This document shows, piece after piece, positions 1 to 34,257 of a stretch of 34,257 nt of DNA. The stretch is from Elusimicrobiales bacterium (GTDB lineage Bacteria > Elusimicrobiota > Elusimicrobia > Elusimicrobiales > UBA9959). Position numbers and translations under genes: made by a program. Numbering within the stretch: the first letter of the stretch is position 1; the number at the start of each line of letters is the position of its first letter. Below the pieces are notes generated by a model that did not search any database, was not told where the DNA came from, and saw nothing but the letters and a program-made list of their open reading frames with translations. The stretch covers positions 1-34,257 of the forward strand of contig JAVHLJ010000027.1 of NCBI GenBank assembly GCA_031082205.1, written 5' to 3'.

Positions 1-486
1 TATCTGACGGCTATAATAGACTGGCGTACGCGGTTTGTGTTGAGCTGGCGGCTATCCAATACGCTGGACAGCGGAACCTGCATGGAGGCGCTGGCAGAAG
101 CTCTGGCTCGGTATGGTAACCCGGAGATATTCAACACGGACCAGGGTTCGCAATTTACCAGCGATAAATTTACCGGGATGCTGTCCGCCCGAGGGATTTT
201 AATCAGCATGGACGGCCGCGGCCGGGCGCACGACAATATTTTTGTGGAACGGCTGTGGCGCACGGTCAAATACGAGGACATCTTCTTGAAGGGATACGGC
301 AGCATCCCGGAGGCCAGAGCGGGCTTGGAGGCGTACTTTGAGTTTTACAACAACCGGCGGTATCATCAGTCGCTGGATTACCGGACGCCGGCGCAGGAAT
401 ACTTTGGGACGGAGATTTGCGGCAGGCTGCCGCCAGTAGCAGGGAGATTGGAAGGCTTTGACAATTTCACCTTAGGGCGTGCCTAG
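1..486 (+). CDS. IS3-family transposase OrfB, DDE integrase core (5' end missing)
   Basis: This is the C-terminal part of an IS3-family transposase (rve integrase core), which cuts and joins DNA during transposition. The frame is open from base 1, so the true start lies outside the window. The catalytic triad is visible: Asp in AIIDWRTRF (visible residue 7), Asp in NTDQGSQF (residue 47) and Glu in NIFVERLWR (residue 83). There are 35 residues between the last two, the DD(35)E spacing of this family. The tail with FYNNRRYHQSLDYRTPAQ is the usual IS3/IS150 ending. It stops at 484-486. The element sits directly against a truncated outer-membrane gene and probably caused that truncation. Whether the full copy is active cannot be judged here. 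Confidence 0.93.
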   Translation, partial: YLTAIIDWRTRFVLSWRLSNTLDSGTCMEALAEALARYGNPEIFNTDQGSQFTSDKFTGMLSARGILISMDGRGRAHDNIFVERLWRTVKYEDIFLKGYGSIPEARAGLEAYFEFYNNRRYHQSLDYRTPAQEYFGTEICGRLPPVAGRLEGFDNFTLGRA

Positions 487-515
487 AACTGGTCTAAACA
501 AACCCGCCTACTTTA
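1..515 (+). mobile_element. IS3-family insertion sequence, 3' part only
   Basis: The window begins inside an IS3-type element and shows only the distal half of its transposase plus about 30 bp of right end. The segment after the transposase stop (487-515) looks like an IS3 right terminus, but the left end is outside the window, so the terminal inverted repeat and target duplication cannot be confirmed. The boundary at about 515 is placed where the reading frame of the neighbouring surface-protein gene opens (517). Confidence 0.7.
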
Positions 516-516
516 A

Positions 517-1539
517 ATATCGATCATTGCCATTCTCATCTTCGCGGCCGCGTCCAACGCGGCGGCGCTGTCCGTTGTTCTAACGGACGGGACAAAGATA
601 GAGGCCACGGAGCATAAGCGCATAAACTTAGAGACGATAGAGTTTACGACGCGTTACGGCCCTCTGAGGGTCAACGTAAATGATATCGCGGAGCCGGCGT
701 ATCTTAAGGCCGCGCCGCTTGTTAAGGCGGAAGAACCCCTTAAGATAGTGGTTTCGACTTTGGATTCCGGAGACGTTCAGAAGGTTTACTATGAAAACGG
801 GGTGGCGATAGCCACCGAGACTGTAAGCGGGCACGGGGTTTCTTTGGAGGGCAGGATTAAAGAGGGGGAGTACCTCGAATACTCGAGGGTGAATTATCGC
901 GGTTCCGCGGACGAACGAAGGGGCGGGCGGTCTTTTCATCCGTGGTTCTCCATCGACTATTTCGCCCGGTCCAACGCTTTTGACGGCTGGGAAGCGGATG
1001 TCGTGGATTGGGCGACGACATATGACCCCCTGGTCGAGGATAACTCCGATTATCGCCCGGGCGCGGGGCTGCGGTTGGGGTTCTCCACTTATAGGAGGCA
1101 GGATTTTACGATGGGGGTAAGTGTCGGATACATTGTGGGGCCCTACGCTAAGCTGAGCCTGGGCAGGGATACCTCCCCGACCACTTATTACGAAATAGCC
1201 GGCAAGGCCCGGACTTCGTTCGTGAGGGTTATGATGGAGTTCTCCCAGAGTCTTTATCTGTCAAAAAGTACCAGGTTTAATGTCGCCGGCAGTATCGGCG
1301 TGGCGGGTGGTCAGATCGAAATAACCGCGGACGAGACTACCCAGGCGGGGCATACCTGGTCCGGATCTTATTACTCAAGTTGGTTCGGGCCGTCGATGGA
1401 CCTTTCTGCGGGCATTATCCTGCCTTTCGAGAAAGAGCTCATCGAACTCGGGGTAAGAACATCCTTTTTCCCGTCGCAGAAGGACTTCCCCCGGTTCAAG
1501 TGGAGCCCTGTGGGGGCGTACATTAAAACTACTTTCTAG
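517..1539 (+). pseudogene. Outer-membrane beta-barrel protein, start codon lost next to the IS
   Basis: The frame is open from 517 and begins ISIIAILIFAAASNAAAL, a typical signal-peptide core, but no ATG/GTG/TTG precedes it before the stop at 514. The first standard start, GTG 748, lies far inside homologous sequence and would remove the export signal. The protein is a paralogue of the gene at 4384: both share a DGT-containing N-terminus followed by a conserved block (ETIEFTTRYGPLRVN here, EVIEAVTRFGTLNIN there), and both end in a beta-barrel with a C-terminal Phe. This copy lacks the MORN-repeat block; GEYLEY runs straight into SRVNY, matching GDYREY and SRVLY on either side of the MORN block in the paralogue. 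It is probably a start-less remnant, although rescue by an IS-borne or ATA/ATC start is possible. The barrel half is intact. Confidence 0.72.
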
Positions 1540-1596
1540 GGTTTTCTGCGGCTGGCTAGGTTTTTTGAGTGAAATATTTCCGGCGGGCATATTATC

Positions 1597-3141
1597 ATGG
1601 CTGAACTAATCGGCGAGAGCGGGGCATGGGGCGAGATCCGCAAGGGGCTGCTGCGTGTGGGGCTCAAGGTCGGTTCGCCGGCCGATATCGCGCCGCTGCT
1701 TGAGCGGCTGAAGGCGGAGCTGGAGCCGTCTATCGGGCGCAAGACGGCCGAGGCGGCCGCGGCCGTCGGGGAGCTGGAGCGGCAGATATCCGCCCTGCTG
1801 GCCGAGCCGGGTTTCTTCTGTGCCATCGTCAACTGGTTCCTCATCGCAAAGCGCAGGCTGGCCGTCCGCCGGGTCAATGCGGATAAAGATCGATATATCG
1901 TTTCTTTGCGGGATAATGTCGCGCGGCTGGAATATCTGCAGAATTCGCCGGAGCTTGCCGGCGCGCGGGCTGAGCTGGCGGTCGTGGAGCAGCTTAAGCG
2001 GCTGCCGGAGGGCTATATCGTCCTAAACGATGTGCGGCTGCGTGCGTCGCGGTTCCATCGGTATAACGGGGTCCCTCTTCAGAGCGCGCAGATAGACCAC
2101 CTGGTGATCTCGCCGGCGGGGATATTCGTCATAGAGACCAAGGTCTGGAGCCGGGAGTTCGTGGCGTCCGGGCAGTATCACGATCCTTTCGACCAGGTGG
2201 GGCGGGCTGGTTATCTCTGCTACGACACGGTGAAGCCGTTCGGCAAGGTGCAGGTGCGCGGTATAATCGCCGCGGCCGGGCATCTGCCAGAGAAGCCCGA
2301 CGAGGCCAGGGTCGCGGTGCGCCGCATTGAGGAACTTAACGGCTACATCACCTATTTCAAGGATAAGGCGCTGGGCCCCGAACTTATGGCCGAGCTCAGG
2401 GAGTACCTGGGGCATATGGTCGGCGGGAGTATCATGGCCGGCGTGAGCCCGGTGATGGACGTGCTTTTTGTCCGTCAGCGCGAAAGAGACAAGACGGGGG
2501 TGTTTATGCGGAATCTGTTTTTGCTGGCGTCCGGCGCCCTTTTACTGATCGCGTATGTTATCAAAGGCGAGCGGATGGTCATGGGGTATTTTGATTTCGG
2601 GCCGGTATTTTATCTGCTCTTTCTCGTGGGCGGCGTGCTTTTTGCGTTCGGCGCCATGGCGACGCAGACCGCCCGGGTGGTCAAACGGCGTGTGACTAAC
2701 AAAGTCGCGGCCAAGACCGGCCTGAATGTGAGGGGGTACAAGCTACGCAGCCGCTGGAACCTCATCGAGAGCCTTATCGCGCTGGTCACCGCGCTCATAC
2801 AGCTGATAACTTCCAAGGTGCGCGTTAAGGTGGTCGAATCCGAGGCGGCCGGCGGCGCGCCGTCGCCCATGCCCGCTCAGCCGATGAAGAGCCGGGCCGT
2901 CCTTATTCCAACCGAGCCGCCGCCGTTGTCGAAAGAAGAACGGGACCGCAAGTATATGCCGCCGGCCATGCGAGAGGCGCTGGAGGCGCAGGAGAAAGCT
3001 TTTACGGACGCGCATCCCGTTTGTCCGCACTGCAATAAGCCGCTGGTGCTGCGGGTTTACGGTAAGGGGCCGGACGCCGGCAAGCGCTTCTGGGGCTGCC
3101 ACAATTATCCTGTCTGCCGGCACACCGCGCCTTTTGAATAA
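1597..3141 (+). CDS. NERD-domain membrane protein with C-terminal topoisomerase-type zinc ribbon
   Basis: The protein has 514 residues. Residues about 125-250 form a NERD (nuclease-related) domain, a PD-(D/E)XK-like fold. AQIDHLVIS gives Asp167 and FVIETKVW gives Glu180 and Lys182, the D...ExK signature. Two hydrophobic segments follow (about 305-325 and 332-355). A Pro-rich linker leads to a Cys4 zinc ribbon at about 476-508 (CPHCNKP ... FWGCHNYPVC), of the type at topoisomerase I C-termini that contacts DNA. The N-terminal 110 residues look helical. NERD proteins are thought to act on nucleic acids, but their substrates are poorly known; membrane anchoring suggests a role at incoming DNA. 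The ATG at 1597 was chosen as the first start in frame after the preceding stop; SD support is weak. It lies upstream of a DUF1016 nuclease in a defence-like region. Confidence 0.85.
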   Translation: MAELIGESGAWGEIRKGLLRVGLKVGSPADIAPLLERLKAELEPSIGRKTAEAAAAVGELERQISALLAEPGFFCAIVNWFLIAKRRLAVRRVNADKDRYIVSLRDNVARLEYLQNSPELAGARAELAVVEQLKRLPEGYIVLNDVRLRASRFHRYNGVPLQSAQIDHLVISPAGIFVIETKVWSREFVASGQYHDPFDQVGRAGYLCYDTVKPFGKVQVRGIIAAAGHLPEKPDEARVAVRRIEELNGYITYFKDKALGPELMAELREYLGHMVGGSIMAGVSPVMDVLFVRQRERDKTGVFMRNLFLLASGALLLIAYVIKGERMVMGYFDFGPVFYLLFLVGGVLFAFGAMATQTARVVKRRVTNKVAAKTGLNVRGYKLRSRWNLIESLIALVTALIQLITSKVRVKVVESEAAGGAPSPMPAQPMKSRAVLIPTEPPPLSKEERDRKYMPPAMREALEAQEKAFTDAHPVCPHCNKPLVLRVYGKGPDAGKRFWGCHNYPVCRHTAPFE

Positions 3142-3257
3142 GGCGTCGGCTAAAGCGGCGATTAATCTTTCCCTGTAAAAATCATCCCATCGGCGGGCCG
3201 GGGGTGCGACGCTACGTTGTCGCACCCGGTGTCTACACTTTAAGTGAAGGGGGGACT
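3142..3257. other. Intergenic region with family C palindrome copy C1
   Basis: This 116-bp gap holds one strong hairpin: GGGTGCGAC (3202-3210) pairs perfectly with GTCGCACCC (3219-3227) around the loop GCTACGTT. The same core recurs at 4291-4307, 6557-6574 and 29632-29647. A Shine-Dalgarno sequence (GAAGGGGGG) follows just before the ATG at 3258. I see no clear -35/-10 pair. Confidence 0.8.
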
Positions 3258-4283
3258 ATGCCCGGGATGCCTGTCAAAAATTATGGTGCGCTGCTGGCGG
3301 AGATAAAGTCGCGCGTGCGCGCGGCGCAGTACACCGCGCTGCGGGCGGTCAACAGGGAGCTGGTCGGGCTTTACTGGGATATCGGGCGGCTGATAGTTGA
3401 GCGGCAGAAGCGGGAGGCCTGGGGGCGGTCGGTGGTGGAGCGGCTGGCGGCGGACCTGCGGGCGGAGTTTCCGGGGGTGCGGGGGTTTTCGGCCCAGAAT
3501 CTCTGGTATATGAGGCAGGTTTATGGCGCTTATTGCGGGAGCGCAAATCTCCAACCATTGGTTGGAGAAATAGGCTGGGCGAAGCATATCCTGATAATCT
3601 CCAGATGCGGGGAGGGGCAGGAGCGCGAGTTTTACATCCGCATGACCCGCAAGTACGGCTGGACCAAAGCCGTTCTCGCGCTCAATATCGAGGCCGGTAC
3701 TTATCACAAGTATCTGCGCAACCAGACCAATTTCGACGCGGCGGTGCCGGATAAGGTCAGGCAGCAGGCGAAGCTGGCCGTTAAGGACGAGTACGCTTTC
3801 GATTTCCTGGAGCTGGGCGAGGAGCACAGCGAAAGGGAGCTGGAAAGCGCGCTCATGCGCAAGGTGGGCCGGTTCCTGGCCGAGATGGGCGGCGCTTTTA
3901 CTTTCGCGGGCAGCCAGTTCCGGCTTGAAATCGAAGGGCAGGAGTATTTCATCGATATACTGCTCTATCACCGTCATCTTAAATGCCTGGTGGCCGTCGA
4001 GTTGAAAGTGGGGGAATTCCTGCCGGAGTATGTCGGCAAGATGCAGTTCTACCTGGCGGCGCTCGACGACCTGGTCCGGCGGCCGGACGAGAATCCTTCC
4101 ATCGGCATACTGATCTGCAAGAGCAAGAAGCGGACTATCGTGGAATATTCGCTGCGGGAATCGCGCAAACCCATAGGCGTTTCCACTTACAAACTGTTCA
4201 AGGCCCTGCCCGGCGAGCTGAAGACGCAGCTGCCGTCGCCCGAGCAGGTATCGCTGCTGCTGGAGGAGGGGCTGATGGAATAG
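3258..4283 (+). CDS. DUF1016 (YhcG-type) PD-(D/E)XK nuclease-domain protein
   Basis: This protein has 341 residues. The DUF1016 N-terminal domain covers about 10-155 (VNRELVGLYWDIGRLI, FSAQNLWYMRQVY, GWAKHILII, EREFYIRM). The C-terminal PD-(D/E)XK domain has Asp233 in YFIDILLYH and Glu248/Lys250 in AVELKVG, so the nuclease site looks intact. ATG 3258 is preferred over an upstream in-frame start at 3204 because GAAGGGGGG sits just before it and the upstream codons only read through a palindrome. Residues 97-107 (NLQPLVGEIGW), between the two N-terminal motifs, are encoded by a perfect palindrome at 3548-3568. That palindrome belongs to a family found in intergenic arrays nearby. The gene is bracketed by two copies of another palindrome (3202-3227 and 4285-4313), as if it were a mobile cassette. 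Family substrates are unknown to me; a DNA-processing or defence role is inferred. Confidence 0.9.
   Translation: MPGMPVKNYGALLAEIKSRVRAAQYTALRAVNRELVGLYWDIGRLIVERQKREAWGRSVVERLAADLRAEFPGVRGFSAQNLWYMRQVYGAYCGSANLQPLVGEIGWAKHILIISRCGEGQEREFYIRMTRKYGWTKAVLALNIEAGTYHKYLRNQTNFDAAVPDKVRQQAKLAVKDEYAFDFLELGEEHSERELESALMRKVGRFLAEMGGAFTFAGSQFRLEIEGQEYFIDILLYHRHLKCLVAVELKVGEFLPEYVGKMQFYLAALDDLVRRPDENPSIGILICKSKKRTIVEYSLRESRKPIGVSTYKLFKALPGELKTQLPSPEQVSLLLEEGLME
3548..3568 (+). repeat. Family A palindrome A1, inside the DUF1016 coding sequence
   Basis: The arms TCTCCAACCA and TGGTTGGAGA pair perfectly over 10 bp around a single central T, followed by AAATA. Read in the gene's frame it encodes NLQPLVGE. 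Eight related palindromes lie in intergenic DNA (6237-6297, 7252-7314, 9199-9315), all in the same orientation with the same right flank. Confidence 0.9.
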
Positions 4284-4284
4284 G

Positions 4285-4313
4285 GGGGGGCGACACTACG
4301 TTGTCGCACCCCC
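4285..4313. repeat. Family C palindrome C2, directly after the DUF1016 gene
   Basis: GCGACA (4290-4295) and TGTCGC (4302-4307) form arms around CTACGT, extended by a G run on the left and a C run on the right with one bulged A. It begins immediately after the DUF1016 stop codon. No T tract follows, so it does not look like an intrinsic terminator. Together with C1 it frames the DUF1016 gene. Confidence 0.8.
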
Positions 4314-4383
4314 GGGTTATCCTATTTCCATGGGCGCCTGCGTGATCGGGGGATCGTCGCGTCACTACTGAACCGGAGGGGTT

Positions 4384-5763
4384 ATGAAAAACATTATCGT
4401 CCTGCTCGCTTTGGTGGTCTTAGCCGAAGTCTGTGCGGCTAAGATGGTGATACTAAAGGACGGGACCACCCTAGACGCCGTCACCCTGGAAGACAAGGGC
4501 GAGGTGATAGAGGCCGTCACCAGGTTCGGCACTTTGAACATAAACAGGTCCGAGATAGACAACCTGGCCGAGCTGGGCCTGGCCGCTAAGCCGGCGGAGG
4601 CGGGCCCCCTGACCGGCGGGCTTGAGATCATAACGACGCAGAATCCCGACGGGGTGGTGCGGGTGGATTATTATTCGGGCCGGCAAAAGACGGGGACGCA
4701 TTATTTTTCCGCGGGCGGGGCGCTTTTGCGCGCGGAGGGGACCGCGGGGGACGGCGATTACCGCGAGTATTTCGCCGACGGCAAGGTGAAGCGTGAAAAG
4801 ACCATGATAGACGGCCTTAATAACGGCGTTTCCCGCTCGTATTACCCGGACGGCACGCTGCAGAACGAGGTTTATTTCATAAACGGCAGGATGAACGGGG
4901 CCTTTAAGTTCTACGACCGTTCGGGCAAGCTGCTCCAGGAGCGCAGCTATGTGGACGGCGTCGCCAGCGGCTATTTCCGCGAGTTCAACCAGGACGGCTC
5001 GGTTAAGTCCAGGGTGCTCTACGTGAACGGCGTCCCCGCCGGGGAAAAGCCGCCCGCCCGCGAGGAACCCCCGGTTTACCGGCCGGAGCCTCCGGCCCGG
5101 GCGCCTGCCGCGCCTAAAGCGGCGGGGATACTCTCTAAGCCTCAGACCGTCTTCCTGACGCCGGAGGTCTTCAGTGTCGGGGGCGCGGATAAGAAATGGG
5201 AGGAGAATTACGAGGCGGGGTTCGATCTGATCGCCTCGATCTGGGATTACACTTCGGGGGAGTTCAAGTCCTATCCCGGCTTTGGCGTGACCTTCGGAGT
5301 GAATTTAGGGGCTTACAAGGATTCGCCCGGCTATATAGCGTTCAGTTATATAAAGGGCCCTTCGGCGGAGATCGACATGACGTTCAATGATTCCGTGTTT
5401 GGCCCCGGGTATTATAACGAGGAGGTCGAGACCAGCTTCATGCGCTTTGTCGGGGGATATAAATTCGTTTCCCCGATCGAGGGCAATTCCCTGTTTTTTA
5501 TCGATCTTAACGGGGGATTCGGCCGCGGCAAGGTGGAATCGAGTTACTCTGAGAATAGTTTCCTGGGGTATTATTCCGGCTCCGCTTCCGAGAGCTGGAG
5601 CGGCATGACCTGGTCGGCGAGCCCCGGCATTGCGTGGGAATATCCGGGTTATATCCTGGAGTTCGGCGTCAGGTACACCGTGTTCCCCAAGCTCAAGGAT
5701 AGCGACACCTTTGCGGATATCAGCTGGCGGCCGTTCAGCCTGTATCTGAATTTTGTGTTTTAA
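4384..5763 (+). CDS. Secreted MORN-repeat / outer-membrane beta-barrel protein
   Basis: The protein has 459 residues. It starts with a signal peptide (MKNIIVLLALVVLAEVCA, cleavage near AAK) after a good SD (GGAGGGG). Residues about 20-65 form a small domain beginning VILKDGTTLDAV. Residues about 115-220 are MORN_2-type repeats, each around a YxDGxL/GxxNG pattern (YFADGKVK, YYPDGTLQ, FYDRSGKL, FNQDGSVK). A Pro-rich linker (about 222-250) leads to a beta-barrel of roughly 200 residues ending in FVF, the terminal aromatic signature of proteins inserted by BAM. It is the intact paralogue of the start-less gene at 517, which lacks the MORN block. MORN_2 repeats are usually surface or interaction modules. 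Function is unknown; an outer-membrane location is inferred. The NERD and DUF1016 genes lie between the two paralogues. Confidence 0.82.
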   Translation: MKNIIVLLALVVLAEVCAAKMVILKDGTTLDAVTLEDKGEVIEAVTRFGTLNINRSEIDNLAELGLAAKPAEAGPLTGGLEIITTQNPDGVVRVDYYSGRQKTGTHYFSAGGALLRAEGTAGDGDYREYFADGKVKREKTMIDGLNNGVSRSYYPDGTLQNEVYFINGRMNGAFKFYDRSGKLLQERSYVDGVASGYFREFNQDGSVKSRVLYVNGVPAGEKPPAREEPPVYRPEPPARAPAAPKAAGILSKPQTVFLTPEVFSVGGADKKWEENYEAGFDLIASIWDYTSGEFKSYPGFGVTFGVNLGAYKDSPGYIAFSYIKGPSAEIDMTFNDSVFGPGYYNEEVETSFMRFVGGYKFVSPIEGNSLFFIDLNGGFGRGKVESSYSENSFLGYYSGSASESWSGMTWSASPGIAWEYPGYILEFGVRYTVFPKLKDSDTFADISWRPFSLYLNFVF

Positions 5764-5778
5764 CCGGACGGAGGATAT

Positions 5779-6216
5779 ATGGGGATGATGATAGGGCTCT
5801 CCTGCGGCTGCGGCTATCATAAGGAGTTCTCCATCGGCGTAGGCATGATGTGGGGAGATCTTTTTGAGTTGCCGCTCAAGGCGGGCGGGTTTGTCTCTTT
5901 GCGCAAGCTGCTGTCCGACCGCGCGGAATACGACCTGGTGAAGATACTTCTGGAGGAGAAGCGGGGCAAATGCGCCGATTACGGCCAGGCCCTGTTCAGA
6001 TGTCCCAAGTGCAGGACTTTTACCGAGCGGTTCCACTACCTGATCGAATATCCCGGCGGGCGGTATTCCAGGCCCTGCGATTGCGGCAAGTGCGGCGCCG
6101 CGCTGGAGATGATCCCTTGCGGCGACGAGGACGACGACGGGCCGGACTTTTCGGCTTATCCCTGCCCCCGCTGCGGCAAGCCGCTGAGCGGCGGGATCGT
6201 AGGAATGTGGGATTAG
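5779..6216 (+). CDS. Small zinc-ribbon protein, function unknown
   Basis: This 145-residue protein has no signal peptide. It begins 15 bp after the barrel gene behind GGAGG, so it is probably co-transcribed. It contains three cysteine clusters: CGCGYHK near the N-terminus, CPKCRTF with CDCGKCGA in the middle, and CPRCGKP near the C-terminus. These suggest two or three zinc ribbons. I do not recognise a named family. Such proteins commonly bind nucleic acid or partner proteins, but nothing here fixes the role. The coding sequence ends directly before the first palindrome array. Confidence 0.72.
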   Translation: MGMMIGLSCGCGYHKEFSIGVGMMWGDLFELPLKAGGFVSLRKLLSDRAEYDLVKILLEEKRGKCADYGQALFRCPKCRTFTERFHYLIEYPGGRYSRPCDCGKCGAALEMIPCGDEDDDGPDFSAYPCPRCGKPLSGGIVGMWD

Positions 6217-6236
6217 GGGGGCGGCTGGACCCAAAA

Positions 6237-6297
6237 CTGCAGCCAATGGTTGCAGAAATAGGGTTGGCCCGCAATTCTCGCACCATTGGTGCGAGAA
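6237..6297 (+). repeat. Palindrome array 1, family A copies A2 and A3
   Basis: A2 (6237-6255) has arms CTGCAGCCA and TGGTTGCAG with one mismatch around a central A. A3 (6275-6297) has perfect 11-bp arms TTCTCGCACCA and TGGTGCGAGAA around a central T. Both are followed by AAATA, and they start 38 bp apart. Read on the plus strand they would encode LQPMVAEIG and ILAPLVREIA, close to the LQPLVGEIG encoded inside the DUF1016 gene. The region carries no plausible gene. Confidence 0.88.
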
Positions 6298-6338
6298 ATA
6301 GCCGCCAGAGGGAAAAAATGTCGGGGGGCTGACCGAAT

Positions 6339-6499
6339 TTGATGTTCCAGATCGGAACATCAAGTTTAAGGCGGTTTGAGGTGCCAATTTGGCACCTCAA
6401 GTGGCGTGTATCCAAGGTCGCAATTTGCGGCCTTGAATCTTGAAGTCACAATTTGTGACTTCAAGATCGGGCTGTTTGAGGTCACAGCCTGTATCCTTC
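6339..6499 (+). repeat. Palindrome array 1, family B copies B4, B3, B2, B1 and decayed B7
   Basis: Five palindromes lie in series. B4 (6339-6363) has arms TTGATGTTCC/GGAACATCAA. B3 (6376-6400) has TTGAGGTGCCAA/TTGGCACCTCAA. B2 (6413-6435) has CAAGGTCGCAA/TTGCGGCCTTG with one mismatch. B1 (6437-6467) has perfect 15-bp arms. B7 (6476-6499) is degenerate. Arms differ between copies but change together on both sides. Each would read on the plus strand as a variant of LRSQFVTS (FQIGTSS, LRCQFGTSS, PRSQFAAL, LKSQFVTS, LRSQPVSF), the motif encoded by the palindrome in the ORF6N gene at 6830-6850. Confidence 0.88.
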
Positions 6500-6556
6500 T
6501 ATCCGGTCGGAATGGTGGTGGGAAAACGCCCGGTATCACAAAATGTTATACCGAGG

Positions 6557-6574
6557 CCGACACTACGTTGTCGC
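6557..6574. repeat. Family C palindrome C3, upstream of the ORF6N gene
   Basis: CGACA and TGTCG form short arms around CTACGT, as in C1, C2 and C5. It lies about 50 bp before the ORF6N start codon. Confidence 0.75.
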
Positions 6575-6626
6575 GCGGGTGTTTTACGATATAGCAGTGG
6601 GCGAAGGTATCGCAAGGGGAGGTTAT

Positions 6627-7154
6627 ATGCCGGGGGACATGATACCGAAAGAGGTGCTGGAGTCTAAGATATTCCTGATCCGGGGGCACAAGGTGATGCT
6701 GGACCGGGACCTGGCGGCGCTTTACGGGGTGGAGGTGAAGGCGCTGAATCAGGCGGTTAAGCGGAATATGGAGCGGTTCCCGCCGGATTTTATGTTCATA
6801 TTGGACAAGCAGGAAGCCCAGGTTTGTTCAAGGTCACAATTTGTGACCTTAAAGCGCGGGCAGAATATCAAATATCTGCCGTATGCCTTTACCGAGAACG
6901 GCATTGCCATGCTGTCGAGCGTCTTAAACAGTTCCCGAGCGATCCAGGTGAACGTCCAGATAATGAGGACCTTCACGCGGCTGCGGGAGCTGCTGGCGGG
7001 GCACGCTGACCTGCGGCGTAAGATAGAAGAGCTGGAGCGGCGCTATGACGGCCAGTTCCGGGCGGTGTTCCAGGCGATACGGGGGCTTATAGACGCGCCG
7101 GCGCGGAAGGTCAGGAAGATCGGTTTCACGCCGCCGGATAAAACGGAGAATTAG
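6627..7154 (+). CDS. ORF6N-domain (KilA-N-like) DNA-binding protein
   Basis: The protein has 175 residues. Residues about 10-115 match the ORF6N domain: KIFLIRGHKVMLDRDLAALY, a segment ending NMERFPPDFMF, then LPYAFTENGIAMLSSVLNS and the stretch through IMRTFTRLREL. A coiled-coil tail follows (about 125-150). ATG 6627 is preferred because GGGGAGG lies just before it; an in-frame ATG at 6543 falls in repeat sequence. ORF6N proteins are common in phages and mobile elements and are thought to bind DNA. A perfect palindrome at 6830-6850 encodes SRSQFVTL within the domain and belongs to the family B repeats of the adjacent arrays. The gene has a family C palindrome upstream and a decayed one after its stop, the same bracketing as the DUF1016 gene. 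Confidence 0.9.
   Translation: MPGDMIPKEVLESKIFLIRGHKVMLDRDLAALYGVEVKALNQAVKRNMERFPPDFMFILDKQEAQVCSRSQFVTLKRGQNIKYLPYAFTENGIAMLSSVLNSSRAIQVNVQIMRTFTRLRELLAGHADLRRKIEELERRYDGQFRAVFQAIRGLIDAPARKVRKIGFTPPDKTEN
6830..6850 (+). repeat. Family B palindrome B0, inside the ORF6N coding sequence
   Basis: AAGGTCACAA and TTGTGACCTT pair perfectly over 10 bp around a central T. In frame it reads RSQFVTL, at the place where ORF6N-family proteins typically carry LRSQ/LRCQ-type residues (from memory of the family). Copies B1 and B5 in flanking arrays share its centre almost exactly. Confidence 0.9.
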
Positions 7155-7314
7155 GGGGCGACGCTGCGAACTTACTTGTTGCAAAATTTGCACCAAGTGT
7201 TAATACGCCGGCGGCTTTTGGTCCATCGGGCGGGTGCGGCGGGAATTAAAACTGCAGCCGATGGTTGCAGAAATGGGTCCGCTCCGCAATTCTCTCACCA
7301 ATGGTTAGAGAATT
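7155..7314. repeat. Palindrome array 2: decayed C4, then family A copies A4 and A5
   Basis: Directly after the ORF6N stop, GGGGGCGACGCT resembles the left half of the family C palindrome, but the right half is disrupted (C4). A4 (7252-7270) is CTGCAGCC/GGTTGCAG and A5 (7288-7314) is AATTCTCTCACCA/TGGTTAGAGAATT, each with one mismatch. A4 and A5 repeat the order, 38-bp period and flanks of A2 and A3 at 6237-6297. No gene is visible in the region. Confidence 0.8.
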
Positions 7315-7387
7315 ACCTAAGCCTAAAATAGCGCCTTAAGAGCGCGAACTTATTATGGTTTGCGAAAAGTCGACCGCTCACCGGTAC

Positions 7388-7412
7388 GTATCAATTTTTT
7401 GAAAATTGATAC
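7388..7412. promoter_or_regulatory. Perfect inverted repeat upstream of abiEi, probable operator
   Basis: GTATCAATTTT and AAAATTGATAC form 11-bp perfect arms around TTG, followed by a further TTGATAC half-site. It lies about 90 bp before the AbiEi start, in AT-rich DNA unlike the surroundings. AbiEi antitoxins are known to repress their own promoter by binding inverted repeats, so an operator is the natural reading. Confidence 0.6.
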
Positions 7413-7435
7413 TTTTTGATACTTGGGGGTAAGTC

Positions 7436-7493
7436 TTGACAGGGGTATAAGCGTGTGGTAGGCTATAGTATAATACCCTTAAAAATTAAGGGT
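7436..7493 (+). promoter_or_regulatory. abiE promoter region with hairpin over the ribosome-binding site
   Basis: TTGACA (7436-7441) and TATAAT (7469-7474) are both present but 27 bp apart, too far for one classical pair; TATAGT at 7464 is an alternative. Immediately downstream ACCCTTAA (7475-7482) pairs with TTAAGGGT (7486-7493). The right arm contains AAGGG, the only candidate Shine-Dalgarno sequence for the ATG at 7501. The repeat could therefore act as an operator on DNA, as a hairpin hiding the ribosome site, or both. Confidence 0.5.
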
Positions 7494-7500
7494 TTTGTAT

Positions 7501-8124
7501 ATGTCTAAGGACTACCGGGGTCATAAAGAAGCTTCAGCCCGCCTCTACGGTATAGCGGAGGGGCAGGGCGGTTATTTCACCACCCGGCAGGCCGAGGCGG
7601 CCGGCTTCAGCCAGAAGAACCACGCCTATCATCTCCGCGCCGGCAACTGGGTGCGCGAGCGCCGCGGGATATACCGACTGTCGCGGTTCCCGCTGCCCGA
7701 GCGGCCGGACCTGATGTTCTGGTGGCTCTGGTCGCGCAACCGCAAGGATGAGCCGCAGGGGGTTTTCTCTCATGAAACGGCGCTGAGTCTTTACGACCTT
7801 TCGGATATCAACCCGGCCAGGCTGCACATGACCGTGCCGCGCGCTTTCCAGAGGCGGGGCAAGGGTCCCCGCCCGGCGCTCCATCGCGCGGAGCTCCACG
7901 CCGACGATATCGGCTCCATGTCCGGCGTTAAAGTGACTAAGCCGCTGAGGACTATCGCAGACCTGCTGGCGGCCGGTACCGTGCAGATGGATCATATGCG
8001 GCAGGCCGTGCGCCAGGCTTTTGCCCGGGGACTTATAACCCGGTCCGAACTTGAAAGCGCGGAGCGCATTCCCGACGCCATAAAAAAGAAGATAGAGCGG
8101 CTCAGGGAGGGCGGTGATGAGTAA
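7501..8124 (+). CDS. abiEi: AbiEi-family antitoxin (type IV toxin-antitoxin)
   Basis: The protein has 207 residues. The N-terminal winged helix (about 15-65; YFTTRQAEAAGFSQKNHAYH, then WVRERRGIYRLSRFP) is the AbiEi DNA-binding domain. The remainder has HETALSLYDLSDINPARLHM and KVTKPLRTIADLLAAG, typical of the AbiEi C-terminal domain. In characterised AbiE systems the antitoxin represses the operon and counteracts the AbiEii nucleotidyltransferase; the pair aborts phage infection and stabilises DNA. ATG 7501 is preferred over TTG 7495 because AAGGG lies 8 nt before it. It overlaps the toxin gene by 8 bp. Two inverted repeats upstream (7388-7412, 7475-7493) fit autorepression. Confidence 0.88.
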   Translation: MSKDYRGHKEASARLYGIAEGQGGYFTTRQAEAAGFSQKNHAYHLRAGNWVRERRGIYRLSRFPLPERPDLMFWWLWSRNRKDEPQGVFSHETALSLYDLSDINPARLHMTVPRAFQRRGKGPRPALHRAELHADDIGSMSGVKVTKPLRTIADLLAAGTVQMDHMRQAVRQAFARGLITRSELESAERIPDAIKKKIERLREGGDE

Positions 8125-8980
8125 GCCGAAGCTCTACGCGACGCCCGCCGCCTTCAGGCGGGCCCTCGAGGACCGTCTCAAGCTAAGATCGAGGGCGGAG
8201 GGTACGGACTTTCAGCGCCTCATGCGGGAAGTCGCTTTCGACCGGCTGTTGTGCCGGCTCTTCGCCGCGAAGGACGCGCTCTGGGTCCTTAAAGGCGGTT
8301 ACGCCCTGGAATTGCGCATGAAGGAAGCCCGCGCGACGAAAGACATAGACCTGACACTAAGCCGCGCTATGGATCCAAAAGATACTCCGCTTAAAAGTGC
8401 CGTACATCAAAAGCTCGTCCGGGAGGCCGGCCGGGACCTGGGTGATTTTTTTTCTTTCACGGTGGGTGAGGCTATGGCGGACCTGGACGCCGCGCCCTAC
8501 GGCGGCGCGCGTTACCCCGTGGAGGCGCGGCTCGACGGGCGCACTTTCGTGAAGTTTCACGTGGATGTGGGGGCCGGCGACGTGGTGCTGGCGCCGTTCG
8601 ATACGGCCCGGGCGCATGACTGGCTGGATTTCGCGGGAGTTCCCGCCGGCGAGTTTCCCGCTATCTCGCTGGAGCAGCATTTCGCGGAAAAAATTCACGC
8701 CTACACGCTCCAGCGGCGGAACCCCAATTCCAGAGTCAGGGACTTGGTCGATATGCTGCTGCTTATCCGTTCAGGCGGGATGCGCCGCGCGGAGATCTTG
8801 CGCGCCCTCGACGCGACCTTTGAGCGGCGCAGCACTCACCCCTTGCCGGCGGCCCTCTTGCCGCCTCCGGCCGTGTGGACAAAAACTTTCGCCGCTTTGG
8901 CTGGCGCGAGCGGTCTGCCCGTCGACATGTCGGAAGCTTTCGAGGTTCTGGATTCGTTCTACGCCGGGTTGAGACAATAA
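8117..8980 (+). CDS. abiEii: AbiEii-family nucleotidyltransferase toxin
   Basis: This 287-residue protein is the toxin partner of AbiEi. The nucleotidyltransferase signature is present: LKGGYALELR followed by ATKDIDLTL, i.e. the GG/GS motif and the DxD-type metal-binding pair. The later stretch through SLEQHFAEKIHAYT and SRVRDLVDMLLL matches conserved AbiEii blocks (catalytic Lys and Asp). Family toxins transfer nucleotides onto cellular targets and arrest growth. ATG 8117 was chosen; GTG 8114 is also possible. Translation is probably coupled to abiEi through the overlap. The toxin looks intact and full-length. An array of nine-base-stem palindromes follows the gene. Confidence 0.9.
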   Translation: MSKPKLYATPAAFRRALEDRLKLRSRAEGTDFQRLMREVAFDRLLCRLFAAKDALWVLKGGYALELRMKEARATKDIDLTLSRAMDPKDTPLKSAVHQKLVREAGRDLGDFFSFTVGEAMADLDAAPYGGARYPVEARLDGRTFVKFHVDVGAGDVVLAPFDTARAHDWLDFAGVPAGEFPAISLEQHFAEKIHAYTLQRRNPNSRVRDLVDMLLLIRSGGMRRAEILRALDATFERRSTHPLPAALLPPPAVWTKTFAALAGASGLPVDMSEAFEVLDSFYAGLRQ

Positions 8981-9198
8981 CCCGCCAAAGCGGGGGGGGG
9001 GATGGACTGGAAATGAAGGAAGAGCGCGCCGGATGGGGCCGGATGCGATTTCGTCAATGGGGGATGGGTGCGGGAAATAGTCCGGTTTTGTGATGGATAA
9101 TATGCCAGGTTACTTGGCATTTAATGTACACCTAAAAACAAGGTGACTGAGCCGCTAGACGGCGGCTTTAGCTAGCCGCGGGCCTTAGGTGACCAAAA
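8981..9198. other. Intergenic region without a recognisable gene
   Basis: Just after abiEii, CCCGC and GCGGG form a small stem followed by a G run rather than T, so it is not a convincing terminator. Around 9130-9195 several short complementary pieces occur (AGCCGC with GCGGCT, then AGCCGC again, flanked by AAGGTGAC and TTAGGTGACC), perhaps a decayed repeat. No coding sequence is supported. Confidence 0.5.
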
Positions 9199-9315
9199 CT
9201 CTAACCACTGGTTAGAGAAACTGCCACCATTGGTGGCAGAAATAGGCTGCCGCAATTCTCTCACCAGCGGTGAGAGAAATAAGTCCGGCCCGCAATTATT
9301 GCACCAACGGTGCAA
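9199..9315 (+). repeat. Palindrome array 3, family A copies A6-A9
   Basis: Four palindromes lie in series. A6 (9199-9217) is CTCTAACCA/TGGTTAGAG, perfect. A7 (9221-9239) is CTGCCACCA/TGGTGGCAG, perfect. A8 (9256-9278) is TTCTCTCACC/GGTGAGAGAA, perfect. A9 (9299-9315) is TTGCACC/GGTGCAA with weaker outer pairing. Most are followed by GAAA or AGAAAT and preceded by AAAACT or GCAATT, as in the other arrays. Plus-strand readings (LPPLVAEIG, ILSPAVREIS, IIAPTVQEIA) again resemble the DUF1016 segment; A6 contains an in-frame stop. Confidence 0.88.
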
Positions 9316-9342
9316 GAAATTGCCGGGGGCGGTGTAGGAGGT

Positions 9343-9404
9343 TTGAAATCACAATTTGTGACTTCAAGATCGGGCCGTCTAAGGTCACAGGCTGTGACCT
9401 TAGA
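9343..9404 (+). repeat. Palindrome array 3, family B copies B5 and B6
   Basis: B5 (9343-9367) is TTGAAATCACAA/TTGTGACTTCAA with one mismatch. B6 (9378-9404) has perfect 13-bp arms TCTAAGGTCACAG/CTGTGACCTTAGA around a central G. The B5-B6 pair, including the GATCGGGC spacer, is a near duplicate of B1-B7 at 6439-6499; here the second palindrome is perfect while there it has decayed. Plus-strand readings are LKSQFVTS and LRSQAVTL. Confidence 0.88.
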
Positions 9405-9428
9405 GTCTGCGGGCGCGGCTTGATTTTG

Positions 9429-9434
9429 TAGACT
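9429..9434 (+). promoter_or_regulatory. -10-like element TAGACT for leaderless tag transcript
   Basis: TAGACT lies 7 nt before the tag ATG, with no Shine-Dalgarno sequence between. The context TTTTGTAGACT is nearly repeated before the exonuclease gene at 13330. No matching -35 is evident. Confidence 0.5.
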
Positions 9435-9441
9435 ATCGGCT

Positions 9442-10047
9442 ATGAAGAAGATCGAGCGTTGTCCTTGGGCTTATGGGGCCAGCCCGCATTATGTGCCGTA
9501 CCACGATAAGGAATGGGGCGTGCCGGTGCGTGACGACCGGGTGCAGTTCGAGTTCCTGGTGCTGGAGGGCGCGCAGGCGGGGCTTAGCTGGAGCACGATA
9601 CTCAATAAGCGCGAGGGTTACCGCCGGGCTTTCGCGGGGTTCGACCCGGTGAAGGTGGCGCGGTTCACGCCGCGCAGGATAGAAGCCATCCTCAAGGACC
9701 CGGGGATAGTGCGCAACCGGCTGAAGGTGCTGGCGGCGGTCAATAACGCGCGGCGTTTTCTGGAAGTGCAGAAGGAGTTCGGCAGTTTTTCTAAGTATAT
9801 CTGGGGTTTTGTGGGCGGGCGGCAGAAGGTGAACCGCTGGAAGTCTTTGAAGCAGCTGCCGGCCACCAGCAAAGAGTCCGACGCGCTGAGCGCGGACTTA
9901 AAGCGCCGGGGTTTTAAGTTCGTGGGCAGTACCATCGTCTACGCCCATATGCAGGCCACGGGCCTGGTGAACGATCATCTTGTGAGCTGTTTCCGCTACA
10001 AGGCATGCCTGCGGGCGGGCTTTCCCGCGCGCGCGGCTAAGATATAG
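9442..10047 (+). CDS. tag: DNA-3-methyladenine glycosylase I
   Basis: This 201-residue enzyme removes 3-methyladenine from alkylated DNA as the first step of base-excision repair. It aligns over its whole length with E. coli Tag as I recall it: Cys7 (RCPWA) and His21 (PYHDKEWG) near the N-terminus, and the NDHLVSC segment near the C-terminus, supply the four zinc ligands. VLEGAQAGLSWSTIL contains the catalytic Glu and base-recognition residues, and RRGFKFVGSTIVYAHMQATG is a conserved helix. Length is normal for the family. There is no SD before the ATG, but a -10-like hexamer sits 7 nt upstream, so the mRNA may be leaderless. The gene lies immediately after the repeat arrays and marks the return to housekeeping content. 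Confidence 0.95.
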   Translation: MKKIERCPWAYGASPHYVPYHDKEWGVPVRDDRVQFEFLVLEGAQAGLSWSTILNKREGYRRAFAGFDPVKVARFTPRRIEAILKDPGIVRNRLKVLAAVNNARRFLEVQKEFGSFSKYIWGFVGGRQKVNRWKSLKQLPATSKESDALSADLKRRGFKFVGSTIVYAHMQATGLVNDHLVSCFRYKACLRAGFPARAAKI

Positions 10048-10050
10048 AAT
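10045..10050 (+). promoter_or_regulatory. -10-like element TAGAAT before the DUF6498 gene
   Basis: TAGAAT overlaps the tag stop codon and lies 6 nt before the ATG at 10057. No SD is present. This fits an internal leaderless promoter, although readthrough from tag is equally possible. Confidence 0.4.
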
Positions 10051-10056
10051 ACGCCC

Positions 10057-10761
10057 ATGCCCGTATCCGCTTATTTCATAATAGCCGCCAACCTGCTGCC
10101 GCTGGCTTTGGTTTTGACCGGCGACTGGGGGCTGCGGGAGATATTGCCGCTGTACTGGGTGGAGTCGGCGATAATCGGTTTCTTCACCATCCTCAAGATG
10201 CTGCTGGCCGGCGGGGCCATCGCAAAGTTGCGCGGCGCGGGGCCGGCGGGGCTGCTGCCGGGCGGGGCTTATTCCGTGCTGGCCATGGCCGGCAAACTGT
10301 TCATGGCCGGGTTCTTCACGTTCCACTTCGGCATGTTCATGTTCGTGCACGGGGTGTTCCTGTTCGGCTTCGTGCTGCAGGGGGCGCAGTTCGGCCCGGC
10401 GAAGGTGGACCCGATGAACGCCGGACTCTGGCTGGACTACCTGGGCGCGGTGAAATGGGGGATAGCGGCGCTTTTCGGCGGTCACGCGGTCTCGTTCTTC
10501 CTTAATTATCTCGCGGGCGGCGAATTCCGCCACGCCAGCGCCAGCGAATGCATGGCCAGCCCCTACCCGCGGATAATAGTGATGCACCTGACGATACTGC
10601 TGGGCGCTTTCGCCTCCATCGCCCTGCCGGGCGCGGGCACCATCATGGTGATCTTCGTGGTCGCCAAGATATTCGCCGACGTGGCGGCGCATAAGAAAGA
10701 GCACGCCAAGGCCGCGGCCCGGGCGGCGGCCGCGGAGCCGGCTGCCGCGGCGGTCAACTAG
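10057..10761 (+). CDS. DUF6498-type integral membrane protein
   Basis: This 234-residue membrane protein has about five hydrophobic segments. It begins with AYFIIAANLLPLALVLTGDW followed by ILPLYWVESAIIGFFTILKM, the conserved N-terminal block of DUF6498 as I recall it. Further helices include AMAGKLFMAGFFTFHFGMFM and the stretch around VFLFGFVLQG. A cytoplasmic tail rich in Ala and Lys ends the protein. No catalytic motif is visible and the family has no known function. The gene starts 9 bp after tag and is followed 12 bp later by the VF530-phosphodiesterase fusion, so the three probably share a transcript. Confidence 0.75.
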   Translation: MPVSAYFIIAANLLPLALVLTGDWGLREILPLYWVESAIIGFFTILKMLLAGGAIAKLRGAGPAGLLPGGAYSVLAMAGKLFMAGFFTFHFGMFMFVHGVFLFGFVLQGAQFGPAKVDPMNAGLWLDYLGAVKWGIAALFGGHAVSFFLNYLAGGEFRHASASECMASPYPRIIVMHLTILLGAFASIALPGAGTIMVIFVVAKIFADVAAHKKEHAKAAARAAAAEPAAAAVN

Positions 10762-10773
10762 GAGGATCGAGGC

Positions 10774-11799
10774 ATGCCCGGTAAGACACCCCGTAATCCG
10801 CTGCACGGCATAACGCTGGAGAAGATGCTCGAGGCGCTGGTAAAGCGCCACGGTTGGGCGGAGCTGGGGCGGCTGACCACCGTTAAATGTTTCCTTTTCG
10901 AGCCTTCGATGGCGTCCAGCCTGGCTTTCCTGCGCAGGACGGGCTGGGCGCGCAGGAAGGTGGAGGAGCTCTACCTGCGCGAGCTGCCGTCCATGGCCGA
11001 GCGCACGGTGACGGCCGAGCTGATCATAACGGGCGTGGCCCGCACGATCCTTGAGGCGATGGGCGTGAAGGAAGGCCTGGACGACGGCGCCGCGGCGGCC
11101 GACGGGCGGGTGCTCAAGCTGCTGCCGGCGGGCGGCGTCAAAAAGATGCTGGTCTACGCGCCGGACGCGATAGGGCGGCGCATTATGGGCCTGCGCCCCG
11201 AGCTTTTCGACGGGATCAGGGCGGCGGGTTTCACCGGGGTGGACGTGCGCAGCGTGTTCCCGTCCAAGACGCCGGTGTGCTACGCTTCGATGTTCAGCGG
11301 CCTGCCGCCGGCCGGTCACGGGATAAAGGCGTACGAGAAGCCGCGGCTTGAATGTAAAACGATATTCGACGCGCTGCCGGCGGCCGGACGGAAATGCGCC
11401 ATCGCCGCGGTGAAGGACAGCAGCGTGGACCTCATCTTCCGCGGACGCCAGGCGGACTATTTTTCCGAAAAGTACGACGGCGAGGTCACGGCCCGGGCGC
11501 TGGAGCTGATAGAGGCCGGCGGTCACGACTTCATCCTGGCCTATCACCAGGAGTACGACGACCTGCTCCACGATATCGGCCCCTGGAAGGAGAAGGCGGT
11601 GGAGGCGGTCGGCCGGCATACCGAAGCTTTCCTTAAATTGGCGGCGGCCTTCGATAAGAAATGGGCGGGCGTGCCGAGGGCCGTGGTCTTCGCTCCCGAC
11701 CACGGCGCGCATGTCGACCCCGCCACCGGCAAAGGCGTGCACGGCGACGACAGCCCCGCCGACATGGACGTGACGCATTTCTGGAGATTTTCGGCATGA
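10774..11799 (+). CDS. Fusion of VF530 (DUF2132) domain with alkaline-phosphatase-superfamily phosphodiesterase
   Basis: The protein has 341 residues and a strong SD (AGGAGG). Residues about 6-70 match the small VF530/DUF2132 domain, which is usually a free-standing protein of about 75 residues: NPLHGITLEKMLEALVKRHG, WAELG, then SSLAFLRRTGWARRKVEELY. Residues about 120-341 resemble type I phosphodiesterases/nucleotide pyrophosphatases of the alkaline phosphatase superfamily: LVYAPDAIG (metal Asp), FPSKTPVCYASMFSG (putative Thr nucleophile), YHQEYDDLLHD and FAPDHGAH (metal ligands), with GVHGDDSP near the end. The probable activity is hydrolysis of a phosphodiester or pyrophosphate; the substrate is unknown. 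No signal peptide is seen, so it should act in the cytoplasm. The stop overlaps the start of the NUDIX gene by 4 bp. Confidence 0.8.
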   Translation: MPGKTPRNPLHGITLEKMLEALVKRHGWAELGRLTTVKCFLFEPSMASSLAFLRRTGWARRKVEELYLRELPSMAERTVTAELIITGVARTILEAMGVKEGLDDGAAAADGRVLKLLPAGGVKKMLVYAPDAIGRRIMGLRPELFDGIRAAGFTGVDVRSVFPSKTPVCYASMFSGLPPAGHGIKAYEKPRLECKTIFDALPAAGRKCAIAAVKDSSVDLIFRGRQADYFSEKYDGEVTARALELIEAGGHDFILAYHQEYDDLLHDIGPWKEKAVEAVGRHTEAFLKLAAAFDKKWAGVPRAVVFAPDHGAHVDPATGKGVHGDDSPADMDVTHFWRFSA

Positions 11800-12185
11800 A
11801 GAAGAAGCAGGTGACGGCGGCGGTGATAGAGAAGGACGGCAAGGTCCTTATCGCGCAGCGCAGGATAGGCGACGCGCTGGCGGGGAAATGGGAGTTCCCG
11901 GGCGGCAAGATGGAGCCGGGCGAGACGCCGGAGGCCTGCCTGCGGCGGGAGCTGATGGAAGAGTTCGGTGTGGATACCGAGATAGGCGACTTTATCTGTT
12001 CGAGCGAGTTCGAATACGATCATTTCCATATAGAGCTGCTGGTCTACCGCGCCAGGCATATATCCGGCGAGTTCCAGCTCAACGATCACGCGGCCATAGT
12101 ATGGGTAAAGCCGGCCGACCTGCATAAATACCCTCTTGCCAGCGCCGATCTGCCGGTCATCGAAAAACTGACCGGCGCTAAGTAA
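11796..12185 (+). CDS. NUDIX hydrolase (MutT-like)
   Basis: This 129-residue protein carries a complete NUDIX box, GGKMEPGETPEACLRRELME followed by EFGV (GX5EX7REUXEEXGU). VTAAVIEKDGKVLIAQRR and GKWEFPGG are typical of the MutT/CTP-pyrophosphohydrolase branch, which clears oxidised or non-canonical NTPs. ATG 11796 overlaps the preceding stop as ATGA, so translation is coupled; a longer open frame upstream is only a shadow of the phosphodiesterase gene. Exact substrate cannot be assigned. Being next to a predicted phosphodiesterase and near tag suggests nucleotide-pool or DNA-damage housekeeping. Confidence 0.92.
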   Translation: MKKKQVTAAVIEKDGKVLIAQRRIGDALAGKWEFPGGKMEPGETPEACLRRELMEEFGVDTEIGDFICSSEFEYDHFHIELLVYRARHISGEFQLNDHAAIVWVKPADLHKYPLASADLPVIEKLTGAK

Positions 12186-12251
12186 AAATCCTTATTTTAT
12201 AAGCAATTTTAGGAGCGATTTGCCGGCTCCAGGAGGCTTTTGCGGCTCTTG

Positions 12252-12267
12252 TGGCATAAAAATTGCT
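12252..12267 (+). promoter_or_regulatory. Sigma-54 (-24/-12) promoter-like site before the serine protease
   Basis: TGGCATAAAAATTGCT matches the sigma-54 consensus TGGCACGN4TTGCW at every fixed position except C6 and G7. The diagnostic GG and GC doublets are exactly 10 nt apart. Transcription would start near 12278, giving a 25-nt leader that contains AGGAGA before the ATG at 12303. No obvious enhancer-binding site is recognised in the short upstream gap. Confidence 0.65.
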
Positions 12268-12302
12268 CCACTTTGGTCATGACCAGCAAGGAGACGACCA
12301 AA

Positions 12303-13322
12303 ATGAACATTATCAACCTTATAACCTTCATGTTGACTTTCGCGCAGCCCGCCATGGCCGCCGTGTCTTTCGATTCGGCCGGTACGGGCGATCTCAAAGG
12401 CCTTATAGCCGATATCGACGTTCCCGCGGCCGCCGCGGCGCCGGTGTCGTACAGGACCGGCAACAAGATAATATTCGGCGAGGACGACCGGGTGGAGTAT
12501 TTCCAGGCCCCCGAGGGCTTCCGCGAGGCGGCCGATTCGGTGGTGTCGCTGTGGAAGAGCCCGTTCGTCCACCGGGAAGGAGACAGCGGCCCTTACACCC
12601 TGGCGCTGGACACCTACGGCCGGCAATACAATCTCTGCCCCGGCGTGCGTTTCGCCGAGCAGCCTGTCGGCGCCGTCTGTTCCGGGGCGCTGGTGGGCGA
12701 GGACCTGGTGCTGACCGCCGGCCACTGCGTCAAGGACGAGAACGCCTGCAAGAACACCAAGTTCGTCTTCGGTTTCGGCGTGAAGGGCGAGGGCGAGGCC
12801 GCCCCCGGCCAGGTCCCCGAGTCCGACGTCTACGGCTGCGCGGAGATCGTCAAGCGCGACTGGACCAATTACACCGTGAGCCATAACGCCGGGCCGCAGC
12901 AGACCATCTACGGCGACGATTTCGCGCTGGTGCGGCTGGACCGCAAGGTGACCGGCCGCAAGCCGCTGGCGGTGGCCAGGGACGGCGGGATAAAGAAGGG
13001 CGACGCCGTGATGACGATGGGCCACCCCTCCGGCCTGCCGCTCAAGATCTCGACCTACGCCACGGTGGTCAAGCCGGTCGCCGGGGATGACCGGTTCTTC
13101 CTGACCAACCTCGACAGCTTCGGCGGCAATTCGGGCGGACCGGTCTTCAACGCGGCCACCGGCCTTATCGAGGGCGTGCTGGTGCGCGGTGACGCCGACA
13201 GTTTCCTGCGGACCTTCGACGGCTGCAATATCTTCCACGTGAAGCCGCAGAACGCCGGCGCCGGGGTCTCGGTCAACAAGCTGGACAAGGTCCTGGACCT
13301 TATCCCGGAGCTGCCGCTGTAA
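12303..13322 (+). CDS. Secreted trypsin-like (V8/Glu-endopeptidase-type) serine protease
   Basis: This 339-residue exported protease has a signal peptide (MNIINLITFMLTFAQPAMAA) and a chymotrypsin-fold catalytic domain over about 100-335. The triad is visible: His141 in LTAGHCVKD, Asp206 in DDFALVRL and Ser277 in FGGNSGGPVF. The pattern resembles bacterial S1B/V8-like peptidases. Residues 20-95 may be a propeptide. ATG 12303 is chosen because it starts the signal peptide and follows AGGAGA; an upstream in-frame ATG at 12240 would destroy it. It appears to be a single-gene unit behind a sigma-54-like promoter, so expression may depend on an enhancer-binding activator. The substrate is unknown. 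Confidence 0.9.
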   Translation: MNIINLITFMLTFAQPAMAAVSFDSAGTGDLKGLIADIDVPAAAAAPVSYRTGNKIIFGEDDRVEYFQAPEGFREAADSVVSLWKSPFVHREGDSGPYTLALDTYGRQYNLCPGVRFAEQPVGAVCSGALVGEDLVLTAGHCVKDENACKNTKFVFGFGVKGEGEAAPGQVPESDVYGCAEIVKRDWTNYTVSHNAGPQQTIYGDDFALVRLDRKVTGRKPLAVARDGGIKKGDAVMTMGHPSGLPLKISTYATVVKPVAGDDRFFLTNLDSFGGNSGGPVFNAATGLIEGVLVRGDADSFLRTFDGCNIFHVKPQNAGAGVSVNKLDKVLDLIPELPL

Positions 13323-13329
13323 GATTTTG

Positions 13330-13335
13330 TAAACT
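13330..13335 (+). promoter_or_regulatory. -10-like element TAAACT for leaderless exonuclease transcript
   Basis: TAAACT lies 6 nt before the GTG start at 13342 with no SD. The context GATTTTGTAAACTGTCAGC is nearly identical to GATTTTGTAGACTATCGGC before tag. Confidence 0.5.
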
Positions 13336-13341
13336 GTCAGC

Positions 13342-13968
13342 GTGAGCGAACATATACAGCCCGACCTTTTCGCCGACGCGCCGGCCCCGCCCGTCTTCCT
13401 GTTCTTCGACACGGAGACGACGGGGCTGCCGCGCAGCTGGAACGCGCCGGTGACCGACCTGGACAACTGGCCGCGGCTGGTGCAGCTGGCGTACATAGCC
13501 TACGACGCCGACGGGAATCAACTGGCGTCGGTGGACGCCATCGTCAAACCCGTCGGCTTCACCATCCCCGAGGAAACCTCCAGGATACACGGCATCACCA
13601 CGGAGCGCGCGCTCAAAGAGGGCCGCGACCTGGTCGGGGTGCTCAAAGAGTTCCGCGCGCTGCTGGACAGGACCAGGTATCTCATCGCGCATAATATCTC
13701 TTTCGACGAGAAGATAGTCGGCGCGGAGTTCCTGCGCAACGGCATGCCGGACATCCCGCCGTCCGTGATAAAGATCTGCACGATGCACAGCACCACGGAA
13801 TATTGCGAGATCCCCGGCGCACGGGGCTATAAGTGGCCCAAACTGATGGAGCTGCACCACAAGCTGTTCGCGGAGGATTTCGACCGGGCGCATAACGCGG
13901 CCGCCGACGTGGCCGCGACGGTGAAATGCTTCTGGGAACTGCGCAAGCGGGGGATAATCAAAGTATAG
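13342..13968 (+). CDS. DnaQ-like 3'-5' exonuclease (DEDDh)
   Basis: This 208-residue protein carries the DEDDh exonuclease motifs: FFDTETTGLP (ExoI Asp/Glu), HNISFDEKI (ExoII Asp) and AHNAAADVAAT (ExoIII His and Asp). The order and spacing match the epsilon proofreading-subunit superfamily. It hydrolyses DNA from 3' ends; whether it serves as the replicative proofreader or in repair is not decidable here. The start is GTG 13342, 19 bp after the protease stop, with no SD but a -10-like hexamer 6 nt before it. It heads a tight plus-strand run that continues with a membrane protein 8 bp downstream. Confidence 0.9.
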   Translation: MSEHIQPDLFADAPAPPVFLFFDTETTGLPRSWNAPVTDLDNWPRLVQLAYIAYDADGNQLASVDAIVKPVGFTIPEETSRIHGITTERALKEGRDLVGVLKEFRALLDRTRYLIAHNISFDEKIVGAEFLRNGMPDIPPSVIKICTMHSTTEYCEIPGARGYKWPKLMELHHKLFAEDFDRAHNAAADVAATVKCFWELRKRGIIKV

Positions 13969-13976
13969 GCGGGGGC

Positions 13977-14477
13977 ATGGCGCGGAGTTTCCTGATAAGT
14001 TTCCTTTCGTTCCCTTTCTCGGCGCTGGCCTTCATCATAGGGTGGGCCGGCTGGGACCTGCGTACCGGCGCGCTGGCGGCGGCGATCGTTTTCTCGGTGT
14101 TCTTCGTCGCGGCGATAGTCAATCTCTTCTTCGTGAGGCGCTTCACCTATCTCGACGCGGTCCTGCCGGTCGTCTTCGCCGGCGTGTGGTCGCTGGCGCT
14201 GGCGCCTTTCAGTTTCGGGGCCAGCCTGTTCTCGGCGCCTTTCTTCATCGGCGCGGCCGTCCTGCTGGGCGTCTGCATAGCGGTGACGGCGCGCTGGGAC
14301 ACGCCCAAGGGCTGGCTGACGCTGCCGGCGCTGGTCTTCCTCTACGAGATGCTGCCGATAAACATCCCCGGGCCGGTGGACGACACCTTTTCGCTGACGG
14401 CTTCGCTGGGCGCGGTAGGCGCGCTTTTCTTCAAGCGCGTCCTGCCCGAGATAACCCGCTCCCGGCCTAAGCGATAG
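13977..14477 (+). CDS. Small integral membrane protein, function unknown
   Basis: This 166-residue protein has about five transmembrane segments (around SFLISFLSFPFSALAFIIGW, ALAAAIVFSVFFVAAIVNLF, VFAGVWSLALAPF, SAPFFIGAAVLLGVCIAV and LTLPALVFLYEMLP) and a basic tail. ATG 13977 is preferred, with GCGGGGG as a weak SD; the longer frame upstream overlaps the exonuclease gene. I do not recognise the family and see no conserved polar motif within the membrane spans. It is probably co-transcribed with the exonuclease gene. Confidence 0.7.
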   Translation: MARSFLISFLSFPFSALAFIIGWAGWDLRTGALAAAIVFSVFFVAAIVNLFFVRRFTYLDAVLPVVFAGVWSLALAPFSFGASLFSAPFFIGAAVLLGVCIAVTARWDTPKGWLTLPALVFLYEMLPINIPGPVDDTFSLTASLGAVGALFFKRVLPEITRSRPKR

Positions 14478-14481
14478 TGAT

Positions 14482-14487
14482 ATAATA
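14482..14487 (+). promoter_or_regulatory. Consensus -10 TATAAT for leaderless pxp transcript
   Basis: A perfect TATAAT sits 8 nt before the pxpB ATG at 14496, and no SD precedes that ATG. Transcription would start at or near the start codon. Confidence 0.55.
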
Positions 14488-14495
14488 GTGCCGGT

Positions 14496-15146
14496 ATGGC
14501 CGCCGGAGCGAAGACCAATACTTATTTTATAGGCGACGCGTGCCTGTGCTGGCAGCTGGGCGATAAGATCGACCGGCTGACCTCGCTGCGCGTGCTCTGG
14601 GCCTACCGCCGGCTGCGCAAGGACCCGGAGCTCAGGCGGCTGGGCGTGCGCGACCTGGTGCCGTCTTACATCGCGCTGGCGGCGCACGCCGACCCGCTCC
14701 GCGACTGGGAGGCCATCCGCGCGGCGGTGGACCGCGGCCTGGCCGAGGTGCCGTCCGACGAGGCGGCGCTGGCGGTGCAGGGCGCCAGGCGCCATAAGCT
14801 GCCGGTCGTTTATAACGGCGAGGACCTGGCGCGCGTGGCCGAGCACGCCGGCCTTCCCGCGGAAGAGGTCATAAAGCGCCACACCGCGCCGGAATACCTG
14901 GTGGCGATGGTGGGCTTCCGCCCTCATTTCCCTTATCTCCTGGGCCTGGACAAGAGCCTGGTCACGCCGCGGCTGGATTCGCCGCGCACGGCCGTGCCGG
15001 CGGGCGCCGTGGGCGTGGCCGGCGAGCAGACCGGCATTTACCCGGAGACCTCGCCGGGCGGCTGGAACATTCTCGGCATGACGCGGCCGGAGCTGCTCTA
15101 CGATATCGAGCCCGGCGATACCGTGCTCTTCGAGAGGGCCGGATGA
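14496..15146 (+). CDS. pxpB: 5-oxoprolinase subunit PxpB (KipI-like)
   Basis: This 216-residue protein is the PxpB (KipI/carboxyltransferase domain 1) subunit of the ATP-dependent 5-oxoprolinase PxpABC, which opens 5-oxoproline to glutamate. Diagnostic motifs are YLVAMVGFRPHFPYLLGLD, RLDSPRTAVPAGAVGVAGEQ and TGIYPETSPGGWNILG. The N-terminal 30 residues are typical of the family (YFIGDACLCWQLGDKID). It overlaps the following PxpA-PxpC fusion by 4 bp (ATGA), so the subunits are translationally coupled. This subunit alone was once described as a histidine-kinase inhibitor in Bacillus; the complete gene set here supports the metabolic role. Confidence 0.93.
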   Translation: MAAGAKTNTYFIGDACLCWQLGDKIDRLTSLRVLWAYRRLRKDPELRRLGVRDLVPSYIALAAHADPLRDWEAIRAAVDRGLAEVPSDEAALAVQGARRHKLPVVYNGEDLARVAEHAGLPAEEVIKRHTAPEYLVAMVGFRPHFPYLLGLDKSLVTPRLDSPRTAVPAGAVGVAGEQTGIYPETSPGGWNILGMTRPELLYDIEPGDTVLFERAG

Positions 15147-16744
15147 AGGTGCAGATCAACTGCGACATAGGCGAGCGCGGCGCCCTGCACGCCGAGGACC
15201 GGCTGCTGATGGAGCTGGTGCAGATAGCCAATATCGCCTGCGACGGCCACGCCGGCGACCGCGAGAGCGTGGCCGCCTTCCGCGCGCTGGCGGTGAAGCA
15301 CGGCGTCGCGGTATCGGCGCATCTTTCCTATCCCGACAAGCCCAATTTCGGCCGCGAGACGATGAGGCTGTCCGAACCCGAGCTGCTGGCCGCGCTGGAC
15401 GCGCAGCTTTCGCTGCTGCCCGGCGTCAAGCTGGTCAAGTTCCACGGCGCGCTCTACAACGACGCCTGCCGCGACGCGGCGCTGGCGGCGACGCTGGCGG
15501 GCTGGCTTAAGAAGAACGATATCGCCACGCTGCTGGCGCCCAACGATTCCGAGATAGCGGCCGCCGCCCGCCGGCAGGGCGTGGTGGTGATGCGCGAGGC
15601 CTTCGTGGACCGCCGCTACGGCTGGGACGACGGGGCCGCCGCGCTCCGCCTGGCGCCGCGCAAGGCCGGCGGCGTGATAAAGGACCTGGGCGAGGCGCTG
15701 GCCCAGGCGACGGAGATAGTGGCCCGCGGCCGCGTGAACGTCAGCGGCGACCCGGCCCGGCCCGTCTGGCGGGACATCAAGGCCGACACGCTCTGCATCC
15801 ATTCCGATTCGCCGATAGCGCTGGACCTGGCCGGCCGGCTGGGCGAGACCATCGAGAAGGCGCTCAAGGCCGCGGCCGCCGCCGGCGTGCGCGGCAATAT
15901 CCGGCTGGTGCGGCCCGGCTTCTGCGGCACGGCCGGCCTGCCGGTTTACGGCAGGCAGGACATCGGCATCTCGCCGGCGGGGGCGATGGACCGCTTCGCG
16001 CTGCGGCGCGGCAACCTGATGCTGGGCAATCCCGAGGGCGCGCCCGCGCTGGAGATAGTGGGCCCGCCCGAGATAGAACTGCTCACGCCGGGGCGTTTCG
16101 CGCTGACCGGCGGCGCGGTGGACGCGAAACTCACCCGTCCCGACGGCTCGGCGATGGAAGTGGACCACAGCCGCGTCTACGAGGGCGAGGCCGGCGACCG
16201 GCTCACCTTCGGCAACCGCCGCTACGGCATGTACACCTATTTTTCCTTCAGGGGCCGCGCCGGCGGCGGCCCGCCGCCCGGCGAGGCCGTGCCCTTCGTG
16301 GCCGTCGGCGGCTGGACGGACCCCCAGAACCGCATACGCGTGGTGCCCGGCCCCGAGTACAAGTGCCTCCGCCAGCCCGGCCAGTTCTTCTTCACCCAGT
16401 GGCGCACCACGGTGAGGATGGACCGCATGGGCATGAGGCTCTCGGGCGATCCGGGCGTGGACTGCGACATGGGCAACATGATCTCGGGAGCGGTGGCCGA
16501 CGGCACCGTGCAGCTGACGCCGGACGGGCCGATAATCCTGCTGCGCCACCGCCAGACCACCGGCGGTTACCCGCGCATTTTCAACGTCATCTCGGCCGAC
16601 ATGGACCTGCTCTGCCAGTACGGCCCCGGCCAGGCCATCCACTTCGCCCAGGTCACGCTGGACCAGGCCCGCGAGGCCGCGCGCCTCAAGGAAGAGGCGC
16701 TCGACAGGCTCCGCAAAGGCGAGGCGCGGGCGGGCAATGCTTAA
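15143..16744 (+). CDS. pxpA/pxpC: Fused 5-oxoprolinase subunits PxpA (LamB/YcsF) and PxpC (KipA)
   Basis: The protein has 533 residues. Residues 1 to about 247 are PxpA (LamB/YcsF fold): QINCDIGE, IACDGHAGDRESV, SAHLSYPDKPNFGR, LVKFHGALYND, a DRRYGWDDG motif and VNVSGDP. From about residue 255 the chain is PxpC (KipA/carboxyltransferase domain 2): RLVRPGFCGTAGLPVYGRQD, ISPAGAMDRFALRRGNLMLG, ALEIVGPPEIELL and RTTVRMDRMGMRLSGD. These are usually separate proteins of roughly 250 and 300 residues, so this is a genuine in-frame fusion without a break. With PxpB upstream it gives a two-gene, three-subunit 5-oxoprolinase for recycling 5-oxoproline from spontaneous glutamine and peptide cyclisation. 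The PxpA part shows the usual acidic and His residues, so activity is likely. Confidence 0.93.
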   Translation: MKVQINCDIGERGALHAEDRLLMELVQIANIACDGHAGDRESVAAFRALAVKHGVAVSAHLSYPDKPNFGRETMRLSEPELLAALDAQLSLLPGVKLVKFHGALYNDACRDAALAATLAGWLKKNDIATLLAPNDSEIAAAARRQGVVVMREAFVDRRYGWDDGAAALRLAPRKAGGVIKDLGEALAQATEIVARGRVNVSGDPARPVWRDIKADTLCIHSDSPIALDLAGRLGETIEKALKAAAAAGVRGNIRLVRPGFCGTAGLPVYGRQDIGISPAGAMDRFALRRGNLMLGNPEGAPALEIVGPPEIELLTPGRFALTGGAVDAKLTRPDGSAMEVDHSRVYEGEAGDRLTFGNRRYGMYTYFSFRGRAGGGPPPGEAVPFVAVGGWTDPQNRIRVVPGPEYKCLRQPGQFFFTQWRTTVRMDRMGMRLSGDPGVDCDMGNMISGAVADGTVQLTPDGPIILLRHRQTTGGYPRIFNVISADMDLLCQYGPGQAIHFAQVTLDQAREAARLKEEALDRLRKGEARAGNA

Positions 16745-17522
16745 GTTCAGATCTTTCAGGTCCGGCAGCGGCGGCAACGCGGCGCTGCTCTGGGACGAGG
16801 CCGGCGGCGTCTTCATAGATTTCGCGCCGGGCTGCCAGCGCGACTGCCGCGCGGTGCTGGCCGAGGCGCGCTCTCTCTGCGGCGAACTGCTGGGCGCCGT
16901 CATAACCCACGCCCACGGCGACCATATCAACAGGAATTCGCTCAAGGTGCTGGCCGAGGCCGGGCTGAAGGCGTACTGCCACCCGCGCGCGGCCGAGCAG
17001 GCGCTGGCCAGGTACGGCGGCGAGTACGCCGGCGTGCTGAGCCCTTTCGAGGGCGCGCTGGTGCTGGGCGACTTCACCGTGTCGCAGGCCGAGGTGCCGC
17101 ACGCGCCGGATTACCACACCTGCGCGCTGAACGTTACCTACGGGCGCGGCCTGAAGCGCCGCCGGGCCGCCGTCTTCACCGATCTCCGCGCCTTCACCGA
17201 CACGCATGTCGCCTTCGCGGCGGGGGCGGACCTGCTGCTGCTGGAATCCAATCACGACCCCGAGCTGCGGCGGCTCAACTGGCATCCCGGTTCCGAGTAC
17301 CACATGTCCAACCCGATGGCGGCCGATTTCCTCTGCCGCGTCTGCGAGGCCGACGGCCCGCCGCAGGCGGTGGTGCTGGCCCACCTGAGCGAGAAGTGCA
17401 ATGAGCCGGACCTCCCCGCGCTGGAGGTGCGCAGGCATTTCAAAAAGAAGAAGCGGCCGCTCAAGTTCCGCCTCCATACCGCCCCGCGTGGCGGCCCCGG
17501 CGCCCACGTGGAAATAGAATGA
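16737..17522 (+). CDS. Metallo-beta-lactamase-fold hydrolase (YycJ/WalJ-like)
   Basis: This 261-residue enzyme has the binuclear-metal motif THAHGDHI, an Asp in AAVFTDLRAF, LLLESNHDPE and a late AHLSEKCNEP. The ESNHD and HLS motifs are characteristic of the YycJ/WalJ group, thought to be a 5'-3' nuclease or phosphoesterase. It begins inside the PxpC end (8-bp overlap) and its stop overlaps the metallopeptidase start by 4 bp, so expression is coupled to the oxoprolinase genes although the function looks unrelated. The N-terminal FRSFRSGSGGNAALLW is also typical. Substrate is unknown. Confidence 0.88.
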   Translation: MLKFRSFRSGSGGNAALLWDEAGGVFIDFAPGCQRDCRAVLAEARSLCGELLGAVITHAHGDHINRNSLKVLAEAGLKAYCHPRAAEQALARYGGEYAGVLSPFEGALVLGDFTVSQAEVPHAPDYHTCALNVTYGRGLKRRRAAVFTDLRAFTDTHVAFAAGADLLLLESNHDPELRRLNWHPGSEYHMSNPMAADFLCRVCEADGPPQAVVLAHLSEKCNEPDLPALEVRRHFKKKKRPLKFRLHTAPRGGPGAHVEIE

Positions 17523-18013
17523 CCCATAAAGTCGGCGAGATCTGCCGCGACATAGACCGCTTCCTGCGGGGGCTCTCGCGCGACCTGCCGGGGATCTTCA
17601 CCGTGCCGCGGCCGCGCCCGCCGCGCCGCGTCTATCGCCGCTCCGTCCGCCGCGCCGCCGCGCCGCGCGCTTCGGCCGCCGACATAGCCCGCGCGCGCGT
17701 GCTGCTCACCGCCCGTACGGAGCACTGGTCGGCGGAGCTGGGCATACCGTACAAACGCATAGCCATACGCTCGCAGCGCACGCGCTGGGGCAGCTGCTCG
17801 GCGAAGGGCAATCTCAATTTCAACTGGCGGCTTGCCGCGGCGCCCGCGGCCGTGCTGGATTACGTGGTCATACACGAGCTCTGCCACCTGCGCGAGCTCA
17901 ATCATTCGCGCGATTTCTGGGCGCACGTGAAGCTCGCCTGCCCCGACTATAAATCGCACCGCCGCTGGCTGCGCGACAATACCGCCGCCCTGATGTCCCT
18001 CGCCGCGCTCTAG
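17519..18013 (+). CDS. YgjP-like (DUF45) zinc metallopeptidase
   Basis: This 164-residue protein has the DUF45/YgjP core: RTRWGSCSAKGNLNFNWRL, then DYVVIHELCHLRELNHSRDF with the HExxH zinc site (HELCH) and the downstream His of NHS, and FWAHVKLACPDYK. The N-terminal 60 residues are Arg/Pro-rich and variable. Family members resemble the minigluzincin fold; biological substrates are not established. It is the last gene of a coupled run and is followed 23 bp later by a strong terminator. Confidence 0.9.
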   Translation: MTHKVGEICRDIDRFLRGLSRDLPGIFTVPRPRPPRRVYRRSVRRAAAPRASAADIARARVLLTARTEHWSAELGIPYKRIAIRSQRTRWGSCSAKGNLNFNWRLAAAPAAVLDYVVIHELCHLRELNHSRDFWAHVKLACPDYKSHRRWLRDNTAALMSLAAL

Positions 18014-18036
18014 TCCCGGCCCGGCCCGTAAAAAAG

Positions 18037-18064
18037 AGAACCCCCGCCGCCCGGCGGGGGTTCT
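18037..18064. terminator. Bidirectional intrinsic terminator between convergent genes
   Basis: AGAACCCCCGCC (18037-18048) and GGCGGGGGTTCT (18053-18064) form a perfect 12-bp stem with loop GCCC. TGTTTTC follows on the plus strand, and the A run at 18030-18035 gives a U tract on the minus strand. It lies between the convergent metallopeptidase gene and the minus-strand gene ending at 18092. Confidence 0.9.
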
Positions 18065-18091
18065 GTTTTCGCGGGGGGGAACCGCGGGGGG

Positions 18092-19156
18092 TCAGAACTC
18101 GTTGAAGTAGGAGACCTTCTCGTTGCCGTCGCGGTTGATTATCCAGTGGTCGATGGTGGTGCCGCCGTTGACCGGCACCTTGTACTTTTCGGCGGCCTGT
18201 TCCAGGCGCGCGGGGTCGGCGGGGCAGGCGAAGCCGCCGCGGGTCTTGCCGTGCTTGGCCTCCAGGCGGCCCAGCGACTCCTTGAACTTCTCCACGCCGC
18301 GCTGGGTGGCGAACTTTGAGCAGTTGTGGTTCTCCTGGTAGGTGAGGTCCACGTAGCGGGCGAAGTCTATGCGGCGCTCGGGGTTCTGCTTCCACTGGCC
18401 GGCTTCGCAGACTATGTAGGGGCCGTAATTGTGTTCCTTGCCCAGCACGTCGTCCTCCTTCTGCAGCATGTGGTTCCAGAAGCGCATGCCGTTGAAGTTG
18501 GCGGAGAGGTCGGCGTAGGTGAAGACGCCGGTGGCCAGGAAGTTGCCGCCCAGGTAGGTCTTCTCGGCCATGACGCCTATCTTGAGCACGCGGCGCAGCT
18601 TCATGCCGCGGATATGGTGGCGCTTGAAGTAGGCGTAGCCCATGCCGAACATGTGCTCCAGCTTGTCCACGCCGATCACGTAGCCGCCGACCTTGACCAG
18701 CGGCGAGAGGGCCAGCGGGCTCTTGGCGGCGCCGCTGCGTCCCAGCAGGAAGCCGTTGCCGACGGACCATTCGCCGTAGACGGATTCGTCGAGCGGGATG
18801 ACGCTGCGCTGTATGCGGCCGTCGAGCATGTCGTTGATCAGCCGGCTCTTGCCGTGGTTGGCGAAGACGTTGCGCAGCTGGGAGTAGAGCTTCTCCTCGG
18901 GGGTCTTGGGCGGCGGCTCATTGTCGAAGTCGTCGTACATGAAGTGCTGGGGCTCGGGCTTCGCGTCCGGGGAGGAGCAGCCGCCGTCGCGGTTGAGGTT
19001 CTCGAGTATGTCGTAGACGGCGCGGTTGGAGTAGGCGTTGAGTTCCTCGGTGATGTCGGCCACTTCCTCGTCGGCCAGGGTGTAGTGGTCGGTCTCGGCG
19101 GCGAAGGCCGATACCGGCGCCAGTATGAGGGAGAAGATAAGGGCTTTTCTGATCAT
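18092..19156 (-). CDS. Exported protein of unknown function
   Basis: This 354-residue protein has a clear signal peptide (MIRKALIFSLILAPVSAFAA) after AGGAGA, which fixes the start at 19156 rather than 19204. The mature chain begins ETDHYTLADEEVADITEEL and includes VGGYVIGVDKLEHMFGMGYA and GVMAEKTYLGGNFLATGVFT, the latter with YADLSANFNGMRFW nearby. The DKLEHMFGMGYA segment recalls the DKxxHF motif of YfiM-like (DUF2279) envelope proteins, but I would not assign it on that alone. Four cysteines in the mature part could form disulphides. No catalytic motif is recognised. It is transcribed alone between two terminators, downstream of the DnaE-like gene. Confidence 0.8.
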   Translation of the reverse strand: MIRKALIFSLILAPVSAFAAETDHYTLADEEVADITEELNAYSNRAVYDILENLNRDGGCSSPDAKPEPQHFMYDDFDNEPPPKTPEEKLYSQLRNVFANHGKSRLINDMLDGRIQRSVIPLDESVYGEWSVGNGFLLGRSGAAKSPLALSPLVKVGGYVIGVDKLEHMFGMGYAYFKRHHIRGMKLRRVLKIGVMAEKTYLGGNFLATGVFTYADLSANFNGMRFWNHMLQKEDDVLGKEHNYGPYIVCEAGQWKQNPERRIDFARYVDLTYQENHNCSKFATQRGVEKFKESLGRLEAKHGKTRGGFACPADPARLEQAAEKYKVPVNGGTTIDHWIINRDGNEKVSYFNEF

Positions 19157-19223
19157 GTGGTCTCCTTGCTCCGCGCCGGGCCCGGCCCGGCTCCGCGGCT
19201 GCAAGGTAATTATGGAAATTAAA

Positions 19224-19289
19224 GGGCCTTCCGCTGATGAGGCGAAAGGCCCGATTTTCTCTAGTTATTGGGCCCGGTTTTCCCGGGCC
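19224..19289. terminator. Two hairpins downstream of the DnaE-like gene
   Basis: GGGCCTTCCGC (19224-19234) pairs with GCGAAAGGCCC (19242-19252) with one mismatch; on the minus strand it is followed by TTTAATTT, and on the plus strand by GATTTTCT. A second stem, GGCCCGG/CCGGGCC (19271-19289, loop TTTTC), lies nearer the gene end. Read on the minus strand they terminate the gene that stops at 19313. Confidence 0.75.
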
Positions 19290-19312
19290 TTAGGGGCAGG
19301 ACGGCGTAGGCC

Positions 19313-21685
19313 TTATATCTTCACGCCTATGCGCCGCGCCTCGGCCATGTAGAGCGCGTAATTGCCCTGGTCCTGGCGGCCCTGCTCGTTCTCTATCAGG
19401 GCGGTCATGAACTCGCGCGGGTAATTGGCCTTGAGCCAGGCCTGGCGGTAGGCCAGCAGGGCGTTGGCGACGGCGTGGGCCTTGCAGAAGGCGTGGCCGG
19501 CGACGCGGGCCATCGCGTCGAATACGGCGCCGGCGTCCCTGGGGCCGATCTTCTTCTTTTTGGCGCCGGCGATGAATTCCTTGCGGAACTTGTCGGCGGC
19601 TTTTTCGTCCCGCTTGCCCAGCGCGCGGCGCAGCTCGGCGGCCGCGGAGGGTTTGAAGCCGCCCAGCAGTCCGGCGGCGGCCATGATCTGTTCCTGGTAG
19701 ATGAAGAGCCCGCGCGTTCCGCCCAGCACCGGCTCCAGCGCCGGGTGGGGGAGTGCCGGGGCTTTGGCGGCCTTGGCGGCGATGAAGGCGTCCAGCAGGC
19801 CGGCCTGCATGGGGCCGGGGCGGTAGAGCGCTATCAGCGCGGCCAGGTCCTCGAGGCGCGAGGGCTGCAGCTGCACCAGGTACTTCTTTACGCCCTCGGT
19901 CTCCAGGCCGAAGACGCCGGTGGTGACGCCGTGGGAGATGAGCGTCCAGGTCTTGAGGTCGTCCTCCGCTATCGCGGCCAGGTCGAAGCCGCGCGTCTTT
20001 ATGCGCTCGAGCGCCGACTGCTGCGCGTCCAGCGCGCGCTGGCCGGCCAGGTCGAACTGCAGGAAGCCCAGGGCCGCCAGGTCGCGCTTGCCGTACTGCG
20101 CCGCCAGGCCGCCGCGGCGGCCGGCGTTGGAGAGCGGCATGAAGCCGGCCGCCGGACCGGGCGTTATCACCACGCCGGCGTTGTCGGCGCCCGAACCGTT
20201 CTTTATCCCGCAGAGCCTGTCGGTGAAGTCGGCCAGCTTCTCCACCGCGGGATCGGTCAGCAGGTGCTTAACCTCGACCAGGTCCGATATCTCGCCGCGG
20301 TGATTGAACGGTATGGCCGAGACCAGCCGCTCCACGGCGGCGCGGTCGGCGCCCAGGGCTATGCCCAGGTCGCGGGCCAGGTTGCGCGGCTGCTTGACGC
20401 TGAAATAACCGGCGGCGGCCACGGCGTCGTCGCCGTGCTTCTTGGCCAGCAGTTCCAGGAACTTGCCGCGGCGGGTCTCCTGCACCTCCAAGGTCAGCGG
20501 GGGGAAAGGCGAGCGCGAGGTGTCCAGGAAGCGCTCGAAGCTGAGCCCGTACTTCAGCGGGTCCACCCCGGTCACGCCCAGCGCGTAGTTTATCAGCGAG
20601 CCGGCGGCCGTGCCGCGGCCGGGGCCGGTCAGCACGCCCTCGCTCCGGGCGCGGCGCACGGCGTCGGCCAGTATGAGGAAATAATCCTCCAGCCCCGCCG
20701 CCTTGACGGCTTTCAGCTCGGCGTCCAGCCGCGACTTCTGCTCCGCGGTAGGCTTGCCCAGGCCCTTGAGGCAGAGTTCCTTCAATTTCGCCGGCGACTT
20801 GAACGGCGGGACCAGCGGCTCCCCCTCGGGCAGTTTCACGTCGCACTTGGCCGCTATGGCCAGCGTGTTCTTGAGCGCCTCGGGCGTGTGCGAGAAAAGT
20901 TTTGCCATCTGCTCGGGCGTCTTGAAATAATATTCCCTGCCGCTGAAGCGGAACCGGTCCGTCGCGGAGACCAGCGAGCGCGTGTTGAGGCAGAGCTTCA
21001 CGTCGTGCGTCTCCCAGTCGGCGGGCTTCCAGTAATGGCAGTCGTTGGTGGCCACCACGGGCAATTTGGTCTTCCTGGCCACCGCCAGCAGGCCCTTCAT
21101 CGCTTCCGCCTGCTCTTTCATCCCGTTGTCCATCAGCTCGATGTAGAAGTCGCCCTTGGCGAAGAGGCCGGAGAGCTTGCGCGCCATGACCGCGGCGCCG
21201 TCCAGGTCGCCGCGCTGGCAGGCGCGCGCGATGGGCCCGGCTATGCAGCCCGAGAGGCAGATGAGCCCCCTGGAGTGTTTGAGCAGCAGGTCCAGGTCCA
21301 CCTTGGGGCCGTGGTTGAAGCCCTCCAGGTAGCTTTTTGATACGAGGCGGCAGAGATTGGCGTAACCGTCGGCGTTCTTGGCCAGCAGGACCAGGTGGTT
21401 GGCGTCCTTGTGCGAGCCCTCGCTCTTGTCGGTCACCGGCGTGCGCTGCAGGTAGACCTCGCAGCCGATTATCGGCTTTATGCCCAGTTCGCGCGCGGTG
21501 AAATAGAACTCGGCGGCGCCGTACATATTGCCGTGGTCGGTTATGGCCATGGCGGGCTGCTTCTGCTCCGCCAGCCAGCGCATGAACTCGGACGGCCGGC
21601 CGTGGCAGTCGGTGAAGCGCAGCATGCCGTCGAAAAGAGAATATTCCGAATGATTGTGCAGGTGTATGAAAGCGGCTTTAGCCAT
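19313..21685 (-). CDS. Short DnaE-like protein (DNA polymerase III alpha family) with a substituted catalytic motif
   Basis: The protein has 790 residues against about 1,100-1,200 for full-length DnaE. The N-terminal PHP domain is well preserved (FIHLHNHSEYSLFDG, AITDHGNMYGAAEF, IIGCEVYL, VVATNDCHYW). The polymerase part keeps GPGRGTAAGSLINYALGVTG, DPLKYGLSFERFLD, LQFDLAGQRALD and IALYRPGPMQAGLLDAF. The catalytic block, normally PD-hydrophobic-D-hydrophobic-DF, reads PPLTLEV (residues about 395-401), so the first two catalytic Asp positions are Thr and Glu or absent. The chain ends after the thumb/fingers region and lacks the HhH, OB and tau-binding C-terminal parts. No frameshift is seen. 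It may be an inactive polymerase retained for its PHP or binding function, perhaps an ImuC-like accessory; that is inference. Confidence 0.88.
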   Translation of the reverse strand: MAKAAFIHLHNHSEYSLFDGMLRFTDCHGRPSEFMRWLAEQKQPAMAITDHGNMYGAAEFYFTARELGIKPIIGCEVYLQRTPVTDKSEGSHKDANHLVLLAKNADGYANLCRLVSKSYLEGFNHGPKVDLDLLLKHSRGLICLSGCIAGPIARACQRGDLDGAAVMARKLSGLFAKGDFYIELMDNGMKEQAEAMKGLLAVARKTKLPVVATNDCHYWKPADWETHDVKLCLNTRSLVSATDRFRFSGREYYFKTPEQMAKLFSHTPEALKNTLAIAAKCDVKLPEGEPLVPPFKSPAKLKELCLKGLGKPTAEQKSRLDAELKAVKAAGLEDYFLILADAVRRARSEGVLTGPGRGTAAGSLINYALGVTGVDPLKYGLSFERFLDTSRSPFPPLTLEVQETRRGKFLELLAKKHGDDAVAAAGYFSVKQPRNLARDLGIALGADRAAVERLVSAIPFNHRGEISDLVEVKHLLTDPAVEKLADFTDRLCGIKNGSGADNAGVVITPGPAAGFMPLSNAGRRGGLAAQYGKRDLAALGFLQFDLAGQRALDAQQSALERIKTRGFDLAAIAEDDLKTWTLISHGVTTGVFGLETEGVKKYLVQLQPSRLEDLAALIALYRPGPMQAGLLDAFIAAKAAKAPALPHPALEPVLGGTRGLFIYQEQIMAAAGLLGGFKPSAAAELRRALGKRDEKAADKFRKEFIAGAKKKKIGPRDAGAVFDAMARVAGHAFCKAHAVANALLAYRQAWLKANYPREFMTALIENEQGRQDQGNYALYMAEARRIGVKI

Positions 21686-21757
21686 ATGGCCCCCTTGGCG
21701 CAGTCCTAATTTACCATTTTTGGGGCCCGCCCGCCGTCCGGCCGCGCAATAATTAAT

Positions 21758-21763
21758 TATAAT
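21758..21763 (+). promoter_or_regulatory. Consensus -10 TATAAT for the envelope cluster
   Basis: AATTAATTATAAT precedes an in-frame ATG at 21771 by 7 nt, without an SD. The same AATTAATTATAAT block stands before the helicase gene at 29671. Confidence 0.5.
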
Positions 21764-21770
21764 GTTCCTT

Positions 21771-22127
21771 ATGACCGGGCGGTCCCGGCACGGGGGTTAT
21801 GAAATGAGCGAGAAGATAATTGCGGTACTTGCGATACTCCTGGCGGCTACGGCCACCTGGTTCGCGCTGAAGCCCGACAGCGAGCCCGAGCCCGTCGCGG
21901 CGGGCCAGCACGCGGCCATCGGGATCCCCGTCGAACGGGACGCCCAGGCCGTCCCGTCCGACAATAAAGAGAAGGCGCACGCGCTTTACACCGAGGGCCT
22001 CCGCCATTTCCAGGCCGCCGATTACGCCAAGGCCCGCGAGAAATGGGACGAGGCGCTCAAGCTCGATCCCGCCTACCCCGACCCCGCGGCCGGCCTGGAC
22101 CGCATAAAGAAGATAACCGGCAAGTGA
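21771..22127 (+). CDS. Membrane-anchored TPR protein
   Basis: This 118-residue protein has one transmembrane helix (KIIAVLAILLAATATWFAL), a short linker rich in Glu/Pro, and one to two TPR units (HALYTEGLRHFQAADYAKAR, then EKWDEALKLDPAYPD). The TATAAT 7 nt upstream favours ATG 21771; ATG 21804, nearer the membrane helix, is the alternative. It heads a coupled envelope cluster: the next gene starts at GTG 22124 within its stop codon. TPR modules mediate protein contacts, so it may help assemble or localise the secreted products downstream. Confidence 0.8.
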   Translation: MTGRSRHGGYEMSEKIIAVLAILLAATATWFALKPDSEPEPVAAGQHAAIGIPVERDAQAVPSDNKEKAHALYTEGLRHFQAADYAKAREKWDEALKLDPAYPDPAAGLDRIKKITGK

Positions 22128-23581
22128 AAAAAAACCTCCTCATCCTGGCGATGATCTGCGCTCCGGCCGCCTCCGCGGCGGCCGCGCCGTCTTTCAGCCT
22201 GCAGGACGGGGTGAGGGTCTCTTCGGCCGACGTGCACGCCGTCACGCCCATCCCGGGCGGCCTGCGCATGTATTTCTCCACGGCGGCGCATTACGGCGTC
22301 TTCAGCGCCACTTCCGCCGACGGGCTGGCCTGGACGGTGGAGCCGGGCCTGCGGCTCTCCACCGGCTCCGGGGCCTATAACTTCGACGCCGGCTCCATCA
22401 CCGCCATGGGCGTCTACCTGGACTCCTCGCTGGCCGGCGGCCCCTGGCGCGCCTACTACGTGGGAGTGAGCACCAACGGGCACGCGCTGCTGAGCGCCGT
22501 CTCGGCCGACGGGCTCGCCTGGACCCGCGACGCCGGTTTCTCCGCCTCCTTCGGCGGCTCCCGGGTTTACGACGCCAAGCCTTATTTCGCCGGCTCGGAC
22601 AAGGTCTACCTCTATTACGTGCGCGACGGCGGCCCGCCGCACTCCGCGGACGCGCGGCGGGTCTACCTGATGCAGAGCTCCGACGGCGGCGACACTTTCT
22701 CCGGCGAGGCGCTGGCGCTGCCCACCACCGGCGCCTGGCGCGTGGACGTCTCCACGCTGACCAGCGGGACGGTGCGGCTCTACGTCAGCGAGCCGGCGGT
22801 GAACACCTCCACCGTCTCGCGCGTGCTGGCCGCCGACAGTTCCACCGGGCTGTCTTTCTCCTCCGACCCCGTCCTGGTCTTCTCCACCGACGCCGCCCGC
22901 AACGAGCTGGAGGCCTTCTCCGTGGCCCGCTCCACCGACGGCTTCCGCTGGCGGCTCTACTTCACCTCACGGCTGGATCAGTCGGCCACCTCGTACGCTT
23001 ACGGCGCTCTGACCACTTCGCCGACGGTGACTTCCGTAACCCCCGCCGTCGTCTATAACAACGACGCCGCCACAAGCTTCACGGTGGCGGGGGAGATCTT
23101 CGACCCGGCCATCACGGCCTTCACTTTCACCGGCCCCGCCGCGCTGACGATAAATTCCGTCACCCGGGTCTCGGACATGGAGCTGACGGTCAACGCCACG
23201 CCCACCGGCGCGCCGCTGGGCAAATACGCCGCGACGGCCTCCAATCCCGACGGGGCCAGCGGCTCGCGCTCCGGGGCGCTGACCGTGGATTACCGGCCCG
23301 GCTACGTGGGCCTGACCGACAACCTCTTCCGCCCGCTCACCGGCGCCCGCGCGCGCGTGGACGCCACGGTCTTCAACCCCGGGATCATCAAGGCCGACGT
23401 CTACACTATAAACGGCGGCCTAGTTAAGAAACTTTACAACGCCCCCGCGGCCGTCGGCACCTCCACTTTCTTCTGGGACGGCTCCACCGACGGCGGCCGC
23501 ACCGCCGCCAGCGGGCTGTACCTGCTGCACATCACCGGGCCCAAGCTGGAAGAGACCAGCAAGATAGTGCTGATAAAATGA
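22124..23581 (+). CDS. Secreted protein with sialidase-like repeats, IPT/TIG domain and C-terminal FlgD-Ig domain
   Basis: This 485-residue protein has a signal peptide (KKNLLILAMICAPAASAAAA). Residues about 25-300 contain beta-propeller-like repeats of the type SADGLAWT...G (FSATSADGLAWTVEPGL, LSAVSADGLAWTRDAG, SSDGGDTFSGE, STDGFRWRLYF), seen in exo-sialidase/BNR-like proteins. An IPT/TIG domain follows (about 305-395, PTVTSVTPAVVYNNDAATS). The last 85 residues match a FlgD-type Ig domain (ADVYTINGGLVKKLYN, FFWDGSTDGG, ASGLYLLHITG), often found as a C-terminal module on proteins secreted to the cell surface. GTG 22124 overlaps the upstream stop (GTGA). No sialidase active-site set is evident; surface location is inferred. 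Confidence 0.83.
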   Translation: MKKNLLILAMICAPAASAAAAPSFSLQDGVRVSSADVHAVTPIPGGLRMYFSTAAHYGVFSATSADGLAWTVEPGLRLSTGSGAYNFDAGSITAMGVYLDSSLAGGPWRAYYVGVSTNGHALLSAVSADGLAWTRDAGFSASFGGSRVYDAKPYFAGSDKVYLYYVRDGGPPHSADARRVYLMQSSDGGDTFSGEALALPTTGAWRVDVSTLTSGTVRLYVSEPAVNTSTVSRVLAADSSTGLSFSSDPVLVFSTDAARNELEAFSVARSTDGFRWRLYFTSRLDQSATSYAYGALTTSPTVTSVTPAVVYNNDAATSFTVAGEIFDPAITAFTFTGPAALTINSVTRVSDMELTVNATPTGAPLGKYAATASNPDGASGSRSGALTVDYRPGYVGLTDNLFRPLTGARARVDATVFNPGIIKADVYTINGGLVKKLYNAPAAVGTSTFFWDGSTDGGRTAASGLYLLHITGPKLEETSKIVLIK

Positions 23582-24513
23582 GGAAAGCCGCCGCCTTTAT
23601 ACTGCTCGCCGCCTGCGCCGCCCCCGCGGCCGCCGAACCCGGCCTTACCGCCGCGCCGTTCCTCAACGCGCCTATGGGCGCGCGCTCGTCGGCCATGGGC
23701 CAGGCCTTCGCCGCCGTCGCCGGCGGCGCCGAGAGCCTCAACTATAATCCCGGCGCGCTCGCCTTCGAGGAGAGGTTCTCCGTCTCGGCCAGCTACATGC
23801 GCGGCTTCGGGGACGTCTCGCACGGCTTCGCCGCCGCGCCGCTGCCGCTGGGCCCCCTGGTCTTCACGCCCGGGCTCATGTATTTCAACGCCGGCAATAT
23901 GTACCTCAATCTCTCCAGCGGCGTCAGCGGCAATGTCGCCGCCGAAGTGGACTCCGCCGTCTACGCCTCCGCCGCCTGGCGGCCGACGGGCCGGCTGGGC
24001 GTGGGAGCCACGCTCAAGTACGCCAGCCTGGAGCTGGCCGAGACCGCCTCGGCCTCGGCCCTGCTCTATGACGCGGGCGTCCTCTACCGGGCCGGGCGGG
24101 GATTCAGTTTCGGCGCCTCGCTGATGAACGCCGGCGGCGATTTCAGGTTCGAGGCCGTCGGCGACCCGCCGCCCACCGCGCAGCGCCTGGGCGCCGCCTG
24201 GCGCGTGGAGTTCACGCCGCCCAACTTCCTGGACAAGGACGCCGACCTGCTCTACTGCGCCGCGCTGCTGACCGCCGACCGCGTGAAGGCCCGCGGCGAG
24301 GACGACCATTACCAGGCGGGCCTGGAACTGGACATGGACATGGCGATAGGCGTCCGCATGGCCGTGCGCGCCGGCTACCTCTTCGACCGGCCCGCCGAGG
24401 GCTTCGTCTTCGGCTTCGGCCTCAGCGACGGCCGCTGGTCGCTGGACCTGGCCTTCGACACCGGCAAGGCCATGAACGCCCGCCAGCAGGCCACCCTCGG
24501 CTACCGCTTCTAA
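23578..24513 (+). CDS. PorV/PorQ-like outer-membrane beta-barrel protein
   Basis: This 311-residue protein has a signal peptide (MRKAAAFILLAACAAPAAA). The mature N-terminus, PFLNAPMGARSSAMGQAFAA followed by GGAESLNYNPGALAF, is the hallmark of the PorV/PorQ (UPF0164/FadL-like) group, and the chain ends LGYRF with a terminal Phe. PorV in Bacteroidota is a shuttle component of type IX secretion; elsewhere relatives often accompany FlgD-Ig-tailed proteins. That is the arrangement here: the start overlaps the stop of the FlgD-Ig gene by 4 bp. No other type IX genes are visible in the window. Confidence 0.85.
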   Translation: MRKAAAFILLAACAAPAAAEPGLTAAPFLNAPMGARSSAMGQAFAAVAGGAESLNYNPGALAFEERFSVSASYMRGFGDVSHGFAAAPLPLGPLVFTPGLMYFNAGNMYLNLSSGVSGNVAAEVDSAVYASAAWRPTGRLGVGATLKYASLELAETASASALLYDAGVLYRAGRGFSFGASLMNAGGDFRFEAVGDPPPTAQRLGAAWRVEFTPPNFLDKDADLLYCAALLTADRVKARGEDDHYQAGLELDMDMAIGVRMAVRAGYLFDRPAEGFVFGFGLSDGRWSLDLAFDTGKAMNARQQATLGYRF

Positions 24514-24528
24514 GGAGTCGCGCCTCCC

Positions 24529-26271
24529 ATGTTCCTCAAGAAAATACTCTCCCTTGTCCTTAGCCCCTTCTCCTGGCTCTTGCGCAAGATAGCCCCGCTG
24601 CACCTGGGGCTCTACTTCCTTTTCTCCTTTTCGGTGATCTTCGGCGGCTTCACCGCCGGCTACCTGGAGACCTCCTCCATGATAGACGTCGAAGGTCTCA
24701 GGACTGAATGGACGCGCGGTTTGGATAATTACAAGCGCGGCGAGAAAGTGGATTTCGATGCGGATAAGGTCGTCCGTCCCCTCAAGCGCGTCAAAACGCC
24801 GATGCTGAAGGCCGGCGACGGCGACTTCAGGATAGCGGAGGAGAAGAAATCCTCAGACGAGCGGCTGATGTGGTACTTGCTGTTCATCGTGCCATGGCTC
24901 TGGCCCCTGTACCGCCATTATTTCAGCGGCCGGAAGCCGCCCCAGTCGCTGGTCGAGCGGCGTATCATAAACCTGCCGCTGTTCCTCTTCGGCCTCAGCT
25001 GGGCGGCCGCCATACACCGCTATTTCCTCGGCATGTCTTCCTACGCCGAACTTTACGGGCCCGTCCCGGACAGTATGCGGCTGGTCTTCATCGCGTCCAC
25101 GGTGATGATGGGCGCCTTCGCCAGTTATCTGAACATAGAGATAACCGGGGCTTATGTCCGCCGCTATATCGCGCGGCCTTTCTTCCTGGAGACCGACCCG
25201 CACGGCCTCAAGCACGGCTTCGCCGTGAACCTGACCCTGCGCTACGGCCTGATGCTTTTCTCGCTGGCGGCGGTGCCCCTGCTGCTGTGTCTCTATATCC
25301 CGATCTTCACAAGCCTGGACCTGTTCATGCCGGTCATAGAGGCCGCCAGGAACGGCGACGCCCCGCCGCTCGACTACGGCGTGGTCCGCGCGCTGCTCCC
25401 GCTCGTTTTCATGGCCGTGCTGGCCGTGATCATACTGTTCTTCCAGTTCCTGTCGTTCCTGTTCTACCGCCAGAACGTGCAGGCGCCGATAAGCGCGCTG
25501 GTCAGGCGCATGAAGGCCGTCGCGGCCGGCGACTTCAGCTGCAAGACCTCGGTGTTCTACACCGACGAGCTGGGCCAGCTCAAGGGCCACTTCAACATGA
25601 TGCTCGACGGGCTGGTGGAGCGCGACCACATCAAGGACACCTTCGGCCGCTACGTCTCCATCGAGATAGCCGAGAAGATCATGAAGAGCGGCAAGGTGAA
25701 CCTGGCCGGCGAGGAGATACAGGCCACCGTGCTGTTCTCCGACATACGCGATTTCACGCCGCTGAGCGAGCGGCTGCCGCCGGCGGAACTGATCAAGTTC
25801 CTCAACGACTACTTCTCCCATGTCACCGCGCCGATCATGGCCAACCGCGGCGTCATAAACAAGTTCATCGGCGACGCCGTCATGGCCATCTTCTCGCCGG
25901 TGTTCGGCGTGGAGGACCACCGCGCCGCCGGGTTGCGGGCCGCGCTGGGCATGCGCGAGGCGCTGGCGCGGTTCAACGCGGAGGGGAAATACCCGGCCGT
26001 GGAGTTCGGCGTGGGCCTGCACAGCGGCGGCCTGGTGGCCGGCAATGTCGGCACCGAGGCGCGCCTGGAATACACGGTGCTGGGCGACACGGTCAACGTG
26101 GCCTCGCGCATAGAGAGCCAGACCCGGGCGGCGGGCGCGCAGATCCTGCTCAGCCGGGCCGTCATGGACGGCGTGAGGCCGGAGGATTTCCCCGGCGTGA
26201 AGTTCACGCCCGGCCAGCCCGTCCTGATGAAGGGCAAGTCCGAGCCGCTGACCCTCTATACAGTCGCCTAG
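24529..26271 (+). CDS. Membrane-bound class III adenylate cyclase with HAMP linker
   Basis: The protein has 580 residues. About six transmembrane segments occupy residues 20-315 (for example LYFLFSFSVIFGGFTAGYL, LMWYLLFIVPWLWPL, LMLFSLAAVPLLLCLYIPIF). A HAMP domain follows (about 318-370, RRMKAVAAGDFSC to LKGHFNMMLDGL), then a class III cyclase domain. FSDIRDFTPLSE supplies the first metal Asp, INKFIGDAVMAIF the second Asp and an adenine-selecting Lys, and LGDTVNVASRIESQ the Asn/Arg transition-state residues. It should make cAMP in response to a membrane or periplasmic signal. It starts 15 bp after the PorV-like gene, with AAGGAG upstream, so it belongs to the envelope cluster. No cAMP receptor is visible in the window. 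Confidence 0.9.
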   Translation: MFLKKILSLVLSPFSWLLRKIAPLHLGLYFLFSFSVIFGGFTAGYLETSSMIDVEGLRTEWTRGLDNYKRGEKVDFDADKVVRPLKRVKTPMLKAGDGDFRIAEEKKSSDERLMWYLLFIVPWLWPLYRHYFSGRKPPQSLVERRIINLPLFLFGLSWAAAIHRYFLGMSSYAELYGPVPDSMRLVFIASTVMMGAFASYLNIEITGAYVRRYIARPFFLETDPHGLKHGFAVNLTLRYGLMLFSLAAVPLLLCLYIPIFTSLDLFMPVIEAARNGDAPPLDYGVVRALLPLVFMAVLAVIILFFQFLSFLFYRQNVQAPISALVRRMKAVAAGDFSCKTSVFYTDELGQLKGHFNMMLDGLVERDHIKDTFGRYVSIEIAEKIMKSGKVNLAGEEIQATVLFSDIRDFTPLSERLPPAELIKFLNDYFSHVTAPIMANRGVINKFIGDAVMAIFSPVFGVEDHRAAGLRAALGMREALARFNAEGKYPAVEFGVGLHSGGLVAGNVGTEARLEYTVLGDTVNVASRIESQTRAAGAQILLSRAVMDGVRPEDFPGVKFTPGQPVLMKGKSEPLTLYTVA

Positions 26272-26281
26272 TCTTTTTGTA

Positions 26282-26287
26282 TATAAT
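26282..26287 (+). promoter_or_regulatory. Possible -10 TATAAT before the SulP gene
   Basis: TATAAT occurs 10 bp after the cyclase stop, about 95 bp before the SulP ATG. No convincing -35 is seen. The intervening 112 bp hold no gene. Confidence 0.35.
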
Positions 26288-26383
26288 TTATTCATACCGA
26301 CAGGGCAGCACGGGCCTGCCGTAAAGCGACCTTAAAATCTTGAAGATAAAAACGCCGGGGGAGAGGCCCCCTGTGACGCTCCT

Positions 26384-28060
26384 ATGCCCCTTCAACCGAA
26401 ATTCTTCACGCTGCTGAAAAACCGGCCGCAGGAGTTCGGACGCGGGCACTTGCTGCGCGAGGCGCTCGCCGGCCTGACCGTGGCCTTCATCGCCGTGCCG
26501 CTGTCCATCGCCCTGGCCATCGCCTCGGGCGTGGGCCCGGAGCGCGGCCTGGTCACCGTGGTGACCGCCGGCTTCATCGTCTCGCTGCTGGGCGGCAGCC
26601 GCGTGCAGATAGGCGGCCCCACCGGCGCCTTCGTCGTCATCGTGGCCGGCATAGTGCAGCGCTACGGCGTGGACGGGCTCATCGCCTCCACCATGATGGC
26701 CGGCGTCTTCCTGGTCCTGATGGGCCTGTTCAAGTTCGGCCGGATGATACAGTACATCCCGTACCCCATCACCACGGGCTTCACCAGCGGCATAGCGGTG
26801 GTGCTTTTTTCCACCCAGGTGAACGATTTCTTCGGCATGGGGCTCAAGGACGTGCCGTCCGACTTCGTGGCGAAATGGGGGCTTTATTTCGACAGCCTGC
26901 ACGCGGTCAGCCCCGGGACGCTGGCCTTGGGCGCTTTCGCCCTCTTCATCCTGGCGTTCTGGCCCAAGCGCTTCAGGTTCTTCCCGCCGCCGCTGGCCGC
27001 CATCGTGGTGACCACGCTGGCCGCGGCGCTGGGCGGGCTGGAGGTGGAGACCATCGGCAGCCGCTTCGGCGCCCTGCCGTCGGTGTTCCCGGCGCCGCAG
27101 ATGCCGCGGCTCTCCTGGCAGGATTTCACCACGCTGATACCGCCGGCCGTGACCATAGCGCTGCTGGCCGGCATAGAGTCGCTGCTCTCGGCCGTGGTGG
27201 CCGACGGCATGATCGGCAAGAAGCACCGCTCCAACATGGAGCTGGTGGCGCAGGGCCTGGGCAACATGGCCAGCGCGGCCTTCGGCGGCATACCCGCCAC
27301 CGGCGCCATCGCGCGCACGGCCGCCAGCGTCTCCAGCGGCGCGCGGCTGCCCGTCGCCGGCATGGTCCACGCCGCCGCCGTCCTGCTCATCATGCTGGCC
27401 TTCTCCGCGCACATCTCCCGCATCCCGATGACCACCCTGGCCGCCATACTCTTCGCCGTCGCCTACCGCATGAGCGAGTGGCGCTCCTTCGTCGGGCTGT
27501 TCCGGGCGCCCAAGGACGACATAGCCGTGCTGCTGGTCACTTTCCTGCTCACGGTCTTCATCGACCTGGTGGCGGCCATCAAGATAGGCATGGTCCTGGC
27601 CGCGCTGCTCTTCATGAAGCGCATGGCGGACATGACCACCGTGATCAACGTGGAGGACGACCCGCCCGACGAGACGGGCGGCGACCGCTACAGCCTGGAC
27701 GGGCGGACCGTGCCGCCCGGCGTGCTGGTCTACGAGATCAACGGGCCGTTCTTCTTCGGCGCGGCCAACAGCTTCCTGGAATCGCTGGAGAAGATGAAGG
27801 AGTGCCGCGTGCTGATACTGCGCATGCGCAACGTGCCGGTGATGGACGCCAGCGGCTATCACGCGCTCTACAAGGTCTACCGCCGCTGCGCCAGGGCCGG
27901 CACCGCGCTGCTCCTGTCGCACGTGCAGCGCCAGCCGCATTCCGTGATGAACAGCCACGGCTTCACCGACCTGCTGGGCCGCGACCATTTCTGCCTCAAC
28001 ATCGACACCGCGCTCAAGAAAGCCGAGCAGCTCGTCTCCCATCGCAGGGCGGCGGCGTGA
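26384..28060 (+). CDS. SulP-family anion transporter with STAS domain
   Basis: This 558-residue transporter belongs to the SulP/SLC26 family. The N-terminal signature lies in LLREALAGLTVAFIAVPLSI, followed by GGSRVQIGGPTGAFVVIVAG and ITTGFTSGIAVVLFSTQ; about 10-12 transmembrane segments occupy residues 25-410. The cytoplasmic STAS domain (about 440-550) includes PVMDASGYHALYKVYR, with the loop Ser that is phosphorylated in anti-sigma-antagonist relatives. SulP proteins move sulfate, bicarbonate or other anions; the ion here cannot be chosen from sequence alone. No carbonic anhydrase gene is adjacent. Start ATG 26384 has only a distant purine tract upstream. A secreted netrin-like gene follows 19 bp after the stop. 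Confidence 0.93.
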   Translation: MPLQPKFFTLLKNRPQEFGRGHLLREALAGLTVAFIAVPLSIALAIASGVGPERGLVTVVTAGFIVSLLGGSRVQIGGPTGAFVVIVAGIVQRYGVDGLIASTMMAGVFLVLMGLFKFGRMIQYIPYPITTGFTSGIAVVLFSTQVNDFFGMGLKDVPSDFVAKWGLYFDSLHAVSPGTLALGAFALFILAFWPKRFRFFPPPLAAIVVTTLAAALGGLEVETIGSRFGALPSVFPAPQMPRLSWQDFTTLIPPAVTIALLAGIESLLSAVVADGMIGKKHRSNMELVAQGLGNMASAAFGGIPATGAIARTAASVSSGARLPVAGMVHAAAVLLIMLAFSAHISRIPMTTLAAILFAVAYRMSEWRSFVGLFRAPKDDIAVLLVTFLLTVFIDLVAAIKIGMVLAALLFMKRMADMTTVINVEDDPPDETGGDRYSLDGRTVPPGVLVYEINGPFFFGAANSFLESLEKMKECRVLILRMRNVPVMDASGYHALYKVYRRCARAGTALLLSHVQRQPHSVMNSHGFTDLLGRDHFCLNIDTALKKAEQLVSHRRAAA

Positions 28061-28079
28061 CCCGGCGGGAGGAATACTC

Positions 28080-28640
28080 ATGACCTGCGCAAAACGCTTC
28101 TCCGCCTCGGCCGCTCTGGCCGCGCTGGTTCTCGCCGGGCTGGCGGGCTCGGCTTCCGCCTGCTCCTGCGCCGACCTGCCGACGCTCGAAGAGCGGTTCG
28201 CCCGGGATGCCGCGATCTTCATAGGCGAAGTCACCGCCTCGGAGTGGGTTACCAAGCGGGAGAGGGTCGTGACCCTCAGGGTCCTGAAGGCCTGGAAGGG
28301 GGTCGAGGGCGGCACCGTGACGGTGACGACGGGGGGCTTCGTGGCCGGCTGCGGCGTGATGTTCTCCGAAGGGCAGGCCTTCCTGGTCTACGCCTCCGGC
28401 GCGGAGGGGGGGCTTTCCACCTCGGTCTGCTCCGGAACCCGCCGGTACTACAGGCCGGAAGACACTCCCGACCAGGAAAAGGGCCTGAACGACACCGCCC
28501 GGAAGTATCATGAGCGCCGCCTCCCGGCGCTGCGGGCCGCCCAGGAAAAAGAGCTGGCGGCCCTGGACGCCCTGGTCTCCGCGCCGTCCTGGAAGAAAGG
28601 CGCGTCCAAAGACGGTAAAAAGCGGAAAAAAAACCCTTGA
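28080..28640 (+). CDS. Secreted netrin/TIMP-like domain protein
   Basis: This 186-residue protein has GGAGGA before the ATG and a signal peptide ending ...GSASA, so the mature chain begins CSCADLPTLEERF. An N-terminal Cys-X-Cys followed by an OB-like fold (FIGEVTASEW, TLRVLKAWKG, VTTGGFVAGCG, GQAFLVYASG, TSVCSGTRR) is the pattern of TIMP/netrin-like modules, and the Cys spacing suggests two disulphides. The last 45 residues are highly charged and end in a Lys-rich tail. In animals TIMPs inhibit metalloproteases through the free N-terminal Cys; bacterial homologues are uncharacterised. If the first Cys were lipidated it could instead be a lipoprotein (GSASAC is a poor lipobox). Confidence 0.83.
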   Translation: MTCAKRFSASAALAALVLAGLAGSASACSCADLPTLEERFARDAAIFIGEVTASEWVTKRERVVTLRVLKAWKGVEGGTVTVTTGGFVAGCGVMFSEGQAFLVYASGAEGGLSTSVCSGTRRYYRPEDTPDQEKGLNDTARKYHERRLPALRAAQEKELAALDALVSAPSWKKGASKDGKKRKKNP

Positions 28641-28676
28641 TCCTCTTCGCCCGTTTTCTGCGACGGGTACTGGAAT

Positions 28677-28711
28677 AAAAAAACCGCCGGGTGATTCCCG
28701 GCGGTTTTTTT
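28677..28711. terminator. Bidirectional intrinsic terminator
   Basis: AAACCGCCGGG (28681-28691) pairs with CCCGGCGGTTT (28697-28707) around TGATT, extended by an A run on the left and a T run on the right. It serves both the plus-strand netrin-like gene and the convergent XRE gene ending at 28729. Confidence 0.93.
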
Positions 28712-28728
28712 TATGCCGTCACCCGGCC

Positions 28729-29079
28729 TCAGCGCTTCTTTTTGGCGGTTTCGGACCTGAAAAGTTCCCTGATTATCGTGTAGGCGCGCTTCTGCTGCTG
28801 CTCCGGCCGGCCCTTCAGCAGTCCGCAGATGCGCTTCTCCCAGGAGGAAAGACGGGACTTCGGGGCCTTTTCGTCGAGCAGGTCGCAGGCCCTGATCCGG
28901 AAGGCGTGGGCCAGTTTCTTGAAAGTGGCTATGCTGACCTTCTTGGTCCCGCGCTCTATCTGGCCGATATAGCTGGGGTGGAGGCCCGACCTTTCGCCGA
29001 GCTCTTCCTGCGACCAGCCGTGCTTATTTCTGTGCGCGCGCACCGAGATGCCCAAGGCCGTGTAGATGTCCATGTCCAT
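28729..29079 (-). CDS. XRE-family helix-turn-helix regulator
   Basis: This 116-residue protein has a Cro/CI-type HTH over about 8-65 (ISVRAHRNKHGWSQEELGER, SGLHPSYIGQIERGTKKVS). The C-terminal 45 residues are basic and helical. It is a probable transcription repressor. On the minus strand TATACA (plus coordinates 29088-29093) lies 8 nt before the ATG, with no SD, so the transcript may be leaderless. It is divergent from the receiver gene at 29222; an imperfect inverted repeat at 29127-29154 lies between them and is the obvious operator candidate. The regulator ending at 32797 has the same general architecture. Confidence 0.88.
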   Translation of the reverse strand: MDMDIYTALGISVRAHRNKHGWSQEELGERSGLHPSYIGQIERGTKKVSIATFKKLAHAFRIRACDLLDEKAPKSRLSSWEKRICGLLKGRPEQQQKRAYTIIRELFRSETAKKKR

Positions 29080-29087
29080 ATCGAGGA

Positions 29088-29164
29088 TGTATAGTTTTGC
29101 AATAAAGGGGCTCCTTTTCTAGAGTCATAGGGGTTTTATAAAAATAAACCCTATAGTATTGACT
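29088..29164. promoter_or_regulatory. Divergent promoter region with imperfect inverted repeat
   Basis: ATAGGGG (29127-29133) and ACCCTAT (29148-29154) face each other across an AT-rich spacer. For the plus strand, TTGACT (29159-29164) followed by TATAAC (29180-29185) gives a rather short 15-bp spacing. For the minus strand TATACA (29088-29093) lies just before the XRE start. An XRE repressor binding here could control both genes. Confidence 0.45.
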
Positions 29165-29221
29165 GCCGTTCCTTTATTTTATAACTTTCAGAGGGGATCG
29201 GGGGAGGCACGGAGGACCGGT

Positions 29222-29596
29222 ATGGGGGCCAAAAGCCTTCTGTTGGTTGACGACGACCCGAAATGGCTGCGGTTGCTGGAGAGGCTCTTCGCGCGCTGCG
29301 GCTACTCGGTGACCACGGCCGGTTCCTGCGCGGCGGCCCTGCGGGCGCTGCTGACCATGAGGCCCCACTGCGTCATACTGGATTATAACCTCTCGGACGG
29401 AAAAGCTCATTCCGTCTGCGCGGGCCTGGGCAGGAGGACGGAGCCGGGGCGGCCGGCCGTCATAATCCTGACTTCCGACCCGGAAGGGGCCGTCTGCCTG
29501 GAGGGAGAACACGCCGCGGACCTGGTGGTCCTCAAAGGCGAGCCGCTCTCCGACCTCCTGGACCGGGTCGAATTCCTCTTGAGCCGGGATTCCTGA
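29222..29596 (+). CDS. Stand-alone response-regulator receiver domain
   Basis: This 124-residue protein consists only of a CheY-like receiver. The acidic cluster is Asp10-Asp12 (LLVDDDPK), the phosphoacceptor is Asp54 (VILDYNLSDG), the switch residue is Thr84 (IILTSDPEG) and the conserved Lys is Lys105 (VVLKGEP). ATG 29222 is chosen because GGAGG precedes it; an upstream TTG frame reads through the promoter. No output domain and no histidine kinase are present in the window, so it is an orphan single-domain regulator. It is divergent from an XRE gene and precedes the helicase-nuclease gene by 74 bp. Confidence 0.92.
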   Translation: MGAKSLLLVDDDPKWLRLLERLFARCGYSVTTAGSCAAALRALLTMRPHCVILDYNLSDGKAHSVCAGLGRRTEPGRPAVIILTSDPEGAVCLEGEHAADLVVLKGEPLSDLLDRVEFLLSRDS

Positions 29597-29627
29597 AGCC
29601 CCGCGGCCTTCACCGGGGACCCTTTTG

Positions 29628-29650
29628 GGCCCGACACTACGTTGTCGCCC
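29628..29650. repeat. Family C palindrome C5, at the helicase-nuclease promoter
   Basis: CGACA (29632-29636) and TGTCG (29643-29647) surround CTACGT, the same core as C1-C3 more than 20 kb away. It ends just before the AATTAATTATAAT promoter block and so covers the -35 region of the gene at 29671. Confidence 0.78.
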
Positions 29651-29658
29651 TAATTAAT

Positions 29659-29664
29659 TATAAT
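29659..29664 (+). promoter_or_regulatory. Consensus -10 TATAAT for the helicase-nuclease gene
   Basis: TATAAT lies 6 nt before the ATG at 29671, so the transcript would start at about the start codon. Only a weak AGGA lies between. The -35 position falls inside palindrome C5. Confidence 0.55.
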
Positions 29665-29670
29665 AGGACC

Positions 29671-32600
29671 ATGCCCAAGAAGCCGGCCAAAACCGCCGCC
29701 CCGGTCCTGGAAAGCGACAAAAAGCTCGCCTTCCCGCACGCGCTCCTCATAAGCGCCAGCGCCGGCTCGGGCAAGACCTACACCCTCACCCAGCGCTATG
29801 TCCAGCTCCTGCTGTCGGAAAAAGTCCCCAATAACGACCTCTCGTCCATACTGGCCGTCACCTTCACCAACAACGCCGCCAAGGAGATGAAGGCCCGCAT
29901 ACTGGGCTGGCTCAAGGACCTGGCGCTCGAGCGCGACGAGGAGAAAATCAAGGAGACCATGGCGCTGGTCTCGCTCTCCCGCGCCGAGGTCGTAAAGCGC
30001 GCCGGCGCGCTGGTCGAGCGCGTCATAGACAACTATTCCGATTTCCACATCCAGACCATCGACAGTTTCCTGGCCCGCGTCATGGCCGCCAGCGTGGACG
30101 AGCTCAAGCTCCCGCTCAAGGCCGAGATCACCATGGCCTACGACGTACTCATCGACCTGGCGCTCTACTCCATGTTCTCGCGCATAGGCAAGGACCTGCC
30201 CGCGGAGGAGATAGACAAGTTCCTCGCCGTCCTGCCCAAGAGCACGGCCTACCCGTGGAACCCCGTCACGCGCGTCAAGGAGAACTTCAACAGCTTCCTC
30301 AACCAGGAGGGCAAGACGGCCGGCTCCATCGCCTCGCCGCCCGGCGGCTGGGAACCCGCGCTGCTCAACAAGTTCAAGGCGGTGCTCAAAGAGACCAAGG
30401 CCCTGGTCGGCCGCTTCGGCCCCGGCCTGGTAAAGGCCAGCGCCGCCGCGGCCATGGAGTCCGGGAACATCACCGATTTCCTGGCGGCCTACAGCTTCAG
30501 GTTCGCCGTCTTCAACGGCCAGAAGAAGGCCAAGTTCCCCGACGGCTGGGAGCGGGACGTCGCCCGGCTGAGCGACCTGGTCATAGAGCTCACCGAGCTC
30601 AACTCCGCCGCCTATTACCATCCCTATGTGGGCATCTACGGCCGGTTCAAGGCCGAGCTCGAGCGCGTAAAGCGCGGCAAGACCGACGTCATCCACATAA
30701 ACGATATCGCCAAGCGGCTGGCCTCGTACATAAACGCCGACAATGTCCCCGAGGTCTACCTCAAGCTCGGCGAGCGCATCAGCCATTTCCTCATCGACGA
30801 GTTCCAGGACACCAACCGCCTGCAATGGGACGTCATCCGCCCGCTGGTGGAGGAGGGGCTCTCCAAGAACGGCTCGCTTTTCGTAGTCGGCGACATCAAG
30901 CAGGCCATCTACATGTTCCGTAACGCCGACTACCGCATCATGCGCGATTTCCTCGACAAAGCCGAGGGCAAGAAGGCCGAGCCCGAGCATATCTCGCTGG
31001 CCTCGCTGGGCGGCGAGCTCAAATACGCCGACCTGCCCGTCAATTACCGCAGCGACGGCCGGGTGCTCGAATACGTCGATTCGCTTTTCAAGGACAAGCT
31101 GAAGAACTCGCCGGAGCTGGTGGGCGAGGATATAACCGAGCTGACCACTTACGCCCAGAGCGTCCGGCCCGACCGCGTGAAGGACGGCTATGTCCGCACC
31201 GATGTCCTGGAGCTCGAAGACCCCGACGACCCGGCCGAGCAGAAGAAGTGGCTGCTCGACGCCGTCGAGGGCGCCCGCCGGCGCTACCCCCTGGGCGAGA
31301 TCGCCATACTCGTCGCCAAGAACAAGCGCATAGAGCCGGTCGTCGAATGGCTGACCGAGGCCGGCGTGCCGGTCGCCTCGCTGGGCTCGCTCGATATACG
31401 CAAGCGCAAAGTCGTGGCCGAGCTCCTGTCCTGGCTGCGCTTCCTTGAAAGCCCGTCCGATGATCTCGCCTTCGCCGATTTCATCACCGGCGAAGTCTTC
31501 ACAAAACTCACCGGCCTCTCGCGCGACGAACTGCGGGGCTTCATCTTCGCCGCGCGCCAGGAGGACAGGAACGCGCTCTTGTACGCCGCTTTCCGCAATC
31601 ACCCCAAGTACGGCAAATACTGGGAGCAGCACCTGGACCCCGCCTTCCGCAAGGTCGGCTACCTGCCGCTCTACGAGCTGGTCTCGCTGGTCTACGCCTC
31701 TTTCAAGGTCTTCGCCAACTTCCCCGGCGAGCAGGCCTTCCTGGCCCGGCTGCTGGACGCCGTCACCTCGCTCGAAGCCGAGGGCGTCACCAGCCCGCGC
31801 GCCTTCATCGAATACGCCTCCGGCGAGGACGAGGACAAGTCGAAAGTCTTCGCCATAGCCCTGCCCGAGTACATAGACGCCGTGCGCGTGATGACCTTCC
31901 ACAAGTCCAAGGGCCTGGGCTTCTCCGTGGTCATCAACCTGATGTACGACGAGCGCGGCCAGTCCGACCCGATGTACTTCGAGGAGCGCGACGGCGCCAT
32001 CAACGTCTATCACATCACAAAAGCCGCGGCCGAGCAGTCCGTGAAGCTCCGCCCGGTCTACGACGGCCGCAAGAAGGACTCCAATGTCCAGGACCTCAAT
32101 GTCCTCTACGTCATCTCCACGCGCGCCCGCCACGAGCTCTATAACCTGGTGGTCAAGAAGAAGCGCAAGACCGAAGCCGCCGAGCCCAGGCTGACCGACC
32201 TCTTCACCGCCTGCGAGCTGGGCAAACCCGCGGACCGCAAGCCCTCCGCCCGCCCGTCCAGCGCCCCCATGGAGATAGCCGCCCCCGGCCCGCGCCCCGA
32301 CCAGCGCTTCGACGCCTCAAAGCCCACCTATACCAGCTTCTTCGAGACCGCCGAGGGCGAACTGGTTCACGGCATCCTCGCCCGGTTCATAGAACTCCCC
32401 AAGGACCTGGAGGGGGAGATCTACGCCGCCTTCGACGAACTCGCCCCCGCCTACCCCTTCAAGTTCGACAAGCCCAAAGTCGTCAAAAGCCTCCTCGCCT
32501 TCCTCAAAAGCCCCGAGGCCGCGCCCCTATTCGAATCCAAGCCCGGCCGCCAGGTCCTTGTAGAGGCCGAGTTCATAGACAAGAACGGCTCCCTCTTCCG

Positions 32601-32790
32601 CATGGACCGCGTCCTCATAGACGCCGACTCCGTCACCGTCATCGACTTCAAGACCGGCCAGGCGAACACCGCCAAATACACCCCCCAGATGAAAAACTAC
32701 CTGACCATCCTCACCGAGGCCTACTCCAAACCCGCCAAAGGCCTCCTCGCCTATGTGGATTTTAGAGGAATCAGTGAAATCCGGGGTTGA
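29671..32790 (+). CDS. UvrD-family helicase fused to RecB-type nuclease (AddA-like)
   Basis: The protein has 1,039 residues. The superfamily 1A helicase has Walker A ISASAGSGKTYTLTQRY (Lys35), the Ia motif VTFTNNAAKEMKARI, motif II LIDEFQDTNRLQW (Asp376, Glu377), motif III VVGDIKQAIYMFR, motif IV PVNYRSD, and motif V/VI VRVMTFHKSKGLGFSVV and VLYVISTRARHELYN. The C-terminal 200 residues hold a PD-(D/E)XK nuclease: FRMDRVLID (Asp979), VTVIDFKTG (Asp992, Lys994) and TPQMKNYL. This matches AddA/RecB enzymes that resect double-strand breaks and degrade foreign DNA. No AddB/RexB or RecC/RecD partner is visible, though it could lie elsewhere. The family C palindrome covers its promoter region. The stop lies 6 bp from the convergent XRE gene. 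Confidence 0.92.
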   Translation: MPKKPAKTAAPVLESDKKLAFPHALLISASAGSGKTYTLTQRYVQLLLSEKVPNNDLSSILAVTFTNNAAKEMKARILGWLKDLALERDEEKIKETMALVSLSRAEVVKRAGALVERVIDNYSDFHIQTIDSFLARVMAASVDELKLPLKAEITMAYDVLIDLALYSMFSRIGKDLPAEEIDKFLAVLPKSTAYPWNPVTRVKENFNSFLNQEGKTAGSIASPPGGWEPALLNKFKAVLKETKALVGRFGPGLVKASAAAAMESGNITDFLAAYSFRFAVFNGQKKAKFPDGWERDVARLSDLVIELTELNSAAYYHPYVGIYGRFKAELERVKRGKTDVIHINDIAKRLASYINADNVPEVYLKLGERISHFLIDEFQDTNRLQWDVIRPLVEEGLSKNGSLFVVGDIKQAIYMFRNADYRIMRDFLDKAEGKKAEPEHISLASLGGELKYADLPVNYRSDGRVLEYVDSLFKDKLKNSPELVGEDITELTTYAQSVRPDRVKDGYVRTDVLELEDPDDPAEQKKWLLDAVEGARRRYPLGEIAILVAKNKRIEPVVEWLTEAGVPVASLGSLDIRKRKVVAELLSWLRFLESPSDDLAFADFITGEVFTKLTGLSRDELRGFIFAARQEDRNALLYAAFRNHPKYGKYWEQHLDPAFRKVGYLPLYELVSLVYASFKVFANFPGEQAFLARLLDAVTSLEAEGVTSPRAFIEYASGEDEDKSKVFAIALPEYIDAVRVMTFHKSKGLGFSVVINLMYDERGQSDPMYFEERDGAINVYHITKAAAEQSVKLRPVYDGRKKDSNVQDLNVLYVISTRARHELYNLVVKKKRKTEAAEPRLTDLFTACELGKPADRKPSARPSSAPMEIAAPGPRPDQRFDASKPTYTSFFETAEGELVHGILARFIELPKDLEGEIYAAFDELAPAYPFKFDKPKVVKSLLAFLKSPEAAPLFESKPGRQVLVEAEFIDKNGSLFRMDRVLIDADSVTVIDFKTGQANTAKYTPQMKNYLTILTEAYSKPAKGLLAYVDFRGISEIRG

Positions 32791-32796
32791 GGTGGA

Positions 32797-33177
32797 TCAG
32801 CGTCCTTTCCGGAGTTTGGCGCTAAGGGCCTTTGCCGACTGGATGATGTAGGCCTGGTCTTTCCTATCGTTCTTCCTCAGAGATTTCAGAAGGGCCATAA
32901 GGGCCTCATCCATATCTGCGGAAAGATAAACCGCGCGGCTTTCGGCGCTCCGCCCTGCTGTCCGCGCCTTGCCGAAGATGTCGGCCACGGGTTTGTTGAG
33001 CGCCTCGGCTATTTTCTTGAGGTTGAGAATGGTCGGGTTTCGGTCTCCGCGCTCGATGTCCCCGAGGTAATTGGGGTGCAGTCGCGCCCGAAAAGCCAAT
33101 TCCTCGATGGTGAGGCCGGCTTCCTGCCTGAATCGCCGAATCTGGCGCCCTGTTTCTGCCTGAAAGTTGGTTCCCAC
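32797..33177 (-). CDS. XRE-family helix-turn-helix regulator
   Basis: This 126-residue protein has an HTH over about 10-65 (IRRFRQEAGLTIEELAFRAR, LHPNYLGDIERGDRNPT), followed by a helical C-terminal region ending in a Lys/Arg-rich tail. The start is GTG 33177 behind GGAGG. It is convergent with the helicase-nuclease gene with only 6 bp between stops and no terminator, and divergent from the lipoprotein gene. A perfect 10-bp inverted repeat in the divergent promoter region (33235-33273) is a likely operator through which it controls itself and the lipoprotein. Confidence 0.9.
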   Translation of the reverse strand: MGTNFQAETGRQIRRFRQEAGLTIEELAFRARLHPNYLGDIERGDRNPTILNLKKIAEALNKPVADIFGKARTAGRSAESRAVYLSADMDEALMALLKSLRKNDRKDQAYIIQSAKALSAKLRKGR

Positions 33178-33234
33178 AAATCCTCCGACCAGCTAGGGAG
33201 ATTCTAGCGGAAGCGCATACCCTAATCCACCGGA

Positions 33235-33284
33235 TATTAGTGGTGTAAATGTGCGTTGACAATACCACTAATAAGTGTTTTAAT
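33235..33284 (+). promoter_or_regulatory. Sigma-70 promoter with overlapping operator for the lipoprotein gene
   Basis: TTGACA (33256-33261) and TTTAAT (33279-33284) are separated by exactly 17 bp, a near-consensus promoter. TATTAGTGGT (33235-33244) and ACCACTAATA (33264-33273) form a perfect 10-bp inverted repeat. The right half lies in the spacer and the left half upstream of -35, a classic arrangement for repression, most simply by the adjacent XRE protein. Confidence 0.7.
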
Positions 33285-33355
33285 TGTGGACTATGGTGGT
33301 TGTGGGGATGATTTCAAGAAATTGAGTCGTAATACATTAAGGGGGCGGACGAATT

Positions 33356-34036
33356 ATGAGAAAAGTTATTTGGGGGGCATCCTTGTTCTGTGTTGCCGTT
33401 GCTGCCTGTTCAATGGGTCCGTCTGTCCCTACTGAAAAACAGGTGCGGCTTGACCTCATTGGTGGTAGCTTAGGATATCAAGCCAACTCGGGGAATTATG
33501 AATGCTCTATCACCAAAGACAATCTTAAGGAGGTCGTTTTTCAGCAGCGATATACGGATAGAAAAGCCGGCACTGATGAGATTCATGCTTTTCTAACCAT
33601 AGACGACGGGACCACTGCCATTAAGGGCAATGTGGTGCTGTCTTATAAAATGTATGACCAGGGATGGAAACTTGAAGGCAGTAAAGTCGGAGCCTTTGAG
33701 AGAACGGTTCAGTGTAATCGAGAGGGACTTGGATGCAATTGGTATGACGCGATGGCGTACTGCAAAAATAATGGAACGCGTCTTGCCAGCGCGGAAGAAC
33801 TAAAGAACATCTATAAGACCGAGTGCACCGGAAAAGAGGCTGAAAAGTGTAATGAAACTATTTACTGGTCATCGTCCGTGCCGGAGACTATGGCGGAGTG
33901 GCTGTCCGCTCCTGCGGTGCTTGATCGTTATAGCTCTTATACCGATGCTGCCTGGGCAGTATTCTTTTATCCTAAAAAGGGCGCTATGGTGGTCGGGACA
34001 AAGAGGGCCGATAAAGCTCATGCGCGATGTATTTAA
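33356..34036 (+). CDS. Lipoprotein with C-terminal DUF1566 (Lcl-like) domain
   Basis: This 226-residue protein has a lipoprotein signal peptide with lipobox VAAC (Cys18) and AAGGGGG before the ATG. The C-terminal 100 residues resemble DUF1566/sulfatase-modifying-factor-like C-lectin modules: NWYDAMAYCKNNGTRLASAE, ELKNIY, IYWSSSVPE, AWAVFFYPKKGAM and a final HARCI. The N-terminal part (about 25-120) is unknown. Base composition is clearly lower in GC than the preceding 20 kb, suggesting recent acquisition. Expression is probably governed by the palindromic operator at 33235-33273. The function of this module in bacteria is mostly surface-associated and unspecific. Confidence 0.8.
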   Translation: MRKVIWGASLFCVAVAACSMGPSVPTEKQVRLDLIGGSLGYQANSGNYECSITKDNLKEVVFQQRYTDRKAGTDEIHAFLTIDDGTTAIKGNVVLSYKMYDQGWKLEGSKVGAFERTVQCNREGLGCNWYDAMAYCKNNGTRLASAEELKNIYKTECTGKEAEKCNETIYWSSSVPETMAEWLSAPAVLDRYSSYTDAAWAVFFYPKKGAMVVGTKRADKAHARCI

Positions 34037-34069
34037 TCGAACGGGGAATTGCTTATGTGAGGAGAATTG

Positions 34070-34252
34070 ATGATGGGGTTCAAAGATACTGAAGTATGTC
34101 CTAAATGTGGAGACGAGAACGCCTACTTTAACGGTACTAATTACTACTGTCCGGAGTGCGGTTATGAATGGGACGCTATTGTGGGTGGGGTGGATATACG
34201 TAGGCCATGTCAACTTACTGGGTGTAAATTGGGAAGCATGGGCGTAGTCTGA
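34070..34252 (+). CDS. Small zinc-ribbon protein (YjdM/PhnA N-terminal-like)
   Basis: The protein has 60 residues and GAGGAG before the ATG (ATG 34073 is the alternative). The core CPKCGDENAYFNGTNYYCPE followed by CGYEWD is a Cys4 zinc ribbon like the N-terminal ribbon of YjdM/PhnA proteins. The C-terminal domain of that family is absent; after residue 40 the chain is unrelated, with two more Cys (RPCQLTGCK). It may be a free-standing ribbon or a truncated form. It follows the lipoprotein gene by 33 bp in the same low-GC segment. The window ends 5 bp after its stop. Confidence 0.7.
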   Translation: MMGFKDTEVCPKCGDENAYFNGTNYYCPECGYEWDAIVGGVDIRRPCQLTGCKLGSMGVV

Positions 34253-34257
34253 TTAAA

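Follow-up and report, generated by a model that had tools for sequence, protein, structure and literature searches.

The question raised by this locus is whether a DnaE-like gene with an altered polymerase site still codes for a selected protein, and what such a protein may do. The window, which is the whole stretch of 34,257 nucleotides that was analysed, comes from a 2.7-Mb Elusimicrobiota MAG; in a search of the genome contigs, the named relatives of the host replicase are also Elusimicrobia/Elusimicrobiota. The gene is found on the minus strand at 19313..21685 and codes for a truncated DnaE1 paralogue of 790 amino acids, as judged from the ORF, Pfam, orthologues and an AlphaFold model. Its frame is open from the ATG at 21685 to the stop codon at 19313, as expected from the unbroken 2.4-kb frame described in an earlier, sequence-only reading. 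Pfam matches are found to PHP (E 1.7e-47), DNA_pol3_alpha (1.6e-49) and DNA_pol3_finger (7.1e-44), and the orthologues in two other species of the genus, G001 and G002, have the same length, 790 amino acids. The AlphaFold model, made with 46 aligned sequences, has a mean pLDDT of 91.5 and a pTM of 0.87. The best PDB match of this predicted fold in Foldseek is Taq Pol III alpha (2hpi, TMq 0.92); the matches include 2hpi, 7pu7 and 2hnh, with Taq and Mtb Pol III alpha among them.

A leader common to the three species (21690..21722, minus strand) is formed by a CAAAAATGGTAAATTA block and the Shine-Dalgarno sequence AAGGGGG. The terminator-like hairpin found 60 bp past the stop codon (19224..19252, minus strand) may be a chance match, the region having four such hairpins where 2.8 are expected. 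An antisense ORF at 19475-21340 on the plus strand accompanies the gene in each of the three species, and we attribute it to GC-rich coding. PADLOC gave no match for the protein.

The same genome contains a second DnaE, which is complete (1179 amino acids, motif PDLDIDF): this is the canonical dnaE that was to be looked for elsewhere in the genome. The 790 amino acid protein shares with DnaE1 (Pol III alpha, C family) the succession of PHP, palm, thumb and fingers. It differs from DnaE1 in having no C-terminal third, in the loss of two catalytic aspartates and in being a second copy beside an intact dnaE. All domain boundaries are approximate. The fingers region (aa 557-790, 19316..20017, minus strand, from Pfam and alignment) ends the protein at about canonical residue 820 of 1179, before the HhH, clamp-binding and OB region. 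Compared with the 1179 amino acid DnaE, some 360-390 C-terminal residues are absent, and the missing C-terminal third reported earlier is real. Homology to PHP and to the Pol3 core is present, while HhH, clamp-binding motif, OB and C-terminal domain are lacking. No separate C-terminal DnaE piece was found in the host genome; a split or intein-split DnaE was rejected because its second half is not encoded anywhere in that genome. Elsewhere, two DnaE frames of 1632 and 1647 amino acids (G172:C4 and G178:C96), whose match is broken near NKSH, probably contain inteins.

The former PDxDxD catalytic block now reads PPLTLEV (aa 395-401, 20483..20503, minus strand, from the alignment), with the changes D396P, D398T and D400E. 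When the protein is aligned with E. coli alpha, D401 corresponds to P396, D403 to T398, D405 to E400 and D555 to D545. The DnaE1 catalytic triad (D401/D403/D555) is therefore incomplete: the earlier claim that the polymerase aspartates had been lost is right for two of the three (P396, T398), but the third stays. This D545 (20051..20053, minus strand) is the sole catalytic aspartate left, and the adjacent K543, the equivalent of E. coli K553, has become Q543. The GS motif of the nucleotidyltransferase palm is also degraded, with G358-T359 in the window copy (20609..20614, minus strand) and GA or GP in the two sister species, and the canonical NKSH of the fingers has become CKAH (aa 734-737, 19475..19486, minus strand). 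All three congeneric copies share the palm P-T-E, Q543, CKAH and nine of nine PHP ligands. A compensated frameshift in the motif was rejected, as no other frame of that DNA yields PDLDIDF. Since three genomes have the motif in common and no frame restores the canonical one, PPLTLEV is not a product of chance or an assembly slip.

The PHP domain (aa 1-290, with an approximate boundary, 20816..21685, minus strand, from Pfam and ligand alignment) retains its nine metal ligands, H10, H12, D19, H51, E76, H97, C147, D215 and H217 (HHDHEHCDH), in agreement with the retained PHP residues of the sequence-only reading. These ligands fit the nine-ligand pattern of PHP-type exonucleases and phosphoesterases, HHDHEH(C/H)DH, as defined in PMC12926913. 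In the alignment D215 corresponds to D226 of Mtb DnaE1, and D19 to Mtb D23. In Mtb DnaE1 the D226N change abolishes the exonuclease, and PHP exonuclease activity accompanies a complete ligand set (PMC5636811). This mycobacterial enzyme has the same nine-ligand site as our protein (PMC5636811), but its exonuclease has an editing function for the active polymerase with which it shares a chain, whereas here the polymerase site is gone. On the other hand, the PHP site of E. coli Pol III alpha stabilises the protein without activity, a purely structural role (PMC3666897). A PHP phosphoesterase role for the truncated protein would be consistent with its complete ligand set and with the deep conservation of the domain.

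In order to measure selection, we compared the three species. The truncated copies have an NG86 dN/dS of 0.22-0.28, while the replicases of the same species have 0.08-0.11; only this contrast is used, because NG86 dS is crude at 90% GC3. Differences between the closest pair number 69/43/163 at codon positions 1, 2 and 3. The observed amino acid identity is 0.885, while every neutral simulation with equal substitutions gave 0.787 or less. No stops or indels are found in 3 x 2370 nt. Neutral simulation predicts 1.8 premature stops, with 16% of the simulations having none, and the absence of stops is weak evidence in a GC-rich gene, so we rely on identity and codon-position pattern. The gene is not one decaying copy: dN/dS, neutral simulation and conservation in three species agree with the selected, catalytically altered protein proposed earlier.

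Within the genus, dN/dS is about threefold above the replicase in every domain (0.19 vs 0.06 for PHP). As all domains are relaxed, PHP included, the PHP site does not stand out in recent selection. Identity among the truncated copies of the genus is 75-80% in the fingers and 88-91% in PHP; the thumb is divergent from DnaE, yet its dN/dS within the genus is 0.15. Of the positions that never vary in 35 canonical DnaEs, the window protein keeps 39/41 in PHP, 31/46 in the palm, 3/10 in the thumb and 29/43 in the fingers. Identities between genera, for truncated copies and replicases respectively, are 67-71% and 68-71% in PHP, 49-58% and 70-74% in the palm, 21-34% and 59-78% in the thumb, and 52-60% and 74-79% in the fingers. 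On the longer time scale, PHP is the one domain whose conservation still equals that of the replicase.

The short form is present in five of the 101 genomes of the family and order: the window genome, G001 (88% identity), G002 (86%), G005 (57%) and G047 (53%). Its distribution in the family is patchy (5/59 genomes). The first genome scan scored at most three candidates per genome, among the matches listed, and 97 genomes were rescored. In the tree the five short forms are one clade (100/100 support) inside the DnaE1 radiation of the family, and the truncated copy has a single origin there. The G047 orthologue keeps both palm and PHP sites, with GS changed to GA. G005 keeps the palm pair of aspartates and has PHP D215N, equivalent to the inactivating D226N of Mtb, so PHP catalysis is not conserved across the whole clade. 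Close homologues with the aspartates, which would have suggested a single decaying copy, do not appear: only the distant ones (53-57% identity) have them, and the alignment of relatives shows the loss in the window and two congeneric species, without indels or stops.

DnaE2/ImuC should form a group of its own apart from DnaE1, but the truncated protein nests in Elusimicrobiota DnaE1 with 100/100 support, in a tree without a DnaE2 reference. No imuA or imuB is found among its neighbours, and the only Y-family ORF of the host genome (394 amino acids, DinB-size) is on another contig. On these two observations a DnaE2/ImuB mutasome was rejected, and the suggestion of a partner in mutagenic repair finds no support. 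ImuB, a catalytically dead Y-family polymerase kept as an accessory protein (PMC12926913), is alike in principle only: it belongs to an unrelated family and partners ImuA and DnaE2, none of which was found for our protein. The G047 genome contains a Y-family piece with a 166-aa frame (L136, G047:C184) besides a 408-aa one.

A viral origin was also rejected: identity to the closest relatives from phages or viruses is 38-40%, against 44-47% for cellular canonical DnaE, and none of the viral relatives aligned over the motif has lost the aspartates. Several viral DnaE-like ORFs of about 450-515 amino acids (L199, L206, L209, L210, L212-L219) end just before PDxDxD. Two others, L208 and L211, match also from about 371 to 774; together with the former they suggest a DnaE split at the active site.

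Rescoring of genomes with extra matches detected full-core truncated DnaEs in G180, G189 and G235 as well. Those of G189 and G235 lie beside the dnaE of their own genomes (100/100), and that of G180 with the dnaE of its family (100/99); from this placement, truncated DnaEs arose at least four times in Elusimicrobiota. They resemble the window protein in length (770-810 amino acids), in stopping soon after KANYP/KANHP, in the loss of one catalytic site and in having an altered GS motif (GA in these three). They differ in their independent origins and neighbourhoods, and G189 and G235 have lost PHP, not palm: both are PHP-dead and palm-intact. G180 (family f13) has an intact PHP (HHDHEHCDH) with a palm A-E-D and D545S, a case to be confirmed, as this MAG is 77% complete and 6% contaminated. 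All these proteins end about 13-52 residues past the KANYP/KANHP block, and each of the eight truncated DnaEs retains at least one of the two sites.

Other partial forms are found in the phylum. Proteins of about 400 amino acids matching DnaE over PHP only occur in nine f28-f29 genomes, that is, in all eight f29 genomes and G332, alongside full-length DnaE. The six that were checked have nine of nine ligands, and their C-terminal part has no assignment (L226-L230 and L233; G337, G334, G332, G340, G339 and G333). More degenerate DnaE pieces are found in the relatives G016, G008 and G034. Three smaller pieces were also noticed: one of 430 amino acids without PHP and with a palm E-H (L263:6711-8003), one of 550 without PHP and with a palm D-Y (L261:66-1718), and one of 261 with fingers only (L262:2548-3333).

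The flanks of the gene are conserved and ordinary in its genus. A UvrD-type helicase with a PD-(D/E)XK nuclease (AddA-like; 29671-32790 of the window) lies close to the gene in three species, and in G002 a single gene separates the two. The neighbourhoods of other truncated DnaEs are different. WYL regulators lie within 6.5 kb at 4 of 11 loci, against 0.09 expected from genome counts (P ~8e-7, a guide only, as the neighbour families were picked out post hoc and the 6.5-kb limit was likewise fixed with the data in view). A beta-CASP/MBL RNase family is found beside truncated DnaEs in G189, G016 and G235, and ClpX-like AAA ATPases in G008 and G235. TPR-CHAT proteases adjoin homologous sigma-like genes near truncated DnaE in G180 and G235; the sigma assignment comes from Pfam for G235 only, the G180 protein being tied to it by a 22% match. 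The G180 cluster (L264:6067-13541) joins truncated DnaE, AAA ATPases and this pair; that of G235 (L265:5442-19505) also has DnaB and MBL-RNase. These two clusters could possibly be an undescribed system. WYL and ClpX-like AAA clusters, in some cases with MBL-RNase and DnaB_C-like genes, also occur without truncated DnaE (L257 in G014:C7, L254 in G002:C47, L267 in G034:C98), so DnaE is an optional part. The MBL family and the specific AAA family of the cluster are absent from G000 and G001 (only 18-bit matches for the latter), so truncated DnaE is kept there without the cluster.

How could such a protein work? We tentatively favour a selected pseudo-polymerase whose PHP site may do chemistry, as a nuclease or phosphoesterase, on a DNA-binding scaffold. 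Its sequence, selection, single origin, ligands and predicted fold are directly supported; DNA binding, nuclease activity and a cellular role are what we infer. In this scenario dnaE1 would have been duplicated and the copy would have lost its C-terminal third (HhH, clamp-binding motif, OB fold and C-terminal domain), and with it any work as a processive polymerase in the replisome. In the window genus, the palm metal site would then have been destroyed and the PHP trinuclear metal site retained. The remaining core is predicted to fold like Pol III alpha; most likely palm, thumb and fingers would still bind DNA or primer ends, and the PHP domain would be a metal-dependent 3'-5' exonuclease or phosphoesterase.

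A non-catalytic structural or regulatory protein, whose fold could act, for example, as a decoy or competitor for replisome parts or DNA ends or could sense them, and whose PHP ligands would matter only for stability, is a doubtful but serious possibility. Either catalytic site can go in the clade, palm in the window genus (g1) and the PHP aspartate in G005; the E. coli site stabilises even when inactive (PMC3666897), and the thumb is constrained in the genus though far from DnaE. Other truncated copies derive from the host's own dnaE and adjoin WYL, AAA, TPR-CHAT and MBL genes, but the window copy has none of these neighbours, and the persistence of all nine ligands in g1 and G180, where the palm is free to change, would be left unexplained. 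Core-only DnaEs might even serve a mosaic conflict system as bait or as sensor subunits derived from the host, with the window gene as a member that left the cluster, which we consider quite improbable. In that case lineages would, time and again, have duplicated their dnaE, removed everything past the fingers, inactivated one of the two active sites and put the product next to WYL regulators, ClpX-like or other AAA ATPases, sigma-like and TPR-CHAT pairs, beta-CASP/MBL RNases and DnaB-like helicases; such proteins would report phage attack on the replisome or unusual DNA ends.

Slow decay of a redundant copy which has lost its job, with constraint inherited from before the loss, seems unlikely. 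The relaxed dN/dS in every domain, the lower identity of the fingers within the genus, the patchy presence and the degenerate pieces in relatives agree with it, but the catalytic loss is older than the split of three species whose copies have neither stop nor indel, the differences by codon position are 69/43/163, identity is far above neutral simulation, and the leader with its Shine-Dalgarno sequence is conserved. An active polymerase with a rearranged metal site is very unlikely: E400, D545 or other acids could serve and the predicted fold is intact, yet D401/D403, absolutely conserved in the C family (PMC3919608), are P and T, and K553, GS and NKSH have all changed. We give hardly any credit to an artefact of assembly or frameshift, or to the protein being one half of a split DnaE; the sequence does come from a MAG, but three independent assemblies agree, no other frame carries the motif and there is no orphan C-terminal piece.

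Our searches of the open-access literature yielded no description of such proteins from Elusimicrobiota. A 2026 survey deals with PHP domains and members of the Y family that are inactive; no inactive C-family polymerase was found in its available text (PMC12926913). A survey of the C family found the aspartate triad absolutely conserved, fragments without an intact site having been removed (PMC3919608). The view that C-family polymerases never lose their catalytic aspartates owes something to this exclusion of sequences that lack them. In a selected pseudo-polymerase with an intact PHP domain, natural mutation has pulled apart the two activities of Pol III alpha, and the opposite loss is found in the same phylum. 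Natural copies with opposite losses make the long-debated role of the lone PHP domain directly testable. The recurrent truncation and the neighbourhoods hint at an undescribed gene system.
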